A DNA stretch of 30,567 bases from a virus. How positions within the stretch are numbered: the stretch's first letter is position 1; each line of letters begins with the position of its first letter. Positions 1 to 30,567 of the stretch are shown piece by piece. Below the pieces are notes generated by a model. The model did not search any database. It saw nothing but the letters and a program-made list of their open reading frames with translations, and was not told the origin of the DNA. The position numbers were made by a program, and so were the translations under genes. The DNA lies in the IMG/VR virus record IMGVR_UViG_3300020465_000063, positions 1 through 30,567 of that record. One strand, given 5' to 3'.

Positions 1-509
1 GTGTATGTAACTGTGCCATCATTATTTAATGCACCGATTCTAAAACCTACTTCATATATATCTATGTCTAATACTTCCTCATCAACTGTTGTTGTATCAG
101 GTAAAGTAAATGTGTAATCGTTACTACTATCACCATGTCTTTGATAATGTAAATTCATGTGATAGTCAGTCATTCCACAGCACTGCCAGTTACCATTACT
201 GTGTTGGTCATCTATTTGTATATTGTTATCTACTTCATTACCTTGACTATTTAATTCATCTTCAGGCAAAACTATATCTGTAGTTTGTTCGTATGTTTCA
301 GGAACAGTTGTAGTAGTTGTTGTTGTGTTTGTATTATCAGGAATAGTTGTAGTTGTAGTTGTTTCATCAGGACCATCAAATGTTTCTACCTCTTCTACTT
401 CTCCTGGAATAGTTGTAGTTGTGGTGGTCGTTGTAGTTGTAGTATCTGTTTCGTTACCTAATACTGGTAAGGGTAGCAGTAGAAAGACTGCAAATAATAC
501 TCGCAGCAT
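1..509 (-). CDS. Secreted threonine-rich protein, 3' end outside window
   Basis: Function not recognised. The reading frame opens with ATG at 509 and stays open to the left edge (169 codons visible), so the gene is partial. The first ~18 residues (MLRVLFAVFLLLPLPVLG) form a typical signal peptide with a plausible cleavage site after VLG. They are followed by three threonine runs (ten, six and seven Thr) ending in IPG, IPD and VPE and separated by acidic stretches. A folded part then begins near residue 95, with a QCCGMTDYHMNLHY segment. The pattern is that of an exported protein displayed on a long, O-glycosylatable type of linker, as common in Acidimicrobiia. Its ATG overlaps the preceding stop (TAATG), so it is probably translationally coupled to the small membrane protein before it. 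Possible roles are surface exclusion, lysis or adhesion; none is shown by the sequence. Confidence 0.8.
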   Translation of the reverse strand, partial: MLRVLFAVFLLLPLPVLGNETDTTTTTTTTTTTIPGEVEEVETFDGPDETTTTTTIPDNTNTTTTTTTVPETYEQTTDIVLPEDELNSQGNEVDNNIQIDDQHSNGNWQCCGMTDYHMNLHYQRHGDSSNDYTFTLPDTTTVDEEVLDIDIYEVGFRIGALNNDGTVTY

Positions 510-676
510 TACATTACAATCGCTGCTACAACTCCACCTATTGCGACTAAGAGTCCAAGAACTGTATAGAACTCAGTCTTATCTAATTTGTTTTCTAATT
601 TATTATCTACTTCTTCTAGTTTTTCAAGAACCATCTGCAACATTTCTTTCTGTGTAAAACCATTGTTGTTTGTCAT
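509..676 (-). CDS. Small membrane protein, holin-like
   Basis: A 55-residue protein: a polar, heptad-like helix (residues ~8-35, rich in Glu, Lys, Leu, with LEKLEEVDNKLENKLD) followed by one C-terminal membrane segment (YTVLGLLVAIGGVVAAIVM). This layout, an amphipathic or coiled-coil helix plus a single C-terminal transmembrane helix in 50-90 residues, is that of XhlA-type haemolysin/holin-associated proteins. Position at the end of the structural operon, beside a secreted protein, fits a lysis role, but no endolysin gene lies next to it in the window. A GAGGAC purine-rich element lies upstream of ATG 676. The gene abuts the preceding stop and overlaps the next start by one base. The holin label is inference from topology and context. 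Confidence 0.7.
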   Translation of the reverse strand: MTNNNGFTQKEMLQMVLEKLEEVDNKLENKLDKTEFYTVLGLLVAIGGVVAAIVM

Positions 677-826
677 TTATGGTAGGTCCTCTGGTCTGCT
701 AATCCAATCCCAATCTTCATCAAAATTATTATCTAATATGATTGTTTCAGATGTGCTTAAATATTTTAATAAATTATATATTTCTTTTACAATGTATCCA
801 AATATAAAACCTACTAAATAATCCAT
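677..826 (-). CDS. 49-aa small membrane-associated protein
   Basis: Not recognised. The 49-residue product begins with a hydrophobic stretch (MDYLVGFIFGYIVKEIYNLL) and ends in an acidic, tryptophan-containing tail (DNNFDEDWDWISRPEDLP). The ATG at 826 has no Shine-Dalgarno sequence, but the perfect hexamer TATAAT ends six bases before it, so the mRNA probably starts at the A of the ATG (see the promoter entry at 833-841). The stop at 677 is immediately followed by the start of the holin-like gene. As first gene of a short operon with a holin-like protein and a secreted protein, it may take part in lysis or membrane modification; this is inferred from position only. Confidence 0.65.
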   Translation of the reverse strand: MDYLVGFIFGYIVKEIYNLLKYLSTSETIILDNNFDEDWDWISRPEDLP

Positions 827-832
827 TGAAGG

Positions 833-841
833 ATTATATCA
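833..841 (-). promoter_or_regulatory. Extended -10 promoter, leaderless type
   Basis: Minus strand reads TGA-TATAAT (TG at 841-840, hexamer 838-833). The hexamer ends six bases before the ATG at 826, so the expected start point is the A of that ATG. No convincing -35 box is visible 15-18 bases upstream. The 11-mer TATGATATAAT is identical to the -10 region of the promoter before the scaffold gene. It sits between the end of the 112-aa gene and the 49-aa gene, separating a possible lysis/surface operon from the tail genes. Confidence 0.55.
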
Positions 842-846
842 TAGAT

Positions 847-1185
847 TTATGAAGGTTTAGGATTATCCTCTTTAACTTTTTTTACAGCAGCAAACCAGTC
901 GCCTGTCTTATCGCCTTTATCAGCAGCCATGTCATGATATAACATATCAAGTTGTTCTCCTAATTCAGGATAAGAAGTTTGTCTTGCTCTTGCGTAATCG
1001 TTATCTTGTGAATCTAATTTAAAAGCAGCTAAATCAGTTACAGCTTGTGCATACTCTGCATCTGTAAACTCTCTAACTATACCATTAACAGATGCGTTCA
1101 TACCTGCACCACCATTAGCAGTTTTCTTTGCATCTATTTCTGTCTGTGCTTCTGCAGTAAATTGTTCTAATGTTTTTATTGCCAT
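847..1185 (-). CDS. Tail-fibre-associated small protein
   Basis: 112 residues. The central motif RQTSYPELGEQLDMLYHDMA and the KTGDWFAAVKKVKEDNPKP tail are of a kind I recognise from many marine phages, where a short protein with (Y/A)YP.xGEQLDxLY lies directly after tail-fibre genes. Its molecular role is unknown; an assembly or chaperone function for fibres is often suggested but I cannot show it. Start ATG 1185 has a good ribosome site (AGGAGAT). It follows the last fibre-cassette gene by 26 bases and closes the structural operon, since a promoter begins just beyond its stop. Confidence 0.75.
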   Translation of the reverse strand: MAIKTLEQFTAEAQTEIDAKKTANGGAGMNASVNGIVREFTDAEYAQAVTDLAAFKLDSQDNDYARARQTSYPELGEQLDMLYHDMAADKGDKTGDWFAAVKKVKEDNPKPS

Positions 1186-1211
1186 ATTATCTCCTATATT
1201 AACATACTATT

Positions 1212-1763
1212 TTAAGTAATACCATAAATTGAAACTTTTCCTGTTGCAAAATTTTCACCATTTGTTGCAGTCAATTTGAATCCATCAACAGTAGAAGTTT
1301 GTTTGTAAGAACCTGCACCAAAAGTATTGTGACCACCATTGCTATCTCCTGAATCAGTGCCTGAACCCATTGTGCTTCTAATTAATGTTTGTGTAAATCT
1401 TGAATCTTGTGAACCATAAATATCAACTATACCTGCCCACCTATTACCTTGTGCACCTGAAGTTCCACCTAATGATTCTTGATTTAATTTAATACCTACA
1501 CCACTACTACCATCATCATCATGGAAATCTGATTCATTAAAACCTTGTGTACCTCTAATCCACTGACTTGAATAATCTGCACCATCAGTATCTTCTGTAC
1601 CACCAACTGTAAATGTCATAAACAAATTATTATTTGCATCTGTAGCTATACCGATATTTCCAAAAACTAAACGATATAAATTATAATCTGAAGTAAGACC
1701 AGTTACTGTTAAAGTGGATGCACCTGTTGGCATAGCAGTTGTTGATATTAAATTCATACTCAT
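1212..1763 (-). CDS. Fibre-like beta-rich protein, cassette 2 type B'
   Basis: 183 residues, no catalytic motifs, rich in Gly, Ser, Thr and Asn with alternating beta-strand patterns. It ends in FATGKVSIYGIT, the C-terminal signature (S/A)G.(V/I).(I/L)YG(I/V) shared by most of the six adjacent genes. It aligns by eye with the gene at 2880-3428: an N..L...(F/W)TV.GT.D....Y core, a GTSG segment, and ...T.DG...(A/T)N.(G/S)(N/E)(N/F).A(S/T)G..S(I/L) at the end. Third member of the second A-B-B' triplet. ATG 1763 overlaps the stop of the previous gene (ATGA). Probably a virion surface or receptor-binding component; inference from composition, repeats and location after the nozzle gene. Confidence 0.75.
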   Translation of the reverse strand: MSMNLISTTAMPTGASTLTVTGLTSDYNLYRLVFGNIGIATDANNNLFMTFTVGGTEDTDGADYSSQWIRGTQGFNESDFHDDDGSSGVGIKLNQESLGGTSGAQGNRWAGIVDIYGSQDSRFTQTLIRSTMGSGTDSGDSNGGHNTFGAGSYKQTSTVDGFKLTATNGENFATGKVSIYGIT

Positions 1764-2251
1764 TGTTTTATACCATACACAATTACAGCCCCTTCATCAA
1801 AAGCATCACTAGCACCTTGTTGATAAAACTTTATACCTCTATGTTGTTCTGTATCATCTGTATAAGTAACACCTTGATACACTGCATCAGAAGCTTCTTC
1901 AATACCATCAGAAATAAGTCTTGTTTGTGTTGCCACCATTGGACCAAATACATAGGCTTTGAATGATGTATTATCACCTTTCCAAAAGAAATCGTATACT
2001 CTATTAGTATTATTAGACCTTTGATAAGCAATAGAACCTGAACCCATATAGATTTGATGAAAATCATATTTACTATCACTTTGTTCACTACCTGATGAAT
2101 CAAGAAGTCGCATGTTTATTGATGAACCAGTGCCACCAAACTGTGTACAATAAATTACATAGTCATCATAGTCTGTAGTAAATACATTATCTAATGTGAC
2201 TGTTGAAACATCTGCTTCTATAACAGAACCACCAACTTTTACTAATTTCAT
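1760..2251 (-). CDS. Fibre-like beta-rich protein, cassette 2 type B
   Basis: 163 residues, beta-rich, ends in GAVIVYGIKQ. Its first 40 residues (VSTVTLDNVFTTDYDDYVIY) match those of the gene at 3428-3955 (ISTVNIENVFSSDYDIYKII) position for position, so the two are type B paralogues. Overlaps both neighbours by four bases (ATGA), so translation is coupled through the whole cassette. Lacks the N-terminal GY(L/I)G anchor found in type A. Probably a fibre or receptor-binding subunit; no enzymatic residues are visible. Confidence 0.75.
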   Translation of the reverse strand: MKLVKVGGSVIEADVSTVTLDNVFTTDYDDYVIYCTQFGGTGSSINMRLLDSSGSEQSDSKYDFHQIYMGSGSIAYQRSNNTNRVYDFFWKGDNTSFKAYVFGPMVATQTRLISDGIEEASDAVYQGVTYTDDTEQHRGIKFYQQGASDAFDEGAVIVYGIKQ

Positions 2252-2883
2252 TTTAAATTGACTCCATATATAGTAACTCTACCACCTGAAAATGTTCCTG
2301 CACTTGGCACAAAACCAATTCCATTGACAACATTACTTTCATTGTAATAACCCATTCCGAAACTTAAATCTATAAATGTTCCTGCAGCATCTGTTTTTAC
2401 AGTTTGAAATAAAACACCAGGTAATGTTGTTGATGTATCAGCATGATGAAGTTCTATATGTACATCAAGAGGTTTAGTAGCTTCGCTAGAAGTACCAAGT
2501 TGTATTTCAGAATCTGCTGTATCAGCTATGTCTGCAAGAGTTCCTTGGTCGTTTAATTCTCTTTCTCTGTAATCATAATCAGAACCACCTGATTTTAAAG
2601 TAACACCATTATCCTCTGAAAATCTTAAAAATAAAATAGCATCTTCACTAAAAGTAACACCTTGTACAAAAATTAAATACTGTCCATATCCAGTTATATC
2701 TCCTATAAGAGTGCTTGAACCTGACAATTCAGTTACACTAAGTAACCTGTACGCTTCATTCGTAGGTCCATATTTGTTTTCTTGTTTTAAATCTATTACA
2801 TCATTAGGACTAAAGACACCTGCATTACCAGTTTGTATACTTTGTGCAGGTACATCTTTTCCTATGTATCCATATTTACTCAT
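2248..2883 (-). CDS. Fibre-like protein with anchor motif, cassette 2 type A
   Basis: 211 residues. The N-terminus has a GYIG...N.GVFS.NDVIDL motif (residues ~4-33), shared with the gene at 3952-4578 (GYLG...N.GILSIDDVLQL); I read it as a virion-attachment segment because it occurs at the extreme N-terminus of otherwise beta-rich proteins. The remainder is beta-strand rich and ends in FSGGRVTIYGVNLK, the IYG(I/V) signature of the cassette. Type A is the longest of the three types in both triplets. Start and stop both overlap the neighbouring genes by four bases. Confidence 0.75.
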   Translation of the reverse strand: MSKYGYIGKDVPAQSIQTGNAGVFSPNDVIDLKQENKYGPTNEAYRLLSVTELSGSSTLIGDITGYGQYLIFVQGVTFSEDAILFLRFSEDNGVTLKSGGSDYDYRERELNDQGTLADIADTADSEIQLGTSSEATKPLDVHIELHHADTSTTLPGVLFQTVKTDAAGTFIDLSFGMGYYNESNVVNGIGFVPSAGTFSGGRVTIYGVNLK

Positions 2884-3428
2884 GAGCCTCGTACCTTAAA
2901 TAAACTAAATGTTCCACTTGCTATGTTATTACCACTATTGGCATAAAAGTATACTCCATCAGTTGCTTGATTTTCTTGCAACACTCCACTACCAGAAAAA
3001 GTACCTGTTCTACTTTGTGCTGTATTTCTATTTACATTTTCAACAGTACAATAACTAAATCCACTAGCGTTATTAAAATTATAGAGGTGCATTATCATAT
3101 TAACTGCATTATTTCCTGATGTTCCAGTAGTTTGATTAAAGTCTAAACTACTTCCACCTGCTGCTCCTGAAGCTCCAAATGTAGCATCATGGTATTTTGC
3201 TTTCAAAGATTGGTGATAATTAGATGAAGAATCATTAGTACCACTAACAGTCCATCTTAATCTTAAATCATCATTGCTATCAAAAAATACATTACTAACA
3301 GTTACTACATAAACTTCATCTGTATTAATAGCAAAGTCAACACCTGAACTACTACTACTACCACCACCGATAGTTACATTTGCTACATTGCTAGTCACTG
3401 TGAATGAATCTACTTGTTGTAATGCCAT
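2880..3428 (-). CDS. Fibre-like beta-rich protein, cassette 1 type B'
   Basis: 182 residues with a serine-rich loop (SSSSS at ~25-29). It ends in SGTFSLFKVRGS, a diverged form of the cassette's IYG(I/V) terminus. Core strands (DLRLRWTVSGTND, GTSGNNAVNMIMHLY) match the gene at 1212-1763, which makes it that gene's paralogue. The ATG shares one base with the preceding stop (TAATG). Likely a fibre or receptor-binding subunit. Divergence from its paralogue is strong at residue level, so an old or fast-evolving duplication. Confidence 0.75.
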   Translation of the reverse strand: MALQQVDSFTVTSNVANVTIGGGSSSSSGVDFAINTDEVYVVTVSNVFFDSNDDLRLRWTVSGTNDSSSNYHQSLKAKYHDATFGASGAAGGSSLDFNQTTGTSGNNAVNMIMHLYNFNNASGFSYCTVENVNRNTAQSRTGTFSGSGVLQENQATDGVYFYANSGNNIASGTFSLFKVRGS

Positions 3429-3955
3429 TAGTTTATTGCCAATCCATAAGTTCTAATAGAGCCACTTGAAAAAGGTCTTGAACCATTAGAATCTATTACT
3501 TGAAAACCTGTAAGAGCTGTTTTAACTTGTAAAGTTCCTCCACCTTTTATCATTAAAAACAAACCTGCTGCTGCACATTCACTATGATAAGTTACATAAG
3601 TGTATGTAGTTGAAGCAGGACTATATACATATAAAACTCCTCCTGCTGATTCAGGTTCTTGGTCAATACCTTCTGCAAATGCTCTATAAAATTGAGGTTG
3701 GTCTGAACCTTTTTCATCAGTAACAGAGCCACTTCTTGCTATTGTATGTGCATAATCGTAGCTATTAGAAACTATAGTATCTCCAGAACTTGCAATAAAT
3801 CTTAGGTTAGGGTCTGTTTGGTCAGTCCCTGCTGTTGACAATCCTGAAGTAATAATTTTGTATATATCATAATCAGAACTAAATACATTTTCAATATTCA
3901 CAGTTGATATTGAACTTGTTATATTAGTTTCATTAATTAATCTTAAAGCACTCAT
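3428..3955 (-). CDS. Fibre-like beta-rich protein, cassette 1 type B
   Basis: 175 residues. N-terminal ISTVNIENVFSSDYDIYKII is the type B signature shared with the gene at 1760-2251; the C-terminus SSGSIRTYGLAIN is the cassette's common ending. Contains a YTYVTYHSECAAAGLFLMI hydrophobic strand pair. No enzyme motifs. Overlaps the upstream gene by four bases and the downstream gene by one. Second gene of the first A-B-B' triplet. Confidence 0.75.
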   Translation of the reverse strand: MSALRLINETNITSSISTVNIENVFSSDYDIYKIITSGLSTAGTDQTDPNLRFIASSGDTIVSNSYDYAHTIARSGSVTDEKGSDQPQFYRAFAEGIDQEPESAGGVLYVYSPASTTYTYVTYHSECAAAGLFLMIKGGGTLQVKTALTGFQVIDSNGSRPFSSGSIRTYGLAIN

Positions 3956-4578
3956 ACTTTCTTTACTCCATATAGGTCAATATCAAATCCTGTAAAATCA
4001 TTACTTCCACTTCTCATTATTCTTAAACCATCAACAGTACTAGCTTGTGGCATACAGCCACCACCATATCTTGTAGATAGGTAAGAAGCTCCCTGCATTG
4101 TTTCTTTAAAAGTTATAAAAGAATACTTAGCACTATTTCCTAAGTTATGTAAATAAACAACAGCGTTCAAAATTCCTGCTGTACTTAATTGAAATTCAAT
4201 TTGCATATATTCATACGCAGTTTGTGTTTGTACTCCATTTCCACCTGTACTTTCAATGTACTGCACTTCATATTTATAAACACCTGCAGTTTCTAAAGTT
4301 CCACTTTCATATAATTGAATACCAATTCTACCTATGCTAGTTTCAAATCCAAAATTTTTAATATGTAACACATGTGTATCAAATTCACTTTCTTTAATTG
4401 AAGTAAAATCTATAGTAGATACATCTGATGAATGAGTTTGATTAGCAATAAATTGTAGACTTTCTCCTATGTGTCCTACAGATTCTAATTGTAACACATC
4501 ATCAATAGACAAAATGCCATCATTTTTCTTAACTTGTTTTATCTTGGTTGAAGTATCTCCCAAATATCCAAATGACAT
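3952..4578 (-). CDS. Fibre-like protein with anchor motif, cassette 1 type A
   Basis: 208 residues. N-terminal GYLGDTSTK...N.GILSIDDVLQLESVGHIG is the anchor motif of type A. It is followed by a beta-rich body containing STIDFTSIKESEFDTHVLHI, which resembles the STVNIENVFSSDYDIY stretch of type B, and it ends in GFDIDLYGVKKV. This suggests that type A equals a type B-like body plus an attachment segment. First gene of the six-gene block; nine bases separate it from the 109-aa gene, with TTAGGAGT as ribosome site. Probable fibre or receptor-binding protein. Confidence 0.78.
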   Translation of the reverse strand: MSFGYLGDTSTKIKQVKKNDGILSIDDVLQLESVGHIGESLQFIANQTHSSDVSTIDFTSIKESEFDTHVLHIKNFGFETSIGRIGIQLYESGTLETAGVYKYEVQYIESTGGNGVQTQTAYEYMQIEFQLSTAGILNAVVYLHNLGNSAKYSFITFKETMQGASYLSTRYGGGCMPQASTVDGLRIMRSGSNDFTGFDIDLYGVKKV

Positions 4579-4587
4579 TGGTTACTC

Positions 4588-4917
4588 CTAATCTGTTATT
4601 TCAAGATAACTTGCAAAAAATTCTATATCGCCTGTTGCTGATGCTAGTACTTGTATTTTATCTGTTGCCATTAAAACTAATTTAGATGTACCTAATACAT
4701 CTAAAGAAGTGTCAGCAGGTACTGTCATAGTCTTAGCTATATATGAATCACTACTTGATTTTACTACTCTTACATCTACTGTTGCATCATTAGTTCCATC
4801 TACATTAGTTGCTCTTAACATCAAGACTATTGCCTCATGGTTTGCATCTAATGCACCAATTAAATCAGTAAGAGTTCCTGGTCCATCTAGTACAGCGTTT
4901 TTAAATACATTTGCCAT
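4588..4917 (-). CDS. Small beta-sandwich virion protein
   Basis: 109 residues with a strand-rich pattern: ATVDVRVVKSSSDSYIAKT, TSLDVLGTSKLVLMATDKIQVLAS, DIEFFASYLEIT. The combination V.V.(D/S)SS...YI, (P/V)..(S/T)LD.LG..K(L/I)VL...D.(I/L).V and S.LEI near the end is one I recognise from small structural proteins of marine myo- and podoviruses that lie beside fibre or decoration genes. Role in the particle unknown; a neck, head-fibre or tail-fibre accessory subunit is most likely. Ten bases after the 216-aa gene, five-base gap style typical of this operon. Confidence 0.65.
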   Translation of the reverse strand: MANVFKNAVLDGPGTLTDLIGALDANHEAIVLMLRATNVDGTNDATVDVRVVKSSSDSYIAKTMTVPADTSLDVLGTSKLVLMATDKIQVLASATGDIEFFASYLEITD

Positions 4918-4927
4918 ATTATTCCTC

Positions 4928-5578
4928 TTATCCTAGTGCTATTATTAATCCAATATCTGCGAAGCCACGAGTATCTACATAGTCTTTGACTGCTGCTGAT
5001 GTTGGAATTGTTGTGTCATTATCGTTTGATGAAATACTTTCTGATTCTGTAACAAGTGTACCTGCAGCAATTTCTGATGCAGTTACTTGTACAGTAAAAG
5101 TTAGGTCGTATGGGTCACCATCTGTACCATTATCTGTGTCGGTCCAGTCAATGTCAATACCACCACCTTCAACAAACTTTACTTCTCTAGCTGTATAAAC
5201 GCCTGATGCGACAGCAGGGTTAATTGTAACCTCTGTACCATCACCATCTTCTAATATGAAACCTTGTTGTATAGCATCATGTGCCTCATCAAAATGTTGT
5301 TTTACTACAGCTAATCTGACCTTTGTACCTGATGCGTGTGTAGGGTCAGTTCCATGCTTTGAATCTATATCTCTAGTTACTGTAGCTGCTGCGTGGTTTG
5401 TTCCTGTTGACCAAAGAACTACTTCTCTGTTACTGTCATTATCAGGGTCTATTACTAAATAAACAGGTGCATCTACACCTGGGTCATCTGTTAAATTAAT
5501 TGATGTACCACCACTTGCTAACTGTGCAGCTAATGTGGTTTCAAAAGCGTTTACTAAATTGGTTTCTCTAGCTGTCAT
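4928..5578 (-). CDS. Tail-fibre base protein with connector-like N-domain
   Basis: 216 residues. Residues ~20-85 form a small beta domain (INLTDD..., EVVLW, AATVTRDIDSKHGT...HASGTKVRLA) that resembles residues ~25-105 of the 338-aa connector (ETELMRC..., VTVVRGVRGTTATTHADGSVVKIA). The C-terminal part carries SISSNDNDTTIPTSAAVKDY, a segment I associate with phage tail-fibre proteins just before their tip or a coiled region, and ends in the hydrophobic DIGLIIALG. Best read as a fibre-proximal structural subunit linking nozzle and fibres. ATG 5578 follows GGAGATGT. Confidence 0.65.
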   Translation of the reverse strand: MTARETNLVNAFETTLAAQLASGGTSINLTDDPGVDAPVYLVIDPDNDSNREVVLWSTGTNHAAATVTRDIDSKHGTDPTHASGTKVRLAVVKQHFDEAHDAIQQGFILEDGDGTEVTINPAVASGVYTAREVKFVEGGGIDIDWTDTDNGTDGDPYDLTFTVQVTASEIAAGTLVTESESISSNDNDTTIPTSAAVKDYVDTRGFADIGLIIALG

Positions 5579-5602
5579 ACATCTCCATTATATACTATTA
5601 TC

Positions 5603-7525
5603 TTATCCAAATCTCATAATTCCTAAACCTTTTACACCAAAAATATCTCCTGATGTGACTTGGCTAAAGGTTTGTTGTCTTGTACCTCTGACAGTGAGTA
5701 TAGCATATTGTGTTACGCTGCCAACATTTGTATTACTTTGTATTGGGTATGTAATTTTTTCTACCACACCTCTTACTATTTCTGCAGGGTCATACAGTTC
5801 TAAAGTAACAGCGTTTCCTTCTTTATCTTTAAGTGATTGATATATTGTTTCACCTAAATTCCTTACAAGTATTGGTTTTCTAAATGGTCTTTCTACTCTG
5901 TCAGATATGTTTACAGGTATTTGTACAACTACAAGTTCAGGTCTTGCTAATGCCCTTACCCTAAATGCTTTAAATTTTGGAGAGCTTGTTTGTGTAGGAG
6001 ATTTTAAAACAACTTTTGCTACTACATATCTGGCTACTCTTTGTAGCTGTACTAATTCTTCTCCAACACCTGACTCTGCATTAACTTCTAAATCCCAAGT
6101 AGAATCATTACTATCATTTATAGATTCAAACTTATTTGATAAATGTAATTCTACAGTATTACCATTTGATAACTCTTCTACTTCAACACTTGCTTCTACA
6201 AACTGTTTATTTTCAGCAGTAAAAAAATCTGCAGGTGCTGCTATTATAAATCCTTCTTCTTCAAATGTATTAGTCTGTTGATAAACACCATCAGAAGTTA
6301 CAGTAAATAAAAACTTTTCATTAACATTAACAATATTGTTAACAGTTCCTCCTGCACTAGCTTTGTAGTATCTAGCTATACCTGCTGTAGGTAAATAATA
6401 TCTCCACAAAAAACTTGTACTTCCTGATTCCTTTATACCTGTATAAACACTATCTCTTGTTGTAAATAAAGCATTGGGTGAATTATCTATACTATCTTCA
6501 TCCCATTGTTTTATTAATTGATTTTCTGCTAAAACATATAAGTCATCTGCAACTCTCAAATTTGCACGATATAATCTTCCAATAACTTTGCTACCTGTTT
6601 GTAGTTCTTTTGTACCATAAAAAATTATTCCCTGCGATTCAATAATACATGTTGGTTGTTCACCTGATATTTCTGTTTGACCTTTAAGAGTAAGTGTTCC
6701 TGAAACATCTTTTAAAGAATATATTCTGCCATCTGTTGCTGTTGCTAATACTACTGCACCTGCATCTGTAACATCTGTAAATGTTTGACCAGATGGAAGT
6801 GTAATTATTGCAGAGCTAACTGTTGTGTTTCCATCATATTGATGCAAAGCATTTCCAATAGTTACAATAAAAGTATTTTTAACTGAAAATATTTTGTCAT
6901 AAACTGCTGCTGACATTTTTTGTGTAGATGTACCACCACTTGTTAATGTTTCTATTTCACCTGCAGAACCATTGTTAGCTGTTATATATAACAAATCTCC
7001 ATGTGCAGCTAAACCTTTTATCTGATAACCTGCAGTTAAACCCTCTGTTACAGTGCTGAATGTATCTCCACCATCATCTGATTTATATAATGTTTCATCA
7101 TCAGATACATATATTCTTGTACCTACTACTGCCATGTGACTTACAGCAGAAGATAATGCTTGTTCTTTTTCTGTAGTGTGAAGTAATTGTACATTGTAAC
7201 CTTTACCTAAATCTGTATTAAAAACATCAACACCTTGACTATCCCAAAATCTTCTTACATCATTAGGATTTCCATTAGCTTTGTGTGCAGTATCTAAATT
7301 AGAACCTCCACTAAAATCATTTCTTGAATATATACGACCTATGTTTGATGTAAAGTCTTCAGGATTTTGTCTTACATTAACACTACCATCAGCAACATCA
7401 GAAGATTGTATTGTCATTTCTCTACCAGGACCAACAGCACTTCTATATAATTGATTGTCTATACGAAAATCATAACCTTTTCTTTTAGGATTACTTTCTT
7501 CTGCTTGTGTTGTAAGCCTAGGCAT
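5603..7525 (-). CDS. Beta-propeller tail protein, probable nozzle
   Basis: 640 residues. From about residue 120 to 410 the protein shows repeated four-strand blades (e.g. MAVVGTRIYVSDDETLYKSD, IKGLAAHGDLLYITANNG, KIFSVKNTFIVTIGNALHQY), including one canonical Asp-box at ~149-156 (SDDGGDTF). A beta-sandwich region with paired strands follows. Short-tailed phages build the distal tail (T7 gp12 and analogues) from propeller-containing nozzle proteins of this size, encoded after the connector genes, as here. The assignment to nozzle is by fold pattern and position, not by clear sequence identity; a tail-hub or spike protein is the alternative. The start overlaps the stop of the connector gene by one base (TAATG). 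Confidence 0.65.
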   Translation of the reverse strand: MPRLTTQAEESNPKRKGYDFRIDNQLYRSAVGPGREMTIQSSDVADGSVNVRQNPEDFTSNIGRIYSRNDFSGGSNLDTAHKANGNPNDVRRFWDSQGVDVFNTDLGKGYNVQLLHTTEKEQALSSAVSHMAVVGTRIYVSDDETLYKSDDGGDTFSTVTEGLTAGYQIKGLAAHGDLLYITANNGSAGEIETLTSGGTSTQKMSAAVYDKIFSVKNTFIVTIGNALHQYDGNTTVSSAIITLPSGQTFTDVTDAGAVVLATATDGRIYSLKDVSGTLTLKGQTEISGEQPTCIIESQGIIFYGTKELQTGSKVIGRLYRANLRVADDLYVLAENQLIKQWDEDSIDNSPNALFTTRDSVYTGIKESGSTSFLWRYYLPTAGIARYYKASAGGTVNNIVNVNEKFLFTVTSDGVYQQTNTFEEEGFIIAAPADFFTAENKQFVEASVEVEELSNGNTVELHLSNKFESINDSNDSTWDLEVNAESGVGEELVQLQRVARYVVAKVVLKSPTQTSSPKFKAFRVRALARPELVVVQIPVNISDRVERPFRKPILVRNLGETIYQSLKDKEGNAVTLELYDPAEIVRGVVEKITYPIQSNTNVGSVTQYAILTVRGTRQQTFSQVTSGDIFGVKGLGIMRFG

Positions 7526-8541
7526 TATGCCTGTATTCCGAACACCATTCCATCAACTGATACTGCTTCAGGATATTTGGCTCTTAAATATTTTCTTGCC
7601 TGATTTATAAGAAGTTGTTGATATTGTAATAAAGAGTTTCTTACACTATTAGCACTTCCAACAGGAAAATTAGATACTGATAACTGGTCTGTAATGTAGT
7701 CTGCTGTAGCTGTAGGTATATCTTTACCTGCCATTAATTGTGCTGCAACACCTGCCATTATTATAGGTTCGTATTCTTGTTCTAAACCAACAGTTGCTAA
7801 TGTATCTGATTCAGCAGTTGGTTCTATAAACTTTTTTTTAAATGTTACATGTGCTGTATGACCTGATGCTATACCTGCAAACTGTATTGCGTGTACAGTA
7901 GAAGGACCTGTGGAGTATGTAATTGTTCTTGATACACCATCACTATCTGTATATGTAAAAGGATTAGGTAGTTCAACAAGTGAACAAGTTACAGGTGCAA
8001 AGTTAACACCAGTGGTATCTGAACCTGCACTAAAATCTGTGTATTGTGATATTGCACTAAGTATTGATACTAAATAGTTATGTGTTCCAGGACTATCGTA
8101 ACTTCCTATGAGTGTATATCCTGTTCCTGTCGTAATTGATTGTGTTTCTACAGCAAATAAAGTAGGAAACAAATTATTTATTTGGTCAACGACTGCATCA
8201 AAAACTACTTTTCTAGGAAAAGGTGGTGCTATTTTTACAACACTACCATCTGCGTGTGTAGTAGCAGTAGTACCTCTTACACCTCTTACAACTGTAACTT
8301 TGTTACCAACTGTATCTAAAGACACACAACGCATAAGTTCTGTTTCACACTCTATGATTGTTCCTGCATCCATAGCATCTTCTTCTTCTTGTGTAAGTAA
8401 ATCACCATTAAATGTAATTTCTGTATCTGATGCACTTAATTCTGAACCTTCATTTAATACTGTATAAGATGTTAAGTCATCCATAGGTTCAAGATATTCT
8501 CTAAAAATTCTATCAACTAATCCTTGTATATTTGTACTCAT
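7525..8541 (-). CDS. Head-tail connector (adaptor) protein
   Basis: 338 residues. Starts with an alpha-helical segment (IQGLVDRIFREYLEPMDD), then a small beta domain (residues ~25-110) with ETELMRC...VTVVRGVRGTTATTHADGSVVKIAPPFPRK, and ends in a helical tail (LLQYQQLLINQARKYLRAKYPEA). This order, helix, HA.G beta module, long middle, helical tail, recurs in large adaptor proteins of podovirus-like marine phages encoded between capsid and nozzle genes. The function is inferred from that and from its place directly before the propeller gene. Overlaps the 61-aa gene's stop by one base. Confidence 0.6.
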   Translation of the reverse strand: MSTNIQGLVDRIFREYLEPMDDLTSYTVLNEGSELSASDTEITFNGDLLTQEEEDAMDAGTIIECETELMRCVSLDTVGNKVTVVRGVRGTTATTHADGSVVKIAPPFPRKVVFDAVVDQINNLFPTLFAVETQSITTGTGYTLIGSYDSPGTHNYLVSILSAISQYTDFSAGSDTTGVNFAPVTCSLVELPNPFTYTDSDGVSRTITYSTGPSTVHAIQFAGIASGHTAHVTFKKKFIEPTAESDTLATVGLEQEYEPIIMAGVAAQLMAGKDIPTATADYITDQLSVSNFPVGSANSVRNSLLQYQQLLINQARKYLRAKYPEAVSVDGMVFGIQA

Positions 8542-8726
8542 TAAGCTGCACCTTCCTCTACTAATTCAGCAGCAAATATTGCTTGACCGAATGCACCTAA
8601 TGCAAATAAACCATCATTTGCTTTTATTGTTGGATTGACAATAGGAAATGAAGTTTCTAATGGTTGGTCAGGAATACTTTCTATATCAAGATTTCTTCCT
8701 TCTTTAAGTATTAGAAGCATACCCAT
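8541..8726 (-). CDS. 61-aa hypothetical protein
   Basis: Not recognised. 61 residues, neutral to acidic, with a hydrophobic C-terminal half (GLFALGAFGQAIFAAELVEEG) that could be an amphipathic helix rather than a true membrane span. Start ATG 8726 has a strong ribosome site (TAGGAGATACA). Coupled by one-base overlap to the connector gene, so a small head-completion or connector-assembly factor is plausible from position only. Confidence 0.6.
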   Translation of the reverse strand: MGMLLILKEGRNLDIESIPDQPLETSFPIVNPTIKANDGLFALGAFGQAIFAAELVEEGAA

Positions 8727-8734
8727 TGTATCTC

Positions 8735-9067
8735 CTAACTATGTCTAAAGTGTAATATTATTGCTCTGTCTGCTGCTTCTGTGCCATTAGATGAAACTCT
8801 TAGATAACCATTACTTGCAAAAGCCCAACCACTAGGGTCTACTCTTACAACATCACCTGCTGATACAGTGTAACTTACTTCAGTTCCATCTGTTTCTTTA
8901 ACATCAACCCATGTGCTGTTGTCTAAAGAAAAATCAAATGTAATTGCAGTACCTGTCATTGCTGCAGGAAACTGTACGCCACAAAGTAACATGCCTTCGG
9001 CTTGAACACCTAAAGAATCATTGTTATCTGCTGAAATGTCTATTAAAGCTTGTTTTGATTTAATCAT
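8735..9067 (-). CDS. Small head-associated beta-sandwich protein
   Basis: 110 residues. The pattern LCGVQFPAAMTGTAITFDFSLDNSTWVDV...DGTEVSYTVSAGDVVRVDPSGWAFASNGYLRVSSN...R.I.L is a common phage family: (L/V).G(I/V)Q(M/F)PAA.TG.A(L/I)(T/S)F..S.D...W..V.D.DG.E, ending in a YLR(V/I).S strand. Usually encoded near capsid or connector genes; a head-decoration or completion role is likely. It follows a terminator-like hairpin after the capsid gene, and TATAGT lies nine bases upstream of ATG 9067, so it may head its own transcript. Confidence 0.65.
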   Translation of the reverse strand: MIKSKQALIDISADNNDSLGVQAEGMLLCGVQFPAAMTGTAITFDFSLDNSTWVDVKETDGTEVSYTVSAGDVVRVDPSGWAFASNGYLRVSSNGTEAADRAIILHFRHS

Positions 9068-9076
9068 ATCTTCCTC

Positions 9077-9085
9077 ACTATAGCA
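9077..9085 (-). promoter_or_regulatory. Possible extended -10 promoter after capsid gene
   Basis: Minus strand TGC-TATAGT (9085-9077), nine bases before ATG 9067 and ten bases after the terminator stem. The bases between, GAGGAAGAT, also look like a ribosome site, so a transcript starting here would be almost leaderless. The geometry (hairpin, then TATAGT, then nine bases, then ATG) repeats at 29756-29713. No -35 box recognised. Confidence 0.35.
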
Positions 9086-9092
9086 GAAGAAA

Positions 9093-9116
9093 AGGGTGGA
9101 GGTGGAGTTCCACCCT
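9093..9116 (-). terminator. Terminator after major capsid gene
   Basis: Eight-base perfect stem (AGGGTGGA/TCCACCCT) with an eight-base loop, followed on the minus strand by TTTCTTCTGC. It lies 17 bases past the capsid stop, a usual place for a terminator that makes capsid mRNA more abundant than the genes beyond. An inner alternative stem (GGTGGA/TCCACC) is also possible. Confidence 0.6.
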
Positions 9117-9132
9117 AATCTTCAATGTTTAT

Positions 9133-10251
9133 TTATGAAACTGCTTGAATTTTACAATGATATGAAGGAGGACCATATTCAAATCCCATCTCCATATAAA
9201 TTGCTTTACCAATTCTAGCGTTTGCATCTTGGTCTAAATCACGAACAAACACAGTACCATATCCTGGGATATTGGTGAATACTGGTTGTATGTAAGCTAG
9301 GTCCAAGATGAAAGCAGTGTTATCAGGTAGGATGTCTGGGTCAACAACCATCATTCCGATTGAACCGAATGGGGTTACGATTGTATCAACATCTATACCT
9401 GCAACATTTCTATCTCTAGGAATGATTGCTCCTGCTATATCAACTGTTCCTTTAACAAGTTCATTGTTAAGGTCTAGTAATTGTTTTGGACTAACAGCTA
9501 ACACAGGTTGATTCATTGGTGCATGGTTGTCATACATTCTCTTTAACGCACCTGATATAGTTGCGAAACTAAGAACTTGTGTTGAACCACTACCATCACC
9601 TGCTGTGTCGTTGTAGAAACAGTTACCACCTAATGGGTTAACTGCTGCTGTGTTACTTGCGTTCTTGCCTATGGTAATCCATACATCAAGACCATACATT
9701 TCTCTAGTTCCTGACCCAGGGGTGACATTAGCACCATCTGAGAAAGAACCATTGAATGCAAACCACTCAACTTCTCTAGCTACTTTTTCCATTGCTTTTT
9801 CAAGCTGTAATGCAAATTCATCATTTACTGGGTTACCACCGAACAATCCTAATTTATCTGCTGCTGTTACTGTTCCATCTCCATCAGATGAGTTAGCAAT
9901 ATTAGCTGATAAGTCAAAAGGATTTTGGTTACCTGTGGATGCTAAAGCTGTGTAGGTCATTTGTACACCTTTATGGAAAATCTGAGTTACATATGTATAT
10001 GCAGCTCTATCTCTTCCAAGATATTCTGTAGGTGTAGAACCTTCTTGTCCTTTAGTTGGTTCTGAAGAAATGGTTGCATTATCTTCTACTTGGACTTGCC
10101 AAAATGTAGAGTTTAATGTTTTACCACCATTCAAACCACCAACTGCTGAGAGTAAAGGTGTTCTTTGACCACCAACTTTAAACAATTCACCAGTAAAGTT
10201 ATTAATGTTTTGTGCATAAATCGTATTGTTAGTTAACGATATGTCTGCCAT
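9133..10251 (-). CDS. Major capsid protein, SU10/DUF5309-like
   Basis: 372 residues, HK97-fold type. N-terminal region has RTPLLSAVGGLNGGK, then a TYVTQIFHKGVQMTYTALA strand, then EFALQLEKAMEKVAREVEWFAFNG helix. This order (P.L.(A)IGG, TQIF...V.(V/M)(S/T).TA, Q..KA..E..R(D/E)(I/V)E) is the signature of the SU10/DUF5309 major capsid family. The C-terminus includes the strand pairs VDTIVTPFGSIGMMVVDPDI and LAYIQPVFTNIPGYGTVFV expected in the A-domain/P-domain. Preceded by the scaffold gene and a good ribosome site (AGGAGAAGATAAAA), followed by a terminator. Confident on role; family name from memory of the motif pattern. Confidence 0.88.
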   Translation of the reverse strand: MADISLTNNTIYAQNINNFTGELFKVGGQRTPLLSAVGGLNGGKTLNSTFWQVQVEDNATISSEPTKGQEGSTPTEYLGRDRAAYTYVTQIFHKGVQMTYTALASTGNQNPFDLSANIANSSDGDGTVTAADKLGLFGGNPVNDEFALQLEKAMEKVAREVEWFAFNGSFSDGANVTPGSGTREMYGLDVWITIGKNASNTAAVNPLGGNCFYNDTAGDGSGSTQVLSFATISGALKRMYDNHAPMNQPVLAVSPKQLLDLNNELVKGTVDIAGAIIPRDRNVAGIDVDTIVTPFGSIGMMVVDPDILPDNTAFILDLAYIQPVFTNIPGYGTVFVRDLDQDANARIGKAIYMEMGFEYGPPSYHCKIQAVS

Positions 10252-10307
10252 TTTTATCTTCTCCTATAAGTTAATTATTTATTGTTGTTAGAAGAAGTTT
10301 AGAAATT

Positions 10308-10766
10308 CTATTTAGAGTTTTTCTTCGCTTCCTCTATAACAGAAAGTTTTGCAGCGATTGAATTTCGTACATTACCTGATTGTTCTATTTCACGAACTTG
10401 ACCTAGCACATCATTGTCGTAGGTATCTACAACTGAGTTTGCTTGTATATTATTTAAGCGTTCTTGACTTTGTTCTGTACTTTGTACAGCTTCTTGTAAT
10501 CTGTCTTGTTGCCCAAATTCAACTCCAAACTCTTCAGATGCGTATGCCTGGATTCCTTCAACAGTCATATCACCTTCGTACATCATCTCAACTGCTTTGC
10601 CGACACCTTTTGTAGTGTCTAACCCTGCTGATTGAAATACTTGATTTCTTTCTTTAGCTTCAAATTCTGCGATTTTACCTTCATAGAGTTCTACTTTTTC
10701 TCGCATCTCTTTCCAGTTCTTATCGCTACTTGTAGCTTCTTCTGAGTTATTAAGCTCTTCTGTCAT
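10308..10766 (-). CDS. Capsid scaffolding protein
   Basis: 152 residues, acidic and almost wholly helical: a coiled-coil at ~15-42 (NWKEMREKVELYEGKIAEFE), then FQSAGLDTTKGVGKAVEMMYEG and MTVEGIQAYASEEFGVE. The phrase AGLD..KG.GKA(V/I)..(M/L)YEG.(M/L)(T/S) followed by a helical C-terminus is typical of scaffolding proteins preceding HK97-fold capsids. Directly upstream of the capsid gene. It is the first gene after the structured leader and promoter at 10945-10978, so scaffold and capsid are probably co-transcribed from there. Confidence 0.85.
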   Translation of the reverse strand: MTEELNNSEEATSSDKNWKEMREKVELYEGKIAEFEAKERNQVFQSAGLDTTKGVGKAVEMMYEGDMTVEGIQAYASEEFGVEFGQQDRLQEAVQSTEQSQERLNNIQANSVVDTYDNDVLGQVREIEQSGNVRNSIAAKLSVIEEAKKNSK

Positions 10767-10945
10767 TATTCTATTGTCCTTACTTCACACATTTTTTTTA
10801 CGAGAGGTGCATGAGTTACCTCTGAGTGTTTCCACCCATTTTATTTACTCTACTGTTTTTATTTGACAGGTCTTGTCAGTAGGCATCAAGACCGATTACA
10901 AAATCCAGGTCTATTTTTAATTTCGGACCTAGGTACAAAATAGCT
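10767..10945 (-). promoter_or_regulatory. Structured 5' leader with H-type pseudoknot
   Basis: About 180 bases between the predicted transcription start and the scaffold ATG, with several nested structures on the minus strand. Pseudoknot at 10893-10850: stem 1 GGTCTTG/CAAGACC (10893-10887 with 10875-10869), stem 2 CTACTG/CAGTAG (10882-10877 with 10855-10850), loops of 4, 1 and 13 bases, the last A-rich. A hairpin GGGTG-GAAA-CACTC lies at 10837-10824 and AGAGGT/ACCTCT at 10823-10803. An upstream AGGTC segment can pair with either of two GACCT segments. All pairings are exact apart from one G-U. A cis-acting regulatory RNA is likely; class unknown. Confidence 0.6.
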
Positions 10946-10951
10946 AAAGCT

Positions 10952-10978
10952 ATTATATCATAAAAAAAGTAAATGCAA
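10952..10978 (-). promoter_or_regulatory. Promoter for scaffold-capsid transcript
   Basis: Minus strand: TTGCAT (10978-10973), 15-base spacer ending in TGA, TATAAT (10957-10952). The consensus -10 with TG extension compensates for the short spacer. Expected start near 10945. The same layout (TTGNNT, 15 bases ending TGN, TATANT) occurs at 30123-30097. A perfect 12-base palindrome, TTGTTTAAACAA (10980-10991), abuts the -35 and could be an operator. Confidence 0.65.
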
Positions 10979-10994
10979 GTTGTTTAAACAAGGT

Positions 10995-12047
10995 TTAGGA
11001 TTCTAAAAGTCCTGTAACTGCACCTGTTGTAGCTTGTGTTGCACCCAATGAAACTGCACTAGCAGACTCTTGTTGCCTAATAATGTTTACTACTTCTCTT
11101 AGTTCTTCTGATTGTCCTAGTTCTGTACCTTCAATAATATCTTCAACTGTTGGTACATCTCTACCTTGTGATAATGCTTGTTGCTGTATAGACCTAACTT
11201 GTTGGAATCCTCTTCTTGCTGCAGCAACACTAAGACCTAAATCTTTTAATTGTTCTGCTACTTCTACAGATATATCTTCACCTGCAAGTAATGCTTCTGC
11301 ACCTATCTGTGCTGTTTCTATTCTCTCTGCAACTATATCTCTTGATGATATTGTTCCAGAAATAATATCTTGACCTATCTGTGGGTCTATTGCCGATACC
11401 AATATTTCTTCATCTGTTAGTACACGATTAAAGTTTCTTAGATAAAACTCTTTAACTTCTGGTATAGAACCTAATACATCACCTCTTACTGCTTCTATTC
11501 TTGCACCTAACTCATCAGGAGATACCACATTTTCTATAAGTTGTGCCTTTCTTTCAGATGTAAGTATTACATCAGGATTAACATTTATTGCTTCAATCTT
11601 TCTTTTATATCCATCTTCTATCTGTCTATATTCTGCTTCAGTATATTTAACTGTTGCACCATCAGGATTTAAGTTACCTGCAAATGCTTGTTTGTATTCA
11701 GGTGTTTGTCTAACTGCAGATATAGCAGATGATTCATCTTCACCAAATTTTAAATAATTTTCTACCCATACATCTAATAAAGATTGAGATAATAAATTAC
11801 CAAACTTTAATTTACCTATCTCTGCAATTTTATTTTTTGCTGCTTCTGTAAGTTGTGTTGAATCACTTTGTTTTGGTGTACCTGCTGTACCTGTATAGTT
11901 AGAACCACCTAATGTAGTAGAACCTGCTAGTGCCTCTTCATAAGACTCTGTATATCCTGCACTTTCAATTAAAAAATCTGCTCTTTCTCTACTACTAACT
12001 GTAAATCCTGGAAGGTCATCTTTTCTAAATAGTTTTATTTCTGCCAT
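10995..12047 (-). CDS. Probable internal virion protein, 350 aa
   Basis: Not assignable to a named family. 350 residues, predicted mostly helical, acidic and basic residues mixed. A motif region at ~108-140 (LLDVWVENYLKFGEDESSA...RQTPEYKQAFAGNLNPDG) is of a type that I recall from helical proteins in phage ejection/internal blocks (..YL..(F/Y).......A...(L/V)R.TPEYK..F.GN). Contains long helices around VAERIETAQIGAEALLAGED and an alanine/glutamine-rich C-terminus. Last gene of the 14-kb block that begins with the giant protein; coupled to the 437-aa gene by TAATG. An ejected or core protein is the most likely role. Confidence 0.55.
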   Translation of the reverse strand: MAEIKLFRKDDLPGFTVSSRERADFLIESAGYTESYEEALAGSTTLGGSNYTGTAGTPKQSDSTQLTEAAKNKIAEIGKLKFGNLLSQSLLDVWVENYLKFGEDESSAISAVRQTPEYKQAFAGNLNPDGATVKYTEAEYRQIEDGYKRKIEAINVNPDVILTSERKAQLIENVVSPDELGARIEAVRGDVLGSIPEVKEFYLRNFNRVLTDEEILVSAIDPQIGQDIISGTISSRDIVAERIETAQIGAEALLAGEDISVEVAEQLKDLGLSVAAARRGFQQVRSIQQQALSQGRDVPTVEDIIEGTELGQSEELREVVNIIRQQESASAVSLGATQATTGAVTGLLES

Positions 12048-13360
12048 TATGTAGGTACTCCTCTTAATACTCCTGCAGGACTTACACCAAGTGACTGTGC
12101 TGCATCATCTGTTATGTTGTCTAATACTTTAGCGTTGTCGTTGTTAGCACCATATATCAATGTTAACTCTGCTGCTTTTGTAGCATCATTAGCCATAAGT
12201 ATTTCATAAAACACTGGTGATGTTTCACTCATTCTTTCACCAAGTTTATTAAATGTAAAGTTTCTCCAAGGAGTAGCTATATCTTCGTATGTTAAATTTT
12301 CATCATAAAGACTTGTAGGAAAAATAGTTTTTCTTATTTCTTTAAACCTATTGTTAAGTAATTCATTACCTACCTCTTCTGATTCTGCATTTCTATATTG
12401 CCTTGCTAATTCTGCTTGTGTACCAGAGTCCAACATACCATACAATGGTCCTAACCATTTGTATGATGAGTTTTGTACAGTTGCGTAACCAGACCTTGTT
12501 TGTGCTAATACACCTTTACCTGTTAACCAATCAGTAATTTTGCTGTCTATCTTAGGACTTGTACTATCTTCTCCTAATTCATTCACCTGAAACGCAGCAT
12601 AAGTTTCTGTAAACTCTCCTGTTGTTACCATATCTCCGAACCACTGACCAAATGTTTTACCTGTATTTTCATCTACTATTGCATCTACATTAGTTACACC
12701 TGCATCTCTAAGTGCTTGTGAATAAAGTAATCTGTTTTCAGCAACTAAAGTTTTAGCATCAGCAGGTAAGTTTTCATCATCTATACCTCTAGCTTTAGAT
12801 AACACTAACCAATCTATAACTGCTTGTGTCTGTGTTTCAAACCAATCTGTTGCAGCCCACTCCTCTTGTGTAATATCTCTGTCTTCTACTAAACCTTGAA
12901 TCCATAAATTTCTTACTTCTTCATCTGTTTCTAGCCAAGGTCTTGCATCAATAGCTGCTTCCATTAATTCTATAAAACCATTAAAAGGAGAACTACCTTG
13001 AACTATTACATCTGTTGGTAGTTCTGCTAATGATACACCAAACAATACAGAGGTTGTCCATACATCATCACTTACTGTTTGTTCAGAAGGTTTTCTTCTA
13101 CCACTATAAAACTGATTTATTTCTTCATCAGTGGTTTCATAACGCATAAAGAAAGGTTGACCTTGTACTTGCCAAACTACATATTTTTTACCATCTCTTA
13201 CCCATATTTGTGTATCTTGAAATGATTGTGGTGGTAAAGTGGTTGTAGTTTGTGCTGTAGGGTCAGAAGTAAATGTATAACCTGCTGCAATCCTTATTGA
13301 ATCATCTACACCAGGACCAAAGTCTTGCGAATCACCTTCTTCATTGTAATATATTGTCAT
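12047..13360 (-). CDS. Probable internal virion protein, 437 aa
   Basis: Unrecognised. 437 residues; N-terminus is low-complexity with a short threonine run followed by LPP (TTTTLPP at ~39-45), a linker style shared with the lysozyme and the secreted protein. The rest is helical with many tryptophans (WVRDGKKYVVWQV, WIQGLVEDRDITQEEWAATDW). Its C-terminal part (KWLGPLYGMLDSGTQAELARQY) resembles soluble helical domains of phage core proteins in general character only. Ribosome site AGGAG lies in the end of the preceding gene. One-base overlap with the next gene. Confidence 0.55.
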   Translation of the reverse strand: MTIYYNEEGDSQDFGPGVDDSIRIAAGYTFTSDPTAQTTTTLPPQSFQDTQIWVRDGKKYVVWQVQGQPFFMRYETTDEEINQFYSGRRKPSEQTVSDDVWTTSVLFGVSLAELPTDVIVQGSSPFNGFIELMEAAIDARPWLETDEEVRNLWIQGLVEDRDITQEEWAATDWFETQTQAVIDWLVLSKARGIDDENLPADAKTLVAENRLLYSQALRDAGVTNVDAIVDENTGKTFGQWFGDMVTTGEFTETYAAFQVNELGEDSTSPKIDSKITDWLTGKGVLAQTRSGYATVQNSSYKWLGPLYGMLDSGTQAELARQYRNAESEEVGNELLNNRFKEIRKTIFPTSLYDENLTYEDIATPWRNFTFNKLGERMSETSPVFYEILMANDATKAAELTLIYGANNDNAKVLDNITDDAAQSLGVSPAGVLRGVPT

Positions 13361-13363
13361 TTT

Positions 13364-15868
13364 TTATTTCTCCTGTGACATACTAGCAGATTGTTTAAAC
13401 ACACTTTCAATTATAGGTTCACTAATCTTCCATGACAATGACCATGTATCACTAATCTCACCCATTTCTTCCCATGTATCTCTACCTAATTGCTTCCAAT
13501 CAGCATCACCAAATGGTGGTAACCCTTCAAATATTGCACCTCCTGATTCTGCTACAGTACCTAAACCTTGATTTACTCTTGCTTTATTAAGTGCTTGACC
13601 TACATCTGCAAGTAATATTGTTAACTCATAAGCTGTATATGCAATTAACGCAGGTACTGCTATAGCACCTGCACCTAACCTTGGTAACATTCGCACTAAA
13701 CTTTGTTCAATGATAATATCACCTGGGTCTGCTACTTGTGCTATTCTACCTCCTATACCAAATGCTTTACTTACTACTTTTTTAGTATTATCAAATATAT
13801 TGCTAACAATTTCTGGTGCTTCTCTTAGCACTCGTGTAAATCTGTTGTAACCACCTTCACCTACTATGTTAGATAAATTTGTTGTTGTATCATCTGCAAC
13901 ATCAATAACTTCACCTGCTTGATTTATTGCTTTATTGTTTATATCATCTACTACATTTGTAGGTGTGTCTGCAAATTGTTGTGTTAATAATTTTTTAAAT
14001 TCAGGGTCTTGTGCTTGTGTATCAGTAATACCAACAAATGGAATTTTAGGATTATTTGCTCTTTGTATATTTTGAGCTTCATCAATATTAGTCATTATTA
14101 CACTAGCTAATCCTTCTGGTGTCATTCCTGGTGGTAAATCAGTTCTATCTATTACTCGGACCAACCCATCTATTAAATTATTGTGATTACCAATATTTAT
14201 TTTTCCATTTTCTATTAGTTCTGCTACATCAGGTTGTTTTTTTCTAATTGCTGCTATATCTCCTGTTTCAAAATCCATATCAAATTCAGTGTTAAGTGCT
14301 GTATCTTTCATTTCATCAAGAATGGCATCTATAAATTCTTCAGAACCCCAAACTAATCTACCTTTATCTACTACATTTGTAGGTACTACCTTTAAACCAC
14401 CTACCTCATCTAAATTAATATCTGCACCTGTAGGTATATATATATCTAATGTTTCCCCTGTGCGTTTTTGTTGTCTAAGTAAACCAATAACACCTACCTC
14501 TCTTAAATTTCCATCTTCAAGTATTATTAATGGAATATTTTGTTTACTTAAACTGGACACTAAATTTCCTGCAGGTCTAGCGTGTAGTCCTGCATCATCT
14601 AATACCTCTATAGTTATAGGTTTATAGTTTTCTATATCTAAAGTATTTACATCATCTGCTACATTTGTAGTTGTTTCTATAACAGTTATGCCAATATTTG
14701 GGTCTAGTGGATTATTAACAGCTTGGTATATAGGATTATTAGATGACACACTACCCATACCAAAACCTATTTCATCAGGAAAAGCATCATTAACTACAGG
14801 ATTTGTAAAATAATCGTTTATCTTATCAACAACATTTTGATATCTAAATTCATCAAATTCTTTAGTAGCTTTATCCCACAATATTGTATCTGGTCCATTA
14901 TCTGGTCCTTCTTGAAGAACTGCCTCAAACCATTCATTCGCATCTTCAAATCCATACAGTTGTGATTTTTCGTACATATAATCAGCTCTTGCATCATTTA
15001 AAAACTTGTCAAATATTGCAGAAATATTGTCACTCATTTGAATAGATGGCATATCACCTGAACTTGTAGCCATTCCAGTGTATTGATAATATTCATCATT
15101 ACTTAATATTGCATCTCGGTTATTAAAATCTAAATATATACTTTGTCCTAATACAAATTCTTTAGCTTTCTTTGGAAACTCTTCTAAAAATCTTTGATGA
15201 ATTTCTTTTAACTCAGCTATATTATTGGGTGCAATATATGGGTTTTTTATACCTAGCTCGTTTAATCTTTCTGGTGATAAAGGGATTCTGTTATAGCTAA
15301 GGTCTGCAAATTTGTTTGTATCAAATGATGGTCTGTTAAGTGTTTCCAACATGTCTATGTATTCTTCACCATAATTAATTAACATTCTCATCTCTATACT
15401 TTCAGGCATCACATGTCGTATGCCATTGTAAAGTTCTTGTCTATTTACATTTTCAATGATTTGTGCAAACTCATAACTTAATGTATTAAAATCTTCTGCA
15501 TCATCTATAAATTTAATTAAGCCATCTATGCCATCTGGAGAATTAAGAATTACTTCATATTTTGTACTTATTGGTAAAACTTGTTTACCTTCAGTTTTGT
15601 TTAATTCATTAACATCTCTGTAATAATTTATTATTTTTTCTTTAAGTAAACTTTCATTTCCCTTTTGTTGTATTTCCATAGCATTATTAAAAGATTCTTC
15701 TAAATCCATGTGATGCCAGTTATTTTCTAAAAACTGTTTTAATGCTTTTTGTCTATAAAGTTGTGAAGGTGTTAAATCTTCTAAATTACCTGTTGCAGAA
15801 AAATCAAAAATTTCAAATAATTCATTGAGTATTTTATCTTTTTTGGAAATAAGTTCTTCTATTTCCAT
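13364..15868 (-). CDS. 834-aa virion protein with embedded HPr-like domain
   Basis: Large protein in the internal/ejection block. Residues 1-380 are helical and unrecognised. Residues ~415-523 match the PTS phosphocarrier HPr: strand (KPITIEVLDDA), the active-site motif GLHARPA with His429 and Arg431, helix (NLVSSLSK), two strands (IPLIILEDGNLREVG), helix (VIGLLRQQKRTGET), strand (LDIYIPTGAD) and, after an insertion of ~25 residues, a terminal helix (SEEFIDAILDEMK). E. coli HPr reads GLHTRPA at the phosphorylated His15. The regulatory Ser46 position is not conserved. Linkers of type (P/T)TNV(V/A)D(D/K) flank the domain. Residues ~725-760 are hydrophobic and could insert in a membrane. Phosphotransfer is possible from the motif but unproven; the domain could be only a structural fold. 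Confidence 0.75.
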   Translation of the reverse strand: MEIEELISKKDKILNELFEIFDFSATGNLEDLTPSQLYRQKALKQFLENNWHHMDLEESFNNAMEIQQKGNESLLKEKIINYYRDVNELNKTEGKQVLPISTKYEVILNSPDGIDGLIKFIDDAEDFNTLSYEFAQIIENVNRQELYNGIRHVMPESIEMRMLINYGEEYIDMLETLNRPSFDTNKFADLSYNRIPLSPERLNELGIKNPYIAPNNIAELKEIHQRFLEEFPKKAKEFVLGQSIYLDFNNRDAILSNDEYYQYTGMATSSGDMPSIQMSDNISAIFDKFLNDARADYMYEKSQLYGFEDANEWFEAVLQEGPDNGPDTILWDKATKEFDEFRYQNVVDKINDYFTNPVVNDAFPDEIGFGMGSVSSNNPIYQAVNNPLDPNIGITVIETTTNVADDVNTLDIENYKPITIEVLDDAGLHARPAGNLVSSLSKQNIPLIILEDGNLREVGVIGLLRQQKRTGETLDIYIPTGADINLDEVGGLKVVPTNVVDKGRLVWGSEEFIDAILDEMKDTALNTEFDMDFETGDIAAIRKKQPDVAELIENGKINIGNHNNLIDGLVRVIDRTDLPPGMTPEGLASVIMTNIDEAQNIQRANNPKIPFVGITDTQAQDPEFKKLLTQQFADTPTNVVDDINNKAINQAGEVIDVADDTTTNLSNIVGEGGYNRFTRVLREAPEIVSNIFDNTKKVVSKAFGIGGRIAQVADPGDIIIEQSLVRMLPRLGAGAIAVPALIAYTAYELTILLADVGQALNKARVNQGLGTVAESGGAIFEGLPPFGDADWKQLGRDTWEEMGEISDTWSLSWKISEPIIESVFKQSASMSQEK
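13946..14671 (-). repeat. Short linker repeats around HPr-like module
   Basis: The 19-mer ATCTACTACATTTGTAGGT (plus strand) occurs exactly at 13946-13964 and 14366-14384, and a near copy, ATCTGCTACATTTGTAGT, at 14654-14671. They encode the inter-domain linkers PTNVVDD, PTNVVDK and TTNVADD of the 834-aa protein. The HPr-like domain lies between the copies at 14366 and 14654; a second segment lies between 13946 and 14366. Confidence 0.7.
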
Positions 15869-15870
15869 AG

Positions 15871-15975
15871 TTATTTCTTAAATAATTCATCTTTTACTTT
15901 TTGAATATCTTCCTTTGTAATACCTTTTCTAGGTGCTTTGTCACGATTCTTTTCTAAGTCTTCAAAATATCCCAT
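15871..15975 (-). CDS. 34-aa charged protein
   Basis: Unrecognised small gene filling the gap between the lysozyme and the 834-aa gene. The product (MGYFEDLEKNRDKAPRKGIT...) is highly charged, helical in its second half, and begins with the ATG that overlaps the lysozyme stop (TAATG). The stop precedes the next ATG by two bases. Exact packing between two genes, coupling and phage-like codon use make it likely to be real. No function can be stated. Confidence 0.65.
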   Translation of the reverse strand: MGYFEDLEKNRDKAPRKGITKEDIQKVKDELFKK

Positions 15976-16760
15976 TATCTACCACCCAAAAATTTTAATG
16001 CTTGTTCAAGAAAACTTGAATCTTTAATTTTTCTTTCATTTGCTTGTTTCTTAATAGGGTTAAGTCCTTTTTCCATTCTTTGTTTATTAACTTGTTTCTC
16101 CATCATATTTAAAGCTAAATCATAAACACCACTTGCAAACATTCTTGACATGTCTTGTGGTGGTGTACCAAACATATTTGTAATACCTTCACTTCTAGTT
16201 GTTGTATCTATTTCCTCATCTTGTTCTGGCATTGTTGTAGTAGTTGTAGTAGTTGTTGATGGAATTGGACCAGGCTCAAAACCTTCTTCTGGTTCTGGTA
16301 TTCCTCTGTCTGGGTTTAAAGCACCTAGTTCAACATTTACTCTATTTATAAGTCCTGGAAAATTTTTTCTATCGTTATCTGTTATAGATGTATTCCATAT
16401 TTTAGCAATCTCATCTTCATTATCTAATAACAACGCATCATAAAATTTCTTATCAGATAATCTACCTGGTCTATTAAATGTACCTATTACCATAACATCA
16501 AACTGTTCCTGATTAAATGTAATACCATAATTTTTTAATCTTTGATTTACAATTCTTTGTGTTTCTTGTAAATCTTTTTGCAATAACTCATTTGCTTTTT
16601 CTTCGGTTATAGTGTCACCTAATTCAAATTGCTCTCCACCTGATAAATTACTGTGACCATATCCTATTGATATAGAAACACCATCTGGATATGCTTCTAA
16701 TTTTAATACTTCAAGTTCTTTTACAATTTCTATGGCAGGTAATGATACTTCTAAATCCAT
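15975..16760 (-). CDS. Virion-associated GH24 lysozyme with Thr linker
   Basis: 261 residues. The N-terminal ~150 residues are a T4/P22-type lysozyme (GH24) that cleaves the glycan strand of peptidoglycan: E17 in EVLKLEAY, D26 in YPDG, and SIGYGHSNL where the usual TIGYGH catalytic threonine is replaced by Ser31. The family's later FPGLINRVNVEL segment is present. Then a proline/glutamate linker with eight threonines (169-176) and a basic helical tail (NKQRMEKGLNPIKKQANERK). Free endolysins lack such a tail. Lying in the internal-protein block rather than in a lysis cassette, it is more likely carried in the particle to open the wall at infection. Ribosome site GGAGGATAAT lies within the end of the preceding gene. 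Confidence 0.82.
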   Translation of the reverse strand: MDLEVSLPAIEIVKELEVLKLEAYPDGVSISIGYGHSNLSGGEQFELGDTITEEKANELLQKDLQETQRIVNQRLKNYGITFNQEQFDVMVIGTFNRPGRLSDKKFYDALLLDNEDEIAKIWNTSITDNDRKNFPGLINRVNVELGALNPDRGIPEPEEGFEPGPIPSTTTTTTTTMPEQDEEIDTTTRSEGITNMFGTPPQDMSRMFASGVYDLALNMMEKQVNKQRMEKGLNPIKKQANERKIKDSSFLEQALKFLGGR

Positions 16761-16761
16761 A

Positions 16762-17829
16762 TTATCCTCCTTCTGCTACTGTTAAACCTCTAAGGTTTCT
16801 TTGCATTCTAGTAAAAGTATCATCTTCTTCTTCTGATTTTTCTGCTAATGCTTCTCTAGGTGCGAATATCTCATCTAGTACATCTTCACCTGCTTCAGTT
16901 AATATTTCTGGGTCTGGTTCTTCTGCTTCTACTTCTGGAACAAACATTGTTTCTCCTGTAAGTGGGTTGTAGTCTAATCTTTCTTGTTGTTCAGGTTGTA
17001 AGTCACCAAGTGATGATGCGTATTCTTCTGCACTCACACCTAGCTTATTCATAATTATTTGTTTTTCGCTAGAAGATAGTGGACTACCTTTTCTTGTTTC
17101 TGCACCTGCTAACATATCATCAACAAAATCTGTTAGGTCTTCCTCTGTAAACTCATAACTTCCTGTCATGTATGCTTTTTGAGATTGTGCATAATCGTTC
17201 AATGATTTACTTGCACTCATCCAAGACATCTTGCCACCATTGTTCATGCTAAATTCCATAGCTAGTTTTAAACCTTTAAGTGTTTCTGCATCTGCATAAG
17301 TTCCATAAGTCTTATCTAAATTAATTAATCCTGCACTTGATAATAAGTTTTTTGTTGCTATTCGCATAGCAGGAGGTAAAGCATTGAATTGTTTTAATAC
17401 ATCTCTTTGATAATAAACATATTCAAATGCTTCTCCAGTACCAAACATTTCTCTTCTTTCTTTTTGATACAAGTCACTTGTTAAAAACTCTTCTGCAGGA
17501 ATATTTTTTACTAAGGGGTCACCACTATCTGGGTCTGTTTTTACTTGACCACTATCATCATATTGAGGTACTTCATATACTTTTTGAAATCCTTTACCTA
17601 ATGGTTTATTAGGGTCTTCTAATTCCATACCAAATAAATCTGCTATTTCTTGTGCAAACTGTGTTGCATTACCTGAACCTGGTGCAACCATACTTTCTGA
17701 AGGTTCTGCTATATTTTCTGGTGATTGTATTTTACTGTCTTCTTCTACCTCATCTGGCATAAGATATGGCAAACCACCTGTTTCATTATTGTTATCATCT
17801 TCTGCAGGGTGTCCTGGTATATGTGGCAT
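16762..17829 (-). CDS. Probable internal virion protein, 355 aa
   Basis: Unrecognised. 355 residues, strongly acidic, with disordered ends rich in Glu, Asp, Pro and Ser and a helical middle (RDVLKQFNALPPAMRIATKNLLSSAGLI, SSSEKQIIMNKLGVSAEEYASSLG). One-base overlap with the giant gene's stop and two-base gap to the lysozyme gene, so all three are translated as a unit. Probable partner of the giant protein in the virion core or in DNA ejection; inferred from context only. Confidence 0.55.
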   Translation of the reverse strand: MPHIPGHPAEDDNNNETGGLPYLMPDEVEEDSKIQSPENIAEPSESMVAPGSGNATQFAQEIADLFGMELEDPNKPLGKGFQKVYEVPQYDDSGQVKTDPDSGDPLVKNIPAEEFLTSDLYQKERREMFGTGEAFEYVYYQRDVLKQFNALPPAMRIATKNLLSSAGLINLDKTYGTYADAETLKGLKLAMEFSMNNGGKMSWMSASKSLNDYAQSQKAYMTGSYEFTEEDLTDFVDDMLAGAETRKGSPLSSSEKQIIMNKLGVSAEEYASSLGDLQPEQQERLDYNPLTGETMFVPEVEAEEPDPEILTEAGEDVLDEIFAPREALAEKSEEEDDTFTRMQRNLRGLTVAEGG

Positions 17830-20800
17830 TAGTTATTGACTCCAAATCTATTTAACTCGTAACTGAATACTTCATCAAATACTACCATAAACAAGGGTTG
17901 TTTTGTTATAATCTCATACCCTTTATCATATAACTTCATTCTTATTTCTTGTGCTTCATTAGTATCAGATGTAACTAACCAGTTAACAGCGTTTTGTTCA
18001 TTAGGATAATTCTTTTCATCTTGTATAGTGTCTATTGCTACTTGTCTAAAATCTACATATTCTTTTATAAATGGTGTAATATCAAACTCTGCAAACCTTG
18101 GGTCTTCTACTGCTCTTACTAGAAAATCTACAAGCACTCCATTGTTTAATCTTTCTGGTAGTTCACCACCCAATACTTTATTCATTTGTTCTGATTTACC
18201 ATAAGCCATAGGAAACCAATTACCTAATTTTGCATCTATGACTGCATTTGCAGCTTGTATATTTTCTGGTGAATCTTTTCCTGTTGCTATAAGACTCTGT
18301 AACTTATCATCTTTTGCTGCTCTACCCATAATTGATGCTAAATATCTTTGTACCTCTAAGTACATTTCATCTTCATTCTTAGGAGTTATTAATCCCATGT
18401 ATTTTACAGATTGATAACCACTAAAATCTATTTTACCTTCATCTATATTTCTTGAAAAATATACAAGTACAGGACCAAAGTCTGCAGCTAATTCTGGGTT
18501 GTCATTTACAAACTCGTATTCCTTTGTAGTTCTTGGGATTCTACCTGCTTCTGATACTGTTTTACCTCTGACTTGTAAACCTGCAGATGTAAGTTGTTCG
18601 GTTATATCATACTTATCTAAACCAAGTAATCTAACAACTTCAAGTAATGCGTAATACTCTCCTTGTTTTGGTCCAAGTATAGCGTTCCACTGTTTTCTCA
18701 TGTCTTGATAAAAACCATGTATTGCAGCTAACTCAACCATATTGTTGTATGCAATACCTGCTTCGTACCCTTCTTCTCCATACCATTCATTAAAACTTTG
18801 TTCGTTACCTTCTATTTTGTATAGGACACTAAGTTTTGGTGCAAATGGACTAGCAAATCTATCCCATGTTTTTATTGTGTATAAATTATTTCTAACTAAT
18901 GCACCTATTTCTTGTATCTTATCTACATCATCTGCATACTCAGGATGTAACTGTGCTGCTATCTGCATACCATTTGTAGTAGAAGAAATCCATATATCTT
19001 CATCTACACCTTCAAACCCAAACGAATTTCCCATAGAATTAAACCAGTTCTTTGCAACTGATGGTATTGCCATATCTACTAACTCTGCAGGTAACTCTGT
19101 TAGTGATAATGGTTCATCACTAAAAGGTAATTGAAAACCTGCCATAATATTTTTCTCTACAAACCTTCTACCTCCAGGATTATTTCTAAGAAGAAAACCT
19201 AAAGGCATAGTTATACCATCACCTAATGAAGGCAGATAACCTACACCACCAACACCTAATGATTTAAGTGGGTAACCTTTTTTAATGTATACTCTGCTTT
19301 CCTCATCAGATACATCTTCTGTAGCTAAACCACCTAGTTCAGACTTTGTGTGTACTTGTAATGGTGTTCCTGCTGTAGGCATAAACACATACAAATCACC
19401 AAATCTATCTTGTGCAATAACATTGTTTTCAATACCTCTTCTAACACCCTGACCTATTTGTACAGCAGCTTTTGGATTGTTAGCAGTGAGAAGTAAGTAT
19501 CTACCCATATACTCACGATACGCTTCAAAGAAAGCAAATGAACTTCTGTATGCTTGTGCAAAATATCCTCTTTCAGTTAAGTTATATAATAAGTTAGCGT
19601 TTGCTTCCATAGATGCTTCTACTGCTCTTTGATGTATGTCCATAGCACTCATGTTTCTAGTAATGTTTGCTCTAACATCATTCATATCTAATAATGTTGT
19701 GTAGCTGTACTCATCCATGTTTTGCATAATGGTGTTAGTTCTTGGATTAAAGACTTCTAATGATTTATTTTTTCTATCAAAAATACCTTTTATCAAAGAC
19801 TTTTCAAATATATTATCTGCAATAAATGCTTTTTCCTCTATTTCTTTACCTTGTCTACTAGCTAAATAATTTTTACCTCTGACTATTGGTTCATCACCTA
19901 ATGCTTTTACTTGCTTATCATTAAGTAACTTTGTTCCTTTAGTTCTAAGTAAGTTATATACAGCAGAGTTATTTATTACTTCGTATGTGTCATCTTGTTT
20001 AAACACTGCCTCTACTATCTCATCACCTTTTTTTATTAGATATGACTCACCAAAAGTAACTTGGTCTGCTGCTAATGCAAGATACTTTGCTTTAATATAT
20101 GCTTGTACTCCTGCATCAATTCTTGTATCTTTTACACCTCTGTTTATTTTTACTGATACATCTAATACCCATTGACCTCTTGATTCATCCCATTTACCAC
20201 CTAGTACATGGTCAGCTAATCGTAATTTATCTTGATTATCTTTAATAAACATAGACACTGCATCTTTTGTTAAAGAATCTTTACCTGTAATAACTAACTG
20301 TCTTGTTTTGTATGGTGATACATACAACATAGCTTCTTTACCCCAAGAGTCTGGGTTTCCTAAATTTAAACTAAATCCATCTATGTTTGCTTGTGTAAAT
20401 CTATATACCTCATCAATAAGTTCATCAGTAATATTTTGTTTAGGTATAACTATATTTATTTTTTTACCTAATACTTTTTCTATAGTTTTTTTTCCTACAT
20501 CAAATGTAAGTTCACCACTGTAATTGTTTGTTTGTGATTTGCCTTTAGTAGATGATTGAAACTTACTTTTCATTTCTGTTAGGTTTGGTTGTTTGTTTGA
20601 TAATCCAAGTATTTCTTCCAAACCTTTTTTAGTTGCACCTGGTTTACTTAAATAATCTATTGCTTCATTTACTATGATGTCAATATCTCTGTCACCATAA
20701 CCACTATCAAAACTATTTTTAAGTACATCTTTTAATAAACCTTCGTTAGGTAATGCACCATTGTAAATAACTTCATCTTTTTTAAAGTTAGTTACAAATG

Positions 20801-23800
20801 TACCAACCTTAGAATCATCAAATCCCAATCTTCCTTCAGCTATATTATCTGCAGAACCATAAACTAATTTCTCTGCATCTTGTACATCAGTAGTAAATTT
20901 TATACTATCTTTGTTAAGAGGGTTTTTTGCAAGAAAGTTTACACTTCTATTACCACCTTGTTCTGTAAATACAGTTGCAGTAAATGTTGTTTCACCCTTG
21001 TAAGTCTTCTGTGTTACTTGTGGTTTTATGTTTACATTTAAGACTTCATCATATTCTTCTAATGTAGATACTGCTCTATCTCTTTCTTTTTGTATTACCT
21101 CTATAACATCATCAGATAAATTAATAACACTGTCTTCATCATTGTGTATTTTAAGTAATTCATCTAGTTCTGCTCTTCTACCAAATACAGAGAATGCTTT
21201 AACAAATTCATCATATCCTTGTTTTAAATAAGGTATACGAATAAATGAACCTTCACCTTGTGTAGTAGCAAAAAATAAAGAATTTAAAAGATTTCTAAAT
21301 GTTTTTTTACCTTCTATAATTTGTCGCTCTGCATCCATCTTTGGATAAGGTATTTCAAAAGGCAACTTATCAACATTCTTGTTATACAATGTAGCAATTC
21401 TTCTTGATGCTTTTTCTGCTATGTCTGGTGTAGTAGAAGATAAATCTCTAAGATTAATGTTTCCTATTTTTGAATCTGCAATAACATTTAATAAATCAGC
21501 AGAACCACCTGTATAATTATCTATACTTTGACTGTAATGTTTTGCAAGTCGTAAAAAATCTTCTTCTGTCTGAACAACACCAACTTCTAAGTTTCTTTGT
21601 TTTGGTCCTCGTATTTGAAACCCTTGATTTCCTTCATCTATTATTTTTAAAAATGCAGGTTCTTTTTGTAATGTCTGTGCCATTTGTTCTAAGGTATAAC
21701 CTTGTCTTTTCATACCTGCTATTGCAGGTGCAAGTTCATCATCTATGTATTTATATAAGAAATATTCGTATGCTTTTACATGGTCAGGACTTTGTTTGTT
21801 TATAAGGTCATGTCCTGTATTTGTAATAAATCTATTATTGACAAATTTAACATCTGCAGAAAACAACTGTGCAATCTCTTGTGCGCCAAATTCCTGTGAA
21901 TCAGATAAAACACCCAAAGACTTTCTTATTCGTTTTGGTATTAAATCATTTAAAAATTTTAATTGTGGTGTTGTTGCTTCTATTGCTTTTGTAGTTCTAT
22001 ATGGTCCACTAATCATAGTTGAAGGTTTACCAAATACTCGTGTCAATATACCCTCTGGGTCATTAAGCATAAGTTTTAAAGAATCAATAGGGTTTTTAAG
22101 CATGTTTCTTACACCCATAATATTGAACTTAACCATGGCATCTACAATTAGTTTTAATGGATAACTTAATCTAAATAACAAAAATGCAGGGTATCTAAAG
22201 TTTCTCATATAACCAAACACAACATTGTCGTATGTCTGTACACCTTTTTCCATAGCAGTAAATAAAATGTTAGGGTCATCAAAATCTGTAAATACATCAT
22301 CAATTACTTCTCTTAATGCACTATCTTCTTTCCAAAAATCTACTTTGACACCTTCATCTGCTGCTTTACGCACTACATCAAATATTTCTTCAACACCTTC
22401 TTTGTTTGTTAATTGTCTTTTTATTCTTCTTTTAGCTGATGTTGCTCTAAGTAATCCTTGTATATCTGGTCCATGTATAGTTAAGTTTTTAAGTTGACCA
22501 TATAGTTCTAATGATTGTTTTGTAAGGTGTACCATATCTTGTTCAGATGCAACAGAACCAAACATTTTATTTGTTATAATATCTACTTCCATTGGGTCAT
22601 AAAACTCTGGACTTCTTGATGGTGACATAGGTTTAAACTCTCCATCACTAAAACCTTGTTTGTCATTTTTAAGATAATACTTACTCATAAAATCATCTAT
22701 CTCATTGTCTGTTAAACCATAAGTACTTTTAAGTTGTAATCCTAATTCTCCAAATACTAATTTGTTTTGAAATATTTCTTTTGCTTGAAACCATTGACCA
22801 TTAGATAAAGCATCATAAAATTCTGAGGAAAGTTCTTCTAGTCTGCTTTCTGGTACTTTACTTGCATATCCATATCTAATAAAATATTCCATAGCTTCTT
22901 TTGTGTTTTCTAAATCTGCAGGTTTTAACTTAGGTAATTTAATATCTCTTGCTAAGAAAGTATCTCTAAAACCACCACCTCTTTTATATGCAGCTTCTAT
23001 ACCTTCATCTAATTCTTTATTTATTAATGCTTCTAAATTACTTTCATATATTACTTTTGACTGTAGGTGTTTATTTTTACCTCTACCCATAAAACTACCA
23101 CCATAAAACATATCTGTTACAAAACCATTTTCAATACCATTTTCTATTGTTTGCATTATGTCATCTGCAGTAGTGTCAGCAGATTTAATTCTATAAACAA
23201 AGTCTGGATGAAAACCTTCGTTTATTAAATAAATACCGACTGGTCTATTTTCATCTTTTGCTTTTACAATTAAATTTGCAATACCTTCAAAGGTTTCTTT
23301 ATTATCATCAAATATCTGTCTAGCAGTTAAACCCTTATCTAACTGTTCTGGAAGTGACCTACCTAGTGATGTAAGAACCTCATCAAAGTTAGCAGTTGTT
23401 GTTCGTGCTGCTAGTCCTGAACCAGGAACTAAATAATTTAAAGGGTCAAGAAATATAAATTTTGCTGTATTAATTAATCCTGCGAAAAATCCTGCCATAC
23501 TTTTAGTTTTTTCATAACCTATATCTTGTATAGCATTGAACTTTGCTTGTTCTGCATTTTCTAATATATCAAAATATTGTGTTCCATTAATTTTTCCTGT
23601 ATCAAGAGCCACTTGTGCTTCTTGTTCTACTCTGTCATACTCACTATCTAAAAATTCTGTAACATAGTTAGCGTAACCATAGTTAGTAGAAAGGTTACCT
23701 GTTAAGCCAAAGACAATACCATCACCTAATCCCACAGGTATAGCTTGATTAAAAAATGTTTCGTTTAGTTCTTGTTGTCTATCAAACTCAGGATTTAATG

Positions 23801-24734
23801 CAAATATATCTGCAATACCTTTTGCACCTGTATCTGGGTCAATAATGTCATCTACAGTTTGAAAGAATAATCCTGCTTTTTCTACAAAAGATAAATCCCT
23901 ACCTTTTTCATTTTTAAGTGCAGTAATTTTTTCTCCGATAATGTCTGGAAACAACTCATTAAATATATCTAAATCTGATTTAGTTATTAATGGATTACCT
24001 TCTTCATCTACAATACCTCTGGCTACTAAAAAGTTTTTTGCTGTTTCTGATGGTGTATAGTATGTATCATTGTTTTTAAGTTTTGCAATTCTTTGATTTT
24101 CGTAATTTCTAAATGCTTTTGCATGTGCAATTAAACCTGGTATAAAAGGTAACTCATTATCTTTTAAGTTTTCATAACCTGCTATCTGAACAACATCAGA
24201 AAGAGTTTTGCCTCTTTTATTTAACTCTTCTTCTAATGCTGCTTGATACTCAACACTATAATTTCTAACTCTTTTGTCAGTGCCTTGTATAAGACCATCT
24301 GCAAATATACGAAGTGTACCAAACAAATAAGAAGTAAATTTATTAACTATTTTATTTGCAGTATCAGGTATTATTCCAAAAGTATTTGCTACATTACCTG
24401 ATAACTTCATCATTAATGCAGGTCCTAAACCATAAGATTGTTTTGTTTTATCTTCAACACCTTGACTTCTATTGTTTGTGTAACTTACAGGAGGTGTTTT
24501 TGTTTGTGACCAAACACTAATATATTCTTGGTCTGTTAATCCCATGTCTGCTGCTGCTGCAATAAACTCTGGTTCTTCTGTTGGTGTAAGTGATTCTAGT
24601 TCTTCAAATTTTTTTATAAACTTTTCTACATCTGGTCCTGCATCAGCTTCTGCTTTATTTAATTGTTTGTTATAGAGTTGTTCTTCTTGATAACCCTTAT
24701 ACCAGTTTTGACTCCAATTTGTCCATAATGACAT
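17829..24734 (-). CDS. Giant 2301-aa internal/ejection virion protein
   Basis: The longest gene of the window, uninterrupted over 6.9 kb. The product is mostly helical with several hydrophobic or amphipathic patches, e.g. ~412-437 (MAGFFAGLINTAKFIFLDPL) and ~844-867 (RYPAFLLFRLSYPLKLIV), which could contact membranes. Around 1505-1527 a segment LADHVLGGKWDES..QWVLDVS resembles, to my recollection, a domain in giant proteins of actinophages. Near 1715-1760 (TERGYFAQAYRSSFAFFEAY) is an aromatic helix region. No protease, kinase or nuclease motif stands out. Size, order (portal, two small genes, giant, lysozyme) and coupling suggest the ejected transport protein, the role T7 gp16 plays. A polyvalent multi-domain protein is the alternative. 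Confidence 0.65.
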   Translation of the reverse strand: MSLWTNWSQNWYKGYQEEQLYNKQLNKAEADAGPDVEKFIKKFEELESLTPTEEPEFIAAAADMGLTDQEYISVWSQTKTPPVSYTNNRSQGVEDKTKQSYGLGPALMMKLSGNVANTFGIIPDTANKIVNKFTSYLFGTLRIFADGLIQGTDKRVRNYSVEYQAALEEELNKRGKTLSDVVQIAGYENLKDNELPFIPGLIAHAKAFRNYENQRIAKLKNNDTYYTPSETAKNFLVARGIVDEEGNPLITKSDLDIFNELFPDIIGEKITALKNEKGRDLSFVEKAGLFFQTVDDIIDPDTGAKGIADIFALNPEFDRQQELNETFFNQAIPVGLGDGIVFGLTGNLSTNYGYANYVTEFLDSEYDRVEQEAQVALDTGKINGTQYFDILENAEQAKFNAIQDIGYEKTKSMAGFFAGLINTAKFIFLDPLNYLVPGSGLAARTTTANFDEVLTSLGRSLPEQLDKGLTARQIFDDNKETFEGIANLIVKAKDENRPVGIYLINEGFHPDFVYRIKSADTTADDIMQTIENGIENGFVTDMFYGGSFMGRGKNKHLQSKVIYESNLEALINKELDEGIEAAYKRGGGFRDTFLARDIKLPKLKPADLENTKEAMEYFIRYGYASKVPESRLEELSSEFYDALSNGQWFQAKEIFQNKLVFGELGLQLKSTYGLTDNEIDDFMSKYYLKNDKQGFSDGEFKPMSPSRSPEFYDPMEVDIITNKMFGSVASEQDMVHLTKQSLELYGQLKNLTIHGPDIQGLLRATSAKRRIKRQLTNKEGVEEIFDVVRKAADEGVKVDFWKEDSALREVIDDVFTDFDDPNILFTAMEKGVQTYDNVVFGYMRNFRYPAFLLFRLSYPLKLIVDAMVKFNIMGVRNMLKNPIDSLKLMLNDPEGILTRVFGKPSTMISGPYRTTKAIEATTPQLKFLNDLIPKRIRKSLGVLSDSQEFGAQEIAQLFSADVKFVNNRFITNTGHDLINKQSPDHVKAYEYFLYKYIDDELAPAIAGMKRQGYTLEQMAQTLQKEPAFLKIIDEGNQGFQIRGPKQRNLEVGVVQTEEDFLRLAKHYSQSIDNYTGGSADLLNVIADSKIGNINLRDLSSTTPDIAEKASRRIATLYNKNVDKLPFEIPYPKMDAERQIIEGKKTFRNLLNSLFFATTQGEGSFIRIPYLKQGYDEFVKAFSVFGRRAELDELLKIHNDEDSVINLSDDVIEVIQKERDRAVSTLEEYDEVLNVNIKPQVTQKTYKGETTFTATVFTEQGGNRSVNFLAKNPLNKDSIKFTTDVQDAEKLVYGSADNIAEGRLGFDDSKVGTFVTNFKKDEVIYNGALPNEGLLKDVLKNSFDSGYGDRDIDIIVNEAIDYLSKPGATKKGLEEILGLSNKQPNLTEMKSKFQSSTKGKSQTNNYSGELTFDVGKKTIEKVLGKKINIVIPKQNITDELIDEVYRFTQANIDGFSLNLGNPDSWGKEAMLYVSPYKTRQLVITGKDSLTKDAVSMFIKDNQDKLRLADHVLGGKWDESRGQWVLDVSVKINRGVKDTRIDAGVQAYIKAKYLALAADQVTFGESYLIKKGDEIVEAVFKQDDTYEVINNSAVYNLLRTKGTKLLNDKQVKALGDEPIVRGKNYLASRQGKEIEEKAFIADNIFEKSLIKGIFDRKNKSLEVFNPRTNTIMQNMDEYSYTTLLDMNDVRANITRNMSAMDIHQRAVEASMEANANLLYNLTERGYFAQAYRSSFAFFEAYREYMGRYLLLTANNPKAAVQIGQGVRRGIENNVIAQDRFGDLYVFMPTAGTPLQVHTKSELGGLATEDVSDEESRVYIKKGYPLKSLGVGGVGYLPSLGDGITMPLGFLLRNNPGGRRFVEKNIMAGFQLPFSDEPLSLTELPAELVDMAIPSVAKNWFNSMGNSFGFEGVDEDIWISSTTNGMQIAAQLHPEYADDVDKIQEIGALVRNNLYTIKTWDRFASPFAPKLSVLYKIEGNEQSFNEWYGEEGYEAGIAYNNMVELAAIHGFYQDMRKQWNAILGPKQGEYYALLEVVRLLGLDKYDITEQLTSAGLQVRGKTVSEAGRIPRTTKEYEFVNDNPELAADFGPVLVYFSRNIDEGKIDFSGYQSVKYMGLITPKNEDEMYLEVQRYLASIMGRAAKDDKLQSLIATGKDSPENIQAANAVIDAKLGNWFPMAYGKSEQMNKVLGGELPERLNNGVLVDFLVRAVEDPRFAEFDITPFIKEYVDFRQVAIDTIQDEKNYPNEQNAVNWLVTSDTNEAQEIRMKLYDKGYEIITKQPLFMVVFDEVFSYELNRFGVNN

Positions 24735-25087
24735 TAATTAAACCTTCTTGATACAAAATAACCATAATTATCTTTTATCATATCTACTAATAATTGTGTA
24801 TTAGTTCCTGATGGTAATGTTGTTTGTGTGCCTTTAGTGCTATCTGTCATTATTGATTCTGATTCTCTTTCAGTAAATCTAGCTATATCTTTTGCTTGAA
24901 ATCCTCCTACTTGATTTGCAGTAACACCTGTGTCACTTGCTGCCCTTGACCTTTGTAAAGCAATCATATCTTCTTGTGCCATCCTTCCACCAAACTCATC
25001 ATCAGGTATAGCTTTTAAATCTGCATATGCACCATCTAATTTAGTATCTGTTGCTTGTTTAAGTTTTGATGGTTTTCTACCACGCAT
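24734..25087 (-). CDS. 117-aa hypothetical structural-region protein
   Basis: Unrecognised. I choose ATG 25087 (MRGRKPSKLKQATDTK), three bases after the preceding stop and preceded by GAGGATTAATA; a longer frame upstream lies inside the previous gene and has no better site. The N-terminus is basic, the middle rich in charged residues (DDEFGGRMAQEDMIALQRSR), and the end aromatic (DNYGYFVSRRFN). One-base overlap with the giant gene. Possibly a small head-core or portal-associated protein from location. Confidence 0.6.
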   Translation of the reverse strand: MRGRKPSKLKQATDTKLDGAYADLKAIPDDEFGGRMAQEDMIALQRSRAASDTGVTANQVGGFQAKDIARFTERESESIMTDSTKGTQTTLPSGTNTQLLVDMIKDNYGYFVSRRFN

Positions 25088-25089
25088 TA

Positions 25090-25302
25090 TTAATCCTCTG
25101 GTTTTTCTATATCTAGTCCTACAGCAATACAAAGCCACACACCTGCTATTGGTGTTGGTACTATATATTGTCCTATTGGAACATCTCCTGGTAATTCAAT
25201 GCCAAAAATGTCTGTTTGTATTGTTGGGTCTTCTTCAACAGATATTTCATCCCAATCTTCTTGATTAATAATATCATAAAACTTTTTGTTAATATCAGGC
25301 AA
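25090..25302 (-). CDS. 70-aa acidic protein with TTG start
   Basis: Unrecognised. The best start is TTG at 25302, four bases after a perfect AAGGAGGT (25314-25307) inside the portal gene's 3' end; the in-frame ATG further upstream (25329) lacks a site and would extend far into the portal frame. The 70-residue product begins (M)PDINKKFYDIINQEDWDE, is strongly acidic, and has a hydrophobic segment VPTPIAGVWLCIAVGL near its end. It overlaps the portal stop by eight bases, so it is coupled to portal translation. Confidence 0.6.
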   Translation of the reverse strand: MPDINKKFYDIINQEDWDEISVEEDPTIQTDIFGIELPGDVPIGQYIVPTPIAGVWLCIAVGLDIEKPED

Positions 25303-27073
25303 GTGGACCTCCTTGTGCAGGTACACCACCTGCTAATCCTGCAAGTACAGTAGCTATATCTGGCTCACCTTGTGGTACTTGTGGTTGTTGTGGTCCTGCA
25401 CCGATTATCTCTTCTTCTTCTGGTGTAGGCTCTTCACCTTCTGCTGTATAAAATTTATCTAGTATCTCTGACATCTTTTGTGGATTCTTTCTAATCTCTA
25501 TAGCAGCAATAGTAGCTTTAGGGTTACCTTGTGCAGCTTGTGCCATAAGTGATTCAAACAATACTGTTTCTGCTTTTTCTGCAGATATTCTTTGTTGTAT
25601 CTTAGTAATGTTGTCTAATCCATCCATGTTCTCTTGTAATGTCTGTGTATCAATAATTCCCTGTTGTTTTAATTGCAACCCTGTAATTATTTTCTGTGGC
25701 TCATCAAACCCTGCCATCACACCATACACTCTTCTTGTTTCGTAAACTTCTGATATGTCTGTTGATGGTGTATAAGATTCTTTATAAGATGTTCCTTTAT
25801 GTCTTCCTGCAATAGGTTTACGAACACTACCAAACATTACTTCATCATATTCTAATCTTTTAGCATCTAGTTCTTGTAATGCTTCTTTTAAGACTGTTTG
25901 ATATTCTCTAACATGTAATGATGCAGATTGTCCTAGTTCTTCTAAACCTCTACCTGTAACAAATGAGTTAGGAGATTGTCCATCATCAGATACTGGATAT
26001 GCTGCACCTAATCGTAAGTGTCGTTCAAGCCTATCTACTTGTTGAAATAATTGATATGGTAGATTGTTGACTGGCTTAGACACTTGCGAACCTGGTGTTA
26101 GATAGTTAACAGCAAATCTGCCTTTTCTATATTTACCTGATTCAATCTCACCAACAATATTTGTTTCTGTAAATACTGCATCTTCCATAGCAATAGTTCC
26201 AAGTATGTTAATTTTTGCCATATTAGACATAAGACCTGTAATGTGTTGAAACTGTGATTGCATTTGGTCAAACGCATATCTTTTAGCTACAACAAAACAA
26301 GGACCAGATTGTAAAGCATTTGGCATAAAATCTATAATTTTTTTGTTTTCTGGTAAGAATACATAAGTGCCTTCCACATCTTTATACTCAACTACAACTT
26401 TTCCATGACCTGTAGAGTTTGCCCAACTTGCTGCTCTATCTGAACTATCCATAAGTGCAGAATAAGGATTTTGAAATCCATCATCATTTTCTTCTTTAGC
26501 AAATATATATTGTTTAGCTTCTGGATATTGGTCAGCTAATACTCTATGTGGAACTCTACGAATTATTGCCAATTCTTTTGGTTGTTGGTCATTTCCAAAT
26601 ATACCTGGATAACAAGTAAAAGGGTCTTGTAATTCAGCATAAGGATATGGGTTACCATCTTTATCTCGTTTATGTCCTATAGTCCATGCTACAAATCCAT
26701 AACCTGGTAACCATCTTGCAGCTTGTGGTAACTGCATGTGTAATTTTTGAAATTTGTCGTATGAAGTAACTATTCTTTCTAGTTTCTCTGATTTTTTTCT
26801 AGCTCTCTCGCTGTCTTTCTCATTAATTATATCTACTTTTAAATCTGGACTTCTACCTAATTTTTGTGCAAATCTTTCTAGTGCTGTAAGAAACATGTTA
26901 GGTGCAGGTAACTCGTGATACTCAACATTAATTGAATTACCAAGAAGTGCTTTTACTGCAGCTTCACCACCATTCATAATGTCACGAATCCTAGACCTAT
27001 CAACCATTTGTTCTTGATTAATTACTCTGAGGTAATCTATTCTGTCGTATAATTTATCGCTATCTAAAGGCAT
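25295..27073 (-). CDS. Portal protein
   Basis: 592 residues. Forms the dodecameric ring at the capsid vertex for DNA entry and exit. Recognisable features: a helical N-terminus, the WLPGYGFVAWTIG strand (121-133) followed by AELQDPFTCYPGIFG (146-160), a region with SPNSFVTGRGLEELG near 375-390 before the long helix, and a Pro/Gln-rich disordered C-terminus. The pattern W.PG.GF..W........P...L.DP...YP is that of portal proteins of many actinophage-like and marine phages. It starts directly after the terminase stop. Length is usual for the family (500-600). Placement between terminase and core proteins supports the call. Confidence 0.85.
   Translation of the reverse strand: MPLDSDKLYDRIDYLRVINQEQMVDRSRIRDIMNGGEAAVKALLGNSINVEYHELPAPNMFLTALERFAQKLGRSPDLKVDIINEKDSERARKKSEKLERIVTSYDKFQKLHMQLPQAARWLPGYGFVAWTIGHKRDKDGNPYPYAELQDPFTCYPGIFGNDQQPKELAIIRRVPHRVLADQYPEAKQYIFAKEENDDGFQNPYSALMDSSDRAASWANSTGHGKVVVEYKDVEGTYVFLPENKKIIDFMPNALQSGPCFVVAKRYAFDQMQSQFQHITGLMSNMAKINILGTIAMEDAVFTETNIVGEIESGKYRKGRFAVNYLTPGSQVSKPVNNLPYQLFQQVDRLERHLRLGAAYPVSDDGQSPNSFVTGRGLEELGQSASLHVREYQTVLKEALQELDAKRLEYDEVMFGSVRKPIAGRHKGTSYKESYTPSTDISEVYETRRVYGVMAGFDEPQKIITGLQLKQQGIIDTQTLQENMDGLDNITKIQQRISAEKAETVLFESLMAQAAQGNPKATIAAIEIRKNPQKMSEILDKFYTAEGEEPTPEEEEIIGAGPQQPQVPQGEPDIATVLAGLAGGVPAQGGPLA
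25307..25314 (-). promoter_or_regulatory. Strong Shine-Dalgarno selecting a TTG start
   Basis: AAGGAGGT on the minus strand, within the last codons of the portal gene and four bases before TTG 25302. It is one of the strongest ribosome sites in the window and decides the start of the 70-aa gene. Confidence 0.65.
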
Positions 27074-28996
27074 TTAACTCCAATTATCTATATCCATATT
27101 ACTAGGTTCATACCCAGAAAAGCTAGGATTATAGTCATATCCTAATTCTGCAAATCTTTCTTTTTGCATTCTTCTTATAGCTCTCATTGGAAACCAACTA
27201 GCCATAACTATGTCTGTTTTTGTACCTACTGTTTTGCTTTTGTTTCTAGCAGAACTGAAATATACTAACTGACTTGTATATAAGTTTACCTTTTCTTGGG
27301 CTTCAAATCCAAGATATGGCAAAGAAATATTTTGTTCTTGAAACATTGGTCGCATAGCTGTAACACCATACATAGGGTCAAATTTATTCTTATGTGTTTC
27401 GTGACCTTCTAAAAATATACCATGACCTGATGCAAACTCTCTTATGCTTTTATCTTGTCGTATTGCTTTTTGAAATCCATTTTCTTCTATAACCCAGTGT
27501 GATAAGTTATACTTCATCCACCATTCTTTCATTATTTCTAATGCTTGTGGAATACCACCACCAAGGTTATTGTTCATGTCTACCATGTACAATTTGTTTT
27601 CTACAGGCTCGTATGCCCACAAAAATGCTGCTTGATAACCTGTAGATGCAGGGTCTAATCCTGCAATAAGTCTTGTACCATGTGGTACATTACCAATATC
27701 TCTTTTTTGATTACGACATGCTTCTATCTCTTCTCTATCAAATAAAGCTAGACCATCAGGCATAGCAACATTTAAATAAACCATTTCGTATATAGCCCTA
27801 CCACCTGTAGTTTCTGCTGCTCTCTTTCTATCCATTAACCACTTGTAAGTTCTTTTACCAGACCACAACATACAATCTACATGGTCATCTTCTTCCCAAT
27901 CTGTTTTGTTACATCCACTATCGTGTGCTTCTTCTACAATAGTTTTCCAAGATTCGTTATCAACTAGGTGTGAATAAAGGTCATCATAATGTTGTCTTGA
28001 ACCTATAACAATCATGGCTGTATGTTCCTCTTTACGACTTGATAGTGTAGTAGTCCACCAGTTTCTTGTGTTTTCTCTTGATGCAGGTTGCATTGTAGAA
28101 CTGTGGTCTTCAATGTCATCTCCAATAATTATGTCACAGTCACGAGATAGAATCTTACCACCACGACCTATACCTACCATTGTAGGTGATTTAATACCTG
28201 TGACTGTTCTAGTACCTACAGTAAACTCTGTAGATGACCAAGCCTTACCACTTCTGTTTTGTGGTTTAAATTTTGGTCCTGGTCCACATATCTCTTCTAT
28301 TAATAATTCATTATTTTCTAGTTGGTCCATAACAGAGCTAACAGAGTTCTTAGCTATGTCTTCATTACCACCTACCCATAAAATTCTTACATTTGGATTT
28401 TGTGTAATTAACCAAACAACAAAGTGTATAAGTAAATCTGTTTTACCATGTCTAGGTGGTGACAGTATCATTTGTTGTTCACCATTATCTATAGAAGATA
28501 ATATTGCTTTTATCCATCTAGTATGAAACTCTGGTGTGTCATAAGGTACACCTTGTTCTGTTTGAAAATATCTATTTCTAAATTCTTTAAAATGTTCTAT
28601 TGTTTGTTCTGACTCTACTGGTGACCAAGATTCTTGTAGTTTTTCATTTTCTAAATCTTCTAAGAAAGCATTATAAGCCATAGATACAGATGCAACAGAT
28701 ACATCTAAAACTTTGGCTACATCTGATAATGTCATTTTCTTTATAAGTATTTCATTACCAAGACCAGACTCTTTCAAATCATCATAGACTTTACCTCTAC
28801 GAGTCTGTACATTTTTTTGACTAGGTATATTTAAAACATCTTCTTCTTGTGTCCATTCAACACCTTTTTTCTTTGCTCTTTTCTTTTGTGTGTTAATTCT
28901 GTTACGACATCTTTCACTACAAAACTTTCTAGCTTTAGGTGGTAATACTTTATGACAACCTGCTGCGTAACATAATTTTTTATTTTTTGTATCCAT
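27074..28996 (-). CDS. terL: Terminase large subunit with N-terminal zinc finger and HTH
   Basis: 640 residues from ATG 28996 (a GTG one codon upstream is possible). ATPase/nuclease that pumps and cuts phage DNA. Residues 9-30 hold C-x4-C-x11-C-x3-C (Cys9, 14, 26, 30), a zinc-finger pattern, followed by a basic stretch. Residues ~88-112 (MTLSDVAKVLDVSVASVSMA) read as a helix-turn-helix. Walker A-type SPPRHGKTDL is at ~179-188, Walker B DIIIGDDIEDH at ~288-298, a VIGSRQHYDDL coupling region at ~330-340, and the nuclease core LIAGLDPASTGY with Asp448. The N-terminal DNA-binding modules are extra to a standard TerL and may replace the small subunit, which I do not find elsewhere in the window. 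No strong ribosome site is visible. Confidence 0.9.
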   Translation of the reverse strand: MDTKNKKLCYAAGCHKVLPPKARKFCSERCRNRINTQKKRAKKKGVEWTQEEDVLNIPSQKNVQTRRGKVYDDLKESGLGNEILIKKMTLSDVAKVLDVSVASVSMAYNAFLEDLENEKLQESWSPVESEQTIEHFKEFRNRYFQTEQGVPYDTPEFHTRWIKAILSSIDNGEQQMILSPPRHGKTDLLIHFVVWLITQNPNVRILWVGGNEDIAKNSVSSVMDQLENNELLIEEICGPGPKFKPQNRSGKAWSSTEFTVGTRTVTGIKSPTMVGIGRGGKILSRDCDIIIGDDIEDHSSTMQPASRENTRNWWTTTLSSRKEEHTAMIVIGSRQHYDDLYSHLVDNESWKTIVEEAHDSGCNKTDWEEDDHVDCMLWSGKRTYKWLMDRKRAAETTGGRAIYEMVYLNVAMPDGLALFDREEIEACRNQKRDIGNVPHGTRLIAGLDPASTGYQAAFLWAYEPVENKLYMVDMNNNLGGGIPQALEIMKEWWMKYNLSHWVIEENGFQKAIRQDKSIREFASGHGIFLEGHETHKNKFDPMYGVTAMRPMFQEQNISLPYLGFEAQEKVNLYTSQLVYFSSARNKSKTVGTKTDIVMASWFPMRAIRRMQKERFAELGYDYNPSFSGYEPSNMDIDNWS

Positions 28997-29075
28997 CACA
29001 CTTTTTATTTTTGCATTTCATTTTATCCCTTGGTCTTAATACCACCCCACACTTAGGACATGGTATCTTAATCAA
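28980..29075 (-). CDS. 31-aa zinc-ribbon peptide, TTG start
   Basis: Small frame starting at TTG 29075 immediately after the preceding stop: (M)IKIPCPKCGVVLRPRD followed by KMKCKNKKCDGYKK. The arrangement CPKC-x11-C-x4-C is a zinc ribbon. It overlaps the terminase start by 17 bases in another frame. Conservation of four cysteines in such a short frame makes chance unlikely, but the start codon is weak and the ribosome site is only a purine run (AAGAAAAAATAA). Possibly a DNA-binding or packaging accessory. Confidence 0.5.
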   Translation of the reverse strand: MIKIPCPKCGVVLRPRDKMKCKNKKCDGYKK

Positions 29076-29216
29076 TTATTTTTTCTTATTCTTAGGAAAT
29101 CCTGCTTTCATATTTGCATATGCTTTAGGACTAATTGTAGAGTTTTTCTTTGACCTACTTGTACCTGCTTTTTTTCTTTTGTTTATATTATGATACAAAC
29201 CTTTTCTAGCAGCCAT
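29076..29216 (-). CDS. 46-aa basic phage protein (RKGLYxNI type)
   Basis: 46 residues, 15 or more of them Lys or Arg: MAARKGLYHNINKRKKAGTS then KKNSTISPKAYANMKAGFPK. Short basic proteins with (K/R)KGL(Y/W).NI..(K/R)(K/R).AG and a later SP.A motif are frequent near the packaging genes of marine phages, function unknown. The ATG overlaps the previous stop (TAATG). Likely nucleic-acid binding from its charge. Confidence 0.7.
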   Translation of the reverse strand: MAARKGLYHNINKRKKAGTSRSKKNSTISPKAYANMKAGFPKNKKK

Positions 29217-29389
29217 TATTTACCTACTTTCTGTTGTGCATTTTTATGTGCTTGATTAAATGTACTACCTCTTTTTATAGAGTTAGTCATATATTGTATG
29301 TGTTTTTTTGTATGATGCTTAGAATGTTTTTTCATAGCATTCTGTTGACTCTTAGTCAACTTAGTTACATCAACACCTTTAATTCTCAT
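29216..29389 (-). CDS. 57-aa basic phage protein (MRIKGVDVxKLT type)
   Basis: 57 residues: MRIKGVDVTKLTKSQQNAMK, then KHSKHHTKKHIQYM and FNQAHKNAQQKVGK. The combination KLT..QQ.AMKKHS.HHT.KH...M and T(F).QAHK.AQ(K/Q)KVG is a recurrent small protein of marine and other tailed phages, usually beside the RKGL type protein as here; function unknown. Rich in histidine and lysine. Follows the 86-aa gene by three bases and overlaps the next gene's start by one. Confidence 0.75.
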   Translation of the reverse strand: MRIKGVDVTKLTKSQQNAMKKHSKHHTKKHIQYMTNSIKRGSTFNQAHKNAQQKVGK

Positions 29390-29392
29390 AAT

Positions 29393-29653
29393 TTACCACG
29401 CTTTGCAAGACCAGTATCTTGGTGTTGTTTTATCTGTAGCAGTGTCACATTTATGTCTTGCTCTAAATGATTTCCTTGCTTCAGCATTATCTTTTCTAAT
29501 CTCCATGTTAGGGTCACCAAACATTACTTTGATAACTTTTCCCTTTTTATTTTTTACATAGACTTTAGATTTTTTTCTTCCATAACCAGGTTCACCTTTC
29601 CCTATTCGTGAAGGTTTATTAAGTGTGACTGTCTTACCCTGGTATGTAGCCAT
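29393..29653 (-). CDS. 86-aa basic phage protein (GDPNMEIR/RARHxCD type)
   Basis: 86 residues: a basic N-terminal half (KKSKVYVKNKKGKVIKVMFG) then DPNMEIRKDNAEARKSFRAR, HKCDTATDKTTPRYWSCKAW. This is a well-marked family of phage proteins with FGDPNM.I..(D/N)...R(K/R).FRARH.CD....(K/D)(T/K)T..YWSCK.W at the end. It is found in many marine phage genomes and near capsid/packaging genes in some; I do not know its role. The His/Cys pattern (H, C, C) could bind metal. ATG overlaps the stop of the lysine-rich micro-ORF. Confidence 0.8.
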   Translation of the reverse strand: MATYQGKTVTLNKPSRIGKGEPGYGRKKSKVYVKNKKGKVIKVMFGDPNMEIRKDNAEARKSFRARHKCDTATDKTTPRYWSCKAW

Positions 29654-29715
29654 TAGTAACCTAGTTTCTTTTTGCCCTTGCCTTTTGTTTTTTTCTTTTT
29701 CTTTTTCATATACAT
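29653..29715 (-). CDS. 20-aa lysine-rich micro-ORF
   Basis: ATG at 29715 (or 29709) encodes MYMKKKKKKTKGKGKKKLGY, ending in a stop that overlaps the 86-aa gene's ATG. The coupling and the position directly after a terminator hairpin and a TATAGT box (29730-29725, nine bases before the ATG) argue for a translated leader or real micro-protein. The A-rich composition alone could produce lysines by chance, so confidence is low. Confidence 0.4.
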   Translation of the reverse strand: MYMKKKKKKTKGKGKKKLGY

Positions 29716-29736
29716 AATATCAATACTATAACACAA

Positions 29737-29756
29737 AACTCCACCGAAGTGGAGTT
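29737..29756 (-). terminator. Terminator with UUCG tetraloop before packaging operon
   Basis: Eight-base perfect stem AACTCCAC/GTGGAGTT closed on the minus strand by TTCG between C and G, the very stable C(UUCG)G loop, followed by TTGTGTTAT. It would stop transcripts arriving from the right, or act as an attenuator for the leader read from the promoter at 30097-30123. TATAGT (29730-29725) follows six bases later. Confidence 0.6.
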
Positions 29757-29862
29757 CTGCTCGTATCAGTGTCCAAACTGTTACTTATGAAAAAAAACGA
29801 AATAAAACTATCTTACAGAATCACAAATGTCCTATATGAAAAGCTATCTTTCTTTTTTTCTA

Positions 29863-29884
29863 ATCGTATATCCTCATATACGAT
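29863..29884. promoter_or_regulatory. Perfect inverted repeat, possible operator
   Basis: ATCGTATAT-CCTC-ATATACGAT: nine-base arms, four-base centre. On the minus strand it lies about 25 bases after the TATAAT at 29915-29910, so a transcript from there would carry it as a hairpin near its 5' end, or it may be a protein-binding site. No U-tract follows, so it is not a terminator. Confidence 0.4.
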
Positions 29885-29909
29885 ACCTAAGACTTCCCTA
29901 GGTAAAAAC

Positions 29910-29915
29910 ATTATA
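29910..29915 (-). promoter_or_regulatory. Possible -10 box
   Basis: TATAAT on the minus strand downstream of the A7T9 tract, which could serve as an upstream activating element. No good -35 hexamer at 16-18 bases. Would drive the micro-ORF and packaging genes if the following hairpin at 29756-29737 does not terminate. Confidence 0.3.
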
Positions 29916-29961
29916 ATAAAATAATTTATTTGGGGAGTAAAAAAATTTTTTTTTGTAAGCA

Positions 29962-30010
29962 GTACTGCCTCACTTTTAGGTCACTTGCGTGACTTGCGTG
30001 AGGCGTGTAC
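29962..30010 (-). ncRNA. Two-tier hairpin with tandem CACGCAAGT repeat
   Basis: Outer pairs GTAC (30007-30010 with 29962-29965) and GCCTCAC/GTGAGGC (29967-29973 with 29998-30004), inner stem GTCAC/GTGAC (29980-29984 with 29989-29993) with loop TTGC. The nine-base unit ACTTGCGTG (plus strand) occurs twice in tandem, so slipped pairings are possible. Downstream of the promoter at 30097-30123 on the minus strand, so likely part of an RNA leader or small RNA. Confidence 0.4.
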
Positions 30011-30020
30011 CACACAAACA

Positions 30021-30087
30021 AAGAAAGGAGGGCTATGAAGATTGTCTAAACAACCAGAAGGTTGGATAAAGACTTCATGCCTTTCTT
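30021..30087 (-). ncRNA. Candidate small RNA or leader start, three stacked stems
   Basis: Stems: AAGAAAGG/CCTTTCTT (30021-30028 with 30080-30087), ATGAAG/CTTCAT plus a G-U pair (30034-30040 with 30073-30079), and CAACC-AGAA-GGTTG (30051-30064). A five-base bulge and an internal loop separate them. The promoter at 30123-30097 predicts transcription start near 30090, just outside the outer stem, so the RNA would begin with this fold. On the minus strand it contains CCCTCCTTTCTT, identical over ten bases to the usual 3' tail CCUCCUUUCU of Gram-positive-type 16S rRNA. Confidence 0.45.
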
Positions 30088-30096
30088 GATACAAAA

Positions 30097-30123
30097 AGTA
30101 TACCACATATTGTATATAATCAA
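30097..30123 (-). promoter_or_regulatory. Promoter of leader/packaging region
   Basis: Minus strand TTGATT (30123-30118), 15-base spacer ending TGG, TATACT (30102-30097). TG extension of the -10 and 15-base spacer match the scaffold promoter at 10978-10952. Lies after the terminator at 30265-30244 and therefore starts the late transcript or a small RNA. Confidence 0.6.
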
Positions 30124-30131
30124 GTAAATCT

Positions 30132-30196
30132 ATGGGGTTTCTGTATGATTGCTCGTAGGCGAAAGGAGGAAACTCCTACTACTACAAAAACCCCAT
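30132..30196. other. Long stem with switchable inner hairpin
   Basis: ATGGGGTTT/AAACCCCAT (nine pairs), one C-A mismatch, then TGTA/TACA (four pairs): 30132-30145 with 30183-30196. Inside, GTAGG/CCTAC (30155-30159 with 30175-30179) and AGGAG-GAAA-CTCCT (30164-30177) compete for the same CCT. No U-tract on either side, so not a simple terminator. It lies just upstream of the promoter at 30123 on the minus strand. Could be an RNA from another promoter, or a DNA cruciform/protein site. Confidence 0.45.
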
Positions 30197-30243
30197 TACA
30201 CAAATACTAGCATTTAAAGTAAAAGGTGTTATAGTAATAAAAC

Positions 30244-30265
30244 AAGCAAGGAGTCCTTCCTGCTT
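30244..30265 (-). terminator. Terminator ending the upstream operon
   Basis: Stem AAGCA + GGA paired with TCC + TGCTT (eight pairs, one bulged base), loop of five, followed on the minus strand by TGTTTTATTAC. About 110 bases past the stop of the right-edge ORF. Separates the upstream region from the promoter at 30123-30097. Confidence 0.5.
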
Positions 30266-30320
30266 TAAGAAAAGGATTCTTGACCATACTTTATTAATCA
30301 AGTGGATTAGCAGGACCATG

Positions 30321-30344
30321 GTAACTAGCGTGATAGGCTATTAC
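30321..30344. other. Bulged hairpin
   Basis: GTAA/TTAC and TAGC/GCTA pairs with one bulged base and a seven-base loop (30321-30344). No flanking T-run. Purpose unknown; part of the hairpin-rich region after the right-edge ORF. Confidence 0.3.
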
Positions 30345-30375
30345 TTCACATTATTTATTTGTTACTATTTTTAGT

Positions 30376-30564
30376 TCATTCTGGTTTGGGAGGGAGTGAC
30401 ACAGGGTTAGCTGTTCTATATAAATTATAAACAGTAAAGATATATAAATTTTTTTCACAATCTTCTTTATTAGTGAAATATACTCTATTTAGTACACTAC
30501 TATATGTAGTACCACTATATATAGTACACCCTTTAACAGCATATTTTCTGAGGGTACACATCAC
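30376..30564 (-). CDS. Right-edge small ORF, doubtful, possibly partial
   Basis: 61-62 residues from ATG 30561 or GTG 30564; the frame is open to the edge, so the true start may lie outside. The product (MCTLRKYAVKGCTIYSGTTY, then SSVLNRVYFTNKEDCEKN, ending PVSLPPKPE) is not recognised. A short internal repeat (TIYSG/TTYSS) comes from DNA direct repeats around TAGTAC. Codon choice is less regular than in the phage genes and no neighbour can confirm it. It may be the end of an upstream gene or noncoding sequence with binding sites. Confidence 0.35.
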   Translation of the reverse strand: MMCTLRKYAVKGCTIYSGTTYSSVLNRVYFTNKEDCEKNLYIFTVYNLYRTANPVSLPPKPE

Positions 30565-30567
30565 ATC

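Follow-up and report, generated by a model that had tools for sequence, protein, structure and literature searches.

In phage T4, gp32 binds a pseudoknot in the leader of its own mRNA and represses its own translation, and a 2010 review regarded the T4-type gene 32 pseudoknot as perhaps still the only viral one engaged in translational autoregulation (PMC3014915). The translational operator of E. coli rpsO (S15) likewise contains a pseudoknot (PMC3014915), and autoregulation of P22 scaffolding is named in the title of a paper by Wyckoff and Casjens (1985), a title cited in PMC5744158. Several pseudoknots in one RNA are found in tmRNA (pk1-pk4, with the tandem pk4a/4b in cyanobacteria), a bacterial RNA in which three of the four are reported to be interchangeable, so that architecture outweighs sequence (PMC1168896), and in the upstream domain of the tobamovirus 3' UTR, where three consecutive pseudoknots affect both translation and RNA accumulation (PMC4683447). 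At the phage locus analyzed here, the predicted leader of the scaffold-capsid mRNA consists entirely of three H-type pseudoknots chained head to tail (PK1, PK2 and PK3; Table 1).

The locus lies in a stretch of 30,567 nucleotides from the IMG/VR virus record IMGVR_UViG_3300020465_000063, referred to below as the window. All named genes of the region are on the minus strand, and a 228-base gap separates the upstream gene (10995-12047) from the scaffold gene, whose position is that of the annotated scaffolding genes in Mendokysei and Nebkiss. Both promoter and start site are predicted from sequence, and the -10 and the possible -35 are closely spaced; counted from TATAAT at 10957-10952, the leader would be ~180 bases long, with the order promoter, PK1, PK2, PK3, Shine-Dalgarno sequence and ATG. 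A terminator-like site was present no more than 150 bases from the capsid stop codon in 51 of 124 related loci, compared with 0 of 124 shuffled sequences. Given the leader promoter and the terminator-like hairpin after the capsid gene, the transcript most likely consists of leader, scaffold and capsid. Elsewhere in the window, a single open reading frame of 2301 aa (17829-24734, minus strand) takes up more than one-fifth of the sequence.

Table 1. Coordinates of the leader elements and flanking genes in the window
Feature	Position	Strand	Sequence or pairing	Basis and remarks
Possible -35 element	10973-10978	-	TTGCAT	15-base spacing to -10
-10 promoter element, predicted	10952-10957	-	TATAAT	sequence; kept ahead of PK1
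PK1	10905-10941	-		H-type pseudoknot; class A covariation
PK1 stem 1		-	AUUUUG 10936-10941 / CGAAAU 10920-10925	
PK1 stem 2		-	CUAGGUC 10926-10932 / GACCUGG 10905-10911	
PK2	10850-10893	-		H-type pseudoknot; middle module of three
PK2 stem 1		-	GGUCUUG 10887-10893 / CAAGACC 10869-10875	7 pairs
PK2 stem 2		-	CUACUG 10877-10882 / CAGUAG 10850-10855	6 pairs
PK3	10785-10823	-		H-type pseudoknot; class A covariation
PK3 stem 1		-	AGAGGU 10818-10823 / ACCUCU 10803-10808	
PK3 stem 2		-	UCAUGC 10809-10814 / GUGUGA 10785-10790	
Shine-Dalgarno	10777-10781	-	AAGGA	sequence; kept in class A alignment; 3 bases past PK3
Scaffold protein gene, 152 aa	10308-10766	-		opens the predicted transcript; directly ahead of capsid gene; PHROG 7813 (unknown function)
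Major capsid protein gene, 372 aa	9133-10251	-		Pfam SU10_MCP 1.6e-43; PHROG 1328 major head protein
Terminator-like hairpin	9093-9116	-	AGGGTGG..CCACCCT then TTTCTT	3' of capsid gene

PK2 had been proposed in the first-pass annotation as an H-type pseudoknot in the scaffold-capsid leader, and it proved to lie exactly at the coordinates claimed, with the stems of Table 1 and three loops (loop 1, AUGC; loop 2, A; loop 3, UGUCAAAUAAAAA, 13 bases at 10856-10868); 83 bases separate PK2 from the scaffold ATG (10766). Although PK2 is genuine, it is one of three such modules (four in another class of leaders), and the flanking PK1 and PK3 had been missed. The PK2 score was matched by 9 of 500 dinucleotide-shuffled leaders and by 12 of 534 window tiles, PK2's own two included, and a scan of the window for chains placed the leader merely among the top few of 1216 tiles; PK3 was passed over by the energy-based chain finder in the window because it is G-U rich there. 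In the window sequence alone, PK2 is modestly unusual and constitutes weak evidence; the comparative data decide.

Searches of viral contigs for capsid and scaffold yielded 143 loci, and the leaders were sorted into classes A (the window type), B, C, D and E, with one further leader (L294) and the two-leader classes C and D assigned by eye. Leaders of classes A and B carry three pseudoknots and those of class E four; the class E capsid protein is ~65-75% identical to that of the window, and the leaders of many relatives have hardly any sequence in common with the window leader. The exact PK2 core pattern was found in 77 stretches of viral contigs, and the class A core was absent from all 84,980 GTDB genomes. 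A small extra hairpin (GGGUGGAAACACUC, 10825-10838, minus strand) between PK2 and PK3 is present in the window and its nearest relatives and lacking in the majority of class A leaders, as an insertion specific to that lineage. In classes C and E and in L294, PK1 contains a common string, CGUUGCGUGGUCCG (L063, L067, L219, L294), the rest of the leader differing, which points to common ancestry of PK1. Such a leader was not present in the named or cultured relatives Mendokysei, Nebkiss, Dulem virus 32 and BigBern1, in which only ~40-100 bases lie between the scaffold-position gene and the preceding gene. The class A core occurs twice in the 40.6-kb contig IMGVR_UViG_3300030106_001776 (L178, L197), perhaps through terminal redundancy or a repeat made in assembly; two contigs of ~53 kb each, 3300020468_000009 (L024, L046) and 3300025769_000167 (L500, L505), each contain two separate capsid genes or a pair of class B leader sites and are possibly tandem phages or assembly joins.

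The first-pass annotation had called for a covariation search in homologous leaders, and covariation was found in a set of ~145 distinct leaders of related phage contigs belonging to classes A, B and E. Across these classes, 94.6-97.4% of the pairs proposed can form, and changes to both partners of a pair were 3 to 7 times commoner than in shuffles (0/500 in each class). In the 64 distinct leaders of class A, pairing holds in 94.6% of 2295 pair cells versus 87.5% (sd 0.3) in shuffles, both partners are changed in 163 cells versus 49 (0/500), and slid control structures paired in at most 48% of cells. In class A the number of pairs with a both-side change was less clear-cut (11 versus 8.5 shuffled, 25/500), and further pair types were no more numerous than in shuffles; a few rows misplaced by MAFFT in PK1 and PK3 lowered the counts. 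Both-side changes in class A affected 4 of 6 pairs of stem 1 and 2 of 5 pairs of stem 2 in PK1, and 2 of 6 pairs in each stem of PK3 (pair types AU/UA/GC and GC/AU in stem 1, CG/UA and UA/AU in stem 2). The 46-base core of class A PK2 is nearly invariant in the 64 leaders: stem 1 is unchanged in all of them, and 96.9% of stem 2 cells are paired, the final pair being G-C, A-U or U-A and unpaired in 12 sequences.

Classes B and E gave the same signal from other sequences. For class B (30 distinct leaders; one gap column of the alignment was moved by script before counting), 97.4% of pairs form versus 90.1% in shuffles, with both-side changes in 17 pairs and 87 cells versus 9.1 and 23.1 (0/500). 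All 8 pairs of class B PK2 stem 1 have changed on both sides, while PK2 stem 2 and PK3 barely vary in this class and so provide little evidence there. In the 48 class E leaders, 97.3% of pairs form versus 93.2% in shuffles, and both-side changes affected 17 pairs versus 7.3 and 73 cells versus 11.1 (0/500). When both-side events were mapped on trees of the downstream DNA, 64 were counted in class A (8-14 for slid partners) and 35 in class E (2-7 for slid partners), counts that recombination between leader and genes may inflate. G-U cells outnumbered A-C cells by 125 to 19 in class A and by 75 to 15 in class E, an excess indicating that the element acts as RNA of the mRNA strand.

An unbiased finder, in which chains of H-type pseudoknots were scored in leaders against 100 shuffles and also for each tile of a locus, ranked six class A and six class E-like leaders above all 100 shuffles and class B leaders above 98-99 of 100, whereas class C leader L316 and class D were marginal (2-3/100) and class C leader L304 was not significant (10/100). 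In the class A and class E loci tested, the window excepted, no tile outscored that of the leader; in the class B locus L015 another tile scored higher. Both stems covary across classes A, B and E, and the loop lengths are sterically ordinary for an H-type pseudoknot; hairpins that alternate would give the same compensatory signal as two stems formed together. From these comparisons we consider it nearly certain that the chain of pseudoknots exists and works as RNA. Chance pairing, or conservation at the DNA level devoid of RNA function, finds support in the shuffles that equaled PK2 in the window, but it is contradicted by the covariation in three classes, by the slid controls and by the G-U/A-C asymmetry, and is extremely improbable.

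The chain also occupies one place in the transcript. Counted from the -10 hexamer, stem 1 of PK1 starts 6-13 bases downstream (mostly 7-10) in class A, 7 bases downstream in 29 of the 29 class B leaders scored and 6-8 bases downstream in class E; PK1 thus sits at the expected start distance in all classes measured, and the mRNA would begin at PK1. The predicted promoter sits upstream of PK2, and a transcription start downstream of the element, which the first-pass annotation had named as an objection, is accordingly not what the locus predicts. In leaders of class B (L007, for instance, upstream of 4327), a TTGACA -35 is embedded in the final codons (GGC TTG ACA GAA) of the upstream gene, 15 bases ahead of TATACT. 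The last pseudoknot ends ~0-8 bases from the Shine-Dalgarno sequence, and the capsid gene follows 508-682 bases downstream in 122 of the 122 testable sites (those with at least 1300 bases of downstream sequence). Being compact, structured and preceded by its own predicted promoter, the 5' region could be cut from the mRNA as a separable, trans-acting RNA (a small RNA or a packaging RNA). Yet no terminator intervenes between chain and scaffold gene, the last pseudoknot lies directly against the Shine-Dalgarno sequence and the linkage to scaffold and capsid is fixed at every testable site, so that release of such an RNA from the leader is very improbable.

The host is perhaps a marine actinobacterium, and perhaps a member of Ca. 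Actinomarinales, a low-G+C group for which phages have been reported (PMC7771536). Distant capsid relatives belong to phages of Mycobacterium, Propionibacterium, Bifidobacterium and Eggerthella. Capsid genes 71-84% identical are found on two contigs of a single Actinomycetota MAG, and one of these contigs has a class B leader.

The RNA element probably controls how much capsid is made. The reading that we favor, at a probability of roughly 45%, is that of a cis-acting structural leader that would shield the 5' end of the mRNA and gate the ribosome site. On general grounds, a pseudoknot at the very 5' end would be expected to retard decay that starts from that end, and one lying at the Shine-Dalgarno sequence to influence landing of the 30S subunit. 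PK1 would leave little single-stranded 5' end and would thereby slow decay that depends on it (RppH, RNase E/J), the chain would fold the leader locally so that it could not pair with the ribosome site, and the last pseudoknot, touching the Shine-Dalgarno sequence, would set the ease with which the 30S subunit lands; the outcome would be a long-lived, steadily translated mRNA for the proteins most needed by the phage. The classes retain the chain but neither its sequence nor its number of modules (three or four), which suggests a role for the architecture itself.

A ligand-sensing switch, suggested in the first-pass annotation, did not hold up as the leading idea. H-type pseudoknots with an A-rich loop 3 are known in small-ligand riboswitches, and the middle module has a recurring loop 3 start (UGU or CGU), with stem 2 kept as CUACG/CGUAG in several classes; a near-invariant core was found within class A only. 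Against a riboswitch of tandem pseudoknot aptamers, no expression platform was seen, almost no primary sequence is common to the leader classes, no terminator/antiterminator or hidden Shine-Dalgarno sequence was seen, and the genes downstream were always those for capsid in the 122 testable sites. An Rfam scan of the window at the gathering threshold gave 0 matches (tmRNA included), and permissive E-values gave chance matches only in four leaders of classes A, B and E, with no riboswitch family on the mRNA strand; the sole SAM-II match (RF01726) scored 14.9 bits against a gathering score of 44, lay on the opposite strand and did not recur in the other leaders, and the preQ1-I covariance model had no match at E up to 5 in the four leaders. 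A ligand-sensing function is therefore improbable.

The main rival to the cis-acting structural leader is autogenous control, in which free scaffold protein (or, less likely, capsid protein) would bind the chain, docking at PK2, and repress translation or speed decay; synthesis would then follow assembly. The near-invariance of PK2 in class A exceeds a purely structural need and points to sequence-specific recognition, and a trans factor might thus contact PK2 in the structural leader as well. Leader and scaffold classes switch together, with scaffold identity 24-42% between and 43-99% within classes, while the capsid is 82-87% identical among classes A-D despite the leader switch, which fits scaffold better than capsid as the regulator and, together with the nearly invariant PK2, makes scaffold the best candidate binder; T4 gp32 and, to judge from the cited title, P22 scaffolding provide precedents (PMC3014915, PMC5744158). 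However, co-segregation of leader and scaffold is also expected from physical linkage alone, the leader-scaffold correlation within class A is not significant (14 usable loci, Mantel p ~0.11) and an RNA-binding domain was not detected in the scaffold. We regard autogenous control by the scaffold protein as tentative and on the unlikely side. The fuller version of it, in which a chain of three or four modules would read free scaffold and meter capsid synthesis in marine Actinomycetota phages, chain length and module sequence being swapped together with the scaffold gene, is slightly more doubtful still. Over the interval that corresponds to 9133-12047 in the window, identity across classes A-D is 82-87% for the capsid, 24-42% for the scaffold and 22-37% for the upstream gene, a drop that forms a sharp mosaic boundary where scaffold meets capsid.

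No description of this pseudoknot-chain leader was found in the papers searched, and the described systems each match it in part. The gene 32 leaders of T4, T2 and RB69 likewise carry an H-type pseudoknot ahead of the ribosome site of a phage mRNA, followed by A/U-rich sequence (67 bases upstream of the start codon for the T4 pseudoknot, 83 for PK2); but they have one pseudoknot, in enterobacterial phages, ahead of a gene for a single-stranded-DNA-binding protein, whereas here three or four are chained ahead of scaffold and SU10-type capsid genes, and the binder is only a candidate. The rpsO operator pseudoknot overlaps the ribosome site, while PK3 stops just short of the Shine-Dalgarno sequence. 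The tobamovirus domain is located at the 3' end of a plant RNA virus beside a tRNA-like structure rather than in the 5' leader of a DNA phage mRNA, and tmRNA is a stable, trans-acting ribosome-rescue RNA, while the leader has no tRNA-like or tag-coding domain. Gene 32, tobamovirus and tmRNA thus each share a structural trait and fail on context, so that the leader is not a member of those families. SAM-II and preQ1 are single small H-type pseudoknots with an A-rich loop 3 whose ligand core and expression platform have no counterpart found here. What emerges is a pseudoknot chain that is absent from Rfam, is strongly supported by covariation and has a fixed position ahead of the capsid genes in a large marine phage group; its natural variants (three or four modules, many sequences) could be used to probe how pseudoknots control mRNA life and translation, and the chain offers a way into how phages balance scaffold and capsid. 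As a structured, pseudoknotted mRNA leader the element is of a known kind; new are the chaining of three or four pseudoknots and their service to scaffold and capsid genes.

Follow-up and report, generated by a model that had tools for sequence, protein, structure and literature searches.

An HPr-like domain within a linker-bounded, exchangeable cassette of a modular virion-locus protein from a marine phage

The HPr family is old, and it is already known that phages can have modular effector proteins. The polyvalent proteins of phages and conjugative elements carry many unrelated effector-like domains per polypeptide, including an acetyltransferase, and are predicted to travel with the phage DNA (Iyer et al. 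2017, PMC5512222). In the MuF polymorphic toxins of temperate phages (PMC5576092) and in bacterial polymorphic toxin systems (PMC3482391), one constant region is combined with effector regions that are exchanged by recombination. The virion ADP-ribosyltransferase Alt of phage T4 provides a model of a packaged and injected protein that modifies the host, but it is a single enzyme, without cassettes and without HPr (general knowledge and PMC5512222).

The locus described here, from an uncultured marine phage, may resemble the polyvalent proteins, several domain types being found across the phage group on proteins that would be delivered, and it shares with the polymorphic toxins the combination of a constant region with variable, recombining effector regions. 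It differs from the former in the near-invariant DNA linker that lies between its modules and in its HPr domain, which goes unmentioned in PMC5512222, and from the latter in that the constant end is C-terminal, that each protein holds several cassettes and that the border is a short linker at the DNA level. Among 58 proteins encoded by genes that contain the linker, neither the MuF domain nor the domains associated with polyvalent proteins in PMC5512222 were matched in Pfam at E ≤ 0.01. The HPr-like domain is tied to the HPr family (PF00381, TIGR01003) by its core fold, by the His15-Arg17-Pro18 signature and by sequence similarity, whereas it departs from that family in being embedded in a putative phage cargo protein, in being flanked by a putative recombination linker, in having Gly, Gln or Ala at the position of Ser46 and in not forming the third helix. 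No report of a delivered HPr, or of a DNA-level adaptor at module borders, was found in the open-access literature searched, which does not show that none exists.

The window, by which we mean the whole stretch of 30,567 nucleotides that was analysed, encodes on its minus strand an 834-aa modular protein (Table 1). Its gene is flanked by those for a lysozyme (15975-16760) and for g437 (12047-13360), within a structural block of the order terminase-portal-...-scaffold-capsid. The initial annotation was right to place an HPr domain within a phage virion-locus protein. PHROGs holds no family for the 834-aa protein, and matches to TrbL_2 and Prominin fell below the cut-off and were discarded. Homologues were found only among IMG/VR viral contigs, and a tblastn search of INPHARED with the protein returned nothing. 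In close relatives the terminase, the portal and a 2301-aa protein are about 91-98% identical to those of the window, against 47-66% for the N-terminal part of the 834-aa protein, and the gene is missing altogether from L034 and L042 despite their close neighbouring genes (g437 85-86% identical; TerL 98% in L034). The gene is the fast-changing, optional part of the structural block. Linker genes whose neighbours are known lie in the same block, with TerL 52-98% identical to that of the window, and most of those aligned have a common C-terminal region that contains hydrophobic residues in a row as well as the motif S-D-x-W/Y-S-x-x-x-K-I-S; the peptide SDTWSLSWKISEPI belongs to this constant region.

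Table 1. Features of the 834-aa protein gene, in coordinates of the window
Feature	Position	Strand	Basis or remark
834-aa modular virion-locus protein gene	13364..15868	-	ORF; homologues in same position
N-terminal backbone, residues 1-395	14684..15868	-	common mainly to closest relatives, 47-66% identity
HPr cassette upstream linker ACTACAAATGTAGCAGAT	14654..14671	-	2 mismatches to consensus 18-mer
HPr-like domain, residues 415-495	14384..14626	-	Pfam/TIGR, PDB sequence, fold
His429	14582..14584	-	equivalent to phosphorylated His15 of HPr; unchanged in relatives and in the three further HPr kinds
Arg431	14576..14578	-	equivalent to HPr Arg17; invariant except in L124 (Gln)
Linker between HPr and next cassette	14366..14383	-	exact CCTACAAATGTAGTAGAT
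Second cassette, residues ~502-635 (GRLVWGSEEFIDAILDEM...)	13964..14365	-	matches L130, L055
Linker before C-terminal constant region	13946..13963	-	exact CCTACAAATGTAGTAGAT
C-terminal constant region, residues 638-834	13364..13957	-	hydrophobic at 735-754; many of the group's linker genes have a related region

The neighbouring lysozyme gene is itself exchanged: it is of T4 type in the window and in L042 (2180-3055), and a different enzyme-like N-terminus occupies this gene in L034 (18006-18734), with a weak SLT-type Pfam match, and, as judged by eye, in L028 (17975-18856), the variants having a similar C-terminal tail, MEKQVNKQR. The C-terminal part of the window's lysozyme gene (16150-16443) contains a run of threonine codons (TTTTTTTT), for which the opposite strand shows consecutive valines, and a similar run is found in L031. 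At 1212-4578, six consecutive genes encode proteins that are 163-211 aa long, end alike (YGI/YGV) and are little conserved in relatives; these are possibly a duplicated family of fibre or appendage proteins.

The computational evidence shows residues 415-495 to be a homologue of HPr with an intact His/Arg/Pro active site. Against this genome the PTS-HPr profile PF00381 scored 20.4 bits (E 1.3e-5) and TIGR01003 scored 23.8 bits (E 1.0e-6), both under their curated cut-offs, and the window's domain alone scored 21.3 bits (E 2.8e-4) with the Pfam profile, likewise below its curated cut-off of 23 bits; that cut-off is exceeded in the relatives L003 (31.1 bits, E 2.5e-7), L011 (29.3 bits) and L017 (24.6 bits). 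The first 19 matches of a PDB sequence search were all HPr or NPr. An AlphaFold model of the isolated module, for which remote relatives were included in the alignment, reached a pLDDT of 90, and a PDB structure search with this model ranked 29 HPr/Crh entries ahead of anything else, with a best match of Z 7.3 over 79 of 87 residues at an rmsd of 3.0. The full-length model, which has low confidence outside HPr and is too poor for use there, gives the same result for residues 415-494. A structural search of BFVD at E ≤ 0.001 was negative, which does not prove that no match exists.

The extent and the details of the fold require some correction. The domain, previously drawn as residues 415-523, begins as described (residue 415 corresponds to base 14626 on the minus strand) but ends near residue 495; residues 496-523 belong partly to the linker and partly to the unrelated cassette that opens after it, into which the former boundary at 14300 overruns. 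The order of strands and helices attributed to HPr holds for the core, since beta1-alphaA-beta2-beta3-alphaB-beta4 is present in the predicted structure, but the third helix, alphaC, which closes the sheet in HPr, is not formed in the window family, where a short strand (model residues 88-90) takes its place. The segment VIGLLRQQKRTGET, which had been read as a helix that fits HPr, is in the model a helix of five residues followed by a loop. The Pfam match of the window family stops at profile position 61 of 81, and those of L064 and L138 extend to position 76. Because the third helix is not formed, the domain is best termed an HPr-like homologue rather than a canonical HPr.

At the active site, His429 sits inside the motif G-L-H-A-R-P-A, and His429, Arg431 and Pro432, the counterparts of His15, Arg17 and Pro18, are invariant in close relatives. 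Failure of homologues to keep the histidine and the arginine had been named beforehand as evidence against an HPr; both are kept, with G-L-H-A-R-P invariant in 8/8 distinct sequences of the close family. Ser46 is missing, as had been noted, its position being taken by Gly459 in the window and by Gln or Ala in close relatives. Across the phage group there are four kinds of HPr, sitting in different backbones: that of the window and those of L077, of L064/L138 and of L124. The other three kinds are 25-33% identical to the window's HPr; all keep the histidine, and three of the four kinds keep the arginine. L077 matches Pfam PTS-HPr at 29.8 bits (24.1 bits, above the cut-off, for the full protein) and L064/L138 at 27.3 and 23.6 bits, while L124 has no Pfam match and reads GMLHAQPT, with the histidine kept and Gln in place of Arg17. 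A tblastn search of INPHARED with the L077 module gave one weak match of 27% in an unannotated faecal phage record.

For the HPr cassette, most well-separated pairs gave a moderate dN/dS of 0.3-0.7, so the constraint on the domain as a whole is loose, which speaks against the functional proposal made below. The HPr fold might be no more than a structural spacer within a virion protein, as would suit a fast-evolving, modular gene that one close relative, L016, keeps without the domain. In a spacer, however, the histidine and arginine of the active site would not stay fixed as the remaining sequence changes, and the neighbouring cassettes in other genes look enzymatic. Given that the active-site motif persists at 25-33% identity and that the cassette is dispensable, a purely structural use of the fold, which the initial annotation had left as an alternative, is less likely, and we consider it improbable.

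Comparison of the linker genes shows the HPr segment to be a cassette, which some relatives have, others lack and others exchange for a different one; homology breaks off at the linker. Homology ends were taken as the points inside different linker genes at which stretches of shared DNA identity (at least 85% over at least 90 nt) stop; L070/L076, L081 and L096, which are unrelated genes holding the linker, were excluded from the junction analysis. In 106 of 157 cases the end lies no more than 6 nt from a linker, against 5.1 expected from random positions, which is an excess of about 20-fold, although some of the 157 ends are shared by descent, so that 106 is not a count of independent events. 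The clearest case involves HPr itself: L064 and L085 share 97% identity as far as the linker and 93% beyond the cassette, yet the former holds HPr and the latter a different cassette, which recurs with 99.5% identity in another gene, L083. L016 represents the empty site, in which NPLD runs directly into TPTNVVDD. The second cassette of the window belongs to no known family, and the same module is found in L130 (45% identity, with linkers on both sides) and in L055 (48%). The insert that follows HPr in L009/L017 and that occurs also in L117 (ETITIYRVVPEGVNSVNANDWVF...NLEMGYFP) is 91% identical between the two genes; its reading by eye as an ADP-ribosyltransferase found no support in Pfam or PDB sequence searches. 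The central point, absent from the initial annotation, is that HPr belongs to a large set of exchangeable cassettes with a DNA-level linker at their borders. PTS-HPr is the commonest Pfam family of the 58 linker-gene proteins (7 proteins at E ≤ 0.01), which also include methyltransferase (6, below the cut-off), acetyltransferase (4) and Nudix (1) matches, and HPr cassettes adjoin acetyltransferase, Nudix and methyltransferase-like domains. In a further linker gene, L057 (6354-8405), Pfam recognises a class II fructose-bisphosphate aldolase by its C-terminal half (E 6.4e-36); the sequence that L057 shares with L092 stops at a point that is not near a linker, and L057 may therefore be an assembly chimera.

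The linker at the cassette borders, GACACACCTACAAATGTAGTAGATGAT, is a near-invariant DNA sequence of 18-27 bases that is read as DTPTNVVDD. Its 18-mer occurs three times in the window (two exact copies and one with 2 mismatches), always in the 834-aa gene, against 0.06 occurrences expected by chance in the window, and the exact core was found in 99 IMG/VR stretches. The reading frame is the same in 123/124 sites (DTPTNVVDD or a close variant), as would be needed if the linker were conserved as a peptide, for example as a cleavage or flexible site, with its DNA identity a by-product. Synonymous positions are nevertheless as invariant as the others. All 24 nt are identical in 64/70 distinct contexts, where codon usage in these genes would predict 3.7%, and at 46 junctions whose two flanks are both unique the third positions of the central codons carry 2.0 bits or nearly so, against 0.31 bits in the flanks. 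The loci of these 46 junctions were retrieved with the 18-mer, and a scan with degenerate spellings is therefore the fairer test of DNA against peptide conservation: a search with the 8192 synonymous spellings of TPTNVVDD returned 76 stretches and only one new locus. Moreover, the altered linkers DTPTNVASS, DTPTNVELV and DTPTNVGDD retain the same bases outside the altered part, and homology ends cluster at the linker. Conservation as a peptide is accordingly an unlikely explanation. The linker core CTACAAATGTAG, for example at 13951-13962 of the window (minus strand), contains a short inverted repeat, CTACA-AA-TGTAG.

On the function of the protein our judgement is evenly balanced as to whether it is a late virion-locus cargo protein whose C-terminal region is constant and whose N-terminal and middle parts consist of shuffled host-takeover cassettes, with an HPr domain that docks on Enzyme I or takes phosphate from it and so drains or redirects the PTS. 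According to this proposal, identical linkers in co-infecting phages would undergo homologous recombination, by which cassettes would be swapped in frame, and the 834-aa protein would be packaged and enter the cell with the DNA. The protein is probably injected, a view that rests on its position in the structural block, its constant C-terminus and its enzyme-like companions, as argued for the polyvalent proteins (PMC5512222). Once inside, the HPr domain would dock on host Enzyme I and receive phosphate on His429. The absence of Ser46 would make it immune to switch-off by HPr kinase, and the altered loop at helix 2 together with the missing third helix would make onward phosphate transfer poor, which favours the role of a sink, decoy or redirecting factor over that of a normal carrier. 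The most likely outcome would be that, early in infection, the host PTS is drained or redirected, or Enzyme I is kept occupied. The initial annotation had likewise suggested that an injected HPr domain could tap or block the host PTS.

The main rival to phosphate transfer is docking without it, the HPr fold serving as a docking or targeting module through which the ejected protein, or the complex for DNA entry, would reach an HPr partner, for which Enzyme I, an EII permease, glycogen phosphorylase, and Rsd-like or regulator proteins are candidates. PTS permeases are DNA-entry factors for some coliphages, and HPr is known to regulate by binding, with complexes of E. coli Rsd (4xwj) and of glycogen phosphorylase (9s8k) among the structure matches. 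The altered second-helix loop, the missing third helix and the Gln for Arg17 of L124 would all fit binding without efficient transfer. Chemistry at the histidine is indicated, on the other hand, by its presence in every HPr cassette found and by the retention of His-x-Arg-Pro in 3/4 kinds at 25-33% identity, and docking alone is in our estimation a somewhat unlikely account.

The identity of the host bears on the phosphorelay that the domain would meet. The nearest INPHARED relatives of the terminase and portal are those of Streptomyces phages, at 22-25% identity. In the GTDB collection the linker occurs on one genome contig, which is binned to the MAG Actinomycetota bacterium RS345; the contig of this MAG that was inspected has a GC content of 34%, against about 33% for the window. 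A single contig of the RS345 MAG encodes both HPr, at 74.6 bits, and Enzyme I, at 41.6 bits, beside genes read by eye as mannitol-1-phosphate dehydrogenase and as mannitol- and glucitol-type EII. Several terminases of this phage group, 53-57% identical, occur in an Actinomycetota MAG (L143, PBPX01000045.1, and G001:C30 and C36), two of them on one contig, and because the RS345 MAG holds several phage terminases its binning is weak evidence of the host. No near relative of the window's HPr family was found encoded on cellular genome contigs. If an Actinomycetota host is right, that host owns the phosphorelay which the HPr module would address.

In its broadest form the proposal is that this group of marine phages shares a library of injected effector modules, HPr included, which is shuffled in frame through an adaptor of 18-27 bases, perhaps by a dedicated recombinase, and in which HPr, delivered by the phage and beyond the reach of HPr kinase, accepts phosphate and rewires the PTS of the host; we offer this as a tentative possibility. 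The results suggest that the PTS phosphorelay may be a new target of phage takeover, reached through a delivered HPr, and that effector domains may be exchanged between phages through a DNA-level adaptor. The linker also provides a simple handle for cataloguing unknown phage effectors from metagenomes, each segment between two linkers being a candidate.

What the first reader, a model, noticed from the sequence alone, without database searches (positions are those of the whole stretch)
29716..30375. Dense cluster of RNA-like folds in a 660-base gene-free region
At least six stems with 8-13 pairs each lie within about 480 bases, between two terminators, in a genome that otherwise wastes almost no space. 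A promoter starts just at one fold. This could be one or more phage noncoding RNAs, a long regulated leader for the packaging operon, or an origin.
Basis: partly seen in the sequence, partly recalled or inferred. Interest (0 to 1): 0.7.

Follow-up and report, generated by a model that had tools for sequence, protein, structure and literature searches.

The report
New phage leader RNA between operons

Summary
It begins about 7 nt after an extended -10 promoter (TGTTATAGT; motif in 77 of 91 relatives, 7.4 expected). It has a 5' hairpin, a 6-bp pseudoknot paired in 41 of 41 sequences with compensatory changes, a second hairpin and a closing helix: 93% of 1,100 cells pair, 225 with changes on both sides, against 64 in shuffles. 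Wobble bias (54:13) fixes the strand. One strand of the closing helix has two covarying, mutually exclusive partners. At least 120 viral-contig stretches carry it; no Rfam family matches. A few relatives have an unrelated structured RNA in the same slot. The left half of the region is a separate minus-strand structured leader of the packaging operon, with its own promoter and terminator. Best guess: a cis-acting nascent-RNA element of the divergent (early-type) operon, working like HK022 put. The family and its place are near certain; the mechanism is inferred, about 0.4.

The parts
30227..30235 (+). Extended -10 promoter TGTTATAGT for the plus-strand RNA; start about 30241-30243
   Evidence: TGnTAnnnT in 77 of 91 distinct relatives, 60 of them 6 or 7 nt before the conserved ACAAGC start; 7.4 expected by shuffling
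30241..30412 (+). Conserved structured leader RNA (core), 5' AACAAGC...CACAGGGUUAG 3'
   Evidence: Model R1 hit 30235-30412, 177 bits; 41-sequence alignment A2; 93.3% of cells paired, 225 cells changed on both sides vs 64 in shuffles
30249..30281 (+). 5' hairpin P3, 10 pairs (30249-30258 with 30272-30281)
   Evidence: all 10 pairs have changes on both sides; up to 10 independent double changes per pair on a tree
30259..30314 (+). Pseudoknot PK, 6 pairs (30259-30264 in the P3 loop with 30309-30314)
   Evidence: 100% paired in 41 sequences; UA/AU/GC and CG/UA/AU exchanges
30322..30343 (+). Hairpin P2, 7 pairs
   Evidence: 95% paired; GC/CG/UA exchange at 30329-30337, 7 independent events
30346..30399 (+). 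Closing helix P1 (UCAC 30346-30349 with GUGA 30396-30399)
   Evidence: 97% paired, all four pairs change on both sides
30362..30399 (+). Alternative helix P1alt (UUACU 30362-30366 with AGUGA 30395-30399), exclusive with P1
   Evidence: 95.7% paired; slides of 1-2 columns give 29-50%; the two partners and the shared strand change together at least 6 and 4 times independently
30132..30196 (.). Hairpin B between the two divergent promoters; loop reads AAAGGAGG on plus, CCUCCUUU on minus
   Evidence: z = -4.8; conserved in many relatives, in inverted orientation in L048, L120, L222 and L262
30097..30123 (-). Promoter of the terminase-ward transcript: TTGATT, 15 nt, TATACT (TGG before it)
   Evidence: sequence; extended -10 at this place in 71 of 116 relatives vs 21.9 expected; the version with a -35 was not enriched, 2 vs 1.3
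29729..30089 (-). Structured leader of the packaging operon: hairpins 30021-30087, 29962-30010, 29884-29904, 29864-29883, 29767-29780
   Evidence: z = -7.2; blastn blocks shared with relatives
29736..29757 (-). Intrinsic terminator ending that leader
   Evidence: stem plus GTTTTGTGTT tail in the sequence; block shared with relatives, with different stem sequences in them
29725..29733 (-). Extended -10 promoter TGTTATAGT for the small-ORF and terminase operon
   Evidence: sequence; similar sequence follows the terminator in most relatives listed; in others TTGACT-17-TATAAT
29939..29954 (.). A/T tract (A9T7 read on minus), conserved DNA-level site
   Evidence: A5+T5+ in 102 of 116 relatives vs 3.1 expected; the only one in the window
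30487..30530 (.). Palindromic GTACTATATATAGTGGTAC-type repeats just after the RNA
   Evidence: blastn block 30558-30488 shared with relatives; alignments of flanks

Best explanation
The region is the divergent promoter block between the packaging operon (minus strand) and an opposite operon that carries an ssDNA-annealing-protein-like gene in a near relative, so probably an early or replication operon. SHOWN by sequence: on the plus strand an extended -10 promoter at 30227-30235 is followed about 7 nt later by a conserved RNA (about 30241-30412) with hairpin P3, a pseudoknot into its loop, hairpin P2, closing helix P1, and a mutually exclusive P1alt that uses the same 3' strand. INFERRED: the RNA folds as it leaves RNA polymerase and acts in cis on the elongating polymerase as an antiterminator or pause-control element that works like HK022 putRNA. 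P1 and P1alt would be its two states, for example before and after a factor binds. On the minus strand a second, unrelated structured leader (30089-29729) ends in a terminator before the terminase operon.
For: Covariation of P3, PK, P2 and P1. Strand: 54 A-C versus 13 G-U cells on minus means G-U on plus. Promoter placed 6-7 nt before the RNA start. Genes beyond the RNA in the loci lie mostly on the RNA's strand, although first genes and distances vary (53 to about 650 nt), which suits a distance-independent element better than translation control. One convincing copy per record tested. A different structured RNA fills the same slot, with the same kind of promoter and the same downstream repeats, in L053, L085, L390 and L391. 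In the L171 lineage the RNA is followed by an 11-bp terminator-like hairpin and then a new promoter TTGACA-17-AATAAT. putL RNA likewise sits just downstream of an early promoter (PMC9378689).
Against: No transcript data. Intrinsic terminators are not enriched co-directionally along the 8.6 kb downstream in L384 (one on +), so there is little visible for an antiterminator to suppress. No resemblance to the put fold (two stem-loops, about 70 nt). The L171 arrangement also fits a free-standing sRNA. The L230 lineage lacks the P1alt strand, so the switch is not universal. A few relatives (L225, L180, L189, L257) have short ORFs of the other direction beyond the RNA, so the divergent layout is not perfect.
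Confidence: 0.4

Rival explanations
1. A free-standing trans-acting phage noncoding RNA of about 180-250 nt that binds a host or phage protein or mRNA; its position at the divergent promoter is incidental.
For: In the L171 lineage a terminator-like hairpin and then a near-perfect promoter follow the RNA before the first gene. In L003/L384, close to the window, the first gene lies 399 nt past the core and has its own SD and a possible promoter. The RNA has a compact fold and sequence-conserved loops (GGUUUGGGAGGGAG, AAGUGGA).
Against: No terminator right after the RNA in the window. In the L230 lineage the start codon of a gene follows within 53 nt.
Confidence: 0.33
2. A riboswitch-like or protein-binding leader that controls translation or attenuation of the first gene through the P1/P1alt switch.
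For: Two mutually exclusive covarying helices, as expected of an expression platform; pseudoknotted aptamer-like 5' part.
Against: First genes differ among lineages and lie 53 to about 650 nt away; no terminator or SD is sequestered by the shared strand; no Rfam riboswitch matches.
Confidence: 0.12
3. An origin-linked RNA: a transcript that opens or primes replication at the palindromic, AT-rich repeats that follow it.
For: The RNA is transcribed toward conserved palindromic repeats and a CACATTAAACCCCCC block; GC skew changes sign at the locus in L384; the 3' end is G-rich, as R-loop-forming RNAs are.
Against: The skew also tracks gene direction; no replication data; covariation shows the RNA fold itself is selected, which an origin alone would not need.
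Confidence: 0.1
4. The whole cluster is one long RNA or leader of the packaging operon on the minus strand, as first suggested.
For: Strong minus-strand folding of 29728-30092 and a terminator before the terminase operon.
Against: The conserved core prefers the plus strand and lies upstream of the minus-strand promoter at 30097-30123; two divergent promoters cut the region.
Confidence: 0.05

Closest known systems
HK022 putL/putR RNA (nascent RNA antiterminator)
   Same: Structured RNA directly downstream of a phage promoter of host sigma-70 type, at the head of an early-type operon; location independent of the first gene.
   Different: put is about 70 nt with two stem-loops (PMC9378689); here about 175 nt, with a pseudoknot, a third helix and a bistable closing helix. 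Function is untested here and there is one copy per genome rather than two.
Lambda-type late-gene leader with terminator before late genes (general knowledge)
   Same: The minus-strand leader with a terminator upstream of the terminase operon has the same layout.
   Different: Several hairpins instead of a short leader; a new promoter directly follows the terminator; no Q-like protein was looked for.
ROOL, GOLLD, OLE large ornate RNAs (in PMC12286853)
   Same: Structured noncoding RNAs, some linked to phages.
   Different: Much larger; no covariance-model match to any Rfam family on either strand.
phi29-type packaging RNA
   Same: Structured RNA near packaging genes in a phage.
   Different: Read away from the packaging genes; no Rfam match; no link to the packaging ATPase shown.

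Membership tests
HK022 put RNA | Directly downstream of an early phage promoter | tested here: met
   extended -10 6-7 nt before the RNA start in most relatives; that the operon is early is inferred from gene direction and one ssDNA-annealing-protein match in L384
HK022 put RNA | About 70 nt made of two stem-loops | tested here: not met
   about 175 nt, three helices plus a pseudoknot; put description from PMC9378689
HK022 put RNA | Makes RNA polymerase terminator-resistant without a phage protein, through the beta' zinc-binding domain | not testable with these tools
   needs in vitro transcription or genetics
ROOL, GOLLD, OLE or any other Rfam 15 family | Match to the family covariance model | tested here: not met
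   no match at gathering score in the window or 12 relatives; permissive search best E 0.094, all far below gathering scores
IMES motifs of marine metagenomes (Weinberg et al. 2009; recalled) | Match to the published consensus | not tested
   paper not held; whether Rfam includes them is not known to me
phi29-type pRNA | Match to the Rfam model for phage packaging RNA | tested here: not met
   no Rfam match; the RNA also reads away from the terminase; binding to the packaging ATPase not testable

The most novel reading that the evidence does not exclude
A slot at the head of a phage operon that must hold a structured nascent RNA but accepts unrelated RNA folds: a pseudoknotted, bistable antiterminator-like class in most relatives and a second, non-homologous class in others, so RNA-only control of host RNA polymerase would be widespread and diverse in marine phages rather than a lambdoid curiosity.
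Probability: 0.25. Interest if true: 0.82.

Novelty: new variant of a known kind. Interest (0 to 1): 0.62.

Why it matters
It has a clear start, strand, pseudoknot and two competing helices, so it is directly testable. If it acts on host RNA polymerase, RNA-only antitermination would extend well beyond lambdoid phages. It also shows how a stem-rich gene-free stretch can mislead about strand.

Tried and rejected
Known RNA families: no Rfam match on either strand, also with permissive filters. tRNA/tmRNA: none. Minus-strand reading of the core: my first working model, dropped after the wobble count, consensus folding and promoter placement. Occurrence in bacterial genomes: 111 hits of the 20-base pattern in genome contigs; the three that passed a loose flank filter were unrelated on inspection, so chance. 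Named phages: no convincing DNA match to the core in INPHARED and only about 23% terminase identity to Streptomyces phages, so no annotated relative. A second copy in L080 (20 bits) lies in apparent coding sequence. Anti-SD sRNA idea for hairpin B: its orientation is inverted in some relatives and it sits between the two promoters, so left open. Terminator enrichment along the downstream operon: not seen. Enrichment of a -35 for the minus promoter: not seen. Literature searches for the family found nothing.

Full report
What the window is. The 30.6 kb window is a linear virus record, 33% G+C, with nearly all genes on the minus strand: a terminase large subunit (27074-28999, PHROG 38), an SU10-type capsid protein (9133-10251) and many unknowns. 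No named phage is close: the terminase reaches only about 23% identity in INPHARED. Relatives in IMG/VR are plentiful: two searches gave 80 loci each.

The observation. Between the 86-aa ORF 29393-29653 and the right end there is no ORF of 60 aa except a 62-aa one at 30376-30564 that overlaps the conserved RNA and is probably spurious. Stems are really dense. Folding the minus strand of 29728-30092 gives -111.4 kcal/mol against a shuffled mean of -74.3 (z = -7.2); hairpin B at 30125-30205 gives z = -4.8. By contrast the evolutionarily best supported part, 30240-30412, is not exceptional by energy on either strand (z = +0.5 and +0.7); such folding cannot see a pseudoknot.

Conservation. blastn against the relatives showed shared noncoding blocks at 30417-30154, 30558-30488, 30088-29992, 29953-29836 and 29806-29728. 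Of 181 copies, 152 have a terminase homologue 0.5-2.3 kb away. A covariance model from 41 sequences scores 106-185 bits on copies and nothing convincing elsewhere in the loci searched, including more distant phages that only share the small ORF. The sequences used to build the model match it by construction.

Strand. I first read the block on the terminase strand. Three results overturned that. In the aligned helices, cells that are A-C on minus (G-U on plus) number 54 against 13 G-U cells. Consensus folding is better on plus (-15.3 versus -11.4 kcal/mol). The conserved TACTATANCA just beyond the 5' hairpin is the reverse complement of an extended -10 promoter: TGnTAnnnT occurs in 77 of 91 distinct relatives, 60 of them 6 or 7 nt before the ACAAGC start, against 7.4 expected from a mononucleotide shuffle. 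The L230 lineage, counted as 'none' in that scan, shows TTGCAA-16-TATTGT by eye.

Structure. On alignment A2 the helices P3, PK, P2 and P1 give 93.3% standard pairs in 1,100 cells, 21 of 27 pairs with changes on both sides and 225 such cells (shuffled mean 64, none of 500 shuffles as high); slides of the 3' partner by 1-3 columns give 31-51%. The pseudoknot pairs in all 41 sequences with UA/AU/GC and CG/UA/AU exchanges. On a FastTree tree built without the P1 and P1alt columns, double changes occurred up to 10 times per P3 pair, up to 4 per PK pair and up to 7 per P2 or P1 pair. The strand AGUGA (30395-30399) also pairs with UUACU (30362-30366): 95.7% of 185 cells, with a U-G wobble as the commonest pair at one position. 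The three positions change together at least 6 times at the first pair and 4 times at another. Because P1 and P1alt share a strand they exclude each other. Caveats: recombination between phages could mimic repeated events, and the L230 lineage lacks the P1alt strand.

Surroundings. In the loci, genes beyond the RNA lie mostly on its strand, and genes on the other side mostly on the opposite strand; in the L171 and L230 lineages the nearest genes on both sides share its strand. A near relative, L384 (98% identity in the core), has about 9 kb of mostly co-directional small genes after the RNA, one of them resembling an ssDNA-annealing protein, so this is probably an early or replication operon; the window ends before it. 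The first gene and its distance vary: 53 nt in L230, 150 in L171, 399 in L003. In L171 an 11-bp terminator-like hairpin and then TTGACA-17-AATAAT follow the RNA.

The other leader. The minus-strand promoter TTGATT-15-TATACT (30123-30097) starts a leader of about 360 nt with hairpins at 30021-30087, 29962-30010, 29884-29904, 29864-29883 and 29767-29780, ended by the terminator at 29736-29757. A fresh extended -10 (29733-29725) follows, then a 20-aa lysine-rich ORF (29715-29653) and the packaging genes. An extended -10 at the first promoter's place is enriched (71 of 116 versus 21.9), a -35 is not. Hairpin B lies between the two divergent promoters and is inverted in some relatives, so it may act as DNA.

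A replaced RNA. Four contigs (L052/L391, L053/L392, L085, L390) have the same kind of promoter and the same downstream repeats but, in place of the core, a different conserved RNA-like sequence (ACAAAYATTTAYACC...GTRTAAATC) whose closing stem shows one compensatory change; the model does not recognise it even with filters off. With two sequence groups only, this second class is a lead, not a proof.

Mechanism. A structured RNA at the first nucleotides of a transcript, indifferent to which gene follows and replaceable by another fold, is best explained as a nascent-RNA element acting in cis on RNA polymerase, like HK022 put (PMC9378689). This is inference: no transcript, terminator read-through or polymerase contact was tested, and co-directional terminators are not enriched downstream. 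A free-standing trans-acting RNA is nearly as likely. It is not filed as put: size and fold do not match.

Novelty. No Rfam 15 family matches and the literature searches found no description, but the library is partial and the IMES motifs of marine metagenomes could not be compared.

Noticed in passing
29939-29954 and 102 of 116 relatives: A tract of 5-10 A then 5-9 T followed by an (N)CACC-like motif lies between the RNA and the terminase gene in nearly all relatives (3.1 expected by shuffling), sometimes inside ORFs; looks like a DNA-level site, perhaps for packaging.
   Followed up: partly
30487-30567 and L384:560-760: Palindromic repeats GTACTATATATAGTGGTAC, a block TTTAACAGCATAT and CACATTAAACCCCCC follow the RNA in relatives; GC skew changes sign at the locus in L384, origin-like or operator-like.
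   Followed up: partly
L053:240-800, L085:1250-1760, L390, L391: A second, unrelated structured-RNA-like sequence replaces the core at the same place (GGACATCAGGCGTACAAAAGC found in 4 stretches).
   Followed up: partly
30132-30196: Hairpin with loop AAAGGAGG (or CCUCCUUU on the other strand, like the 16S 3' end) between the divergent promoters; inverted in L048, L120, L222, L262.
   Followed up: partly
29653-29715: 20-aa lysine-rich ORF (MYMKKKKKKTKGKGKKKLGY) whose stop overlaps the start of the 86-aa ORF; several relatives have short lysine-rich ORFs there.
   Followed up: no
L211, L213, L256: Instead of the terminase-ward leader, a gene (MFDFKEQLEIGRKGE..., nuclease-like by eye) starts divergently close to the RNA's promoter.
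   Followed up: no
29393-29653: 86-aa protein (PHROG 7595) found in very many phage contigs; DNA matches in Pelagibacter, Roseobacter and Flavobacterium phages; function unknown.
   Followed up: no
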